Assembly (NCBI GenBank): GCA_000442125.1
Contig: KE546972.1
Coordinates: 124,001 to 188,000, forward strand
Direction: 5' to 3'
Source of the DNA: Opeltia flavorubescens
Taxonomy: Eukaryota; Ascomycota; Lecanoromycetes; Teloschistales; Teloschistaceae
DNA: 64,000 bases
A program made the translations under genes and the position numbers. The notes beneath the pieces were generated by a model, which did not search any database, had not been told where the DNA came from, and was given only the letters and a program-made list of their open reading frames with translations. Position 1 is the first letter of the stretch; each line of letters opens with the position of its first letter. Of this stretch, positions 1-64,000 are shown piece after piece.

Positions 1-179
1 GAAAAAAAAACACCCCTCTCGGCATATACTGCCGAAACCTCATCGGATCCTAACCCGAAAGCCAATTCAGAATAGAAAGACTCCACCAATCGTATACATA
101 CAAACCACATAATGCTCCTCCCAGCCAGCGCATTTAAGGAGACAGAACGGGTATATCGGCCTATCGAACAACCACCACA

Positions 180-1210
180 ATGCCTTCCCCCCCTCCCCTC
201 TCCCCATCAAAACCCCACACCCACCCCGTCCCCCAACCAGGCGTATACTGCCCCGCCATAACCCTCTTCAACCCCCTCACCGACACCATCAACCTCCCCC
301 TCCAAAAAAAATACTACACCTACCTCTCGCACTCAACCCTCTAACGGGTCTCGTCATCCTCGGCACAAACGCAGAACCCTTCCTCCTCTCCCGCCAGGAG
401 AGAAAAACCCTAATAACACTCGCCCGCTCCAGCGTTCCCCCCTCCTATTGCTTAATAGCCGGAGTATCCGGGCATTCCACCTCCCAAGTGCTTAGTTATG
501 TTGAGGATGCGAAGGACGCAGGGGCAAACTACGCCCTCCTCCTCCCCTGCGCATATTTCTCTTCTTCCACCACGACCACCACCACCCCCTCCGTCATCCA
601 AGAATTCTATGCGCAAGTAGCGGAGGTATCCCCCCTCCCAATAATCCTCTACAACTTCCCCGCCGTGTGCAACGGGCTGGACTTATCCTCCGACACCATA
701 ACCTCCCTAGCGCACCAGCACCCCAACATCGTAGGCGTGAAGTTAACCTGCGGCTCTGTGGCGAAAATCGCCCGGTTATCCGGCACTTTCCCTCCCTCTC
801 GTTTCGCGATTTTTGGCGGACAAGCGGATTTCCTCCTCGGAGGTCTCGCTGTGGGCTCCTCGGGCTGTATAGCCGCGTTCGCGAATGTCTTTCCCAGGGG
901 TGTGAGTAGGGTGTATGAATTATGGAAAGAGGGGAGCGGGGAAGAAGCGTTGAAATTACAGCAGAGGTTGTCGTTGGCGGAGGCGGCGACGAAGGGCGGA
1001 GTGGGGAGTTTGAAGTATGCGGCTGTGATTTCGACAGGGGTGAGAGCGGGGGTTGTGGTTGAGGGGGATGAGGTTGTGGGGGAGATGGCGAGGATGAGGA
1101 GGCCGTATGGGGGGGTTGATGAGGGGGGGAGGAGGAGGATTGAGGGGATGGTTGAGGGATTGAGGGGGGTGGAAGATGAGATTGGGGGAGGGGGGAGGTC
1201 GAAATTGTGA
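180..1210 (+). CDS. DapA-family class I aldolase (dihydrodipicolinate synthase-like / 4-hydroxy-2-oxoglutarate aldolase-like), apparent frameshift
   Basis: Family: Schiff-base aldolases that cleave or form C-C bonds next to pyruvate. In fungi these are usually catabolic 2-keto-acid aldolases, not lysine-biosynthetic enzymes. Seen: the opening strand GVYCPAITLFNPLTD, the loop GLVILGTNAE, ILYNFP with the catalytic Tyr, VGVKLTCG with the Schiff-base Lys, then FAIFGGQADFLLGG. The ATG at 180 begins a frame that ends at TAA 342-344, while the conserved continuation (LTGLVILG) starts at 341 in another frame. Two surplus bases or one missing base therefore lie between about 305 and 345, near an eight-A run at 304-311. 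Either a sequencing error or a real lesion would explain it. The rest is open to TGA 1208-1210. The gene is C-rich in its first half and G-rich at its 3' end. The exact substrate is unknown. Confidence 0.75.
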
Positions 1211-1525
1211 GACATTTTTGTGACAGGCGATGGATGCTGGAGGTGGTGATTGGTGATGTGCATCAGCCTTTTTAGAAATAGAACAGCAAATCTTATAGAG
1301 AGCGAGATTGGGTTTCTTCAAAAAGACAAAAGATTTCGAAAATTCCTCGTGGGTAGAGTTGAAGAGGTAGACTCACAGAAGATTTGAAGATTCCTTACTC
1401 GGGACGCATTACTCCACGATTTTTACGTGCTATGAAAGAAAATATAGTGATTTTGGGGATGAAAAGCATCGACATGTACATTTCCCATTGTGCCCGGAAA
1501 CATAATCCATACAAGCAGTACGTAC
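1211..1525. other. Intergenic, convergent 3' ends
   Basis: This spacer lies between the 3' ends of the aldolase and the membrane-protein gene. I see only A/T-richer sequence and short chance ORFs. Confidence 0.6.
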
Positions 1526-2381
1526 CTACTCCAATTCGTGCATCAAACTCGCCCTCATATTATTATTCACGACAGCCCCCACCCCAAATGCCGGGATAAT
1601 CCTACACATTCTCGCCAGGCTCGTCATCGGCCAATCCAACCGCACCTTCCTCATCCGCTCACCAAACGGTATCCTCCCATTCCGATTATACAAATCCAGC
1701 CCCAGCAAATGCAATGGCGAGCTCAATACCTGAACCACCGCCGGCGTGGCAAATGGTGCTACAGAAAGCCGGCTAAAGGTACCCTCAAAGCTCACCGGCA
1801 ACATCGGCGCAACCTTCGGCGGGAGATTAAATGACGCGAATATCGTCATCGAGTCCCGGAGTGCGAGCAGGACATAGCTAGCAGGTGGCAAAGGACGGGG
1901 GAGTGTATTTCCGAACATCTTTGTGAATTGACTGTCTTTGTAGAGAGCCAGGCTCATGTTGACAGCACTGACGGCGCTGAACTTTGCGAGGCCGCTTGTC
2001 GTTGTGCTCGCGGGTTGATTATGGATGGTGGAGCTTGCGGTATCAACAAGGTTGGCTGTAAGATAGGTGCTGCTGTAAAGCAACAGCATGATTCTGGTAG
2101 GGCGCGCCAGAAGAAAGACATGTGGGCGGAGGATGAGTTGGTGCAAGGAGCTGCGGCATGAGTTGATGAAGGAAGTGCGGCCTGAGACTCTTTCAGCGAC
2201 GGCCCTGTATTCATGTGTTAGCCAATGTCTATAGAAGCTCTTCCACTAGAACTTACTTGTCGATCAATACTATGACAGGCGACACGAGGCCAGCAGCAAC
2301 GATCGCACTGGCCGCATCAACCACAAATCTGGTTCCGGTATTATTCCCATTCCAGTGGTGATGCTGCTCTGCCTTTAGCAT
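1526..2381 (-). CDS. Conserved fungal membrane-associated protein of unknown function
   Basis: Two exons on the minus strand, 2381-2257 and 2204-1526, joined through a GTAAGT donor (2251-2256) and a TACAG acceptor; 267 residues. The start MLKAEQHHWNG leads directly into TRFVVDAASAIVAAGLVSPV, which looks like a membrane helix. A second hydrophobic stretch follows at RIMLLLYSSTYLTANLVD, and near the middle are SQFTKMFG and LRDSMTIFASFNLPP. I recognise the pattern (an FVVDAAS start, LLRPHxFLL, YLTANxVD) as a conserved fungal protein with several hydrophobic helices, perhaps in an organelle membrane, but I know no function. Upstream ATGs on this strand lie before stops. Transcription converges with the aldolase gene. 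Confidence 0.7.
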
Positions 2382-2860
2382 CCCGCGTGAGGTCAGGATT
2401 CCGAGACAGCGAGGACTTTGTCATTTGATATAGTTCCATATCATTCATGGCCACGATCAAATAGAGTCGGCAGCGTCGATCGCTAAGCATGACCCTTATA
2501 ATTTGATCACCCGTCTGCTGTGGAACAGCAGAATGGGGGAGCGCACAACGATCTACCAATAGGGATCTCTTGCCGATGCGACCTCAGAGACACGGATGCA
2601 GGAGACACCCGAATAATCGAATTCGGATGGACTGCCGATCACGTGTTAGTCCTTATCGGTTGGTCGTTTTGCGATACATGCTAGACTGCAATGCAACGCC
2701 TGTACGGAGGATATTGCCGATTCTGTAGTGCGAACCGAACTTCAACGACCACAGAGCTCCTATCATTGAAGCCTAGATTGATTCACAGGATGGCAGTGCT
2801 ACAATCAAGAACCCTCGATCATCTCTTCATCCGACCGGTAGGGGACGTTCACCCACAGCA
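2382..2860. promoter_or_regulatory. Divergent intergenic region (479 bp)
   Basis: The membrane-protein gene (minus) and the flavoenzyme gene (plus) read away from this spacer, so it should hold both promoters. I see no clear TATA box or repeated operator. Confidence 0.4.
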
Positions 2861-4344
2861 ATGACAAGCAAAGACTCACATGTACTCATTCTTGGTGGAG
2901 GTGCATGGGGTCTGTCTACGGCTTTACATTTGATAAACTCCGGTTACGTGGACGTCACGGTGATTGAGCGCGCTGAGCAAATCCCATCCAGATACTCGGC
3001 AGCTTGGGATCTCAACAAAATAGTGCGAGCGGAATACGAGGATCCTTTCTACACAGAATTGGCTCTTGTGAGTTCATGGCCTGCCTTTTCCTTTGACTAC
3101 GCATTCAGTGATGCTGATCATCGACTCAAAAACCCGAATACGGTGAACTGAGTATGAACGTCATGTTGTTCAATACTGACCGACCAAAGGACGCCATAGA
3201 AGGCTGGAAAAGTCCCCTTTTTGGGCCGTATTACCATCAGACCGGCTATGTCGTTGCTGCAACTGGTAGAGCTCCTCGGAAAGCAGTTGACCATCTAGAG
3301 AAAGCTCTTTCGTCGATTGCATCGCATCCAACGTTTGCTCCCGAAATTCGAAAACTGAATGGCCCTAAGGATTTCAAAGATCATACTTGGCAGTATACCG
3401 GACCTTTGACAGGATTCAAGGGATACTTCAATCGGATTGCGGGCTACGCTCATTCTGCGGATGCGGTCCGTGGTATCTGGGAGCATTGTGCAAACCGAGG
3501 TGTGAAATTCATTCTGGGAGAGTCGGCGGGTAAGGCTGTGAGGCTACTGTACGCGGAAAACGATCCATCAGCTTCTGCATCGACCGACACTGAACCTCGA
3601 AAAGATGAAGCAAAATGTCGATGCATCGGTGTTCAGACAGCAGATGGCAAGCGTCATCTAGCAGATCTGACCATCTGTGCACTAGGCGCTTACGGAGCAT
3701 CTCTTATTCCCAGGCTTGGGAATTTTGTCGTGGCTCGCTGCTGGTCTGTGGCCCATGTGCAACTGAACGAAGCGGAAACAGACTATCTTCGCGGTATCCC
3801 GACAACCAATGTCCGAGACCTAGGATTCTTCTTCGAGCCAGATCCCAAGACTCGGCTGTTCAAGCTCTGTCCGCTGGGCACAGGATACACCAATACCTCT
3901 AAAGACGGCACATCTCTACCACCTACAGATCAGCTTCCACCTCCACAGGACTATATTCCGGACGAAGATGAGCAGAAGCTCCGGCAACTCCTGAGAGAAA
4001 CATTCCCATGGATGGCGGAAAGACCCTTTGTCGAAAAAAAGCTTTGTTGGTTCGCGGACACGGCCGACTCGGAGTATTGTATCGATTATGTGCCCAATAG
4101 TAACAAGTCACTTGTTGTCCTTTCTGGCGATTCTGGCCACGGGTTCAAGATGATGCCAAGTTTTGGAAAGTGGGTGGTAGATCTATTGCACAATAAGGAG
4201 CAGAAGCTATCGCGATGGCAGTGGCGTGAAACGGATTTGAGAGGCAAGGACTGGAGTGCGTCCGTCAGTTGGAGGATAGGAACGTCGCGCGAGGTTCGTG
4301 ACTTGATTGCCGACAACAACAAGATGATAAAAGCTAGATTGTGA
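2861..4344 (+). CDS. FAD-dependent amine oxidase, saccharopine-oxidase / fructosyl-amino-acid-oxidase family
   Basis: Two exons, 2861-3067 and 3190-4344, with a 122-nt intron (GTGAGT...AAAG); 453 residues, normal for the family. The N-terminus has the dinucleotide-binding loop ILGGGAWGLSTALHL and an acidic strand end (VIERA). The C-terminal part has KLCWFADTADSEY, whose Cys matches the covalent flavin-linking Cys of monomeric sarcosine and fructosyl-amino-acid oxidases, and then LSGDSGHGFKMMPSFG, the FAD-contacting motif. The last residues, KARL, fit a peroxisomal targeting signal (ARL), which suits an H2O2-producing oxidase. Known family substrates are secondary amines such as saccharopine, sarcosine and fructosyl amino acids; which one applies here is not clear. 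The Zn2Cys6 gene 570 bp downstream on the same strand may regulate it (inference). Confidence 0.88.
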
Positions 4345-4911
4345 AGGGGATGCAAATTCGGAGAAAAGGGAGCAGTGATGTCTGAGCTCGATAGATGAAC
4401 AGTTCGAAAGGGAAACGCAGACATTGAAGCTCATCATTTACATCTAACAATGATGGTATCTTACTTTTCGTGACATTACATTCAGGTCCCTCCTCTGCTT
4501 GCCGCCGAAATCGCTAAGAAAGTCTTGTGCCGTGGGCACTCTGGCGACTTTCTGTTCGCGTTTCAACTACAATAAGAATGTGGGAGATAGGTTCTTCTCT
4601 CTGAAACATCATATTCTTTCTTTCCTTCGCATCGGATGATCAAGATACCCGGCTGCCAAGCGATGGACCTTGACGCATGCACTATCTTATCTCCGTATCT
4701 CCGATGGGGCCAATGACGTAATGCGGAGGTGGGAGCATCGAAGGTGTGTCGGGACTGCCCGAGGATTACCTGTCCATCGCCCATGAATTCAGACCTGATG
4801 GAGCCAGGAAACTCGTTTACCGCCACATATCGGGGCGGTATCCCATTCGCCGATAGTCGCTCGTAGTGGGTCAAAGCATGTCAGAGTCTAACACGTCCAA
4901 TCAGAGGCGGG
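4345..4911. other. Intergenic between flavoenzyme and regulator
   Basis: This holds the terminator side of the flavoenzyme gene and the probable promoter of the Zn2Cys6 gene. No coding sequence is recognised. Confidence 0.5.
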
Positions 4912-7495
4912 ATGGAGACCCCGAACCAACAGCAGAACCGCGTTCGGAAACGAGCACCTAATGCGTACGTCGCAAGGCATGAATAACGGTGAAATGTCTG
5001 ATCAAGGACACGTCTAGCTGTGTTCGTTGTCGCCAGCAGAAGATCAAGTGCTCTGGCGCTGCACCCTGCGCACATTGCAGGAAAAAGAACCTGTCTTGCA
5101 ACTTTGATAGCGAACACCAAAAGATTCTCGTCACACGAGAGTGAGTACCATGCATATTTGATCATGGTCAATGGAGGGGTAACATAATCTCATTTGTGAA
5201 GGTTTCTCTCTACGCTCGAAAGACAAGCCGGTGTTTCCCATCGTCATAGTGGCCAAGAGGCTAATCAGCGTCATTTCGATGAGAATGATAATCACTACCT
5301 GCAAGCTGGTCAGTGTTCAAACTCTTTAATATCAGCTGTGGGCCGTGATTGACAAGATAGTAGGCCCTTCTCATATACTACCAACACCAACCACCGCAAC
5401 TCGCTCCACCGATGATACACACCAAGAGTCGGAACCTGACACTCGTAGGGAGAGCATCACTACAGACCAAGGCTTCACGAATCCCTTGGTTTCGGGAAGT
5501 TCTGTCTACGTAACCGACCGATCGGGGCAGCCATGTAAGCCTACAACCTGTGTCAAGCGATCAATGACGTCCGCTTACTCCAAACTGTAGCGTACCTTGG
5601 AACGTCATCAAACTGGTCCTTTGGTAGACGGATATTGAGCATTGCCCATGAACAGGTATACGGCTCTCCACTCCCAGCAGCGAGTCTACTCTTTGAGGGT
5701 CAGACCTATGACCTCGGCTGGGATGGCCGCCGAACATCGGCTGAATTCGATGACACTACACTGCCAACATCCGACTTTGCTCTGTACCTGATCAATGCTG
5801 TCAAATTTCACTGCTGCCAATTATTCCATTTATTCGACGAGCAGGATTTCATGCGCAATTTTAGCAATTATCACAACCCACTACATCGAGGGGACTGTTC
5901 TGACCTATGGCATATTCACTATCTGCTCATCCTAGCTCTTGGAAAAGCTTTTATTGTTCGAGTCGGTCAAAATCGGCGCCCACCGGGTGCGAGCGAATAT
6001 GTTCAGGCAATGAAGTTATTACCTGACTCCATCTATCTTTGCAACGATCCGATCCAGTCTATGGAAATATTGTGTTGCGCTGCCATCTATCTTCAGTGCC
6101 TAGATATGCGAGCTAGCGCCTACAGTCTTGTGAACTATAGCACCTCCGTGACTTCTTTCTTATTGCTTACTTTGATCGCAGATTGGACAAGCCCTGCGGA
6201 TAGCTGCCGTAGCTGGCTTACACACAGACATCCAAAGCCGCCATCACTCGGAATCTACGACAGAGAGGTGCCGCGAGATCTGGTGGACTGTGTACCTTCT
6301 TGACTGTCATTCCTCTTCTTTGATGGGTGTGCCATTGCAATTGACAGAACATGATGTCAGCGCCCGGTTGCCTGCATTTTCCGGCTCGGCACAGAAATCT
6401 CTAGCATTGTCAATACACGTAAGACTTGCTAAGACCACTACCTTGATTCTCAAAAGTGAGTACGTTCCCACCGCCAAACCTGGAAGTAGTTCGCTTACAC
6501 CAGCTGCCACAGCTGTCTATGGTGAAGAGGGTCGCATGGATAGACAATTCTTAGGCAGCGTAAAGAATGCACTGAAGTGCCTCGCAAGCGTCAACGACGA
6601 TCGAAACAATAGCTTTCCTCTCAGCCTGAAAACTCCTTCGAGCAGCATCTCGAGGCTTTCCGCCTATCTCCATCTCTTTCACCACCAAGTTCGTCCACCC
6701 TTCGATCGTTCATGGGTTGTTCAAGCAAGACACTGACACACTTCTTGCAGTGTATCATACTTACCATTCGACCATTACTATACGCTGTGTGGCAGAAGCG
6801 ACTAGAGAAGCCTGGATCCGCGCACGCCAGATTAACCGGCACGGTACGATCCTTACTCCGAGTCTGCATAGCATCCGCGCACGAAACATTGAAAACCCTA
6901 ACAGCACTTCAAGCTCAGAGTCTTCTCGGTAAATTCAACCCCAATCCCCCATCCCTGTCCTCTTCTTCCCCAACAGCGTGTGAACCATATAGTTAACCAA
7001 TACCAACTACCAGAAAGTTTCATCCCCTTCGACCTCGACTCCACCTGGTCCTGCGCCGTCGTCCTCCTAGTCACAAAGATGGTCGACCCCTCCCTCCTCC
7101 ACAAAGACTCAGACTGGCTCCCCAAAATCCGGATAATCCTTGAAGAAATGGTCTCCCGGGGCAATCTCGTCGCGGAACTGCGGAAAACCGAGTTACAGCA
7201 GCTGGAAGAAACGTTAACGAGATTGCATTCGCCTCCTCCTTCAACTTTGCCTCCTCCCCATCCGCACGAATCCGTGGTGCAGAATTTTGATGAGCCTACA
7301 ATGGCTGCGGAGACACCGAGAGATGTCGTTTCTAGTCATTCACAGTTACAGCAGTTCGAGCCGTTGCAGGATTGGAATTCGGACGAAGGGTTCACGGGGG
7401 ATGGATTGATTGCGTTTGCGGATTCGTTGGACATGACGACGCCGGATTGGCTGTCGGCTGCTCCGTTAGGGCAGTTGGAAGGATGCCTTTACTAA
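4912..7495 (+). CDS. Zn2Cys6 fungal transcription factor with fungal_trans domain
   Basis: Nine exons can be joined in frame: 4912-4964, 5018-5140, 5202-5308, 5361-5534, 5591-6129, 6182-6455, 6504-6688, 6751-6928, 7014-7495; 704 residues. The start METPNQQQNRVRKRAPNA precedes a perfect zinc cluster, C-x2-C-x6-C-x5-C-x2-C-x6-C (CVRCRQQKIKC, then PCAHC), split by intron 1. The middle region has the fungal_trans hallmarks TSSNWSFGRRIL, GQALRIAAVAGLH, EIWWTVYLLDC and HLFHHQCIILTIRPLL. The C-terminus has ESFIPFDLDSTWS and an acidic, Gln-rich tail. A 5' ATG at 4878 runs into a stop, so 4912 is preferred. It probably acts in the nucleus as a DNA-binding regulator. Its target is unknown, but the oxidase upstream is the nearest candidate. 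Confidence 0.88.
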
Positions 7496-8122
7496 CTCCG
7501 AAGAGAAATGAGTCATGAATAACCCTCCGGGTTCGGGATGGTGATCTCACGAGATACGACTCGACGACATTGTACATTTTGATCATTTTCATCCTGCGTA
7601 ACCTTAATGAGTTGAGGAAGAATCGGGAATTGGACTAACGAGTCGTATAATATGCCAAGAAATGAAAATTTCCTGTCTCGATTCACATCTTCTTTTCCCC
7701 CCGTTTTGCTTCGCTTTACCCGATTCAGCTGATATATACAGCTGGAAAGTACGTCTAGTACTGCAACATCATGATATCCACTCCCAAATCAGATTTTGCA
7801 ACAGACTTCCCCCCCCCATACTGATCTTGGGTGAAAAGGGAAAAAAGGAACAAGTACGAAAAAGGAGGAAGTACAAAAGTTCGATCAACTCAAACGGTAG
7901 AGTTTCCTCAATCGAATTTCCTCCCCCCCCCAAACCTCCAAATGTCTCCATCCATACATCTTCCAATTGCCTCCCATTCTTCCCACACAACACAACCCCA
8001 CAAAAAGTGACACCTTCAAGGAAACATCCCTTTTCGCCTCCACCTGCCCCCTAACCCCCTTCCCCCCCCNNNNNNNNNNNNNNNNNNNNNNNNNNNNNNN
8101 NNNNNNNNNNNNNNNNNNNCAA
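7496..8122. other. Intergenic with 50-N assembly gap
   Basis: C- and A-rich low-complexity sequence with several poly-C runs leads into Ns at 8070-8119. The poly-C tract at the gap edge probably stopped the assembly. No coding sequence is seen. Confidence 0.7.
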
Positions 8123-9130
8123 TCACCCCACCTCCACCCTCACAGAATCAACCTCAACCGCCCTCCCCCCACCCGTACAACCCACCTGAATCGTCAACAA
8201 ATCCTCCCACCCCCCCTTCCCATCGCCCTCCCCACCTGTTCTAAGAACCCGCTTGACCACCGGCCCAAACTTCAAAAATTGGTCCGACGAAAAGGCCGGG
8301 GTATAGAATGTAGCGATAGTGCCTAGAAAGTCTGTGTAGATAGTAAGGCTGCACTGATAATCACTGGGGATAGGGAGGGGAGGTTGGCGTGCATAGAGTG
8401 AGAAGGCGTAATCGGTGTTATTGCAGTACGATATCGGTTGTTGGAGACGGAGGAGGGATGTGGGTGTTGAGGAGTAGGCGAAGAGGTGGAATACGCTATC
8501 GATATAGTGGTTAGAAAAGTCTTTGGATGGGAAAAGCTTTATCTACAATGAGGAGGGAGCCTTTTTTCTTTGACTAGAGAATAAAAGGGAGAGAGGGTAT
8601 ATATATCATTAAGAAAGTATTATCAGGGTAGGATGTTGTTTGACGATAAAAGAGGTAGTGGCAGGCCCTTACGCGACTGTACCGCCGTACCCGGAGCCAA
8701 CTGGTTCGGTCTCATACTGTCCGAATGCGTTTTCGGAGTCTCGGCCGTTGAAATACCATGGTGGTTGGATGTTCATTGCGCCTTGCCCGGGCGGGGGATA
8801 GTTTTCGAAGTTTCCGTTACCATAGTTTGTAGCGTTGATGATTGGGGTGGGGACGCAGGTTGGTGTTGGCGTCGATGTGGTTGTGGTTGTGGCGGTCACA
8901 ACGCAGGAGCATGCGGAAGTGACTTTTGAAGGGCTGTTGGAACAAAAGGAGCCATAGGTAGGGATGGCGGTTGCGGTGTTGGGGGACTTGGTGTAAGTTG
9001 CGCAGAAGGAGGAGGCTTTGGTAGTGGTTGCTGCGAGAGCACGGAAGCAATTGTCACGGCTACATGCTGCTGATATGAGGCTTGGGAAAAGCGATGGGAG
9101 TAGCAAGCTTAGCAAGATATTGCTTTTCAT
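8123..9130 (-). CDS. Secreted protein of unknown function
   Basis: Two exons on the minus strand, 9130-8673 and 8495-8123; 276 residues. Residues 1-21 form a signal peptide (MKSNILLSLLLPSLFPSLISA) with cleavage likely before ACSRDNC. The mature start CSRDNCFRAL is common in secreted fungal proteins that then carry a Thr/Ser/Pro linker (here TATTTTTSTPTPTC) and a beta-sandwich, carbohydrate-binding-like domain. After the linker come NGNFENY and WYFNG, and exon 2 gives FHLFAYSSTPTSLLRL and YQCSLTIYTDF. The pattern fits a galactose-binding-like fold, but no residue proves ligand binding. The stop lies three bases from the assembly gap; the reading frame itself is complete. Donor GTAAGG, acceptor GATAG. 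Confidence 0.75.
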
Positions 9131-9745
9131 GGTCCCGAGACTTTGCTTAAAGTATCCTCAAAAGATACGATTGGCGTCTGCTGTGTGAGAAAGGCCATGA
9201 CGGTGATGGCTATTTGTATTATGGAGTCTTTGAATCTCATACTTGAAGGAAGAGATGGCTCAAGTGTGGATATCGAAGATGTAACCATGAGATGCACAAT
9301 TTCGATATTGCGTCCGAATACAGTCGTCCTGTCGTATCCAAAACGCCTCTCGCGTATAATCAGCCAATCCGAGTAAGATGGATCATGCAGCCAAGGCCGT
9401 CAACAACCACTTTTCCCTTGGCGAAGGTATACTCAACCTTGTCGCGATATGCTTATTGATGGCTTTTGATGCACTTCATGATAATCTTGGGTTGACAAGG
9501 TATGGAAATGACTATCGCGTTATAGACACTAAAGCTGCGTATCTCCATTCAATGTTGCTAGAGTGTGATCCGGACGGAGTAACGCGGGTGTCAAGATATA
9601 TTCATCGAAGACGATGGCTCTCGCCATTGGTCTAGGTCTAAGCTGATCCGTTGAACCCCATATCTTCAGGAGCCACATGTTTAAGATTTGTGAACTTATC
9701 ACTACAATGTTAACATTCGATTCCGCCCATTAGTCTGATGATAAT
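9131..9745. other. Intergenic
   Basis: This holds the likely promoter of the secreted-protein gene at its left end and the 3' side of ERG28 at its right. No recognised gene. Confidence 0.5.
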
Positions 9746-10210
9746 TCAGCGCACATAAAACGACCATTGCGAAATCATCCACACAACACTAATCCCATCA
9801 AAGAACAACGGCAGAAGAATTCCCTGCCCAATCTCCATAGTCCCAAAAATGAAAAGCTCTCCTGTATATTGTGCCAGGACGATGAGATAAGTATAGAGTG
9901 CTAGCGAGTAGAGTTTTTCATCGCCGATATGGTAGGCTGCGTGGAGTCGAACAAGACCTGACAAGAAGGTCCAGGTACCAAAGAGTCGTCCTGCGAACGG
10001 AGTGACTTCAGAAGCCGAGGCAGGGCCGTTGAATGTTCGGCGGGCGGAATTCGGTGTGCTGTAACATTGTATTGTGTTTATAAGGGAGAGAGCGGCGACC
10101 TATAATGTATCGTCAGCTTTTCGGACGGAGGGTGGCTAATATATAATGGGAATCATTACTATGAGTAGCCAGTATGGCAACAGCCCTGGAGATTCTGGAT
10201 GCAGTGACAT
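9746..10210 (-). CDS. ERG28: Erg28, ER scaffold of the sterol C-4 demethylase complex
   Basis: Two exons on the minus strand, 10210-10160 and 10099-9746; 134 residues. Erg28 is a small ER membrane protein that ties Erg25, Erg26 and Erg27 into one complex in ergosterol synthesis. Seen: the N-terminal helix LLPYWLLIVAALSLINTIQCY (split by the intron after LLI), then FAGRLFGTWTFLSGLVRL, AAYHIGDEKLYSLALYTY and a last helix ending VVWMISQWSFYV. Order and spacing match the family, which usually has about 130-150 residues. Donor GTAATG, acceptor TATAG. The gene stands alone, with no other sterol gene in the window. Confidence 0.9.
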
Positions 10211-11018
10211 GATGAGTGGTAGGTGACTTGGGGAGTTTTTTCGCTGTCGGTCTAGGTCGCTGGGCTAATTTGGGACTGTGAACGATACCTTGGGGAAGCC
10301 TGAGAGTAGAAAGTAAATTCGATTGCGGGCGATAAAGAGGGATTGGGCTTGCAGTAGATGATTGACCTAAATCCTCATCACTGATTTGGTGTTGTTTCAA
10401 GCGGGATCATGCTCCCTCGTTACGTAAGTAATCGGTTGGCTTGCATCTATTCACATAATCCTTCACACTTCTCCGGATTCACTTGACCGGGGTCACATTG
10501 TGATTGAATCTTGCAACTGGACTTGAATCATCTGGATCAAATGAGCCAATCTTGGGAAGTTGCGTGTTATTCCCAAGAGGAGGCCGCGCCCTTCATCTAC
10601 ATAACCTGTGCTTTAGATATCAACATGCTCGGGCAAGCAGCATTCGGGAATCGATTTATAAACGTACACTGAATGCTGATTGATCCTTGCCGTTTTTGTT
10701 CATGACTAAGCAACAAATGGATCTGGAAGACAAGAAGAAGTTGGGGCCGACGGTCGACTGATGTGCCGGAAACGAGGGCGCTCCATGACTCTATTTTCAA
10801 GCCATAAGCCCGTAGGCTTATTCCTTCATAATAACAACCCTCTTCGGGGAAGCCAACTTCAAAATTTGACTGTAGTTTTACAGAACTAGAAATCATCATC
10901 TGCTGTAAATCATCCCATGTGAAATGGGTGAAAGCCAACATGAGAAAAGGAAACAGTGATATGCAGCCCCAGGATCCTTGACCTCAACAAGAACATCTTG
11001 GCCCCCTCGTCGGCCCCA
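10211..11018. other. Intergenic / no intact gene
   Basis: An open stretch of 114 codons on the minus strand (10941-10597) starts MLAFTHFTWDDL, but I do not recognise it and see no clear gene context. The rest appears empty. This is the edge of a region of gene decay. Confidence 0.4.
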
Positions 11019-11616
11019 TCATACCAACGGCGGATGCCAATCCGGCGGTTCCGGAAAACTTATTCCTTCCCCCCCTCCCACTTCCCTCAAAACCTTAAGA
11101 TCAAAGAGCAAAATCACCGTCGCCACAAACATCAAGATCTCCTGCCTCGCCAGAAACCTTCCGGGGCACAAGGTTATATCACCACCAAATGGCTTACAAC
11201 CCTGGCTTCTCGCTAGAGATCCATTGTCTTGGAGGAACCGGTCCGGATAGAAGGAATGCGCCGTTTCGCCAAAGATGTCCGGGTTGAGGTGCAGCTGACG
11301 GTAAAGAATGATAAGTTTTGCGCCCGCTTCGAATTTTTCTCGTACTGACAAATGTGTCCGAGAGGATATCTCACGCGAGGTAGCGGCGTAGGTGTACAGG
11401 CGAAGAAGCTTCGACGAAAAGCGGCTTCCACACGAGGACTATGGTTGAGGAATGCGATCTATGCCGGAAGAGGAGGAAGAGAAACTCTCGTTATTTAGAG
11501 ATGGACGAGAAAAGCCCAGTCGACCTCTTCGATCAGATCGCTTAATAATATCAGGATGCAGAACGGAGTACCAAATCAAGGTACCAGAATGCAAGCTTGT
11601 AGCCATCAACATTCGC
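11019..11616 (-). pseudogene. Cytochrome P450 relic (CYP8/CYP7-like C-terminal part)
   Basis: The minus strand keeps the end of a P450: KLLRLYTYAATSREI, HLNPDIFGETAHSFYPDRFL and the heme loop FGGDITLCPGRFLARQE with its thiolate Cys. The F-G-G-x4-C-P-G-R form resembles fungal P450s related to prostacyclin synthase and sterol 7-alpha-hydroxylase. The ExxR motif reads K-L-L-R, so the conserved Glu that holds the heme core is Lys. Upstream, a stop lies in the frame. An I-helix-like piece (LAFWYLDLVLR) and HPDIIKRSDR survive in different frames at 11616-11500. The N-terminal two thirds is missing and no start exists. I regard it as a dead fragment. Confidence 0.8.
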
Positions 11617-12004
11617 TTTGAGAAATTTCAAGATACACCATCACTTTCTCTTACGTCGTCATTCTTAGGCTCGCTTTTCTTTGCAATTCATTATCTCTCC
11701 CTTTCACTTTCGGATCATATATGTGATAGCATTGTAATATTTTCCCCCATTATCCAGTCAAGCGGAAAAGAAATTCACGACAAACATCCCAAGAATAAAT
11801 GCATTGCAATTTCCGCGTCATCAATACCAAGGGCTCACATTCCGTCCTCCGCCCCAACCGACAAGCCATGCGGCTCCTTTCCGCTTTGTTCGTTCGGAAG
11901 CTTGAGAAATAGTCTTTGAAGTTATCCTTGAGCTTCTGTTGTACCGAGTAGATGTGCCGTCCCAGAAGGCTAGGCGTTTTATATATAAGATGACCCAGCT
12001 GCCA
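11617..12004. other. Intergenic between two relics
   Basis: T-rich on the plus strand. No gene recognised. Confidence 0.4.
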
Positions 12005-13680
12005 TTATCGAATATGCAATAAGCGTCTCTCCACATCTTGACAAGCTCCCACCTTAGTCCCGAGCCCCACAGCTGACCGATACTTGCCTTGAACATCCGA
12101 TGCACGTATTCGCACCTCCGTTCCCATGGCCCTGTATCTCTCGATCCCGGAACCTGCGCTCCAGAACAACGATGCGGTATCGCAGATGCTTGTCCAGGCA
12201 CGTGAACCAATCAGATGAGTGGAATCATCCTGTGAGAAACGCTTGTTACCAGATCCGGCAGCTAAGATCAACCAACAAAGAAGCGAGTCCCAAGTGGTAC
12301 AAAATATTCGATGGCGGAGTACATAAGTGACATGACCCAGCGCAGATGCCGCGTGAGAAACAATACCACGAGCGCCAACACATGTGAATTGCTGAAGGCG
12401 TGATAAGCCAGCCCGGAAATTTGGACGGTAAAACGGATTTGAGTTGCAGGTTGCCCGTCAGTTGTCGGGTCAGGCCAGACAGATGTACCGGCCAAGATCT
12501 CATCCGCTATTTCACGCTGGTGAAGTTTCAGGGCTGGGATAGAGCTATTATCTGTAGTTCGTGACTTTGCGGAGCCTTCGGTCGTGCCCAGGGCACCTAT
12601 GCGAGACATACCATCTGCGAATAGGGCCGTTACGACAGGTTCAATGATGCTGGGTAAGTAGTAAATGTTTTCAAAATAGGTAGCCTTAGGGAGACTCAGA
12701 GATTTCGAGCCCCTCCTCGGAGTTGGTGATATTCTGATGACCCAGCGCTTTAAGTATTGCAGGCACATTCGTGGAATTAGGTAAGATCATTGCTTCCAGG
12801 AGCACAGAAAGACCGGTTGTAGAGCTGTCCTTGGAGCTTGCGGAAGGCGTCGAAGTGCCGAGCCAATTTATGTCCATCTGGACGTGTCGCCATGAAATAT
12901 CGTCGGCTTCGTTTGATCCGCTGTTGGCTGGACTTTAGCGGAAGATGTTCCCGATTGCTGCGTCTGCTGGTTTGAGGCTGAAAAGATGAGCGTTCTGTAG
13001 TGGTACTCCTGGCACATAATCTTCGGGGTTGCCATCATATTTTCCCTTGGCCCATCTGGCATCCACGGAGCAGGTTAATACGTCTCCGTTGCCATTTCCG
13101 GCATCAGTGGGTATCCCTATACCTGAAATGCGCTAGGCATATCGTACGTCATGGAGCCCTTGCTAAATATGGCGCTTTCTGGGACCTCTCTCTACTGTGT
13201 TATAATCCGGGAGGAGTTACTGTACATGCCTGAGAACAGAAAATCTAGATCGTAACTCGAATCAGATGTTGATAGGTATGAGTATCCCATTTGGTCAACC
13301 TTTCACGGATTTAGAACAAGCTGGGCGAGGGTTAAAAAGACTAACCTTTAAGATGCCGGAGCTGTCAGACGTGTTGTAGGTGAAGGGACTGTACACGTTG
13401 TACTTCGTGCGTACCGCTGATAGCCGACCAAGGACTTACTGTCGGGCCCAACCTCGCTCTCGAAATCGCTAATTATGGTGATGACTCGACAAAGCGCTGA
13501 CCCATAAGCTACCAACGTCCCTCAAAAGAACGCCGAGGGCTAGATTAGGGCCGAAAACCGAGCTTGGTATAGCCGAAGCGTTTGGCCCACCTGGTATATG
13601 CAGGCTAAGGGAGTGATCACGAGTCAAGAGACCGTCTTGGTAGGTGTAAGATTGTGAAATCTGGAAATTAGCTTGCTTGA
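12005..13680 (-). pseudogene. Decayed fungal multi-pass membrane-protein gene (unknown function)
   Basis: Protein-like pieces follow in order on the minus strand but in changing frames with stops between: YTYQDGLLTRDHSLSLHIPG, FGPNLALGVLLRD, VYSPFTYNTSDSSGILK, LDFLFSGMYSNSSRI, LTCSVDARWAKGKYDG, ATYFENIYYLPSIIEPVV, IRFTVQISGLAYHAFSNS, then TWDSLLCWLILAAGS and GTEVRIRA. The last pieces match a widespread family of uncharacterised ascomycete membrane proteins, whose C-terminus usually reads like WDSxxDLLxLAxNS followed by a short KVRIRA-type motif. Some breaks could be introns, but not all. The gene looks dead, next to the P450 relic. A C-to-T/G-to-A mutation process such as RIP could explain both; this needs a count. 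Confidence 0.6.
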
Positions 13681-13961
13681 AAAACTCTGTCAGGGCTAAG
13701 ATGCCTCCCTAAGTACAAAGTTTCGTGTCCGAGGAAACCACCGAGATAACTGATCGTTGTTTCAAATACATTCAATTCATACAGCTTCGCTATTGGAAAG
13801 TCAATCGTATCAACAGCTCTGACCGCCTCTTCAAAGTCTTCTTTCAAACCATCATCCATAAGGTATCCAAGGAATCGACTAGCGTAGCTCACATTGCACC
13901 AGGAGGGTCCTCTGTGCGCATCAGTCAGCCTCGACGGCCAGAGAGCTTCATCATCGCCCAA
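13668..13961 (-). CDS. Unrecognised 97-codon ORF, possibly part of the decayed gene below
   Basis: It starts MGDDEALWPSRLTD, contains FLGYLMDDGLKEDFEEAVRAV and FETTISYLGGFLGHETLYLG, and ends at 13668, overlapping the start of the decayed membrane-protein region. The composition looks protein-like, but I recognise no family. It could be an exon of a lost gene. Confidence 0.25.
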   Translation of the reverse strand: MGDDEALWPSRLTDAHRGPSWCNVSYASRFLGYLMDDGLKEDFEEAVRAVDTIDFPIAKLYELNVFETTISYLGGFLGHETLYLGRHLSPDRVFQAS

Positions 13962-13964
13962 TGA

Positions 13965-14547
13965 AGAAATCGCTCAGAAGTGGGTATTACCTATGGAAGG
14001 TACGGATACCTTATTAGTACTGAACAGCCGTAGTACGCGCCTTAGATTCGCCCTAATAAAAGGGAGATAAGTTATCTACAAGTGCATAAATTAAAGCTTC
14101 CTAAGCATATCCCATAAACACGGACAGCTTGACGCAACATCTCCCTCGTCATACTTACATGCGAAATTCAATGACCAGGGGCTCATCGATCCACAAACCT
14201 TTCGGAGCCACATCGAGAATATTTCCTTGTGGTTATCAGAATATTTGTAAATACGATCGTTTGTATAAATCTCAGATTTGTTGCACTGATATTTGCGCTT
14301 CAGTCACCCCTTTCCGCGATCATTTGGGTGATTGAATGGACTGGCGATTCTCTATTCTTCGGTGACAAGACTGAATTCTGTTAGATTTTCGCCAGATATT
14401 TGCATGTCAAGAGGCATGATTTATGTCATGTATGAATGAGTCATGGTGGTCTGAATTCTGACATGTCTAGAGCTCTCTAATGGGATTAGGTATATTGAAG
14501 TAGCTGTTCGATCCTACCTACGGTACCTGGATTGCATATATCAAGCT
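13965..14547. other. Intergenic
   Basis: No coding sequence recognised. Confidence 0.4.
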
Positions 14548-17140
14548 TCATTCAATGAGCCTATCTCCAACGAGATTCCTCCTCTTAGTAACAGTGCCAT
14601 CATTATGGGGAATCAATTCCTCCGTATCGACAGCGCTACTATCACCATGCCCAAATCGTTTGATATTCTTCAAGCGCTTTAATTCTTCCATAAATACCTC
14701 TTCATAATCGAATCCACAAATTTCCAAGGCATGTATCCATTCTTTTCCCCACCCCATCTTAGCCGCAATCATTGTCGGAGAACAGCCTTCAGAGGTCACA
14801 GCAAACACATCTGCGCCCCCATAAAGAATAAGTATGGCTGCCAGATCGACCACGTCTCTAGAAGACTCGGCAGACCATTTTCTCAAGCTGAAGAGGAGGT
14901 GCAATGCCGGAACACCATATCTAGGTTCTCTGAACGAGGCATCGGCTCCGAAAAGACATAGCATGAAGACAGCATTGGTAAGTACCAATGTGCGTTGCTT
15001 ATCACAGGGATCAGCGAGATGTGACATCACAAACATCAAAATGGTATGCCCGTCATCAGTAGTTTGCTCTGTATCTAGGCCTTGATCGCGCAAGGATTCT
15101 GCCCAACGTAGAAGTGAGACGGGAGGATTTTGCCAGATACGGATGTCGAGCCAATATTGAGCTTGATCACTACTGGTCACAGGCCAGAATCGGTCCCAGG
15201 AAGGTATCACCAAGCTTTCATTCAAATTACATCCGCTGCGGATCAAGATTCGCGTGACAAGTTCGAAACCAAACTCCCCAGACTGGTCCGTGCAATACGT
15301 TTCGAATGCTCCGATATATGCTGTTACAAGGGGACTACATCGCGAGCTAGAAGATCAAGTAAGTCATCAGATGACTATTAGTTGGGGCAGGCATTCGTAC
15401 TCTGTAGTCGCTGTAGGGTCGGCACCCTCGGCTAGAAGATACTCACACATGTCTGGAAGACCATGGTAGGAGGCGTACTGAAACATGGTCACTCATTTAC
15501 GTGGCTGTAACACAAACACCACACTTACGTGTAACAATGTATCCGATTCCTCAGTACGGTCTGTTGGAGCAGCTAACCCAATTTTGAAGAGTGTCTGGAG
15601 ACCAGCAATATCATTCTCACACACACACCTAAATACTTCGGCGCTCCGTGGAATAACCGCGAATGTTGAAAGGAATGGGCGCATTTCGTAGTAACCACGT
15701 TGATCTTGTCTGCTTTCGCACTTTAAGGAGATACCTCGAGCTATGAAGAGACCAGGCGCTGCTTGAAAGTCCATTGACACGTGGTAGGCATACCTTGCTG
15801 ACGAAGACACAGGCGATTCAAATGCTTGGACTTCGATCCGCTTCTTGGATGATTTGAAGTAAAAGGCGGAGATATGGACCATAAGAACGCCAACTCGCCA
15901 GTGGAATTTCCAGGTCCGACTCCACAATCGGCTCCACTGTTGGGAATTGCTTGGAAGACTACGGAATCTGGGTCCAATGATATTGGAAGACTCGTCGTGG
16001 GGAGAATTGAATGCATTTCGGGGAAGAGACGTGCCCTCGTAGGGCTCTGATTCCAAGATATTGACTGCAGGAACTTGGCTACCTTTTTCGTGGCCATCGT
16101 GTACTGCATGGTCCAGTTCCGAAGCGATCCGATTGAGGGTCTTGCTGATCCCTTTCAGCTGCGCTTCGTGGCTAGACTTATAAGGATCTAGGATTTGTTC
16201 GACAGGAGGCATGACAAGGCCATTGAGTTCTGCTCGTAGTACTTGTCTAAGGGTATCAAGTGATAGTCCTGCGAGGAAGGTTCTTGATTGCTGATGTCCT
16301 TCATTCACTCCTATCGCGGTAAACAGGTCATTCATACGATCCATAGCCTTGGAATGGTTTTCAGTCACAATTCTTGCTGATGTATGGATAGATTGGAGCA
16401 TAATCGCTTGATCCGAGAGTTCTCTGGACACTTCTCGAGCAGCTTCAGCCATCTGGTTCATTGTAGCCTCTACTTTCCTTAGCTGGCTGTCAGTAGACAG
16501 CTGGTTCTGTTGCAATTCGCCTCGGATGTTCGAGGTTTGTTCGTAGATCTTGAGCCCATTTCTCCTAAGATCAAATTACGTCAGATCTCGTTGTGCAACA
16601 CGATATGCTGAGGAGCGAGTTGAGTGTTTTGGGAGACGAAGGATTCACATGCAGGCTCCACGACCGCGTAAATGCAGCTTGAGCATAGTAAGAAAACCAT
16701 CAATCTACTTACTGTGCTGTCACCTGAAGGCAAGCCATGACGGTCATTTGCCGTCTGTCCAACCTGTCACTAATTTCACGTGTTTTCTTCTTATCGAATA
16801 CCCATTTGAAGCGGCGATCCAGCTTTCTTTCGCTACCTGCCGATGGTAGCGATTTTTCCAATAGCCCTAAGTCCGAGCTGATGTCCCTGAGTTCATTGCC
16901 GACAGCCGTAGGTAGTATTTGATGTTGCTCGATACACAAGTTTGATGATTCGTGCTCGAGTACGTACAAACGTAGGGTTCTAAGCAGGGACTCTTGATTT
17001 TGCACGGTCTGTCCAAGGCGCTGTATAGCTTTAGGGGCATCTTTCCAAGTATCAATGACAGCATAAATTCCTTTGCAAGCACGGATCGCGACATCCACAA
17101 AGGATACCACGGCGGCAACGGTTGTAAAGGGATCGGCCAT
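14548..17140 (-). CDS. STAND-type N-terminal domain protein with ankyrin repeats
   Basis: Four exons on the minus strand: 17140-16713, 16564-15529, 15477-15401, 15346-14548; 779 residues. Residues 1-130 (MADPFTTVAAVVSFVDVAIR...) form the helical domain that starts many fungal STAND/NLR-like and HET-related proteins. A coiled linker follows (ATMNQMAEAAREVSREL), then an aromatic beta-like block (WKFHWRVGVLMVHISAFYF). From about residue 480 ankyrin-like units appear: LLHYASYHGLPDMCEYLLAEGA, split by an intron, then GHTILMFVMSHL, FGADASFREPRYGVPALHLL and GGADVFAVTSEGCSPTMIAA. No P-loop NTPase (NACHT or NB-ARC) lies between the two ends. Such proteins are thought to act in non-self recognition or signalling; the role of this one is unknown. 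The start at 17140 gives the canonical MADPF; an in-frame upstream CTG-type start is less likely. Confidence 0.8.
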
Positions 17141-18321
17141 ATCGACTCGGATAATGCAACAAGGTTTAAAGGAAAGTGAAATCAAGAGTAGACCTAGAAG
17201 AAGCGTGGAATCGGTCTAATACTCGATTGAGGCTGTGTCTTTTCTGGCAAGGCTGAGAATGGGGATTTCATGCAGTTGACGAGGTCAACATGTTGACTTG
17301 TCAAGCTTCGGAGGATGCAAGATCCCGTACTGGTAATACCCGAGCTAAGTGAGCTTACCATGCGCTACCATACTCACGCTCATCCGCTGTACGCCCTTCG
17401 TACTGTGAATATTGTACTACTTCATTGGCTTGCAAATGCTCTATTTGACCGTCAATTCATGCACAGCCACTCTGGGGCCTTCTAGGCTTTTGCTCAATCG
17501 TGCATCTTCGTTGAGGACTTCAATGAAATAGAGGATAATCGGCAGCCTAAAGAGTTTATACTTCCAATCCATTCGCCTCAACAGTATCATCAGCAGGTGG
17601 ACTTCATTCATCCCAAGCGGCATCGGCCTCCACGCGATTTTGACATATATACCATATTTGTACCCTGTATCACGTGCCTCGACCTTTGCTTACCATCTAG
17701 GTTCATCAATTCAAATGACGTACTGAGATGAATATATTGAACCTAATGTAACTCTTTCAGCAGCCTGGGTATTCCTTCGATTCTGTTCACTGCATGACAC
17801 ATGCAAGAGACCACCGCAAACTTTTGGCGCGTCAGTTTAGCCAGGGTTTCTTAAATCAACGGCTTCAATCTCGCAACATCTACTGGCCAACAGCTTGAAT
17901 TTCAGTTGTATCGAAACAAAACACAAGCCTACATAGTTCCGACTTGGCTGAAAGGCACAGCAGATAACGTGAAAATGAAAAGAGGAATCAAAATATCGGG
18001 ATGTTGTTTCCGGTCCAGTAAGCTTGGCACACTCAAATCGCTCAGGCTTAACCCTAATTACATGTGTTTCCTAAAATCGTTTTATAGCCAGGGAAGAGAT
18101 AGCTTTGAATATCGCTGATATGGAGGATGAGATGGTAATTCCTTCAGCTATTATCGAGGCCAAAATGACCGCACTTATGTCCTCTCTTCGAAAAATAATG
18201 GCGTGAATTCAACAAACATACCCTCGCAAAAACAGGAAGCGCAAAAGTTCCTTAGAATTTCCTTTGTTGGAGGACGGGAAGTGTCAAGCATAGACGAATT
18301 CAAAAAACAAGACCAAATACC
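17141..18321. other. Intergenic, 1.2 kb
   Basis: The left edge is the probable promoter of the ankyrin gene. The rest is A/T-rich with only short chance ORFs. I see no repeat or RNA gene before the tRNA terminator. Confidence 0.5.
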
Positions 18322-18326
18322 AAAAA
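18322..18326 (-). terminator. Pol III terminator of tRNA-Phe
   Basis: Five Ts on the minus strand, two bases after the discriminator A73, are a standard RNA polymerase III stop. A second six-T run follows at 18302-18307. Confidence 0.85.
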
Positions 18327-18339
18327 TATGGGACGAACC

Positions 18340-18350
18340 GGGCTTGAACC
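18340..18350 (-). promoter_or_regulatory. Internal box B of tRNA-Phe
   Basis: GGTTCAAGCCC matches the TFIIIC box B consensus GGTTCRANYCC exactly. Confidence 0.85.
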
Positions 18351-18364
18351 GGTGACCTTTAGAT

Positions 18365-18383
18365 TGTAGATGACAGAAGTTGG
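18365..18383 (-). other. Canonical tRNA intron (19 nt) after position 37
   Basis: It lies directly after G37 and before A38. It includes CTTC, complementary to the anticodon-loop GAAG, which would form the anticodon-intron helix recognised by tRNA splicing endonuclease. Confidence 0.88.
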
Positions 18384-18395
18384 CTTCAGTCTAAC

Positions 18396-18446
18396 CTGCG
18401 ATTTGTTAGATGATGATCGAAATTGATCTGGAGCGTGGAAACATAC
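18396..18446 (-). other. Spliceosomal-like intron inside tRNA-Phe, between positions 25 and 26
   Basis: On the minus strand the 51-nt piece begins GTATGT, has CTAAC with the branch A ten nt from the end, and finishes CGCAG. All three match fungal U2-type intron signals, and the length equals that of introns in neighbouring protein genes. The boundary is ambiguous by one G, because a G follows the AG. The piece holds CGCTCCAG (18435-18428), which can pair with the D-arm sequence CTGGGAGCG with one bulged G. Confidence 0.7.
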
Positions 18447-18452
18447 GCGCTC

Positions 18453-18464
18453 CCAGCTGCGCCA
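18453..18464 (-). promoter_or_regulatory. Internal box A of tRNA-Phe
   Basis: TGGCGCAGCTGG (positions 8-19) matches the Pol III box A consensus TRGYNNARNNGG. The extra insertion lies 6 nt downstream and adds 51 nt to the A-B spacing. Confidence 0.85.
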
Positions 18465-18495
18465 TCGCCCCGATATAATTTGAATGCAGGTAGGC

Positions 18496-18507
18496 TTAAA
18501 TATATTA
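18496..18507 (-). promoter_or_regulatory. TATA-like element upstream of tRNA-Phe
   Basis: TAATATATTTAA lies 25-36 bp before the mature 5' end, where TATA-like boxes sit in several fungal tRNA genes. The placement is suggestive only. Confidence 0.4.
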
Positions 18508-18971
18508 CTTGGGTGGCCCACAGGGAATGAAAATATGGCCGTCCAGCCATTGGGTCAATCACCCGTTACAACATTCTCGCGAAAGCATCGTCATAGACAC
18601 TGAACATTCAGATAAAGTAGTAATCCTGACTATGATTGAGGCAATTCGTTCGATACACTGGTACTAAACTAAATCAACTAGAGTGTTTCTTCCATATATC
18701 GAATTTGTCTTCTGGCTATATATTTAACCCAAATGCTTGAACCATATGCAATCCATACTATAACAATCCTGAAAAGTGGAGCACCTCCAATGATTCGGCC
18801 TTTCAAGGCGTAATCGCAAGACGTCCAATCATGTGCACAATATCTCATACGTTTGCGTGTAGCTTTAGATGTAAAAAGAACACCGACCAGATTCTGGCCC
18901 TTCCAAGCTTTCGTCATATCCTTCACAGTCTCAACAGAGCTTTACATTGAAATAGTATAGTACTCATTCCG
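18508..18971. other. Intergenic
   Basis: No gene recognised between the tRNA and the 3' end of the RING-ZZ-SH3 gene. Confidence 0.5.
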
Positions 18972-21707
18972 TCAAGCTTTAACGATATTCAAAACCCTTA
19001 CATAGTTGCCCGGGAACAAGCCCGATCTTCCAGCGTAACATCCCACAAACCAATCACCATTGATATTTTCAACCTCATGGATCTCAGCGCCTTTGGGGAA
19101 TGAAAGCTCATCCTGTGCTTCATCACGGGGTAAGTAAGTCCAAAGTGCAAGCACGCGCATACCGGTACCTCCACTAGGTGGGTATTTTCGAAGGAGCAGA
19201 CCTGCGTTTGGTCCGGCATCTTGACTTTCATTGACACCTGAGACTTGCTTCGATACCGTCCGCACGTGTCGTTGCTGGCCATCCTGCCAGCTCCATTCTT
19301 GCTCCATATTTGGCTCTGCACTGTTGCCATCATTCTTAAGCCCGTGACCGCCGACCAGGTCTTTGACAATGACTCTCCTCTGCCCAGCTGGAGAGTCTTC
19401 GAACCCGACAACTATCATGCGATGTCCGCTGGGGCACCTTCTCCATCCTTTGTCGCCATTGTCGACACTAATGCGGCCGTCGCTGATGAGTTTCAGGTAC
19501 GAGTTTGTGCATATATTGAAGTCGCCATCGTTGCATTGCGGGCAATGGAACCGTGTGCTTGAAGGTGGAATAGGGTATTCACAGATGCTACATTTGGTGC
19601 TCAGGGATAGAGGCGCATACTGATCAGCGGGTGACAGGCCAATAAAGAGAGGGCTGGATAGCGAATGATGCTCCGGCACAGGAATGAAGGATGTGACTTT
19701 ACTTGAATTGAAGGATTCCGACGTAGCAGCGTTGGCCAATGATCCGTGGATAACGGGTAATAAAGGATGAGAGCAACATCTACCTTGATTAACACAACGG
19801 TTACAGAAACCCCATTCGCCCTCATTGCAGCTACCACACTTCCAGAAACATTGATTGGCGAATTCGAAGCAACTAGCGCAGAAAGCGCCAGACCGCAAGC
19901 GTGAGCTTGGGTTCTGGTTGACTATCTTCAGCCCTGTCTCAGAACGCCGCGACACGATTGCACTCGGCTCCGGGCGTTCGTATTGCTGGCCAACAAGATT
20001 GTGAGGAAGTGAGGGATCCTTCTGTTTAGACACGTTCTTGGCATCCCGCTGGTATCTTTGTAGAGCTGCGTAACCAAAACCATACCAATGAAGACATCCT
20101 CGGCTCATTCTGTAGCATTGTAAACACAGGTTGTAGTTTCCGTCGAGGCATCTGGAACAATTGTAGTGCAGATCATATTCGATGTTTTCTCTGTTACATC
20201 GATTGCAGCCGATTGATGGTTCCGTGTAATGCTCAAGGGTTGGAGCTGGGACGTGTTCTCGTGTGGAAGGCGAGTCCAGAGGTCCACGGGGCGTTGGAGG
20301 ATTGCTCCCACGTTCTGAAACCATTTGGTGATTAACGCCATTGACACTAACCGGGTCTGAAGCTCGAGATGGTAGAAGAGGTCTTTGTTGGGGTTGGGCT
20401 GCCACAGATCTCGTAGGAGTCTCAGACTCAGCTTCTCCTCTTGATCTATCTCTACGGCGTTGATCTGAATTGGTAGCCCTCCGGTTTCGATTGCTGAGTT
20501 CGGCGGGCTGAGGGCGAAGAGATGGGCTTGGGTGGGCCCCTGTCAAGTCAGTAGCCGACCGAGCAGCCTGGTGACTCGCAGAAGGTGATCTACCAGCAGA
20601 GGATCGTGGTGAGGGTGACGTCTGCCTTCTCTGCTCGCTTGATGCCCTTCGTTGCTGGCCATGGCCGGTTGGGTACGCTTCTAGAAGACGTGGTCTTGAT
20701 ACAGGTGGGCGTGATGGATGGTGCGATTGTTCTGTAGTGCCGATTGAACGATTGGAACGATTACTTGATGGTTCACGAGATCTCCTACGAGACTGGTCTT
20801 GTGGGCGCCTGGTTTGCTCATCATCCGCGGCCCCAGCTCTTGACCTATGTCCATGACGTCTTCGGTAAGCGTCAGCTATTCGTTCGCTCAATGCATCTAC
20901 CTGGGATGTATCGAGAGAATCCAGGTCAATTCCGTCGAGCCATCCTTCATCAACCAGTCGGAGTATCTCCTCTTCCATTTCCGAGGAGCCGATTTCAGAA
21001 TTGCTCATGAGTGATCTCAAACTAGATTGGTGACCTATTGATCGATGTGTACCCCCTCCAGGACTTGCTTGATGACTCGTCTCCGCATGCTGACGCCTTC
21101 TCGTCTGTCTATCATTGTCGCTGGTGTCTCGTCGGTGCCCAGCTGTTCGGTGCCTCGTACCTCGTTCGTATGATCCTGGTGCCCGGCCGTCCATATCGCG
21201 CAAACTCATCTCTCGAACCTCGGCAAGCATCCTTTCATCCTCCAAGTCTCGCTCCTGAACGACAACCTTCGGTAGAACCTGGTCTCCAGGTATGTACTTG
21301 CGCTTCAGCTCCTCCTTCTCTTCTTCGACTTTTCTTCTTTGAGGATTTGCTTGGAGGTACATATCCAGTAGGGTTGTTACCGTGGCATTGGGCCTGGTCT
21401 CCCGCACTGAAGCTCGGCATGACGGGCAAGTGTATGGGTTTGACTGGGAACTCGAAGCTTGAGTAGCTTGCCATGAAAACCATTCTTTTAGGCATGATCC
21501 GCAAAAGGTGTGCAAGCAGTCCAGAAGAGTCAGGGGTTGGTAGAGAATTTCTGTGCAGATCTGCCTTGCGGGTGCCAGGTTAGCTCGAATGCAAAATCAT
21601 ACCAGTACTAGAAACAATGACAGCAATCTGAGCAAGAGGATCTCACTTACAGAGCAGGTCAATTCCCTTTCAAGGTCCAATAACCCAGCTGCCCCCCCGG
21701 CTGCCAT
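18972..21707 (-). CDS. RING finger - triple ZZ-like zinc finger - SH3 protein (probable E3 ubiquitin ligase)
   Basis: Two exons on the minus strand, 21707-21651 and 21560-18972; 881 residues. The 19-codon first exon ends LTCS and exon 2 continues ICTEILYQPLTLLDCLHTFC, so the intron splits a C3HC4 RING (Cys18, Cys21, CLHTFCGSC, then YTCPSCRA). A coiled segment follows (VEEEKEELKRKY), then about 300 disordered residues rich in Arg, Ser and Pro. Three Cys-rich ZZ-like modules come next at about residues 468-515 (CNRCNRENIEYDLHYNC), 577-620 (CASCFEFANQCFWKCGSC) and 676-735 (CSICEYPIPPSSTRFHCPQC). Residues 818-875 form an SH3 domain (RVLALWTYLPRDEAQDELSF ... GLFPGNYV). It may be an E3 ligase that recognises partners by ZZ and SH3; the substrate is unknown. 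It shares a 223-bp divergent promoter region with the CLC gene. Confidence 0.88.
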
Positions 21708-21930
21708 AGCAGTGGAAGCTGTCTGTGCGACTTCGCATCATGTAAGCAAGCACACCGCATGATCGAGGAGTTTATTTGTGGGGTACCAGTGCCCAGATCC
21801 ATTCGAACGCCCAAAAGCCGATTCTGTGCCGACATCATCCCTGCAATCTAGCGTCGTCGTAAGGCTGAGCGTGTCTGTCTTGCTGCAGTTCCAGCAGTCG
21901 ATTTCTTGAGAACTGGCTGTACCAGAGAAT
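21708..21930. promoter_or_regulatory. 223-bp divergent promoter region, RING-ZZ-SH3 gene and CLC gene
   Basis: The two start codons point away from each other over 223 bp, so both promoters must lie here or overlap. No clear TATA box. Confidence 0.55.
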
Positions 21931-24647
21931 ATGAGCAGCTCGTCATCAGGTATCAGACCCGCCGAGACGAACGCCTCATCGTCTCAATTACAGCAAGACT
22001 CTGACACCGATAGCAACGAGGAAGACGATCCGATCAACCTAAACCTCGCACATGATGTTCTGGCTGACGATTCCTTGCAAGAGGAGCCCCATCCTCAGTA
22101 TGCCTTTCGGGCTCATCACACGTATTCTTTGCTGACGTTGGCTAAAGAATAACCTTTAAGAAGAAGAGAAAGCTCCCTTCCGGATTAAAGATACCGAATT
22201 TCTTCTCCAATTCTGCCAGCAGCTCACATCCATCCTCTCCACGGCCTGTACCAACGGCTCGCAGCCGCAAGCTTCGTGAATGGTCTTCGGTTACCAATTC
22301 AAACGCAAACTCAAGCATCTCACTTCCGCTCGCGAACGGGAATCCTGTGGATGCAAAATACCCAAATGACAATAAGGATGGGGATCCACTTGACTGGTAC
22401 TTGGAAGGCCCTGGCCGGCGTGTCGGTTATGATGATTTGACAGCTATCGATTGGATCTTCGAGTACACGAAAGAACGTCAACGACTACGGTTCCTATATT
22501 CGCATGCTGGCGGTCTCATTGGTCATGCGCAACAACTATTCGATGCAAGTCAGATATGGATTATCCTAGTCATCACTGGTCTTGCTACTGGAATACTAGC
22601 GGCTGGTATCGATGTCGCTAGCGACTGGTTGGGTGATCTGAAAACAGGATACTGCAAGACAGGGGCAGGAGGAGGTCACTTCTATCTCAACAAAGGCTTC
22701 TGTTGCTGGGGACATGAAGAGTGGTCTCAATGCCAAGGATGGACGCCTTGGGGATCTGCACTACGGATCAAGTCATCGGCTGGCATGTACATCGTCGAGT
22801 ACATCTTCTTTGTGTTGTTCTCGGTATTCTTCGCCATCTGCGCAAGCATGCTTGTCCGAGCGTATGCTCCCTATGCGAAGCACAGTGGTATTCCAGAGAT
22901 CAAAACGGTGCTTGGGGGCTTTGTTATTCGCCGATTTATGGGTTTATGGACATTGGTCGTCAAGTCTCTTGGATTATGTCTCGCTGTTGCCTCCGGCTTG
23001 TGGCTGGGAAAGGAAGGGCCTCTCGTGCATGTGGCTTGCTGTTGTGCCAATCTTTTCATGAAGCTATCACCAGGCCTGAACGAAAATGAGGCGCGAAAAC
23101 GCGAGGTTCTTTCTGCTGCAGCAGCTTCAGGTATCTCAGTCGCCTTCGGCTCACCAATTGGAGGCGTACTTTTCAGTCTTGAGCAATTATCCTACTACTT
23201 TCCGGATAAGACTATGTGGCAGAGCTTCGTTTGTGCCATGGTTGCAGCTGTAACCTTGCAGGCTTTCAATCCGTTCAGGACGGGCAAGTTGGTTCTCTAT
23301 CAAGTCACCTACAGCACTGGCTGGCACGGTTTCGAGATGGTGCCATTCGCCATACTCGGCATTGTTGGCGGTCTCTATGGTGGACTCTTTATCAAGCTGA
23401 ACATGAAGATTGCTAGATGGCGAAAGTCGTCCAAGTTGATGTCTTCACCCATTTTGGAGGTCATGATCATCGCTACTTGCACTTCCATCATCAATTATCC
23501 AAATAAGTTCATGAGGGCGCAATCGTCCGAGCTCGTGTATTTGCTTTTTGCGGAATGCAAAAATATTACAGATGACCAGCTTGGTATCTGCAAGACCGGC
23601 GCAGCATACGCTGGTGTCATTATACTCCTTTTGGTTGCGGCTGCTCTGGGCTTTATCCTTGCTTCTCTTACATTCGGCTTGCAGATACCGGCCGGGATCA
23701 TCCTTCCCTCGATGGCCATCGGTGCTCTGTATGGGCGAGCTTTTGGCATCATCGCAGAAGTTTGGCAGGGTAACCATCCAAATGCTTTGATCTTCAGAAC
23801 ATGTGAACCAGATGTCCCATGCATCACCCCGGGGACGTACGCCATTATCGGCGCAGCATCTGCACTTGGTGGTGTGACGAGGATGACTGTCTCGATTGTG
23901 GTCATTATGTTTGAACTAACAGGAGCTCTGACTTACGTACTACCCATTATGATTGCTGTCATGATAAGTAAATGGGTCGGAGATGCGTTTGGCAAACGCG
24001 GTATCTATGAGACTTGGATTCATTTCAACGAGTACCCATTTCTGGAAAACAGGGACGACTCATCCATACCTGATGTGCCAGTATCGAACATCATGACGCA
24101 GATCGAGGACATAGCAACACTCACGGCGACCGGTCATACCCTTCATTCGATACATGAGTTTCTCAAAGCAAGCCCATACCGAGGCTTCCCCGTCGTATCT
24201 GATGCAACGGCAAAGATATTGCTTGGATACATCTCACGGACAGAGTTGATATACGCCTTGAAGATTGCTGCTGCCGAGCCGAGAAATCTGCCGCCATCTA
24301 CCGACGTATACTTCTCGCATCAGCCATCCGCTGATCCTCACTCGACGCTCGACCTACGCCCGTGGATGGACCAGACACCCATCACTCTCAACGCAAAGAG
24401 TAGCCTCGAGCTGACTGTCAATATGTTCCAGAAACTTGGGTTGCGCTACGTTTTGTTCTCTGAAAGGGGAGTGTTGCAAGGCCTGCTGACAAAGAAGGAC
24501 GTCTGGTACATACTCGATAGCACTGACAACGGTCGTGTCAAGATGGGCGGCGGCGTGCTCAGGGAGGAGCAAAGCGGCGAATCAAGAGGCCTACTCGATC
24601 GGGACGGAGACAGACGGGAACCCAATAGTCCCTTGGATGATCGATGA
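21931..24647 (+). CDS. CLC-family chloride channel / H+-Cl- exchanger
   Basis: Two exons, 21931-22097 and 22148-24647; 888 residues. The N-terminal 120 residues are acidic then basic (FKKKRKLPSGLKIPNF), as in fungal CLCs of Golgi, vacuole and plasma membrane. Anion-selectivity motifs are visible: HSGIPEIKTVLGG (about 300, the GSGIP site with the first Gly replaced by His but Ser kept), GKEGPLVHVA (about 342, with the gating Glu) and AGIILPSMAIGALYG (about 572, for GIFVPS). Helices AAASGISVAFGSPIGGVLFS and IVVIMFELTGALTY are typical. Two CBS regions follow (about 700-760 and 800-850, ending GLLTKKDVWYIL). Yeast Gef1 is the known model. Whether this one is a channel or an exchanger cannot be read from sequence with certainty. 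Confidence 0.93.
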
Positions 24648-24870
24648 CTTCCAGCTGCATCAAGTGTCATACCAGCACACTAATGACCGTCTGATGCCTG
24701 GACCGGGTAACACCACAAAGCACAGCAGTGCAGTTAGTTTGGGGGTCTTCGGTATTGTTTTGATCTATTTCATGTGCCTCAACGCCTATAGAGTATTCCA
24801 CGAGTACAAACGTCAATGTGCAGAACAGAAAAAGAATCACAGTACACAGCTTACCGGTCTCTCCGCATAG
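24644..24870 (+). pseudogene. Copy of a small CxxC/one-helix protein family, not clearly intact
   Basis: At 24644, overlapping the CLC stop codon, an ATG gives MTSSCIKC, much like MSAICRKC of the copy at 26075. Further on, 24718-24870 reads SSAVSLGVFGIVLIYFMCLNAYRVFHEYKRQ... to TAG, one hydrophobic helix and a basic tail. A 55-70 nt intron with CACTAATGAC as branch site could join them, but no donor keeps both the frame and the second Cys, so the copy may be broken. DNA of the tail (CGAGTACAAACGTCAA) is nearly the same in the copy at 46.4 kb. Confidence 0.45.
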
Positions 24871-24945
24871 AGGCCGAGCACAACAGGGGCAGCTTCATCG
24901 ATCACCTTGTTATTTGAGTCCCGCACCGCTGGTCGACATATCGAT

Positions 24946-26043
24946 TCATCTAGGTCCGTTCACCCCTTGCTCTCCCCTGCCGAGTCTACTCGCCGCGACA
25001 GTCGCTGTTCTGACGCCTGTCGCAACGCTAGCTCTCACCTTGCCATCCTCTAGCACCTGCAAGCCACCTGCTGTACACCCACCTGGGGTGCAAACCTGCT
25101 CCCTCAGCAACGCAGGGTGCTGCCCGTTTTGGACCATCTCTGCTGTACCCTTCATGGTTTGCGCAGCCATCATCTGCGCTTCGGCTCTGGGCAAGCCCAT
25201 TGCTACCGCACCGTCCGCCATCGCCTCGAGAATCAACGCGAAGAAAGCAGGTCCTGAGCCACAAAGCGCCGTGGCAGCATCCATCATATACGGTGGCAAG
25301 TGTACCACCCTACCGACACGAGAAAGGAGCCAGGTGACAAGAGCTGATTGAGAAGATGAGAGAGGAGGGTCTGAGTCCGCAATTACGGTCATAGAACTTC
25401 GTATCAATGACGCGGTATTTGGCATCACACGCACGATCCTGCATCGATCTTCCACTACCCCTGCTGGAAGCAGGCTGCCATATATATTCTCCTCTACCGA
25501 ATCCACTGACGTACCGGCAAGGATGCTAATCAGTAGCTTGCCTCGAAGCGCTTCTTTCATACCTTGTTCTCGGAGGATGCCGTCCTTTAGGTTCTTTGGT
25601 TTACATCCAAGGATGATGATGTCGGCTTGCTGGATACCTTTCAAATTCTGCTTCTGGAGGATTTTCACGGAAGACATGTGAGAAGAGAGGGCATTTTTGA
25701 CGCGCTTGGCGGACGCATCGCGAGTAACGCAGGCTATGAAACGGGAGGGCACGCGAGGAGGGAGATCGTTGTCATCCTGCTGAGCGGCAGGGGTGGTTGT
25801 GCCAGATTGCGATGGGGATGGTTGTGAGGAATTGAGGGAGGAGATGGAGCTGAGTATGCCCGAGAGGATAGCAATACCGAGGGTACCTGGGGACTAGTCA
25901 ATATATTTGAACTTGATATTTTTCGCCCTTTCAAGCTTGCCGCATCCCAGAACTGTCAATGTCATCTCCTCATTCTTCTCGGGGTTTGAGTAGCCATTGA
26001 CTGGTATTGTGAGGCCATTTTGCGAGCTCTGGTTGCTTGACAT
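24946..26043 (-). CDS. PRO3: Pyrroline-5-carboxylate reductase
   Basis: Two exons on the minus strand, 26043-25941 and 25886-24946; 347 residues. The enzyme makes proline from pyrroline-5-carboxylate with NAD(P)H, the last step of proline synthesis. The Rossmann start LTVLGCGTLGIAILSG crosses the intron. Then come CVTRDASAKRV, ADIIILGCKPKNL, VRVMPNTASLIR, the dimer helix TALCGSGPAFFALILEAMAD and the family signature TPGGCTAGGLQVLEDG. A Ser/Gln-rich insert of about 30 residues follows the Rossmann Gly loop. The single intron begins with GC (GCAAGC) and ends in AG, the rare GC-AG class; without it the Gly loop cannot be read. A microprotein gene starts 31 bp from this start on the other strand. 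Confidence 0.92.
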
Positions 26044-26074
26044 CTTGAGTACCCGCTAATTGCACCTTGAGTGA

Positions 26075-26315
26075 ATGTCAGCAATATGTCGAAAATGCGG
26101 AGGTGAAGGTAAATGGTGCCGAAATTAAACCGCTTGCCCCTGACATTATCTAATCAGTCCCCGCAGGCATTCGTTCAGCCACTCATACAGGCCTGGCCGT
26201 CAGTGCCGGGGTATTTGGCATTATCCTTATATATGTTATGTGCCTCAATTGTTATAAAGTCCATTACGAGAACAAGCGTGAACGTGAAGCGTCCCGTGCT
26301 AGCCAAGCCCAGTAA
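26075..26315 (+). CDS. Small CxxC / single-membrane-helix protein (60 residues)
   Basis: Two exons, 26075-26108 and 26167-26315, join through GTAAAT and CCGCAG to give MSAICRKCGGEGIRSATH, a helix LAVSAGVFGIILIYVMCL, and a basic tail NCYKVHYENKRERE before TAA. The CxxC near the start could bind metal; the helix then positive tail suggests one membrane span. Related sequence lies at 24644-24870 and on the minus strand at 46431-46204, so it is a small family. It fits entirely in the 326-bp spacer between the divergent P5C reductase and CTK3 genes, which makes it either a microgene or a spliced upstream ORF in the CTK3 leader. I do not know the family's function. Confidence 0.5.
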
Positions 26316-26369
26316 GACCACATTGGCCCCAAGGCATCTACATATTTTCAAGTCCTCTACGTCGAAATC

Positions 26370-27196
26370 ATGGCGGACCCTTTCGAGGTTCGTATGAGGT
26401 TCACATCCCAGCTGCAGCATCTCAATGCTTCTGTGAACTCCTCTCAGAAAGCCGCCCACTATGCCCTCAAGTATCGGGACATGGACGAGGATCTGCACTC
26501 GTGCATTTTGGAGCAGCTTGAACGAGTATACGAAGGCTTACCTCGAATCTTCAAACTCTTTGCTAATAAAACTGTAGAATTCCATGAACAACCGGGCGAA
26601 CATCATGTACTTCCTCGAACACCTTTGTGACATGGCGCAGAGGGAGAACCACACGAATTTTGTGCGGATGATACAGAAGGATATACTGATGGTCGTGGAT
26701 GCTGTGGCTCCAAGCGATGGATCAGGTGCAGCAAACGTGAAAGTCGTTAGAAGGGTATGATACGTTCTAAGCAGGAGTCCGCTCTCGCTAATAGAACGAC
26801 GCTGTGTAGGTATTGCAAGGCTTACAGCAGAAGGGCATACTGCTCCCGGACACAGTTACAGAAATCGAAGGCTGCCTCAAAGAACGAGATATTGTCGCCG
26901 AGCACGCCGTCCTTTCCCCCATCGATGCCAACGGACAGCGAGATCCTGCGCAAAACCAAGCCATTTCTGCGAAGGTGAATGGAGTTTCAAGACCCGACAA
27001 AAGACAAATCGAACAGAGAATCGAGGAAGATCGAGAGAGACACAAGCGGTTACGAGAAAGTATATGGGCCGTCAGTGATGAGGGAGATCAGGAGTTCGAA
27101 CGGTTGTGGGATGATGTTAGTGAAATTGGGGAGGATGATTACATTGCTGCTGAGGAAGATGCGATGGAAAGACGACAGGCTCTTGGGATGGCCTGA
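26370..27196 (+). CDS. CTK3: CTD kinase subunit gamma (Ctk3)
   Basis: Three exons, 26370-26525, 26578-26754, 26810-27196; 239 residues. Ctk3 is part of CTDK-I, the kinase complex that puts phosphate on Ser2 of the RNA polymerase II C-terminal domain. The N-terminal helical domain has a CID-like fold: MADPFEVRMRFTSQLQHLN, AAHYALKYRDMDEDLHSC, then RANIMYFLEHLCDMAQR and KDILMVVDAVAP. The C-terminal half has GILLPDTVTEIEGCLKERD and a charged coil ERHKRLRESIWAV. Both intron joins keep phase and restore the conserved sequence. It acts in the nucleus. An RTT103-like CTD reader lies 1.8 kb downstream. Confidence 0.92.
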
Positions 27197-28132
27197 TTGC
27201 TGCTGGCCGTCAGCAGCTTATCAAGTTCTCCAACTATTTCGGAGGATGAAGGAAGGAATTTCTGGCTCGAGCCCAGCTTCACCCAAGGAAGGTGTTGCAG
27301 GGCTTTCCTAATCTTATCTGGATCTGGTGGCTCATCAGAATACCCATGTGCAGCTAACTTCTGGCCCCTTTATCGCATGGCCCTCGGATGTCATCCTCTT
27401 AAGCGGAGCACCAAGCAGTCAAATACGTCCCTCCAAAACTGGTGAATGAAGTAAGACGGCTACGACTCAGTCTCGGGAGGATGACATATCCAATTACCCT
27501 CGGCTCAAAACCACAATCGAAGCCTGTTTGATGAAGCAACAATTCACCACTCGAACGGCCGGAACAGGGAAGAAAATGGTAAACAGAAGTGGTTATTGTT
27601 CACTACCACGGCTATTATCAGCATTGGATGTATACCATCAAGCAATACAAGGCAGAAAATCCGAGCACTCAAACACGTAAGTATAACTTGCTGTCGATTC
27701 AATTAGTTTCGAAAGAATGAGAGCATTGGCTTATTGCTCATAGTCTTCAACATCGGAAATTTGTCCGAGCATTCGCGTTGAATATTCTTGCCTACAGCGA
27801 TGTCGCTACCACGGTCTGATATATATCTAGATAGAACTACGGCGATCCCCACCCAATTCAATAGCATCATATACCCAGCTTGGCTCGTCACAAGCAGTGG
27901 CTTTGGAAGTTGGTGATCTGTCTCTCAATCTCATTGTCAACAATGACTTGGTTCAGTCTCGGATCTTGAGAACGCCTATGTTTTCCGAGCAGTAGATAAC
28001 AGACAAACGCTTCAATGCCTTCAATATTTAAACAGCAGTAGTAGTAGCGAAAAATGCCCCATACACGCTCTTGACATTCCATCCTATATACATCCAACCA
28101 CGCAATTCCCTTCCCCCCCTCCCCCAGAAAAA
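27197..28132. other. Intergenic, convergent 3' ends
   Basis: About 0.9 kb between CTK3 and the bL12m gene. Only short ORFs; nothing recognised. Confidence 0.5.
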
Positions 28133-28799
28133 TCAATCACTGGTAACCACCGCCCCCAACCCCTTCATCGTCTCAATAACCTTCTCGCTCTCCTCCTTCG
28201 GCACGCCCTCTTTCATCATCTTCGGCGCGCTCTCAACGAATTTCTTGCTATCCACCAAACTCAACCCCAGCATCTGCTTGATCTCCTTTATGACTTTGGG
28301 TTTGGAGCCGGTGTCGAAGGATTTCAGGGTCAGCGTGAAGAGCGTCTTTTCCTGGGCGGCGGGGGCGGCTTCTTCCTCTTCTACTGCGGCGGGCGGGGGG
28401 GCTGCGGAGCCGGGACCGGGGGTGAAGCCGCCGAGGGGGAGGTCGGGGATGTTGAGTTTTGACTAGAGGCGGGTGGTGGTTAATGATTTTGTAGCTTTTT
28501 TGTCCCTTCTTGTTTGGAGAGATGGGGGGACGGGTTGATAGGGGGGGACTGACCTTGAGATTGGAAACTAGGTCCGCGGTTTCGAGGAGGGTGAGTTGGG
28601 ATATCTGGTCGACTATTGTAGTAATTTTGGGGTTTGAGGTCGAAGCAGCTACAGTGGATTCATGGCGTCGGGATATAGGTTTTCTTTGAGGGTGGTTTTG
28701 GCATCTTATTGCTAATGGTCGGGCGGCGAGGGAGGGGCGGATGGAGGTATGGAGTGATCGAGCGCAGTATCTTACTGCTGGAGAGTATGAAGATGCCAT
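28133..28799 (-). CDS. MNP1: Mitochondrial ribosomal protein bL12m (L7/L12)
   Basis: Two exons on the minus strand, 28799-28554 and 28462-28133; 191 residues. It forms the stalk of the mitochondrial large ribosomal subunit that contacts translation factors. The N-terminus, Arg-rich and without acids (RYCARSLHTSIRPSLAARPL), fits a mitochondrial presequence. Then come the dimerisation segment ITTIVDQISQLTLLETADLV, a Pro/Ala hinge, and the C-terminal domain EKTLFTLTLKSFD ... KPKVIKEIKQMLGLSLVDSK with EKVIETMKGLGAVV at the end, matching bacterial L7/L12. Donor GTCAGT, acceptor CTCTAG. An ATG at 28799 is the first in frame. It shares a 217-bp divergent spacer with the RTT103-like gene. Confidence 0.93.
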
Positions 28800-29016
28800 G
28801 ATCAATTCAGTCACTCCGGGATTGAGCTCTGCAATATTTGACTGCAGTTTCATTGATATCTGCTTGGAAAGGATCGCAATCAAATTCACTAGTCTAGATC
28901 GGGACTGGATGCCAAGTATGAGATGTCTTGCGTCTCCACCAAAGCTTCCATTCGAATATATCCAGTCTTACTTTCTTTCATTTCAATTCCTACATTCTGA
29001 CTGAGAAGGACTCGAC
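28800..29016. promoter_or_regulatory. 217-bp divergent promoter region, bL12m and RTT103-like genes
   Basis: Start codons face away over 217 bp, so both promoters share this spacer. Confidence 0.5.
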
Positions 29017-30345
29017 ATGGCGTACACCGACGATGCTGTCAAAGCCAAGCTCTCGTCTCTCAACGAAACACAAGAAAGCATTGTCTCGGTCTCACAATGG
29101 ATCATGTTCCACCGCCGTCACGCCGATCGTACCTGCGCAATCTGGCTCGAGCGAATGAGAGAAACCACAGTGAATAAACGCCTGACCCTCATCTACCTCG
29201 CCAATGAAGTCGTTCAGCAGTCAAAAGCTCGAAGAAAAGATGATTTCCTCGTCGCTTTCTCCCCAGTCATTGCCGAAGCTACAGCTACTGCTTACAAAGG
29301 TTCCACCAACGACGTCCAAGAAAAAATCCGGCGCACGGTCGAAGTCTGGAGTCAACGAAGAATCTTCGACAAGCCGATCCAAGAAGCCGTAGAGACTCGG
29401 ATACAAGAGCTAGACAAATCCCGCTCAGGGAAAAAAAGTGGTCTTTTGGGGGGTTCACTTTTCTCAAGCGGATCCAGCTCCTCGGCACCCTCAGAGCTCC
29501 AACCTCTCATCCCTCTTCAACACGCTGTCTCCAAAGCAAACGCTACCGCAAACCCCGCTACCTCGACAGCCAACGCCGATTACGAGAAATTGGCCGATCC
29601 CGCAAAACCTACCCCTTCGCAACCGGTACACGCTGCTCGTCTCCACGCCCTCCTCAAAACCCTCTCTACTGCTGAAAGTGCCGTGGCAGAAAGCATCAAG
29701 ACCCGCCAAGATCTCGTCAACGGACTCGAAACCCTGCTCGCAACGAATCGTACCGCTCTCGAGAAGGATAAATCTCAGCTCGATACCATCCGCGAACGCC
29801 GCGAAGCAACGGACAAAAAGAAACGTGAAGTCGAAGACGGGATCCTGCGGGGTGTATCATCTGCATCGACAGAGTCGCCGGTGCCAACTACAGAAGGGGA
29901 TCCACAATCTCAGTACGTCAACGGAGGAGGAAGAGGGACCACTACCAGCTCTGCGGAACCAGAGAGGCCGAAAGTCGAGGAATTAACCCCACCGCCAACA
30001 GAGTTCTTCACGCCGACGAATTCTCCGAGGTTTGAGGCGAGGGAGTTGCCGAATAGTGGTGCTAACCATGTTTCTGATTCTGGAGCCAATCATCACCATG
30101 ATCCTACCGTGGAAAAACCTCTACATACTATCGGCCCCTTTGCATCAGCAAAGTCGGAGTCATCACCGCCAACCTCGCGGGCGAATGACCCCCGCATCAG
30201 CGCGCCTTCAGGTCCAGGTCCATCAGCTAAGAAACGAAAACTCGATGCAGAGTTTGAAGGCTTTGGCGCGGGTGAGGACGCTATGGCTGGGCTGGATGAG
30301 GACGTAGCGGAACTCCTACGCGCGGAGAGTGGACGTGCAATTTGA
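29017..30345 (+). CDS. RTT103: RNA polymerase II CTD-interacting domain protein, Rtt103-like
   Basis: One exon, 442 residues. Residues 1-135 are a CID: MAYTDDAVKAKLSSLNETQ, ESIVSVSQWIMFHRRHAD, KRLTLIYLANEVVQQSKARR, then IRRTVEVWSQRRIFDKP. This fold reads the Ser2-phosphorylated C-terminal domain of RNA polymerase II. Residues 205-280 form a coiled coil (HALLKTLSTAESAVAESI, KSQLDTIRERREATDKKKRE), as in yeast Rtt103 and metazoan RPRD proteins. The C-terminal third is disordered and Pro-rich, with a basic KKRKLD stretch near residue 415. Known role: transcription termination with the Rat1 exonuclease. The single-exon form and the length fit the family. Confidence 0.88.
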   Translation: MAYTDDAVKAKLSSLNETQESIVSVSQWIMFHRRHADRTCAIWLERMRETTVNKRLTLIYLANEVVQQSKARRKDDFLVAFSPVIAEATATAYKGSTNDVQEKIRRTVEVWSQRRIFDKPIQEAVETRIQELDKSRSGKKSGLLGGSLFSSGSSSSAPSELQPLIPLQHAVSKANATANPATSTANADYEKLADPAKPTPSQPVHAARLHALLKTLSTAESAVAESIKTRQDLVNGLETLLATNRTALEKDKSQLDTIRERREATDKKKREVEDGILRGVSSASTESPVPTTEGDPQSQYVNGGGRGTTTSSAEPERPKVEELTPPPTEFFTPTNSPRFEARELPNSGANHVSDSGANHHHDPTVEKPLHTIGPFASAKSESSPPTSRANDPRISAPSGPGPSAKKRKLDAEFEGFGAGEDAMAGLDEDVAELLRAESGRAI

Positions 30346-32282
30346 ACAAAAATGGGGAAAACGGGGAGGTTCATTCGGACACTGGATGGGCGGGGCGAAA
30401 AATCTTACAGGAAAGGTGGTGTTTGTACAAGGGCGGTGCATATCGGTTGGATCATTCCTCCAATATGCATGGAGGAAGAATGCTATGAAGATGCAGTGGG
30501 AGCTGTACCTGTAGATTGGAGACATCGGTCATATGGGGCAAGACTCTGTCATAATTAAAGAGATTTGAAATGTAATATACGGCTCCCTCCAGAGAGACGT
30601 ATTCATATTCTACTCCAGATATATCCTCACCATGGTAACCGGTGCTAATTCGTTTCCTATAATCTCAGAACAAACGATGTTTGCTGAAACCAGAAATATA
30701 TATCCTCCTTTCCCTCTGGGTGAAGCGCCGATTTCAGTAATATTTTTCGATTCATGGGTGGGAGATCTAATGTACGTCACCGGTATTCTTGTTGTATCTC
30801 TATCGATAGAGGACTGTCAGGGAGGAAGTGGACTTGTGAGTAGATAGGGTTGACTTACTGTCTAGTTCGTCATCAATAGCATACGAGCAGTAATACATAC
30901 GAGCGTAATTATTTCAAACCGCACCTTTACCCCTGGAATGAGGATATCTAAGAACACGTGCAGAATCACGACTGAATATGGTCCAGTGAAATAATCTTCC
31001 GAATTGCGTTCAAGCTTACTAAGTTATACATTAAACCAACGCCAGACCACACCCATAGCAAGCCGAACACCGTAACACCCATCATTGTTGCCGCAGGGAA
31101 AATCCACCATTAAGGAAAATGACAGCAATAGGGATGCGAAAGGGGCTAGTTATTGCACCAGAACATATGAACCAAACGCCATCCGTAATGAAGTAGAGAA
31201 CACGAAACCATTGTTTTTCCCTGGAAAGTGCTTCACCATGCTATTGCTGAGCCGAAAAACAAATATTAAAAAATACACGTTGGATGAACAGAAGAGGACT
31301 TGGATGTTGGAGATTCGGGCACGTTGAACACCACGGGATTCAAGAGCTTGAGATTGGGTATAGGGGCTGATGATATCAGGGCTGTTTCTTTGCACCAGCT
31401 ATAGCGTCGAAAGGGTGAGAGAATTGGTGAGGCGTCTAAAGCCAGGCAGATCTTCATATGAGACTTGAACATCGGTGGCCTAAGAGGTAGCCAGGCATAG
31501 GCATAATCATGAGTGCTCTGGAGGTGGAAGGCCGCGTGTAAAGACTCAAGCGTAGGCGGAAGAATAGGTCCCCCCACGCCCGGAGTTCTTCGGTAAGGCA
31601 TCTTAATCCTACGTTAGGACAGTATGTCTGTCGAGAAAAAGATGGTGTAAGCGCGCGCACAGTTTGAAGAATGGTGTCCAGAGATCAGGTGGGCTGCAGT
31701 GTGGCCATAAGAAAGCCTCTGATGGCCTCAATGGTCGGCCTGAAGATATGGTATGACTTCATATCCAAGATCTGCTTCGTTGACGCTATTTGGGTTGACG
31801 GGCGGGAAGGGCCATAGGAGCGGAACGTGCACACTGGGCTCATTAGCTGCATGAAGCGAAGGATGCACTTGCTCAGCGGCTTGCAGGATGCATGTACCTC
31901 TGGGGATGTGGGGAACCACGAAGTTCCCGTCCACCACGCCATGTAGATATGAGGAGCATTGTAATCGGTTGTGTAACGATGATGAGTTTCATGATTGGCA
32001 ACGGGGGAGCTTTATCGACGGGCCGTCAGATGGTCGACGAGGCAGTGGCTGACTGCTTCCTGGCAGGAGGTATATGCCGCCAACAGGTCTCGCCGCTTTA
32101 GTCGGTCATGCACCTCTATAAAAGGCAGTCATGTGGGAAGAGGCGCGGGGGGAAAGAGACACGTTCTCCGATTTCGATCCCGATGCACGGAAGACCACGT
32201 GGTTATGCCGAAGCAAACAACGCCGTTATAAAGCCAGCTCTGTGAAATGATACCTCGAGGGGAGAGCACTTTCCAGGCTTCA
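30346..32282. other. Gene-poor interval of 1.9 kb
   Basis: Minus-strand ORFs at 31942-31685 and 31601-31266 look somewhat protein-like (FRSYGPSRPSTQIAS; MKICLALDASPILSPFRR) but cannot be joined or named. The plus strand has TATAAAAGGC at 32116, without a gene behind it. I see no firm feature. Confidence 0.4.
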
Positions 32283-34112
32283 TCAGCAACCCAATACTGA
32301 GTCCCATTTCTCACGTCCTTTTTTGGTCATGGACGAAGGTTTGGCCGCGAGATCGAGGTATTTGAACTGGTCGAAAGATCCTATGTCCTGGTCCCTTTGA
32401 ATATCTTGAGGCCATGTGGAAATTTTTGCTGGAGGTGCTTGGTTTGCGTCTTTAGACGTTGTGTACGATCCTTCGTAAGCTGTTTCCGGTTTACCGACTA
32501 TGGTGCAATAGGTACTGGAAGACCAACCCCGAACACCGTCAGCGACCCCGTCCCACCAACCACTGTCCGAGCATGGAAGAACCCTGATGATATCTCCTTG
32601 ATGAAAGCTTACGTTAGTGCCTCCGTTGATTCCGTAATCATACAACGCTCTGGCATACAGTATTGGCATTAACCTTGAAGCTTCTTGTGAATCGTTTCTC
32701 ATCTCGTCAGACTGTGTTTCAGACCGGCTACTCGCCCTCGATTCATTGGAAGCCCGTCGGATAGGTGCCAAATCTGTAGCGTTTTCTCTCCGCCATGAAA
32801 GGTCTTCAACAGGATGACAGGTCGTCGCACTACTGGGAGCTTTGTTCGAAATTGACTTGAGTGAGTCTTTGAGGCCAAGCGGTTTTGCTGACGCCGATGC
32901 CCCCGATACGTGACGTGATGAACTCTTGGATTGTGCAGCCACATCCATTTGCCAGAACTCAAGGACCAGATCCCACCATGCATTTTTATCGAGCTTTGGG
33001 TCGTTGAGTATTGCCATGTGCCTCGCCTTTTCCAGTTTCGAATCTTTAAGCCTCTCGAGAAGCCATTGATTGATACGCTGGCGGGTACTTCGGGGGTCGT
33101 TGGGAATTTCCCATACATCACCTTCGCTCTTTCGACGTGGTGGTTCCTCTGCAGGGGCGTAGGTCGATCCAAACTGTCCAGGTTCTGTGGCAGAACTTGC
33201 TCGTCGCATCATCCGGTTGGTGTTTGCAGTCTCTACGACGTTCGGGGTGTTGGTAGTGTCCTTTAAGTCGTCTGCGCTGAAGAAGCCAGCTTCAATACCG
33301 AGATCTTCTATATCCTTTTCAATCTTTTCCAGCTCCGCCATGTGCTCGGAGTATTCATTTTCGTAATTTGACAGGAAGTCAATATTTTCCTGATACAGAG
33401 GAACGTTGAGAGCTTCGCGGTCCCGCTCGATCTCAAGATAGTGAGCTCTTTGTGCCTCAAGTTCCATCAGCCGTTCCCTGACGATTTTTGCATCACCGAT
33501 CCGTGAATAGTACTGGGTCTGAGGAGACATAAAATCCTGACGTTCAGCTAAATGCCTATCCAATCCCTCGGGCAGAGTTGATATTGAAGTGCGCCGAGTA
33601 GAAGGGGAGTCGAAGCTTCCTTCTGATGCACTCCGGAAATGGTGTCTGTAGAACCGCTTTTCCTTCACCTCCAGATCAAACTCAAGAGTGTCCAGCCCAT
33701 CTTCTTTATCGTCGTAGTCTTCTTCCATCGGGCCCAGTTGTTCGAGAGCTGTGCAAAGCTCACCATGTAGATGGCGAATAGCATCTTGATCGACAGAACC
33801 CACATCCATTTGCCAATGCCGTAATATTTGTGCCTCCAAATTCCGTACGATGACGTGCTGCTGACGCATATCAACCCTTCGTTCTCGGAGATCCAGTCTG
33901 TTCATGATGACCTGCTCGCGAATTCGGCTAATATCCTCCCGCGGCGACTTGGACGTGTAGGTGCTGGTTGTAGGTCGGGCCTGTGATCTTTCGTGCGCGT
34001 AGGAGGGGCTGTGCTTAGGAGAGCCATGGTGAAGGCTGAGAGGTGGTGACGGAGGGTCTGCGTCTGGATCTCCTCTGAAGTTCACCAAGTTTTGTAAAGC
34101 TTGATCGATCAT
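32283..34112 (-). CDS. Coiled-coil protein with C-terminal SH3 domain
   Basis: One exon on the minus strand, 609 residues. The N-terminal 60 residues are Pro/Ser-rich. Coiled coil dominates residues 60-270 (RIREQVIMNRLDLRERRVDM, RERLMELEAQRAHYLEIERD, AELEKIEKDIEDLGIEAG). A conserved block follows (RINQWLLERLKDSKLEKARH, WWDLVLEFWQMD), and residues 480-535 form an SH3 domain (ARALYDYGINGGTNVSFHQG ... SGWWDGVADGVRGW). In the SH3 core the usual GWFPSNY is GWSSSTY, so ligand binding may be altered. I recognise the layout as a fungal family of unknown role, perhaps a signalling or cortical scaffold. The stop TGA lies next to a GTATTG that could be a donor, so a further 3' exon is possible. Confidence 0.8.
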   Translation of the reverse strand: MIDQALQNLVNFRGDPDADPPSPPLSLHHGSPKHSPSYAHERSQARPTTSTYTSKSPREDISRIREQVIMNRLDLRERRVDMRQQHVIVRNLEAQILRHWQMDVGSVDQDAIRHLHGELCTALEQLGPMEEDYDDKEDGLDTLEFDLEVKEKRFYRHHFRSASEGSFDSPSTRRTSISTLPEGLDRHLAERQDFMSPQTQYYSRIGDAKIVRERLMELEAQRAHYLEIERDREALNVPLYQENIDFLSNYENEYSEHMAELEKIEKDIEDLGIEAGFFSADDLKDTTNTPNVVETANTNRMMRRASSATEPGQFGSTYAPAEEPPRRKSEGDVWEIPNDPRSTRQRINQWLLERLKDSKLEKARHMAILNDPKLDKNAWWDLVLEFWQMDVAAQSKSSSRHVSGASASAKPLGLKDSLKSISNKAPSSATTCHPVEDLSWRRENATDLAPIRRASNESRASSRSETQSDEMRNDSQEASRLMPILYARALYDYGINGGTNVSFHQGDIIRVLPCSDSGWWDGVADGVRGWSSSTYCTIVGKPETAYEGSYTTSKDANQAPPAKISTWPQDIQRDQDIGSFDQFKYLDLAAKPSSMTKKGREKWDSVLGC

Positions 34113-34900
34113 GAGAGATGATGTTAGGTAGGTACGCTAATCTGAATAGCTTCATAATCTTTGTTTGCTGGGTCACCCGGTGTGGAAAAGGATGGAAAAT
34201 GCAACTGCGAGCTGGAAACAGAGGCACTTCCGGACACGGGGACCAAGGCGCAAGATCAGGGGATGCTCGCAGGAGTCGAGGAGTGCGGCCAATCAGTCTG
34301 CCGTAATAACTATCAATTGCCTCAAGGGTTTATTGCCTTGTTTGACACGGACGGTACGGTACGTTGCAGTCCGTGTGTCGTTACCATGGGAGAACCTGAG
34401 TGTCGGAACTGCACCCATTTCAGCCCCTCCAACTTTACTATTAATGAAACGCCGTCACCGAGCCTCAAACCACATAAGGATGACTTGGCTAATTTCTACG
34501 AGCTGTGCAGGCAAGACAGGGATGATAGGGCGGCGACACCCGATTCAATTTCATGAATGCACAAGGATCCTTTAAGCGAGTGCATTTCTACCATTCTCAT
34601 CCGTGTACAACCACACCTGTATTTGGTGGCTGAGAACAACCAATGAAAAAAAGCCATGCGAGTGAAAAGGTTGCCAGCTTGTGCGCTTGCATGCAGAATC
34701 CATATCGGTACATCTCGTCGAGGTCACCAAGCTAGACATCCGAGCTACACGTCTTGCGAGCGGCCCACTTCCAGACCATCTTTTGAGCCGCATCGATATG
34801 TGAAATGGTACTAAAGGGACATAAGAGCGGAAGATCATGACGATACTGAATTGCTCATCTCGCTGTTTTCCCCTGCTGGATATGTCACAGCTTGCGTGTC
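34113..34900. other. Intergenic with an unrecognised Cys-rich ORF
   Basis: An ORF of 131 codons at 34161-34556 (plus) has paired cysteines (VCRNNYQLPQGF, RCSPCVVTMGEPECRNC) but no signal peptide or known domain. It may be chance. The left edge holds the promoter of the SH3 gene. Confidence 0.3.
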
Positions 34901-36597
34901 ATGGCAATGTCAGGCCAGCCAGGTTATTGGATATGGGATGAACGACATCAAGACTATTATCACGCCAGATTTAACACTGGCACTGGTGAGGCGTTCCGCT
35001 ATGCGTCTCCTAATACTTGCATAGGACCATATTGATGAGCCGCAGGTAAATACGACTACGAATGGAGACGCAATTCAGCGTGCGCATCCACAACCTTACA
35101 ATCACATTTCAACCCCTGACCTAGTCTTGACAGCGCTCCACGTACAGCATCCGTGCCAGGAGCGTCTAATCCCACTTATCCAGCACCGGGACAAAATCCG
35201 CCTCCGCAACCGCCACCCCAACCTGTCGATCCCTATGGAGCAGCGTCCCAGAACACCAATCTGTCGCGCAACTACGCTTATTCACAATCCCATCGAGGAA
35301 CAGATCTTGGTTCATTGACTCGCGACTTTGGAAATCTTACTACAACTGCCGGATATGGAGCCTACTCGCCCTCCGTTACAGCTCCCCCAAGGGCGCCCTC
35401 ACTCGCCCAAGGTATTCCCGTTCACGACCTAGCAACAGGGCTTTGGTTGAGTGACACTAACCGGATACCCCATTCTTAGCACCTATCAGTCCTTATTCCA
35501 CTAGCTACCAGCATACACGATGTATGTGGGACTGAAGACCCTCTTTACTGCTTGCTGACAGGGGAGCCAATACAGCCGTGGGCGGCTCAAACTCGTCAAG
35601 CCTGTACCCTGATCCGAGAGTCAGAGGTTATTCTATGAGCAATGCCCATACGCCTCACCTAGCTTCCTCTGGCACCCGAGCAGGTTCAGGTTTGGCAAAG
35701 AACGGATGAGGTTGAAGATGTGCTAAAGTCATAGTAGAATACGGAACATCACCCGCATCGAATGCTATTGATCCCATGCCTCCCTTTAGCTCTGAAATAC
35801 GACCGAGCACACAGTATAGCAGCAGACATGGGAGTTCACTCGATGCTCAAACTTCAAGTGCATCTTACCAGGACAGCCGCATTCCTGGGAGCACGCTGAC
35901 CATCCCCAAACACCCGGGAAGATTAGACCCAGGTAGGGCATCTCCATTGGATGCTGAGTCTACACGTATTGACAATCCGAAGAGGATTTCTTTGTTCGGA
36001 ATAAGCCGCACAGGTTCTTCGTGGAAGGCAAGGTGAGATTAAATTAACGGAGCAATTGGCCCTTCATATACTGAGCTCGGTATAGGTTTTCATCAAGCTT
36101 CATACTGAAGATGCTGGCAACGCAGCGGACTCCAGCTCTTTCGGGTTCTCTACGGTCGCATACGCGGAGTTAGCGTACTCTCAATTACGTCGCTTTGTGG
36201 TAGTGAAATCGAGGCCGAAAGAATTCTACTCTCTGTGCATGTGAGTATTTGAATAGACTAACGTCTCTGAATCACAGACTGACTTCTGAACACTAGTCCT
36301 ATATTGACGTACAGAGGTCAAGGTGCTGCCAAGAAAGGAGTAGATCAAAGTGCCCACACGATCATCTACACGGGTAGTCGGCCACCAAGTAAACAGGCGA
36401 ACGAGCATGGGATGAAGAAAGCCCCTCTGCGTGTCATACCATCCAAACCCGAAGAAAAACTCGATCCTATGTCAAGAGTAAACCTCGGAAAGACTTATAC
36501 TGTTGAGTGGAATACCAAGGTCAAGGAAATTGGGGACGTCGATCATAAAGATCTGGTGAATATGAAGGCGTACTGGAAACAACTTCTGGGCGGTTGA
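34901..36597 (+). CDS. DUF6590-family protein
   Basis: Nine small exons can be joined in frame: 34901-34985, 35046-35079, 35134-35411, 35480-35521, 35567-35683, 35738-35932, 35983-36032, 36086-36240, 36297-36597; 418 residues. The start GQPGYWIWDERHQDYY is typical for fungal DUF6590 proteins, followed by a Pro/Gln/Ser-rich, disordered middle. The domain itself begins DFFVRNKPHRFFVEGKVFI, continues LRRFVVVKSRPKEFYSLCIP, TYRGQGAAKKG and HTIIYTGSRPP, and ends KLDPMSRVNLGKTYTVEWN, GDVDHKDLVNMKAYW. No function is known for the family. The exon 6-7 join is chosen because it restores this domain; a plain read-through ends in the wrong frame. A second in-frame Met at 34907 is also a possible start. 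Confidence 0.78.
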
Positions 36598-37174
36598 ACC
36601 GTCTTAACAAGGAATACACGGACAATAAGCATAGACAGACCGACTGTCTCATACATGCTACGAATATTATACGTCATGCTGTCGATACGACAGCATAGGA
36701 AGTCGAATTCTCGGCACGTCTGCTCGAGAAACGCTGCTAAGGAATACTTCCGTTGAGATTACTAACGGCCTTCATCTAACGTTTGGGATATTGTTATATG
36801 AGCTTTGCTTCAGTCACTCCTTTGTATCCGAACTTTACTCTGTCTCCACTTATTCTCATTGGGTACTCGGAATGAGCGTTACGAGATTGATGGCATACTG
36901 TACGTAACGAAACTAGTAACGAATCACGACATGAATGAAACGGCATTCTCAGCCAAGTCTAGATAATGGTGCATTTTATCAAAAGTCTCGAAAATTTAAT
37001 TTGAGTGGTAGAGTAATCGTTCACAAATGACGAGCCAATCATATCGCAAATCCGAGTCTTGGCTGCCAAGACTAAATATTCTCCCACTAATCCCACTTCA
37101 CCATTCAAGAGCTCAAGAGATATCGTTGTTAGCTACCACAGTTGCGAGAGGTCACCGTTGCCTAGCATACAAAT
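36598..37174. other. Intergenic
   Basis: No coding sequence recognised between the DUF6590 gene and DBP9; the right end should hold the DBP9 promoter. Confidence 0.5.
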
Positions 37175-39176
37175 ATGAAGCGCAAATTAGACGAAAACTA
37201 TGTGCCAAGCCCCTCAGCAATGTCTCAGAAAGGGCAGACCGAACCCAACTTCGAGTCTTTCGGATTGGACCCACGACTTCTGCAAGCAATTGCGAAGCAA
37301 GGCTTCAATGCCCCTACATACGTCCAATCCAATGTTATACCTTTGGCGCTGCAGGGGAAGGATATCCTAAGTAACTCTCGCTCAAGCTCGCCACTTGCTC
37401 TCCTGCTAATCTTGGCCAAAAGCTCGAGCAAAAACTGGTTCTGGCAAAACCGCAGCCTACCTATTACCACTTATCGAAATCCTTCTCCGCCACATATCGG
37501 TATTTGCCATAAGAACCTGTACCTGGGCAATGCTGATCCTGGTCGCAGAATGAACAAGACCAGAAAAGCCCCACAGCCTTAATCCTTGTCCCGACCCATG
37601 AGCTCGCTCAACAAACCTTCAAAGTCGTTGCCGCATTCACTGCCTTTTGTCATAAGGAGATACGTGTTGTGGATCTTACGCAAAAAGTCCCTGATACTGT
37701 ACAGCGATCCCTGTTAGCAAGTTCTCCAGACATTGTCATTGCAACCCCAGCTCGAGCTGCTCTCAGCATAAACAACTCATCCTTCTCGGTGGACAACACA
37801 TCACTTTTAGTCATTGATGAAGCCGACCTTGTACTCTCTTATGGCTACGAGGAAGACTTGCAGAACATAGCAAAAACAATACCACACGGGGTACAAACAA
37901 TGTTGATGAGTGCAACTCTTACAAGTGATATCGATATTCTGAGAAATCTATACTGCCGGGATCCCGTGATTCTTGAACTAGAAGATCGAGATGGTGAAGA
38001 AGGAGGACTGACGCAGTATGTCGTGAGGTAGGGATATTCGATGCTGTTGCCAGATTGGCTCATTGCTAATGCTTCAACAGGTGTGCTGAAGACGAGAAAT
38101 TCCTCCTTTCATTCGTTGTTTTTAAATTGAAGCTGATCAAAGGCAAATGCATTGTGTTTGTTGCAGACATAGATCGCTGCTACCGCTTGAAATTATTCCT
38201 CGAACAATTTGGCATCAAAGCTTGCGTGCTAAACTCCGAGCTACCCGTCAATTCGCGCTTTCATGTAGTCGAAGAGTTCAACAAGGGGATTTATGACATC
38301 ATAATTGCATCGGATGAGAGCGAGGTTCTTGGAGACGAAGAGCAATCTGGCGGGGGCTCATCGACTGTTAAGATGGGACCTTCTACCAAGGACAACGGTA
38401 ACACAATCAACACAATATCAGAAACGACTGGCCGAGGTGCATCAGACAAACCACGGAAGAAGCAGAAGCCAAACAAGGCTGGTAAAGAATATGGTGTTTC
38501 ACGCGGAATTGATTTCAAAAACGTCGCTTGTGTCCTCAATTTCGATCTCCCCTTAAGTTCCAAATCATACACACATCGAGTTGGGAGAACTGCACGAGCA
38601 GGTCGGACAGGCATGGCCCTTTCCTTCTTCGTGCCGTCCGATCAGTATATGAAGCATAAGTATACAAGCACCCCATCCGCTCAGCATGATGAGACTACTT
38701 TGGCGAAGATTGTCCGGCATCAGGCGAAAAAAGGCAAAGAGGTCAAGCCATACGAATTTGACATGAAGCAGGTTGATGCTTTTAGGTATCGGGTAAATGA
38801 CGCGCTGCGTGCAGTCACACAAGTTGCTGTACGAGAGGCGAGGGTTCAGGAGCTCAGGCAAGAAGTACTCAAAAGTGAAAAGTTGAAGCGGCACTTCGAA
38901 GAGAATCCAGCCGACCTGCAACATCTGAGGCACGACGGCGAGCTTCGCCCAGCGCGAGTACAGCACCATCTGAAGCATGTTCCAGAGTATCTCATGCCGA
39001 GTAATGGTAGGCGTGGACTTGACAGTAATAATGTTGGCTTCGTAGGGTTCCGCAAGACCACCGACAATAGAATCAGAAAGGTCCGGATGCAGAAGCGCAT
39101 GTCTGGCAAAGGGAAAAGGCCTACCACAAAGAAAGCGAATCCATTGCAAACATTTAATGCGAAAGCAAGACGCTGA
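37175..39176 (+). CDS. DBP9: DEAD-box ATP-dependent RNA helicase Dbp9
   Basis: Four exons, 37175-37370, 37423-37499, 37549-38027, 38081-39176; 615 residues. Dbp9 works in the nucleolus in 60S ribosomal subunit assembly. Motifs in order: Q motif ([25 protein letters not shown]), motif I AKTGSGKT (rebuilt by intron 1), Ia PTHELAQQ, Ib ATPAR, II DEAD in [41 protein letters not shown], and [15 protein letters not shown]. An acidic/Lys-rich insert of about 70 residues between motifs IV and V (DEEQSGGG ... [12 protein letters not shown]) is typical of Dbp9. The basic C-terminal tail ([14 protein letters not shown]) fits nucleolar targeting. Confidence 0.93.
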
Positions 39177-42100
39177 AACGAAGTAGATGAAGAGCTTCAT
39201 CACGCTCAATTGCTATTGCTAATGCTAATATCCCTATGAAAACATCCTGCCAATCTCATATGGAGATGAAAATTACCAAATACATCAGAAAAATCTCCTA
39301 CTCTCAAGGGATATTCACCTTTATCGGAAGCATTCGTGCGATCTTGCAGCATACGCTGGCCACTGGATGTTGGAAGCACACAGCGTCGACTGAGCCCCAA
39401 TCTCCATCTTGCTATATCTTCCTGCCTCAAACCTCTTCGTGAGGTAAATTCCAGGAACGTAAATCTAGCACAATTCTGAAATCAGAAGGATCTCTGTTTT
39501 GTCCTCGGTGATATCTTTTTATGAAAAATGGTACAAAAAGAAACTTATACTTTGTCTCAATGCACTCAAGGAATTTTCGGTGATCTTCAAACTTGTCTCC
39601 TCAGTCCACAGACATGTTGAACCATTACTGCCTAGCAGAAGGCTGTTTTCATGATGCTCGTGATTGAGGCGACTACGATCATTGTCAGTGTAACCGTGGC
39701 CAAAGCCAATATCCTAAATCCATGGTCACGAGGAAGTAACGAGGTGACCCCACGATTTCTAGAACGTTCTTCAGTGCACGCGCGTCAACAAGCGATGCAA
39801 GATTCACCATCTCCTCTGCAAGCGGTTCGATCGCGGCGCCAGTGTCGAGTACGCGGCTGTCCAACGGTCGAAACACAGCATTGGCAGCCATTTGCAACAT
39901 CAAGGAGTAACGTATCTTATAATAGGTGGTCTGGACTGGGCAATCCTCTATCCTCAATGAGACCAGGTTTCATCTTCACTATCACATGCGATCGGGTGGC
40001 GTCTGGCGTTTAGAATCTGTTTATGGAGATCGAGCATAGCAGAGCAAAGCTCAGCCAAACAAATACATCAAGCGGTCCTCCTCGTGTATCCACTTACCAG
40101 TTGGATGGTCTAGCGCCAATGCGAACCCTTTCTCGAGCAATGCCTGCTTCAAGACAAGCAGTTATTTGAAACCTTATCATGTTGTAGTACAATGGTCACG
40201 GCCGTAGATCGGGTGAAAGTCCTGACCGCAAGGGTGTTGGCATGCTGGTAGCCTTCCAAAGCACATCCTTCATACGGGAATGCAGTGCTCTACTAAGATG
40301 TCGATATACTTTGGCATCCACCAGTCTGCGTACATTTTGCTTGGAGTATGGCCGTGAGCTGGGGACCGCCGTGGTGCGTTCGAGGTGGACGATATGTGTT
40401 CTGTGTCCAACATGTCCTCAAGAGTCTCAATCAGCCTGGTAAAGGAGAAAGCGCAAGTAAGGCCAGTCAAAGAGATGGTTCATGCAACATTGTGTTACAA
40501 CACTTGAGACCCTCGAAGGAAGCTGTGGCTCTTCAAAGAATCAAGTCTAGATTCATCTCTACGCTACTTCACTGCAAAGCCTCGTGTTCGATATTGCCCC
40601 CCAAGACGATGACAGCGGATCCGCGGATGGCGATGTTCACGCCACCGCCTCTCCTGAGTCTCTATCATTACAGGGGCACTCAATGCCCACCAGTCCGCTC
40701 ATGAACCTGAAAAGCCTTTGTCACGATCAAGTGCCAAGCTCGTGTCTGCTGATCTAAGCCTTGAGGGATTTTCAACGGTTATCGAGCCCCTTGGTCCATT
40801 AAGGTTAGCTTGTACCCGCACAGCAACCAATTAGTCGAGCAAGTGGGATGCGTTCGCTGATACGGAGTGTTGTCCGAAGCTTTACGATGGAGTTGTGGAA
40901 GGAGAAGGAATGAAGGATGTCCAGGGAGTCACAATAAAGTTGCTGACAATTGTTCTCATGTTCTTGGGCGACGTCACTACGGGTCAACAGGTCACACGGT
41001 GAAGGTCTTACGTGAGAGCATTCCGGGTCAAGTCCAACGGCAGAGACCGAAGACTGCATCGGTGGCTTGCAAGTACCAGGCTTGGCCGCAAGACGACTGT
41101 GTACTACCAAAGGATCCAAACAACAACAAGACTTGGCTACGCCAGCCACCACAGCTCTAGGGGGTATGCGCCTTACACTCATCACGGGGCGAAACGGGAG
41201 GAGCGTTGGCTTATATCGGAGAGCGTCGATCATTTCGCCATTGGAAAGCAAAGTCTCGATTAGGCGCGTGATGTCCGACAGGACGGCGTCATAGGCAAAC
41301 CCAAAGAAATCAAATCTTGGAGACAAAGACCGTCTTGTGCCGGTAGCCAGCTTTTCGGAAACCGGATCGACGTCCTGGCCCAGTCACTATCCAATACGGG
41401 GCTCTCTCCGAAGGGGTGACGCAGCTGCTCGTGATCAGCTCAGCCTGTCTCGTCAATCAGCCAATACGTCCGTCTTTCCAGCTCGAGACGAGGCAGCTGT
41501 AGGTTGGGTGGGGACGGCAGAGAAGAGGTGTTGTATGGACATGTCTATTATGGCGGTCTGACTCGACGCGATAGGCGCTCCACAGATTTGAGCGGTTAAC
41601 GTTTCAAGGCTCTAGCATCCCGCGACATCCCTGCCTCTGGTCGGTGATTGTCCAGCCCCAAAGAGGCATGAAACGATGCAAGTACTCGTAGGAATACTCC
41701 CCACAATCACCGCAAAAAGAGTGGTTCTCCCCCACGGATCGGGGCGATCTCTCTGGGGAGCTAGTGCCGATACGTATACTGCCCCAAGAGTCCCACTCTT
41801 AATCGTATGTGTGGGACTTGACCGCATAATGCATCTCATTCTATATTCAGTGCACGTGGTGTGACCACCCGTTTCGACAGAAACGTCATTTCTTTCTTGG
41901 TTGCGCTTCCTGCTAAGTGCGGAGCCCCAGAGCAAGGTGGGTATGATAAATACTATGCTCTTTCCCCAGCTTTTCTATCCTGCAGACACTAAAGGTACAA
42001 GTCGCAGCAACTACTTCGGAACCAACAACTATTTTCCGGTCGACCTTCTTTGACCCAAAGTCGAGTCTACCATTATCATTATCAACAAGCATACAACAAA

Positions 42101-42181
42101 GTACACCATCAAATACCTCATCACGGCAGACTCACAAGAATCCAATCTACTTCACTTCAAGGAAAACCATAATCCATCAGC
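39177..42181. other. Gene-poor interval of 3 kb with decayed minus-strand coding pieces
   Basis: Between DBP9 and the secreted-precursor gene no intact gene is seen. Minus-strand pieces look protein-like: SDITRLIETLLSNGEMIDAL (near 41.25 kb), ALLEKGFALALDHPTGKW (near 40.1 kb) and TGAAIEPLAEEMVNLASLVD (near 39.8 kb), but stops and frame changes separate them and I recognise no family. The last 150 bp (CA-rich, no ATG until 42182) look like a 5' leader. Confidence 0.4.
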
Positions 42182-42754
42182 ATGAGACGCTCATCTATGA
42201 GACGTGGGTCGGCGGTGCTCCTGACCATCTTACCTCTTCTTTCTCCTGCTTATGGCCTGCCTACCTATTTCGGCAATGACAATGCTGTGGCACATGCGAA
42301 CGTCGAGCGTGCTGCCCTTCCCGAACCAGCCCTGAATTTGGACACGGCGGAGATGATGAACGAGAAACGTGCAGCGGAGGACGTGATCTCCGACTGGGAG
42401 AGCGAAGCCGTACCAGAATGGCTCCCTAAGCATAAGCGTCAATCCACCGGCGGCAGTGATGGCTTGTCCTCAGGCACCGTCACTTTAGACGTCAGCGGCG
42501 CCGAAAACCCTCCGACAACAGGTAGAGTTGGACAGCCCGATTCCATCTCCAATCTCGGCAGCGAAGGACCAGCCAACTGGCTTCGACCTACTGGTCAAAC
42601 GCTCAAGGAGCGTGATCTCACCGAGCGCGAAGCCGAAGCTGAGCCAAACCCAGCCGTCACCCTCGACATGAACTACAGGGTTCCTGATCTCGATACTGGA
42701 AACATGAATCTCGGAGCTCCCCCGATCTACAAACGCCGCGTTCTGTCTGTGTAA
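42182..42754 (+). CDS. Secreted precursor with Kex2-type processing sites
   Basis: One exon, 190 residues, Cys-free. Residues 1-26 form a signal peptide (basic MRRSSMRRG, then AVLLTILPLLSPAYG). Dibasic sites NEKR, KHKR and YKRR, with LKER and LTER as weaker sites, divide the rest. After LTER comes EAEAEPNP, like the Glu-Ala spacers trimmed by Ste13-type dipeptidases in yeast alpha-factor precursors. Segments between sites share parts: VTLDVSG and VTLDMNY, EWLPKHKR and NWLRPTGQTLKER. No enzyme domain is visible. It may give secreted peptides (pheromone-like or ribosomally made metabolite precursors) or be a wall-associated protein. No Cys pair as in classic ascomycete alpha-type pheromones (WC..PGQ.C). 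In-frame ATG at 42182 or 42197. Confidence 0.65.
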   Translation: MRRSSMRRGSAVLLTILPLLSPAYGLPTYFGNDNAVAHANVERAALPEPALNLDTAEMMNEKRAAEDVISDWESEAVPEWLPKHKRQSTGGSDGLSSGTVTLDVSGAENPPTTGRVGQPDSISNLGSEGPANWLRPTGQTLKERDLTEREAEAEPNPAVTLDMNYRVPDLDTGNMNLGAPPIYKRRVLSV

Positions 42755-43540
42755 ATCACACACGACAACAGCTTCTCTACGAGGATTCTACTGCGGTATC
42801 TTCGGAAGAGAGGCTGAACAATTCGAAGACGTCTTTCCCCTTGTTGTTCCTGCTGGTTCATGGGCATTCAAACGTACGATAGAGGCGAGAACGGGTCAGA
42901 TTTTGCATTGTTGAAGAATGAGCAGCATTTGTTTTCTACATTCGCTTGAAAAAGGGCGACTGGCTTTCAGCGTCTGACTGCACAGTGGGAGGCATTTTGT
43001 CAAATTTTCTTGCGAACTTTGAGTTCTTGAAATTTCTTGCATGTTTTTTTTTTGCTACGACTCAGCCTTGGTGTTGGTGGGCATGTTTGAGACTCCGGGT
43101 ATGCCCCCGAGATGTCCGATGTATGGATAGACAGTGTGTTGTGGATCAGAATCCAAAGTGTAGATTTAGACGAGGACCAATGATATTCCGATGATTAGGA
43201 GATTCAAATTACCTTTTCTTTTTCTGCTTCCGCTTCGCCTGCTTGTATCTTGCGTGATTTATTTCGATGAAGCTTGCATTTGCTTCTTTGGGACGATCGG
43301 GGGCTGAGTTAATAGCGAGCAGGCGCTGATGGGTATGATGGTGGTCTTGATATTGGAGCGGCTAATAGCGGGGGGTTTTCGGCTATCTGAAATGAATTGC
43401 CGAGGATGCGTCATCGACGGCGTCTATTTGGCCAGCGTGGGGAAATGGGGTTACCAAAGCTGTCTCGAAGCTTGCAACAGGATATTGCAGCTTGAGTCAT
43501 TCCTCGGTAGATCTTGAAGTCAAGCTATCGCCAGCTTCAT
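42755..43540. other. Intergenic
   Basis: No coding sequence recognised. T-rich tracts on the plus strand probably contain the 3' UTR of the precursor gene. Confidence 0.5.
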
Positions 43541-45415
43541 ATGCCCAAGAAGAGAAATCGCGTTCCTTTCAATAAACCACAGACATCAGCGCATCCTTCC
43601 ATATCCCGCTCCCAAGCCAACCGCCACAATGACTCCCTCCGCAACGATGACTCCCACAAATCAGTCAACGACCTGTTACAACATCTCCGCTTCAGCCAGG
43701 CGCCGCCAGTGGTACCTGTTGAATCCAGATCAGACGTGAACCCACAAACCGTGCATCCTTCGCTGAAACATATTCTTCAAATACCAGACACTCCACCCCC
43801 AAGGCCAAGACCCGGCATGCGTCCCTTTGGGGTTCATGCAAGAAGAAGACCACCGGGTCCACCGCCTCCGAGAAGCTGGTTAGCCGACAATCATTATGCA
43901 CCCAGTCATATCAAGAAAGGATCACTTCAACACAGCCGCGACTTTAATCAACGCCCCAATCTCGAAACGCTACGTCCGTTGCCTGATACCAATCTCCCAG
44001 AGAAGCGAACCCTCCAGCATCAGACTTTGCTTCAATTAGCCAAGAACTGGGATTTCCACGTTCAGTACGATCAATACTACCTCGCTACCCTCTCCGTGCG
44101 GCACAAGCAGATCCTCCTCACCTACATCGCCAGATACAGTCCCAACGGTATCGATCTCAATGGCCTCAACATCCTCTTCCTCGATGAATCCCAACTCGCC
44201 AGCGCAACCGGCACAGAAGGTCTCACCCACCTCGATCTCTCAGGCTCTATCGGCCGCTCCCTCCCTCTCAAAGATCTAAAACATTTCCTCACCAGCAAAA
44301 CCACACAACCTCCGACTCAAAACTCCTCCTCAATCCCCGACACCTGGGACTCCACTCCCTCCAACGACCCCAGTGTCCACTCCCTTACCCCCAACCTCAC
44401 CACCACCACCATCTCAACCCTAACACACCTCTCCCTCTCCCACCCTCCACCAACCACCTCCTGGCGCGTCCTCCTATCCCTAACCCCCCACCTCCCAACC
44501 CTAACACACCTCTCCCTCTCCCACCCTCCACCAACCACCTCCTGGCGCGTCCTCCTATCCCTAACCCCCCACCTCCCAACCCTAACACACCTCTCCCTCG
44601 CCTCCTGGCCCCCTCCCTCCCTAACTCCCAACGCAAAAACCGCATACCTATCCACCCCCGCAGGGAATATATCCTACGGCACCTCAACCCTCTACTCCCA
44701 CACCCTCGATCAGGATTTCTCCGCCGCAGCAGCGGTCCTCCGGCAACTCAGCCGCAGAACTTATTGTCTGCAGTATCTCGATTTGACGGGCTGTACGGAC
44801 TGGATCCCTGCGCTTGGGGTAAGGGATGGGGGGATAGAGTGGGAAGGGGCGTGGAGCGGTATGCGCACTGTGAGGGTGGGGCAGGGGTGGATACCTGCCA
44901 TCCTGAAGGAAGATCAATCCCACGACGATGACGATGATGATTACGAATTCAAAAAGTCAAATACCTCATCATGGAAAGCTCTCCTACTCGTAAATTCCCA
45001 GCTCCTCGCCCCAGCGCAGAGAACAGAGTGCCTACAGCTAAAGCGATGGGCGGAGACGGAATGTAAAATCAGTGATGTCTGCTGGAGGGTTAGGAGTGGG
45101 AGGGCGAGGGCGACTGTGGCACCGGCGACACAGCAGCGGGACCCTGGACATGGGCGGGAGGAAGACGAGAGACGCAGGATGAGGACGCAGCGGCGGCAGG
45201 AACAAGAGGGAAATGGCGATGACGAAGGCGGTGGTGGCATTGGATGGGGCGGTGATAGGGCGCGAAGTGTTGCTAGGAGGGAGACGAAGAGTAACAAGGA
45301 GAAGGAGAAGGGCAGGGGCCCAATCTGCAAAGTTGCCTTCGACCGAGGATGGGAAGGGTGGTGGATTGACGATTTTCTAAAGTGGTATCGGGAGCACCTT
45401 AGGCTTTCTTCATGA
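43541..45415 (+). CDS. Leucine-rich-repeat-like protein, basic N-terminus, unknown function
   Basis: One exon, 624 residues from MPKKRNRVPFNKPQTS; no other ATG lies nearby in frame. The N-terminal 150 residues are Pro- and basic-rich. From about residue 165 the fold seems helical (QTLLQLAKNWDFHVQYDQYY), then leucine-rich-repeat-like strands come: LTHLDLSGSIGRSL, LTHLSLSHPPPTTSWRVLLS (twice, exact), LTHLSLASWPPP and LQYLDLTGCTDWIPAL. An 81-bp unit is repeated in tandem (about 44420-44581), so the 27-residue repeat was doubled recently. The end is Arg-rich and charged, then GWEGWWIDDFLKWYREHL. It appears to be a conserved fungal protein, but its role is unknown to me. Confidence 0.75.
   Translation: MPKKRNRVPFNKPQTSAHPSISRSQANRHNDSLRNDDSHKSVNDLLQHLRFSQAPPVVPVESRSDVNPQTVHPSLKHILQIPDTPPPRPRPGMRPFGVHARRRPPGPPPPRSWLADNHYAPSHIKKGSLQHSRDFNQRPNLETLRPLPDTNLPEKRTLQHQTLLQLAKNWDFHVQYDQYYLATLSVRHKQILLTYIARYSPNGIDLNGLNILFLDESQLASATGTEGLTHLDLSGSIGRSLPLKDLKHFLTSKTTQPPTQNSSSIPDTWDSTPSNDPSVHSLTPNLTTTTISTLTHLSLSHPPPTTSWRVLLSLTPHLPTLTHLSLSHPPPTTSWRVLLSLTPHLPTLTHLSLASWPPPSLTPNAKTAYLSTPAGNISYGTSTLYSHTLDQDFSAAAAVLRQLSRRTYCLQYLDLTGCTDWIPALGVRDGGIEWEGAWSGMRTVRVGQGWIPAILKEDQSHDDDDDDYEFKKSNTSSWKALLLVNSQLLAPAQRTECLQLKRWAETECKISDVCWRVRSGRARATVAPATQQRDPGHGREEDERRRMRTQRRQEQEGNGDDEGGGGIGWGGDRARSVARRETKSNKEKEKGRGPICKVAFDRGWEGWWIDDFLKWYREHLRLSS
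44420..44581 (+). repeat. 81-bp perfect tandem duplication in the LRR gene
   Basis: Two identical neighbouring 81-bp units code for the same 27 residues (start LTHLSLSHPP, end LTPHLPT). Identity at silent sites points to a young duplication or ongoing copy correction. Confidence 0.85.
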
Positions 45416-45831
45416 GTGGCAGCGATCGGTCATATGATAGATAGCAGACGCATGAAAATCGATACTTCGATCTACCTACCGTCCAAGTCAAATCCCCTTT
45501 CCTGAAAGAGAGATGAAAATGAGATGGACATTATCTGGTATCTATGTTAAAAAACAGCCAATTTTAAAGTGGCACAAAGAAATTTCCTCGTGTGCAGCTG
45601 CACAACTTGAAACTGTCCTCAAAACTTACTGACTGCCGCTACTTCTCACCTCCCTCGTGAAAATCTTTCCAGCCAGCAGAATAAGAAACACATTTTTGAC
45701 CCTAGTGGTCCATGATAAAACCAATCACTTCCACGCCCACACATCAATCCCGCCGTGACACTGTGAAAATAATACTCAAGGACTACTACCCATACCCATA
45801 CCCCTATCCCTATTACCTGAACTTCCTCTGC
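45416..45831. other. Intergenic
   Basis: Holds the 3' flank of the LRR gene. The CCCATA-like run at about 45787-45815 is simple sequence. Confidence 0.5.
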
Positions 45832-46126
45832 TTATCTCCCGTAGGATCCCAGAACACCCAGCTGTAATCCCCCACTGATCGTACTCGGCAGAATGCTCGG
45901 AGGAACCTTTTTCAAGCGTTCTCTTTCTCTTTGCTCCTTACCTCTCTGCCATTCTCCACCCATCCATGATGCCAGGTCCTTCCCAAGGCCCCGAATGTGA
46001 AGTCTCCACCATCGCCAGTGAGTGAGGATATACCAACCCACACCGAGGCATATAGAGGGATAGCGAATAGCAGAGCCCGGAGGCTCCCAACCCTCAGTAG
46101 ACTCTTGGGTATGATTTTGGTGAGCA
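45832..46126 (-). CDS. Possible terminal exons of a small membrane-protein gene
   Basis: Minus strand 46126-45942 reads LTKIIPKSLLRVGSLRALLF, a helix AIPLYASVWVGIS, then GALGRTWHHGWVENGRE. A GTAAGG donor follows and TTACAG leads to a ten-codon last exon 45861-45832 with TAA. The start side has a CATCATAG acceptor, so an upstream exon is expected but not found with confidence. It may connect to the one-helix piece at 46431-46204. Confidence 0.35.
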
Positions 46127-46203
46127 CTATGATGGCAAAGGTGAGTTATGTATGTGGTGGTCAACGTTCGAGATTTGTCTCTAGGAAGTTTTTCGCGCTG
46201 TAT

Positions 46204-46431
46204 TTACGTAAAGCCCCGCAGAGAAGAAAGGAATTTCTTCTCCAGAACAGGCTCTATCTGGAAAGACCGGTAGGTTGTGCAATGGAATTCTTTGTCTGTT
46301 CTGCAAGTTGACGTTTGTACTCGATGAATACTCTGGGGCTGTGGATGTTTGTTCTTGAGGCATACTCTATATGCGTTGTAACCTGCTACATAGAGTGAAA
46401 CAATACCAAAGACCCCCAGTGCAATTTTCAC
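46204..46431 (-). pseudogene. Third copy of the small one-helix protein family, diverged
   Basis: The minus strand reads KIALGVFGIVSLYVAGYNAY, then RVCLKNKHPQ, and goes on open to TAA at 46204. Besides the helix, DNA of the tail (CGAGTACAAACGTCAA, TGCAGAACAGA, ACCGGTCT) matches the copy at 24.8 kb closely, including past the point where that copy's frame would continue. No CxxC start exon is evident, so this copy is probably broken or built differently. Confidence 0.45.
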
Positions 46432-48976
46432 GCTAGTAAATACCGTTCATCTCCTCTGTAAGGTTGCTTACGACCGTTCTAATGAACGGAGGTATCATGG
46501 ATTCCATCTTGGTTGATGAATCATATTGGCATGATGTAAAAACATAGTCTTTCGCGTGGGATCGCTCTCTGCATCAGCATTTAGATGTAAGGAAGAAGTG
46601 TGCAATATCGTTGGTCAATTGGGGAGCCACACTCTTATTCTTCTATATCGTAAGCAGAGCTTCAGTAGCCTGTCGACGGAATATTCCAATGCCGTGGTGA
46701 TAGTAGGAGGCCAGGTGAACGTTTCTTTGTTTTGGGGTATCAAGGACAAGATTGTGGAAGGAACGAGCTGAAGGAAGCGGCACACGAAGGCGGGAAGTAA
46801 CGACCACCATTCACACATCCAAGCAATGACAGTCTAGGATGAATATTGATCATTTTGGCGAGGTATTCGCCTAGTCCTTGCGATTATCGGAGGAAGTTCG
46901 TACTTTCTCGGTCCGGGCACACATATTGAATTGGAATCAACAGAGTCAACAACCCTGAAGATTTCCGAATCTTGTTCTCTGCGAAATGAAGAACAGACAC
47001 ACAATCGAATCCTAGTGAAACGAATGCTTCTGATCCTCAGGCACAACACCTAAGCACCGAGATCTTGATTCTTGACTCCATGCTTCGATCTGATGATATA
47101 TCAAACGTTCTCCAAATCAAACATCTATGGCGTATTCGTTCACACGTAAGGGTTGCTGCCATCTATGTCACCGACTATTTTTATGGCATTGGGTCTGGGC
47201 CTTCCAATCGGGAATAATCAATCTGACAGGGAAGACACGTTTCCTGGGTGGGATCGACACAAAAATCCCGGTTTGGACACGCCCCAGGGACGATCACACG
47301 TTGACAAGTCGACCCGGTTTTGATTATGCGCGCAGTAGCGGGCATGCATACTATCAACCACAACGTTGATCTGGTTGCACTGTGGATCGAGGCTTAACGC
47401 CATGCGTGGCCGCCACAAGCCACTAGGGTGTTCGAAATGGCGGTTACACCAGCCTTCCATTGGCTGATATTTTGATAATACCACGTCCACCAGGTGAAAG
47501 GTTAGACAACCCGGAGAAATATTGTCGCGACTAAGGAGAGTCATCCTGGATGAATGCCTTAAATCAGAAGTGCGTAGCTATCGTCGACCATGTACAGACA
47601 ACGATCTACCAGCTCTTGATACTCATTCGGCGCTCGATGGCTGGCTGAATTTCAGCCAATGGCTGACGGAAGACGTAGAACAACTCATATCGATTTCGAC
47701 AGATCGGTAAATGTTTGCGAGTATAGACGCATTCACCTCCGGATGAACGGGTAGATTGCTACAACTTTGCGCTGATGCAATTGTGGCAGTGCTTTCTTTT
47801 TTCTCCTTGTCGTAGGGATCTTGGCGGCGAGGAGATGGAACAGCTTCCTAAAGAGAGTGTTCGAACGTCTGTAGATCACAGATAGACATCAGAAGATAGG
47901 GAGGCGTATGACAGGTCCGAGGCCAGAGTCGTTCAAACAAAATCCGCGGCCGTCGAAGCTTGCTCATTTTGCAGGAACCTAAATGCCGCGAAGATTCGAT
48001 GTGGATTCCTTCCCCGTGCACGAATGAGGAAATTTCCCCGGTAATTGTCAGCGAAGAGGGAGCGCCTCATCGAGTTGTGATGGGAGGGTATTTGCTAGCA
48101 CCCAATAGTCTGTGATTCTATTGTGAATTTCCGAGACAAATGACAAATGCTCTCCCCTGTAAAGTCATCTTCACGGAATCCATGACATGATTGCTGAGAT
48201 ATTCCGAGGACCCATAATGGAAGATACCGTCAGAGTTGACTCGGGAATTGCATTGCAGTCTGTAAAGAGTCTGGTGGCAACATCAATGGTGTGCAGATGC
48301 TACTGCTGGACATTACAGTCCAGTGTAGATTTCGAGTGAAGATCCGCGTCTTGTATCTCACGGTCAATACTCGGTGAGCTGAGCAAAGTGAAGTGGACCG
48401 CATTATTCATGTGAAGGAGGCACAGCCCTAACACGCCGAAGACGGAGACATGTCGTTCTTCAACAAGCTTTGTATAAAGACTCAAACAGCTGACAAGAAA
48501 TGGCTCTATTAAAGACACTTCCTTTTCATCCAAACACTCCTGTTCTTGAAGCCTGGGTACACAGCGGGATAGTTGTTTCCTTTGGTAACACAGCCTTCCC
48601 TGCTTCGCAACGCAGATGATCGGCCATAAATCTGGGAAACAACCGATTACTCATTGAGATACTTTAAGCAGCGGTGTGACCGAAGCAAACGCTCTTAGCA
48701 AGCAGCTGCGTACTCCGGTTTGGGTAGAGTGAGAGCTTCAAACTCTGTCCGATCCAGGCTATTGTGGTTGCTGACCCCTGGACTGCAGGTATTAGTCGCT
48801 GAAGCTCTCGCGAGAGACCACTGAAATTAGCTCCAATGCTAACGAGCGATACAGGAACAGTCAACCTTTGGCAGCGTTGCAAAGCAGTACACTCGCAACA
48901 GACCTGGCTGGTGACCCTTTTGACGAAGATTTCACCTATTTGTAAGGAGTCAGACCCTGTCATCGTTGTTCTGGCA
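46432..48976. other. Gene-poor interval of 2.5 kb
   Basis: Only short ORFs on both strands; none recognised. The 77-codon minus-strand ORF at 48533-48300 contains VSVFGVLGLCLLHMNNAVHF, weakly like the one-helix family. Confidence 0.4.
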
Positions 48977-49617
48977 ATGCCCGATTGGGAAGGCGGCCAT
49001 CAGGTACTTAGTCCTTACCAGATGCAAATTGTCATTCAGCCTCCAAGGGAAGCTCGGCCTGGCGAGATATTGGTACCACCTCTTATGATATGTTTGAGAA
49101 CTCCAGGGAACTACCGAGAAGACGAAAATGTGGTAGAGGATCTTGGCAGCTATTGGGCCGCGGTCAGCATGGTATCTGAGGACGGGATGATTGCATTGGC
49201 GCCTCCAAGCACAACTCTTCTCTCAGGTACTCTAGTCGACTCGGTCCATGAAGCCTATCAGGCGGAGGATGAAAGCGAGATCGGCTACTTTGTGTTCCAG
49301 AACCTCAGAATTCACGAGCCGGGTAATTTCCGGCTGCGTATTTCACTGATGCAAATGCCGACAAGCAGACATCAGACCTTGAACGCAGGTGGAAATACCA
49401 CACAATCCTCAAGTGCCAGGAATACTGGGAACGTCATCACCCATGTGATACGCATACATGAATGTGCTCCAGTGGCATATGTCGGTATGTCTCCGCATCT
49501 TTTGGAGACGAAATTGGGTTGTTTCTGACGAGTGACGCAGGAGCTGAAGAACGTCGTATTCTGAGATCACTCCAGAGTAGAGGTATTGCATGTGAGAATG
49601 AAGATAGCGATGCTTAA
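48977..49617 (+). CDS. Velvet-domain-like protein
   Basis: Two exons, 48977-49484 and 49541-49617; 195 residues from MPDWEGGHQVLSPYQM. The velvet fold (NF-kB-like, fungal-specific) is suggested by the opening strand YQMQIVIQPPREARPGE, the PPLMICLRTPGN strand, SYWAAVSMVSEDG, then YFVFQNLRIHEPGNFRLRIS, the strongest family match, and the end VAYVGAEERRILRSLQSRGI, where velvet proteins have a helix before a short tail. Velvet proteins (VeA, VelB, VelC, VosA) govern development and secondary metabolism in the nucleus. This one is short and diverged, and carries no clear nuclear signal. An in-frame upstream Met (48836) would add 47 residues that do not look conserved. Confidence 0.7.
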
Positions 49618-50492
49618 AATGTTGTCAACGCATACCAGAACGTGGTAGCCAAAGTTCATGATTATCAGGGAGGATCAGTCGAAAGAATGGGAGTCAGGAA
49701 GCTCTATGAGATATAACAGTAACGAAGGTATCAGGCGGGAATAGGCCATTGAAAAAAGAATATCAAATATGAAAAACTTTGTCGGCACAAGGACTAAGCT
49801 TTCCGTCCAACATTCTCACAATAGTGCAAAGTTTTCAACGGAATAACGGTGCGGTGCAATATCATGTCTTGCACCGGCTTCCAAGGATTTTTAATGTAGA
49901 GATAGCTTGATTAACCAGATTGTTGAGAGAAAATAGATTGAGAAGTGCGCCTTCCCCTCAATATGCAGCTTGGTGATTGTGAGGTTCAGTTTCAGCATTG
50001 AAACGCCAAGACTGCATAAAGTTATGCCTTCATTTATGCTTTACCCCTGATCTTGTGACAGCCCATCAGCTGCTTTGCCATCGAAATGCTCTACTGACAC
50101 AAAATGTAAGTCATGACGAATGACCAAATGCCCAAGTAAAAATGTTTAGCAGTCAAGCTTGAGGAGAATATCCAGGGATCGAGATCGGAAGCGCGCCATG
50201 CTGTACAAAGTAACGTACCAACAAGTCGAGAGTAAGCTTACGCATTCTACATACGGTGGAAGGATGTTGGATTATATGAGATACGCGAGAGGCGACAGGT
50301 CAGATTTTCTTACACCTTAGGCATTCTATCGTCATCAAGTGATGGCTTGCTCGTGCGGCTGGTCATTTGGCTTTAAGCAGGCGTACAAAAGGGTCTCAGT
50401 GTACATAAACTTCTGTTCCTTTCTCTGATTAATGTTCCTGCAATGAATTCCTTTCTGTCCTTACCGATACATCGAGTCTCAAATCAGACTCC
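49618..50492. other. Intergenic
   Basis: About 0.9 kb, A/T-rich, no gene recognised. Confidence 0.5.
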
Positions 50493-51059
50493 ATGGTGCA
50501 TTCACTGAAGAAACGGCACTCATGGCCAGCAATGCAAGCCAAGCGATCCCACAGTAAGATAATAGCATCCATTGACCAAGACCCATTCCCTTACTTCGTA
50601 TCTCCTACACAAGACGAGGAGGGTGCACTGCAGAGCCATCTCACAGCGGGTATAGTTGGTCGTCGTCGCTCACGCTCTTTACCATCCGATCACCCGCGTC
50701 CGAGATACAGTCGAGCGGTCACAGACAAAGCCAGGCACAGAGTTGAGAAGCTCAAGAAATGGATTGAACGAATGCAAGTAGTCTACTGGTATCACAGTAC
50801 ACCCGAAGAAATCACAACTCATCCAACGCCGCCACCTGAGCCACCTGTCCCACCGAAGACACTCGACGAACTCGTGAAAGAGGAGCGTGGTCGGGATATT
50901 CGATCTACCGCAACTAGCCGTGTAAGAGCCAAAACCAGGACGCCTCCAAGAAAGCCTCGGGCATGGAGGCAGCCGAGTGATCACATCTGGCCGGTAGCTG
51001 AAGAGACGGAAGAAGTGGGTTTAGGCATCAGATGCGAAGACATCGGACGTCTGTACTGA
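50493..51059 (+). CDS. Basic, Pro-rich protein of unknown function
   Basis: One exon, 188 residues. It starts MVHSLKKRHSWPAMQAKRSH, has RRRSRSLPSDHPRPRYSRAV, a short amphipathic helix KLKKWIERMQVVYWYHS, a Pro-rich linker, and the end RQPSDHIWPVAEETEEVGLG. I recognise no domain. Its 3' end converges with the D123-family gene 31 bp away. Confidence 0.55.
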   Translation: MVHSLKKRHSWPAMQAKRSHSKIIASIDQDPFPYFVSPTQDEEGALQSHLTAGIVGRRRSRSLPSDHPRPRYSRAVTDKARHRVEKLKKWIERMQVVYWYHSTPEEITTHPTPPPEPPVPPKTLDELVKEERGRDIRSTATSRVRAKTRTPPRKPRAWRQPSDHIWPVAEETEEVGLGIRCEDIGRLY

Positions 51060-51090
51060 AAGACGATATTGAAGTCTGGAGGGGTCCCAG

Positions 51091-52089
51091 TCAAATAACC
51101 AAGCGGAACCGAACCCTTTTTTTCAGTCCGTACAGCATTTCAGCATGTCTAAGCCAATGGAACAAGCAACTACCACATCCAGTCATTGCGCCAAAGTCGT
51201 TGAGCTCGATCAACTTTACGGTATTCCCATTGTCTGGATCTTCGAGGATGTCGAAAACGAATCCGCGATCCATGATATCCTCGGTCATCGCTGGGTGTCG
51301 TATAATTTCCTGATGCAATTTTACAGTAGATTTCCAGATCCTTTTGAGAATTGCACTCTGGCTTGTTAGAGGTTCTGAGGCGTGATACCAACGTTCATGC
51401 CATTTATACTGTGAGACGGCAGTGATCCTTTTGCTTCCTGGGCCACAGAAGACTCGATACTCGAGTTCCGGCCGCATCTTATCATTCCATTTGAGCAGAA
51501 AAAGATACACCGATCGTTGTTCGCGGCCACTCATCAAACATTCGATTCCTGCGGCACCTCTCGCCGAGGTGGTTAACCGAGCCCAGAGATCCTTTGAGTT
51601 CTTCAAAGGGCCCGTGCCACTCAATGCATCCTTGAGGCTGCATGTGTCAAGACGTGCGAAGAATTTCTCTTCGTGGAGCAATTGATCTATATCGACACCT
51701 TGTACGGTCCTCTTCGGGGCTAAATCAGCCAGAAACTGGAGCTCTTCGGGGTTTGTTGACAAATGACCCTGAATGATAGCTGCTCTGCTCATTAGGAGGC
51801 TCTGATCTAGAAACGGCCTTGGTAGCTTGATTTTGTGGACATCAGTGTCAGAAAGACCTTGGGATCTCATCACAAGATCAAGCCAAGGTTCAATGAGGAT
51901 CCAGGGTAGCACAGGGTCTTGTGGAATATGAGAAAGTGGCAGATATTTCAGGAGGTCTTCCAGGGTGTGGAACTTCGAGTTGTATGTTTTCTGTTCAACT
52001 AGAGTCTCTTTCGCTTCGTCAAACACACTTTCCAGGTGTTGCAATGGGATAGAAGATACCCGTACATCCATTCTTGGAGTCAGAGCCAT
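51091..52089 (-). CDS. D123 (Cdc123)-family protein, diverged
   Basis: One exon on the minus strand, 332 residues. D123 proteins have an ATP-grasp fold; Cdc123 itself helps assemble translation factor eIF2. Seen: LDTCSLKDALSGTGPLKN, YLFLLKWNDKMRPELEYRVF, ITAVSQYKWHERWYHA, DRGFVFDILEDPDN and KLIELNDFGAMTGCGSCLFH. The ELEYRVF and IELNDFG segments fit the ATP/Mg-binding strands. The usual N-terminal PKLNWS-type motif of true Cdc123 is absent; this protein begins instead with a region starting MALTPRMDVRVSSIPLQHLE. It is thus more likely a paralog found in filamentous fungi than the eIF2 factor. Confidence 0.75.
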   Translation of the reverse strand: MALTPRMDVRVSSIPLQHLESVFDEAKETLVEQKTYNSKFHTLEDLLKYLPLSHIPQDPVLPWILIEPWLDLVMRSQGLSDTDVHKIKLPRPFLDQSLLMSRAAIIQGHLSTNPEELQFLADLAPKRTVQGVDIDQLLHEEKFFARLDTCSLKDALSGTGPLKNSKDLWARLTTSARGAAGIECLMSGREQRSVYLFLLKWNDKMRPELEYRVFCGPGSKRITAVSQYKWHERWYHASEPLTSQSAILKRIWKSTVKLHQEIIRHPAMTEDIMDRGFVFDILEDPDNGNTVKLIELNDFGAMTGCGSCLFHWLRHAEMLYGLKKRVRFRLVI

Positions 52090-52417
52090 TTGAAGGATTG
52101 GTTGGATGAATATGATTGAAATTTAGCTTGGAGTGCGCGGGTTTCCCGATAGCAGAACCGTGAAGCCGTTATATCGGTCTGTATTGTTCGTGATAAGCGT
52201 ACTTGACTATGATAGTCCAAAGGGATCAAGAGAGCAATGTGTATTTGATGTTGCGTATGATGATGCTGCTCCGGTGTGAAAAGATACCTTCCACGACGCT
52301 GAGTGTCTAGATGATATAGAATTCCTTATCAAACGCCATAGCACCTTCCATGCCGGACCGATCTTCCGTTTTAACACACAACGCCAAAAACCGCGCAAGC
52401 AGAACATCACATGCTGT
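52090..52417. other. Intergenic
   Basis: Between the start of the D123 gene and the 3' end of the mL60 gene. No gene seen. Confidence 0.5.
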
Positions 52418-52912
52418 TCAAAATCCGGGAGGATTTATTCTTTGACTGACTCGCGTCCATTTCGGCAATTCTAAGTTCACCAACGTAAGTCAGTTCTCCT
52501 ACGTGCAATGACAGAGCAAAACTCTCCATCCTCTTACAAATCGATTGATCGTTTGCGGAAAAGGGCTGAACTCACTATGGATCCCCTTCCTATACCTCTT
52601 CTCCTTCCGATCAAAGATGGTATATTTGTCCTTTGGCCTCATCTCCTCCTCTCGGGGCATCTCCGCCTTCCATCTTTCAATCTCTTTCATGCTACTGCCT
52701 TGCTTCTTGAGCGCTGTATCCACACAAGCGACAACGCTGTCCACGGCACGGAGACGCTTGCGCTGACGTGCTTTTTGATGAGGGGAGAGGCGCCATGGGA
52801 TTTTCCTATGGAGTGGATGCATTAGCAGAAGTATTTGCAGTATCGTCCTGCGACTATCTTACCAGAGAAGGCCACCCGATAAGGGCGAGGTAGGCTTGAA
52901 GGGACCGAACAT
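52418..52912 (-). CDS. MRPL31: Mitochondrial large-subunit ribosomal protein mL60 (MRPL31)
   Basis: Three exons on the minus strand, 52912-52863, 52805-52576, 52470-52418; 110 residues. Exon 1 gives MFGPFKPTSPLSGGLLW, exon 2 KIPWRLSPHQKARQRKRLRA and DKYTIFDRKEKRYRKGIH, and exon 3 KLPKWTRVSQRINPPGF. This matches the fungal mitoribosomal family end to end, and the three pieces join only with these splice sites (GTAAGA...CATAG and GTGAGT...CTTAG). The protein is fungal-specific and sits in the mitochondrial large subunit. It shares a 236-bp divergent spacer with TRS20. Confidence 0.93.
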
Positions 52913-53148
52913 TGATGATCGATAGGATTGACGCCGGCGATGTGGAGAGTTTTCAAGGTCATTAAACGAGAGTATTCACCGGCCAAGACGCCAAGGCGGT
53001 GTGGGACTTGCATCGAATTCTGCCGTTCCGCACGAAATCACCTTGAGTTCTAATTACCTTGACACGACCATGGAAATGGTATGATATTCTTGGGCTGTCA
53101 TCGGCCTCGAAGCACTTCCTACAGCATGTAGCCAAGAAGCATGAGGCA
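52913..53148. promoter_or_regulatory. 236-bp divergent promoter region, mL60 and TRS20 genes
   Basis: The two start codons point away from each other across 236 bp, so the promoters are shared or overlapping. Confidence 0.5.
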
Positions 53149-53896
53149 ATGTCCTACTACTTCTGCATCATCAACACCCGCGACCAACCAACCTTTGAGA
53201 CCGAATTCGGCACCTCAAAGCAAGGCGGCGATGGCATCGCACGCTTCAGCCAGGAAGCTCGTGACCTGAACCCATTCCTGATGCACGCCAGTCTAGACTA
53301 CGTCGACGAGTTGCAATGGCACACGAACCAGATGTACGTCGCCCTCTGTCCAATCCTCTCCCAATCCCAACTTTCTACAATCCAAACCACTTCCCCCCAA
53401 CAAAGCAACCAAAGACTAATTAAAGAAACCCCATACCAGGTATCTCAAACGCATCGACCACTTCTCCTCCTCCCACATCTCCGCCTTCCTAACCCCCACC
53501 TCCACGCGCTTCCTCCTCCTCCACCTCCCCCACCCCCCCAACACACCCCCGACCCCACCCCCCCAATCCTCAACCTCCTTCTCCCCCTACGGCCCCTACA
53601 CAAACGCCTTCCCGGGAACCCTAACCACCCCCTCCCTCGCCTCATCTTCCAGCACAACCAACACAACATCGTCCACTCGCTCCTCGCTCGCAAACGTCGC
53701 CAGCGGAGGCGGAAGCGGTGGTATCGCCAATAACCCCACGAGCCCGCAGACGGAGGAGGCGATTCGCTTGTTCTTCAACGAGGTTTTCGAGCATTGGGTC
53801 AAGGCTGTTATGAGCCCGTTTGGTGGACCGCAGAATGGGGTTCAGAGCCCCGTGTTTAGGGCGAGGGTTTTGGCAGCGGGGAAGAAGTACTTATGA
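53149..53896 (+). CDS. TRS20: TRAPP complex subunit Trs20 / TRAPPC2 (sedlin)
   Basis: Two exons, 53149-53333 and 53440-53896; 213 residues. Trs20 is a longin-fold subunit of TRAPP, the exchange-factor complex for Rab1-type GTPases in ER-Golgi traffic. The start MSYYFCIINTRDQPTFETEF and LNPFLMHASLDYVDELQW with HTNQMYLKRIDHFSSSH (joined across the intron) match the family. The end EEAIRLFFNEVFEHWVKAVM and FRARVLAAGKKYL closes it. Between them filamentous fungi carry a Pro/Ser/Thr-rich insert of about 90 residues, also here (C-rich in the DNA). An upstream ATG at 53070 is not conserved. Confidence 0.92.
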
Positions 53897-54547
53897 GAGA
53901 GGGAGAGGGCGATGGGGGATCTACGGGGTCGTGGATGGGAGGTTTATTTGGAATTTTTGGGGGATTAGAGAGAAAGAGATTTTGAAAGAGCAGTCCCAGA
54001 CGACGCAGACCTTTCAGCACAGTCTCTAATCAGAACGACAGTCCTGAGATAGGGATCCGCATCATCAAGCCTCTTTTAACAGCCTATCCGAACCGTGCTC
54101 ATGGGATATCCAAAACCAGTCGGACTTGAAAATGAAAATATTATATATTAGCCATGAGAGATAATGGGGTGCAGCACAGCGTACAGATCTCATAACGAGG
54201 GTATCAGTATTTAGCATCCCGCAATCAATCCACGCTCAGCAGCAAAAAAAAACAATAAAAGAAACCCCTTGGCAAAAGCTCAAGAAAGACACGATTGGAT
54301 ATCGCCCAATACCGCCCAGAACGGAAGATAGAAAAACCCCGGGTTATCACAGGCCTAGAAATATGTGCGCTTGAAGCTCCAGCTCCAGACTAAAAAGCAG
54401 GCAAACTCGTCCCCTCGACCCCCAAGCTGGGCTAGAAATCGGCTCGTCGGACCTCTCAATCTACGTTCTTCTTCATTGACCACTTTCTCCTCCTTTTCCC
54501 AGACCTCTTCAATCCTAAGTGCTGTTCTGCCATAAACTCATCATCCC
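53897..54547. other. Intergenic, convergent 3' ends
   Basis: Lies between TRS20 and the long repeat-protein gene. No gene seen. Confidence 0.5.
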
Positions 54548-57500
54548 CTACAGCTCATCTTTGATCTTGTCTGTTGCCTTCGCCGCCATACTGCTGACGC
54601 TGCTCGCTGCATCTTCGATCCCACTCTGTGCCGCCTCCACACCAGCCTGAGCATCCTTTGGTAAAGCTGCGAGCCTCGCTTTCGCGCTCTCAATCACCTC
54701 TTGCAACCTTGAAGACGCGCTTTCCACTGCACCCTTTTCCGGGCCGTAGATAGCCTCGCTGACCTTTGCTTGTGCCGCTTGCATTGCTGAAGTGGCTGCC
54801 TCCATGTTCTCTTGCACAGCAGACGAGACCGAGGCGTAGGCGCTATTGACAACACTAGTCGCGGAATCTGTGACGGCGGTCGAGCCGTATATTGCTTGAG
54901 AGATAGCGTTCTGTGCCGAGCTTGCCACCTGCTCAAACGACGACTGCAATTCTTCTGCATATCCTGGTCGGGTACCGTAGACAGCTTCACTGGCTTTGGC
55001 GGAGGCGGCAGAGTATGAGCTTGCCGCTGCTGACGTAGCTTGCTCATATGTGCCTTTACTAGATCCATAATATTGCTGGCTTGCCGCATCTACAGCTGCG
55101 TTGACTTGATCGCTTGCGGCTTGGAGAATCGCCTCGAGACTTGCCGGTGGAGTGAAGACGGTTGAGACAACAGACGACGCCGAAGCGTAAGTATCTTTGA
55201 CGTAGCTCGAAGCTGAAGCAGCCGCGCTAGCATGAGCACCTGTGTAGTAAGCAGAGCTGAGCCGGTTCATCACACTCTCTGTGAAGTCTGGTTCCCTACC
55301 AGAAACCAATTCCTTAAATAGACCTTGCACAGCTTCGTATTGAGCAAAAGCACCATCAGTAGCTTGAGCAGCATATTCACCAGCTTGCGCCATAACCGAC
55401 TCTGACCATGGCGTTGGGGCACCATAGACTTGTTCACTGGCCTTGGAAACCAAAGCTTCCCAATTTTGCGATGCCTGACTGGCGACAGATGCGGTCCAGG
55501 GAGTTTCGCCGGCCACTTGTGAGCTCGCAACAGACGAGATGGAAGCTGCTTTCTCCGACAAAGCTGAGGTCATCGATTCAACGAAACCTGTCTCACTGCC
55601 ATAGATAGCGGTACTGGCAGCGGCGGATGCTGACGAGAGTGACGCCGAGGCTGCGACCAAGGCCATGCTGTAAGAAGAAGACGCTGAATCGAGAACACTC
55701 TGAGCGGGCGACTTGCTCGTCTTGCCCACTGCTGAACTGGCCGATCCCATGACGGCTTCGAGATTTTCAGAGGCCTTGGCGATCGCGGCGCTGTATTGAG
55801 CCTGAGCCTTATCAAGCAAGGTTTGGTATCCTGGAGCTGGAGTACCCAAAACCGACGCCGATGCAGCGCTGTACATGCCTTGATAGGCTGGAGTTGGCGT
55901 GCCATATACGGCACCCGATGCAGCGTTCAAGAAGTCCGAATAACGCTCATGAGCTAGCCCAACAGCTTCATAGTATCTTCGCTGTCCTTCTTGAAGATAT
56001 TGTTGATGGGCTGGAGTCGGCGTGGCACCAAAGCTGGCCTTGATGTTAGAGTACTGTGCCGAGGCAGAGCTAATGCTATCCGCCAATCTAGACGAAGCGA
56101 CAGCTGAGATAGACTCCAAAACACCTTGGCTAGGACCGTAGTAGACTTCACTGACAGCCTTTGTTGCAGATGCACGTTGCGAATCTGCGGCATTAACAAG
56201 GCTTGAGTAACGCTGGCTTGCCTCCGAGAGGAAAGACTCATAGCCTGCCGTCGAGGTCTTTCCCATGACACTCTTTGCAGACTCGAGTTGTGAAGAAGCA
56301 ACAGCCATCGCCTCGGAATATTTCGCGTTTGCAAGGGAGAGAGCTGATTGTTGAGGGCTTGCGCTTGATCCATAAGCTGTTACGGACGCTGCGCTGACTA
56401 TCGAAGCCATCTTTTCACTCGCAGCTTTCACCGAATCTGCATAAGCACTCTCGATGGAGGAAAAGATTGCTTCAGATGCAGGCTTTGGGGTACCAGAGAT
56501 CTTCGCTGAAGCGACAGATTTAGCCTGCAGGTATTGCTCGTATGCTTGTTTAGATGCTTCCGCATAAACAGAAGATGCTCGAGCCGCAGCTGATTCAGTT
56601 ACAGGGGCCGGTGTCCCAAATATTGCAGAAGACGCCCTGGATTCTATCAGTGCACGTTTCGTTACGTAGGGCACTAGTAATACTCACGCAGCAACAGCAT
56701 CAGAATATTTGTCCACGGCAACATTTGTCATACTTTCAACAACACCTTGTTCCGTTCCGTATAGAGCTTTGGAGGCTGCCGCTAAAGCCTTGGAATATTG
56801 TTCATTTGCAACGGAAGTCACGCTCTCCGCTGTTCCCTGAGTGCTAGAAGCCTTGAGCAAAGCTTCACTCACAGCCCGCGTTATATCAGCGTATCGTCCG
56901 CCGGCTTCCTCTACCATGCTTTGCATCTTTTCTGAGTAGGTGGCGTCCTCGTCAACAAGGTCATCCAAGATAGGTTTTTGTTCCCCAACAGCTTGTGCTA
57001 AGGCGCCGCCATAAACCTTCTTTGAGGCTGCACTCGCCATAGAAGACGCACTCTCAGATATGGGGGTCGAAAATTTGGGTATTGCTTGAGATGCCATGGA
57101 TGATACCGAAGATACAGATCTTGACATTTCAGAAGCAATGGACTCATGGGCTGGTTTTTGAGTGGCCCCGAAAGCTTTATTGGCTTGGTCAGACACCTGC
57201 TGAGCTTTGTCCTTAGCTGCAGCAACGATACTGTCAATATTGGGTTGAGCACTGGCCTCGGCCAGCCTGGAGTTGGCTTGCTCCAGGTATCCAGGTTCTG
57301 TTCCTGCAACAACCGAAGAGGCGCTCGAGGCAACTCCGGCTGCTGCTCCAGAAGCTTTCTCTAGTACTTTCTGGCCCTGCTTTGCAGCCGCAGGTGGAAT
57401 GATCCTTGTAGTGAAATCATCTGAAGCGTCTGCGCTCTGAATCTTCCAAGTCCCAACTTGTTTTAATCTGCGAAGCTCCTGTGCTGTATCTTCGGCGACA

Positions 57501-59182
57501 GCCATACCCTTTGATTCAATTTCCATGGCAGCGTCTGACGCCCTTTGCAGACCTTCGTGTTCAGTTGCAACTGCTTCCACTTCCTCTCGCCATTCGGCAA
57601 ATATCTCCTTGGCGGAATGATATCTTGACCAGTCTTTGTACGTAACGCCCTCCATCCAAGCCCACCGCATACCAATTTCTTGAAGCCCGAGATCTCGAAT
57701 GTTATCCATCACTTCGAGGGTGGACTGAGACGCGGCAGATACCAATGATCGTGTTTCACTATCATAGTTTTGCTTCCAATCTCTTATAGCCTGAGCCTTG
57801 TCCTTAACATTTAGGCCGGCCTGCTTTGTGGCTTTTGAAAGGTTTTCATTAGCGTTGGTATACTCGTCGGACGTCGGCTCCTCAGGCAGCGCTTTGACAA
57901 CCTGCACTATGGTATTCTTCAATTTCCGAACCTCAGACTTGGCAGCTTCCTCTAGCTGAATGAACAATGCCTCACCAACACCGCTGACTTGTTTCTGAAT
58001 CTGGCGATTGGCAATTTCCTTTACCCTTTGCTCAAGGTCTTCACTACCTTTATCCGCGGCTTTTGCGAAATTTTCCTGCCAATTCTTCAAATCATCTTCG
58101 ATTTTTTGACGGACTTCCTCACTATCCTGCTCCGACTTCACAGATGCTGTACCAGTGTCCTCTGCGACCGCCGTACTACTTTGTTCAGAAGTTCCGCTGA
58201 CCACGGCCGTAGAAACAGATGAGGACATCGATGTAAGGCTTGATGATGCGGAGGTCAAGCTTGAAGTTGCGTTGATATCTTCAAGAGCGGCCTTGAGTTT
58301 TTTGCCATCCCGGTAACGACCCAGTCGCTCTCCAATCCTAAAAAGTTGTGGCTCAACGTTCTTGCCGTATAGCACTCGCAGCTGCGGCCAGACGGTTCTA
58401 TCGAAAAGTACCACGGTAGACGTCCATGCAGACCTGGCGTATGGCAGAGCCGTATCCAATGTGAATTGCCGGGCGCCAGAGTAAGTTTTTTCTATGTATG
58501 GCTGGGAAGTGGCATACGCCGGCAAAAGCTGTGAGTTATAAATGTACAATGTACTGTCCCGGCCTTTCTGATAGTAAGGTTCGACCATGGTCCAAGCTTG
58601 ATCCACAAAGGGTGCACCGTGGGTGTCATACTGGACCCTGGCCTGTGTCCGAGCATTATCCAACGCTGGTCGTACGGTTCCTTCCCATTGAGACTGGCCA
58701 TACTCGCTCGCTTTACGGACTCGAGGAGCACCGTAGTGCTCATAGCCTTGTCTGCCGTACTTAATTGCAGGGGTATAGACATTATGCTCAATCTTGTCCA
58801 CGTACGGTCGGACCACGCCGACGTAAGGAGCAGCATAAGCATCGTAGTATGGCCCCACAAAGGGATCGATATAGGACCTCGTAGTCAAATAGGGTCTACA
58901 TACCCTGGGAGAGTCGTTGGTCACATCCGTGACTGAGGGAGGGCAGCGGAAGAGGGCGGTTATAATCGAATACCAGAGTAGAAGCCTAGAGCACTGTTAA
59001 TAAGGGTTTAACAACTTTCATCTAGAAAGTGCAACATACCTTGTAAAGAGACCAAGCACGCGCTTTGTAAGGTTGGTCGGTGGAGTTGTGGCCAGCGGCT
59101 TTCTTGAATGGGATATGTGACCATTAGGTCGTCCATTGGCTTTCACTGGATCCACCGGTCTTCCATTTGTTTGTACAGCCAT
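54548..59182 (-). CDS. Large Ala/Ser repeat membrane-anchored protein (annotated in fungi as hoxa13-like)
   Basis: Three exons on the minus strand, 59182-59040, 58985-56688, 56636-54548; 1509 residues. The N-terminus (MAVQTNGRPVDPVKANGRPN) is followed by TKRVLGLFTRLLLWYSIITA, a probable membrane segment at about 40-60. Residues 80-240 hold Tyr/Pro repeats (RSYIDPFVGPYYDAYAAPYV, YGAPRVRKASEYGQSQWEG). A coiled-coil part comes next (KIEDDLKNWQENFAKAADKG). From about residue 640 to the end dozens of degenerate 30-40 residue units run, each with a motif like ASxAVYGTPTP and an Ala/Ser-rich amphipathic helix (AQYSAAIAKASENLEAVMGS). Fungal homologs are named after hoxa13 in databases, but no homeodomain is present. 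The repeats resemble lipid-surface helices (perilipin/apolipoprotein style), which is inference. Confidence 0.85.
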
Positions 59183-60031
59183 GATTGGTCTATGCGGAGA
59201 GGGTGCTGCAAATCGAATGGTGGAAGACAAATTCGACAGCAATTCCGGGAAGACTGAAGATAATTGTCGTTGCAGTCCTCTGCTGCCGACCACGAGCAAA
59301 TCCGACCAGACACAGTTCAGCTGAGGTATGATAGCGGAAGCGTGAAATGGGCGGGTGCTGCAACTGGAAGTTTCGTTGAAGAGGGTTGTGGTCCGCGGCT
59401 CGCAGGACGCAGGTTGTCACTTGCAACTAAACTTGCATAAAATCCAAGATGCCTATGAGGTAATGCGTCATGGTCGTGTGCCCCTGTAAACACGTAAAGG
59501 AGGTCGCTAATTAAGCACTGGCGATAATCTGCATGTTGAAATAAAATTTCTTCTACACTATTTTCGTACGTTCGAATTCGTACCTTCACAGCCAGTCATC
59601 TCGTTTTCCAAGATCGGAGGATAAATGATCATGCTCGATCCTTGCAAGTACGGAGTAGGCGGACCTCGGGAAGTCGTGTCGACGTTGTGCCAAGCCTGTA
59701 AGTCCTAGCGGTTTGCTTCTGGCTGACTAATGCAGGAAGCTGTCGACATTGTTGTTCATCTATCATAAAGTACATTGCTCTTGCCCGATCATTGTACGCA
59801 TCACCGAGACATCTTTGGAGCGGCCGTAGCAATCAATTCCTCAAAATTGTGTTTATGAGATTCGAAATTTGAACCTGACAGCTCATCACTGAATGGGGTT
59901 GACATCTACACTTACGTTCTTCACTATGTTATACTAATCAACATTTCCTCAGAGACGGCTGCGATGAATTTCAACCGTCAACTCCATCTTGACCTTGCAA
60001 AGCGGGAGACCGAGCTCCATATCCGGCGGCC
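59183..60031. promoter_or_regulatory. 849-bp divergent intergenic region, repeat-protein and DOA10 genes
   Basis: Both genes read outwards from this spacer. No conserved coding sequence is seen and no obvious operator repeats. Confidence 0.4.
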
Positions 60032-63000
60032 ATGGACCAGTCGCTTGCCCCAACAAATAATCCGGATATCATGACCGATTCTTCATTCGATGGTGCCCGG
60101 CAGGGCGAGCGGAGAAAGAGTTTGGAAGAACCAGATACATGTCGAATATGCCGCGCTGAGGCATCTGAAGAAGAGCCACTCTTTTACCCATGCAAGTGCA
60201 GTGGCAGCATCAAATTTGTACATCAAAATTGCCTCATGGAATGGCTGTCCCACTCCCAGAAAAAGCACTGCGAACTTTGCAAGACGCCTTTCCGATTCAC
60301 AAAGCTTTACCATCCTCACATGCCTACTACCGTGCCTCCTCTCGTGTTCCTACGCCAAGCCGTCATCCACACATGGAAATCGTTAGTAGCCTGGTCGCGC
60401 ATGCAGCTCGTCCTCTTTGTCTGGCTTGGTTGGCTCCCTTGGTCCATGAGGACTGTGTGGAGGGGCATGTTCTGGATCGGAGATGGAGGCTGGTTCGACT
60501 GGAGACGCATGGAACAAGAAGCTTTGAAGCTGGCTAGAGAACGTTTGGACAAGCTTGCTGCCGAAGGAACGTCACCTGCTCCTCCCAAGTCTTTCTTTTC
60601 CCTTAGTGGACGAGACACAGCTTCTCTCGTTGTGTCTCGGATAGCAGAGGCTCTTCCGCAAATGGTTTCCCGGACACTCAACCTTCCAGGAGGCCAGCCG
60701 GTCGTTTTCAGACTTGCAAGGGATCTACTGAGAAAATTGACTTTTCCGAAGCGCATGAATGAAACAGCAGACCTACCACATATTCCTTCCATCGATCCAG
60801 ATTATAGTCCCGGCATGCCTTATCGGTCCTCGTGGCTATCGGATATTCGGTTCCTACGAACATTGACTCGATATCCTATCGTGAACAGTATCGTCATCAA
60901 CACCTTGGAGGGTCAGCTCATCACTCTGTCCATCGTCGTTGCATTCATCCTCGTTTTCCTCATCCGCGAATGGGTCGTGCAACAACGACCGATGATAAAC
61001 ATACGAGCAGGCCCTGAGGCCCAGGTAGCGCTGCCAGCCATTCAAGACGTCAATCACCAGGAGGAAGTGGTCGCCGAAGCCGGTGATAATGTCCGACAGG
61101 AGCCAAACGAACCGGTTGAAGACTCGCAGAACGGGAATGGTGAGCAAATGCCACCGACCTTGGAACCAGATCCCCCGCAGCAACGAGATGATATTGACAA
61201 CTCAGGATCTGATCATGATTCTACCGGAGCTAATGTCGCTTTGGAAATCGGTCACGAGATACAAGAGACCCTTGATGCACCGAATGATTCATCAACCACA
61301 GAACAATCAGCACCGTTTCAACATAGACCTAGCATGCCCGATAGGGGTACTTTAGCTAGGGCCGCGGAAATCAGGCGCACCATTGAAGAGCAGTCTCGTG
61401 CTACTGGACAGGACTGGCCAGGGCTCAAGATTTTCATGGATTTGTGGCATCGTGCCGGTAATAGACCCAACGAGGTTCTAAGGATTATTGAAGAGGAGGG
61501 ACGGAGTGAAGAGCTTGGCTGGGTCATAGCAGCTATGGGACGGTTAGAGAATATTCCAATTTCTGCAAGAGATCAAACTTATCAAGAGAAATATTCCGGG
61601 GAAGGGCATTCCAATGGCGTTCCATCCGATAGTGACGGAGACGTACAAAATACCGAAGCTGTTGAATCGGACCTGGCTCGGCGCATCTATGGATCTGATT
61701 TTGATTTTACTAACGCAATGGGGTCAAATGATAGTCTTGATAGCGTGTCAAATACTGCGCAAGGCGGATCTCCAGGACTGACTGACCGGAAACGGGAAGC
61801 TCGCCCGATCAATACAAATGAGCCCCCATTTCCTACTGCAGGGACTCCTAGAGCAACAGAAGCAGAAGACACTGGCGGGAGTGACCAGTCTTTCGATCTA
61901 GCACGAGGATCGAACCAGCCAACGCCTGATGTTTCTTCGCACGCTGTCGATAACCCATTCCACGAGGATTATGATGGCCCGCTCCCTCCTCCTCCACAGC
62001 AAATTCATGGTGAAGTGGAGCAGTCCCCGATTAATTTTCTTGAGGATACAAACACGGTTGTTGCGGAGCAAGAGCAGCACCCTGGAGTAACCGATCATCG
62101 GGTCAATTCGTTCCGCTTAGAGCCAAAACAACCTTTCATGGAGAGACTCATGACATGGCTTTGGGGACCAGTGAATCCGGAATCAGCAGAGGCCGGACAG
62201 CATACAGCAGGTGATGATGAACATATTGTGCGAGATTTAGCAAACGAAGCACCCTTCATCCCTATGGAAAATGGGCAGCCATTGATTAATGGAGAGGAGC
62301 AAGAAGACGGGAATAATCGTGATGCACCAGAAGCTGCCCAAGATCCGCAAGTGGCTGAAGCAGCCATTCAGGCAGGGCTTGATCCTAATGAAGCAGAAGC
62401 TGCTGAAGAGGTAGAAGACCTCGAGGGTGTCATGGAGCTCGTTGGCATGCAAGGTCCAATTGCTGGTCTCATCCAAAACGGCATGTTCTGCGCAGTACTC
62501 GTCTCGTTAACAATCCTCGTTGCTATTTGGATACCTTACATCATGGGAAAGCTATTTTTTATCATCCTCGCCAACCCGGTCTCACTCCTGTTGAAAATGC
62601 CGCTTCGATGGGCATCCAGCTCAGCAGACTTGCTTTCCGATGCGTTGATCTTCAGTGTCACTTGCTCATACTACTGGATTGCCATAACGGTGAGCTTTCT
62701 ATGCTCTCCAGCTAGGAAATTCGACTTCATAGCTCGTCTGCTGGACGGAGAAGAAGTACTAGCAGATGTTGCTAAAGCTTACGCTGAGAAATCTCTGGGA
62801 CGCTTGACCGAGGCTTTTACAGGAACAAGTGGCAGTCTATCTGAATCTGACATTCCCACCTTCTCCATCGTCGCTCATGAATCCCTGCAATCCCTACAGC
62901 GACACCTCGCAGCTATCCTCGAATCAATCATGACTTCTGCAATGGCTTTTTGCACCTTAGATCCGAAATCCAACTCTATAAACGCCGGATCATACCAAGA

Positions 63001-64000
63001 CTTTGGCAATTGGCAGGCCTTTCAAGAACTCTTAGCTGTCGTTCCGATGAAGTTGAACTTTCTCTCCAGCATTGCCGTTACATGGCCTCAGAGCGTCACC
63101 ACGTGGCTCCTATCACTTAGACAAGTCAATTTCCTACGGCTAAGTGTGAGCATACCTCAAAGAACGCAGCCGCTGGACTATAAGCTCGCATTCTGGGATT
63201 CGAAAGATCGAGCTATAGCTGTCATATTTGGCTATCTGCTCTTCGCTATCCTTGCGGTCCTCTACCTTCAGCTGAGCCGTGTTTTCCGCAACAAGAGGGA
63301 AGCCAGCAAGGCCGAAGGCGTTTTGGCCGAAGTGCTCTATCAAGCGGGCGGAGTCACGAAAGTCATCCTGATCATCAGCATCGAAATGATCGTATTTCCT
63401 TTGTACTGTGGCTTCTTGCTCGATGTGGCGTTGCTGCCATTATTCCGCGATGTCACCCTCCTGTCACGCCTGGAATTCATGGTCAGCTCCCCCTACACGT
63501 CTCTTTTTGTACACTGGTTTGTGGGCACGTGCTACATGTTCCATTTCGCCCTATTCGTTTCTATGTGCCGCAAGATTATGCGGAGTGGTGTATTATATTT
63601 CATTCGGGATCCTGATGATCCCACTTTCCATCCGGTCCGGGACGTGCTTGAACGGAGCGTCTTTACGCAGTTGGGCAAAATCGCATTTAGTGCATTGGTG
63701 TATGGGGGTCTTGTCATCATCTGTCTCGGTGGCGTCGTATGGGGTATTTCGTCGGCATTCGAAGGCGTTTTCCCGATCCATTGGTCCTCCAACGAACCGG
63801 TTTTGGAATACCCGGTAGATCTTCTTTGCTACAACCTCATCGTGCCGCTTGCAGCCAAATACTTCCGACCTTCAGATGTATTGGGCGAGTTGTATGCTTG
63901 GTGGTTCAAGAAATGTGCGCGGGGCTTGCGACTGTCGCACTTTCTATTTTGGGACAAGAAATCGGATGAGGAAGGACGTCATATCAGGCGTACATGGAAA
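60032..64000 (+). CDS. DOA10: ERAD E3 ubiquitin ligase Doa10 (RING-CH), partial at window end
   Basis: Open from ATG 60032 to the window end without a stop, 1323 codons; the 3' part lies outside. Doa10 sits in the ER and inner nuclear membrane and marks faulty proteins for degradation. The RING-CH finger spans Cys37-Cys83: CRIC, YPCKC, VHQNC and CELC, the C4HC3 order with His64. Then come RFTKLYHPHMP and hydrophobic segments (VAWSRMQLVLFVWLGWLPW, LITLSIVVAFILVFLIREWV). A long acidic and disordered stretch covers about residues 330-800. More membrane helices follow (NGMFCAVLVSLTILVAIW, AIAVIFGYLLFAILAVLYL, IVFPLYCGFLLDVALLPLF), then DPDDPTFHPVRDVLERS and the Doa10-typical YAWWFKKCARGLRLSHFLF at the end. 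A single exon so far. Confidence 0.93.
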   Translation, partial: MDQSLAPTNNPDIMTDSSFDGARQGERRKSLEEPDTCRICRAEASEEEPLFYPCKCSGSIKFVHQNCLMEWLSHSQKKHCELCKTPFRFTKLYHPHMPTTVPPLVFLRQAVIHTWKSLVAWSRMQLVLFVWLGWLPWSMRTVWRGMFWIGDGGWFDWRRMEQEALKLARERLDKLAAEGTSPAPPKSFFSLSGRDTASLVVSRIAEALPQMVSRTLNLPGGQPVVFRLARDLLRKLTFPKRMNETADLPHIPSIDPDYSPGMPYRSSWLSDIRFLRTLTRYPIVNSIVINTLEGQLITLSIVVAFILVFLIREWVVQQRPMINIRAGPEAQVALPAIQDVNHQEEVVAEAGDNVRQEPNEPVEDSQNGNGEQMPPTLEPDPPQQRDDIDNSGSDHDSTGANVALEIGHEIQETLDAPNDSSTTEQSAPFQHRPSMPDRGTLARAAEIRRTIEEQSRATGQDWPGLKIFMDLWHRAGNRPNEVLRIIEEEGRSEELGWVIAAMGRLENIPISARDQTYQEKYSGEGHSNGVPSDSDGDVQNTEAVESDLARRIYGSDFDFTNAMGSNDSLDSVSNTAQGGSPGLTDRKREARPINTNEPPFPTAGTPRATEAEDTGGSDQSFDLARGSNQPTPDVSSHAVDNPFHEDYDGPLPPPPQQIHGEVEQSPINFLEDTNTVVAEQEQHPGVTDHRVNSFRLEPKQPFMERLMTWLWGPVNPESAEAGQHTAGDDEHIVRDLANEAPFIPMENGQPLINGEEQEDGNNRDAPEAAQDPQVAEAAIQAGLDPNEAEAAEEVEDLEGVMELVGMQGPIAGLIQNGMFCAVLVSLTILVAIWIPYIMGKLFFIILANPVSLLLKMPLRWASSSADLLSDALIFSVTCSYYWIAITVSFLCSPARKFDFIARLLDGEEVLADVAKAYAEKSLGRLTEAFTGTSGSLSESDIPTFSIVAHESLQSLQRHLAAILESIMTSAMAFCTLDPKSNSINAGSYQDFGNWQAFQELLAVVPMKLNFLSSIAVTWPQSVTTWLLSLRQVNFLRLSVSIPQRTQPLDYKLAFWDSKDRAIAVIFGYLLFAILAVLYLQLSRVFRNKREASKAEGVLAEVLYQAGGVTKVILIISIEMIVFPLYCGFLLDVALLPLFRDVTLLSRLEFMVSSPYTSLFVHWFVGTCYMFHFALFVSMCRKIMRSGVLYFIRDPDDPTFHPVRDVLERSVFTQLGKIAFSALVYGGLVIICLGGVVWGISSAFEGVFPIHWSSNEPVLEYPVDLLCYNLIVPLAAKYFRPSDVLGELYAWWFKKCARGLRLSHFLFWDKKSDEEGRHIRRTWK

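Follow-up and report, generated by a model that had tools for sequence, protein, structure and literature searches.

Can a tRNA gene carry an intron of the kind that interrupts mRNA genes, in addition to the intron expected of a tRNA? This question is raised by a 143-nt tRNA-Phe(GAA) gene on the minus strand (18471-18329) of the window, that is, the whole 64-kb stretch of DNA analysed here. The gene is laid out as 25 + 51 + 12 + 19 + 36 nt. The initial annotation had described a minus-strand tRNA-Phe(GAA) interrupted twice, by 19 nt of intron at 37/38 and by 51 further nucleotides at 25/26, and the coordinates it gave are exact. The features are as follows.

18329-18471, minus strand: tRNA-Phe(GAA) gene with two intervening sequences (sequence, ARAGORN, two-gap descriptor)
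18447-18471, minus strand: exon 1, tRNA positions 1-25, acceptor 5′ strand and D arm (sequence, descriptor)
18396-18446, minus strand: 51-nt intron of spliceosomal type, between positions 25 and 26 (sequence pattern, neighbouring introns)
18441-18446, minus strand: putative 5′ splice site GTATGT (sequence pattern)
18405-18409, minus strand: branch-point motif CTAAC, with the branch A at 18406, 10 nt from the intron end
18396-18398, minus strand: putative 3′ splice site CAG, the first AG past the branch motif (sequence)
18384-18395, minus strand: exon 2, positions 26-37, including anticodon GAA and G37 (sequence)
18365-18383, minus strand: 19-nt intron at 37/38 (sequence, ARAGORN)
18329-18364, minus strand: exon 3, positions 38-73, T arm, acceptor 3′ strand and A73 (sequence, descriptor)

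Eukaryotic tRNA introns lie as a rule at 37/38, and on this basis we chose the 37/38 register for the 19-nt intron, which retains G37; ARAGORN sets it one base earlier (36/37). Read from the sequence, its CTTC is able to pair with the GAAG of positions 34-37. The 51-nt insert can be placed in two registers because G stands at both of its borders, and one of the two is GT...AG. The succession GTATGT...CTAAC...CAG, with 10 nt from branch to end, had also been claimed for the extra piece and can be read in 18396-18446.

With both pieces left out, a two-gap descriptor finds 21/21 stem pairs (one of them G-T) and 15/15 scored invariants, of which the scan itself requires 7. The cloverleaf had been called flawless once the extra piece is removed; with the 19-nt intron left out as well, this description holds. 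In the descriptor, positions 25 and 37 may each be followed by a free gap. On the 64-kb window the sole gene that it found was 18329-18471 (listed a second time with a gap of 49 nt), and 15 Markov-shuffled versions of the window gave no match. When the 51 nt are removed, ARAGORN reports tRNA-Phe(gaa) and a 19-nt intron (score 111.5); it reaches 119.0 when both the 51-nt and 19-nt pieces are removed, and its default scan of the intact locus, 51 nt in place, calls no tRNA. When 223 intron-like candidates were removed singly, an ARAGORN tRNA call followed for two, the 51-nt insert (Phe) and a candidate that overlaps it and has its acceptor further on (Asp call). Rfam gave no tRNA match on the locus at either the gathering threshold or a lax threshold; two weak plus-strand snoRNA matches at the lax threshold (E 2 and 3.6) were taken as chance.

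Run in its intron-aware mode, ARAGORN makes a sole call on the window, and makes it at two intron limits: a tRNA-Gly(tcc) with a 64-nt intron. The locus would then be a tRNA-Gly(UCC) gene with a single intron at 37/38. However, this reading leaves the anticodon stem with a mismatch and a G-T pair, lacks position 26 and has a variable region of 12 nt, and its score of 105.7 falls below those of the Phe reading with the small intron and without it. Moreover, the call is unspecific: with the insert shuffled, ARAGORN calls some tRNA in 401/500 cases, Phe in 45 and Gly in 12. We regard a tRNA-Gly gene as exceedingly unlikely. Because so many shuffled inserts are also called, ARAGORN calls of any kind are weak evidence by themselves at this locus, and the weight rests on the stricter descriptor.

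To what, then, can the 51-nt insert be compared? The genes around the locus include those for a fungal-specific transcription factor domain protein, a velvet factor, a DEAD-box helicase, a CLC channel and a pyrroline-5-carboxylate reductase, a set that indicates a filamentous fungus as host. Seven introns of the window were hand-picked, five retained from seven inspected candidates and two added from the DEAD-box gene; the candidates at 2205-2256 (52 nt) and 36241-36296 (56 nt) were dropped, being without protein support. A Pfam domain spans the junction in 2/7 (DEAD box and ankyrin), and the remaining five have open-frame support. Their lengths are 51, 51, 56, 54, 49, 53 and 90 nt, and the YTNAY motif nearest to the intron end lies, in the same order, at 10 nt, none, 12, 11, 12, 11 and 19 nt, the nearer motif being quoted for the two introns that have a second, more distant one. 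The branch motif is thus found 10-12 nt from the end in five of the seven.

Several other features of the window were recorded. On the minus strand, 14548-17215 holds successive open frames, perhaps one gene, with a weak PigL_N-like N-terminus (23.2 bits vs Pfam's 27.2) and an ankyrin repeat spanning a 51-nt intron at 15478-15528. Also on the minus strand, two large open frames at 54548-58996 are linked by a likely 51-nt intron (56637-56687), and the product is a long, repetitive Ala/Ser-rich protein with many 'YGTP'-like repeats. On the plus strand, a predicted protein at 43511-45415 has an internal direct repeat, HLSLSHPPPTTSWRVLLSLTPHLPTLT standing twice in tandem, and a 1336-codon open frame (59993-64000) continues past the window end, with a shorter minus-strand frame opposite at 60316-60801. 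A run of 50 N at 8070-8119 is a scaffold gap in the assembly.

The insert shows the features of a U2-type intron: GT...AG borders with the donor GTATGT, a CTAAC branch motif 10 nt from the 3′ end, which is a host-like distance, and a length of 51 nt vs 49-56 nt in six of the seven hand-picked introns. Judged by its length, its donor, its branch motif and the distance from there to the end, it would pass as one of the introns of the neighbouring genes. A spliceosomal intron in a Pol III gene had been proposed at the outset; the anatomy is as claimed and these four properties fit the seven hand-picked introns, so that this much of the proposal stands, and splicing itself keeps the status of a probable reading. 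When both strands of the window are cut into all 127,698 possible 51-nt stretches, the pattern GTRNGT...CTRAC...YAG is found in 1, which is the insert itself, and GT...AG borders are found in 443. Shuffling the insert 300,000 times gave GT...AG borders in 914 cases and the whole pattern in 1. The pattern and the score weights were devised with the observation already known, from the fungal consensus. A length-free form of the pattern (42-130 nt) occurs 14 times in the window against a mean of 15.5 in 20 Markov sequences, which is no excess. Therefore, the pattern alone proves nothing, and it gains its weight for the 51-nt insert because the cloverleaf fixes both ends. The exon base preceding the donor is C, where G is usual, which counts against the spliceosomal reading. 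An introner-like element would have many near-identical copies across the genome; the window holds no second copy of the insert, the best other blastn match being 12 nt long (E 0.23). A 6-nt perfect complement between the insert (CGCTCC) and the D arm was set aside as not meaningful, having been equalled or exceeded in 1352/3000 shuffles.

An intron so like those of mRNA genes might belong to an overlapping Pol II transcript, either the 3′ region of the upstream gene or the 5′ region of the downstream gene, the fit to a tRNA being secondary. The same strand does have open frames nearby, one upstream at a distance of about 0.5 kb (its stop at 18972) and one downstream at about 1.1 kb (beginning at 17215). 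However, removal of the 51 nt restores the tRNA to the base, for which there would be no reason in such an intron, and we find this explanation barely credible. A mixed form, in which splicing also takes place in read-through Pol II transcripts, is possible.

The insert might otherwise be an ectopic tRNA intron that the tRNA splicing endonuclease removes. Cyanidioschyzon and nucleomorphs offer the precedent: introns in the D and T arms are known there, in some genes beside a second intron, the Guillardia nucleomorph tRNA-Phe being an example (sections of PMC4090602). The donor, CTAAC and CAG signals would then have to be coincidence. A bulge-helix-bulge score of 7 for the insert is reached by 6382/20000 shuffled inserts, which is a weak test, as the 37/38 intron used as a control gave 10774/20000. 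Cleavage of the 51 nt by the endonuclease is in our judgement very unlikely.

The signals expected of Pol III transcription and of a tRNA-Phe are also present around and within the gene.

18496-18504, minus strand: TATA-like element TATATTTAA, starting at -33 (sequence)
18453-18464, minus strand: A box TGGCGCAGCTGG, positions 8-19, all within exon 1 (sequence against consensus)
18340-18350, minus strand: B box GGTTCAAGCCC, positions 52-62 (sequence against consensus)
18322-18326, minus strand: TTTTT run, resembling a Pol III terminator, from the third nucleotide past the gene (sequence)

The two boxes are named after what we take to be the A and B box consensus, and the 51-nt insert is located between them. 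From the local intergenic rate, 20 start positions would hold 0.07 TATAWW by chance, and from the local rate of TTTTT-type runs, 20 nt would hold 0.036. TTTT is absent within the 143-nt gene, a weak point given that 5/7 of the hand-picked introns are likewise without TTTT. The elements G20, G34-A35-A36 and A73, presumably the Phe identity set as in yeast, are all present. Neither stems nor invariants nor promoter are decayed, and the intact stems, invariants and promoter boxes and the terminator-like run speak against a decayed pseudogene.

These observations bear on the main rival explanation, that this is a surplus or silenced tRNA-Phe copy: the intron-like piece would sit in one of several genes, the gene being unexpressed or its transcript discarded, with other copies supplying the cell. 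Fungi normally have several tRNA-Phe genes. Moreover, according to sections of Yoshihisa 2014, short D- and T-arm insertions in eukaryotic tRNA genes mostly affect a single gene among many synonymous ones, and such genes are supposed to be pseudogenes (PMC4090602). Against this stand the absence of decay in pairs, invariants, promoter boxes and terminator-like run, and the signals of the insert itself, since a random insertion is not expected to bring a donor, a branch site and an acceptor spaced as they are in the introns nearby. We judge a surplus or silenced copy unlikely. Observed here are the anatomy of the gene, its match to the neighbouring introns and an intact tRNA with its promoter elements. 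We consider it probable that a nuclear Pol III tRNA-Phe(GAA) gene has here acquired a 51-nt spliceosomal intron of U2 type, at 25/26, beside the canonical intron at 37/38.

The sequence suggests that one tRNA may need two splicing machines, the spliceosome and the tRNA endonuclease. For transcription, splice-site use, the order of the steps and the function of the tRNA, we infer the following route. Pol III would transcribe as far as the TTTTT run and yield a precursor of some 150 nt. With U1 bound to GUAUGU and U2 to the branch site CUAAC, the spliceosome would take out the 51 nt. The D and anticodon arms, once joined, would permit the L-shaped fold, from which the tRNA endonuclease would cut the 19-nt intron, and ligase would join the halves. 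The spliceosome is placed first because, in yeast, the folded precursor is probably touched by Sen54 at its D arm and its acceptor stem (sections of PMC3978253), and an insert between the D and anticodon stems should disturb that fold. Folding predictions for the precursor have CTAAC paired with GTTAG of exon 2 (68-78% paired) and give the native D stem a probability of 0; such a pairing, if it forms, could hinder use of the branch site. These predicted folds weigh little, as RNAfold does not obtain the full cloverleaf even for the trimmed tRNA.

Is such a gene already known? Among the matches listed from the open-licence full-text literature, titles and abstract openings report no spliceosomal intron in a tRNA gene, and the sections of PMC4494063 at hand contain no such case. 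The earlier statement that no case had been described agrees with this literature, as far as the parts of the listed matches go. Spliceosomal introns in U6 and rRNA genes are already known. In another paper, the tRNA introns treated in the sections consulted are of archaeal type or group I, and we do not take it to describe such a gene. A 2026 review treats tRNA splicing, in the sections at hand, as independent of the spliceosome (PMC13149111). Related tRNAs were also sought in viral contigs, where two patterns gave 0 matches and a looser pattern gave 88 stretches, in none of which ARAGORN found a tRNA around the match; fungi are outside the scope of that collection, and the result has no bearing on conservation. 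Contigs of prokaryote genomes gave 70 matches on 69 stretches, none of them then followed by GACTGAA, which were taken as chance and likewise have no bearing on fungal conservation. BLAST against phage records gave no match.

Gene finders may share a blind spot for genes of this kind. At this locus ARAGORN calls either nothing or a tRNA-Gly and Rfam no tRNA, so such genes may be missing in annotations. The tRNAscan-SE 2.0 paper states, in the sections consulted, that eukaryotic tRNA genes have no more than one intron (PMC8450103), while Yoshihisa 2014 names exceptions in nucleomorphs and red algae (PMC4090602). It is conceivable, if doubtful, that the intron has become fixed in the tRNA-Phe genes of the lineage, making all Phe decoding dependent on the spliceosome, and that similar introns in other fungal tRNA genes have been overlooked, since tRNA finders do not model them. 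If the spliceosomal reading is true, a pre-tRNA can be a substrate of the nuclear spliceosome, and mRNA and tRNA splicing are workable on one molecule. Intron gain would then reach the Pol III genes of the most conserved class, and the gene would bear on whether splicing needs coupling to Pol II and a cap.

How does the gene compare with known interrupted RNA genes? Those of Cyanidioschyzon merolae and of nucleomorphs resemble it in having interruptions outside 37/38, at times two or three per gene, the Guillardia tRNA-Phe included (sections of PMC4090602). They differ in that the ectopic introns of C. merolae are described as BHB-mediated (sections of PMC3978253), and those of the Guillardia nucleomorph measure 3-24 nt, their mode of splicing being given as not known (sections of PMC4090602). 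The string 'spliceosom' is absent from the main text of PMC4090602. The canonical 37/38 intron is present here as well, at 19 nt, whereas the 51-nt insert sits at 25/26 and is like an mRNA intron.

Fungal U3 is transcribed by Pol II. The abstract of PMC5832005 terms U3 a Pol III gene, and in the sections consulted fungal U3 genes are said to have frequent introns, judged computationally to be normal spliceosomal ones, with direct evidence in two species only. In lichen-forming ascomycetes, spliceosomal introns are found in rDNA, one from Cladonia grayi being 57 bp long, and one lichen rDNA intron is removed from Pol I transcripts by yeast (sections of PMC8527467). In both groups, as in the tRNA-Phe gene, a gene for a non-coding RNA harbours an ectopic intron whose signals are mRNA-like; however, the hosts there are rRNA (Pol I) and U3 and not a tRNA. 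The fission yeast U6 snRNA gene has an mRNA-type intron that is removed in maturation (sections of PMC10484740), and it shares with the present gene, as we read it, a spliceosomal intron within a Pol III transcript. However, U6 is itself a spliceosomal RNA, whose intron is thought to have entered close to the catalytic nucleotides by reverse splicing. No link of this kind exists for a tRNA, and the tRNA-Phe gene described here additionally carries a tRNA intron.
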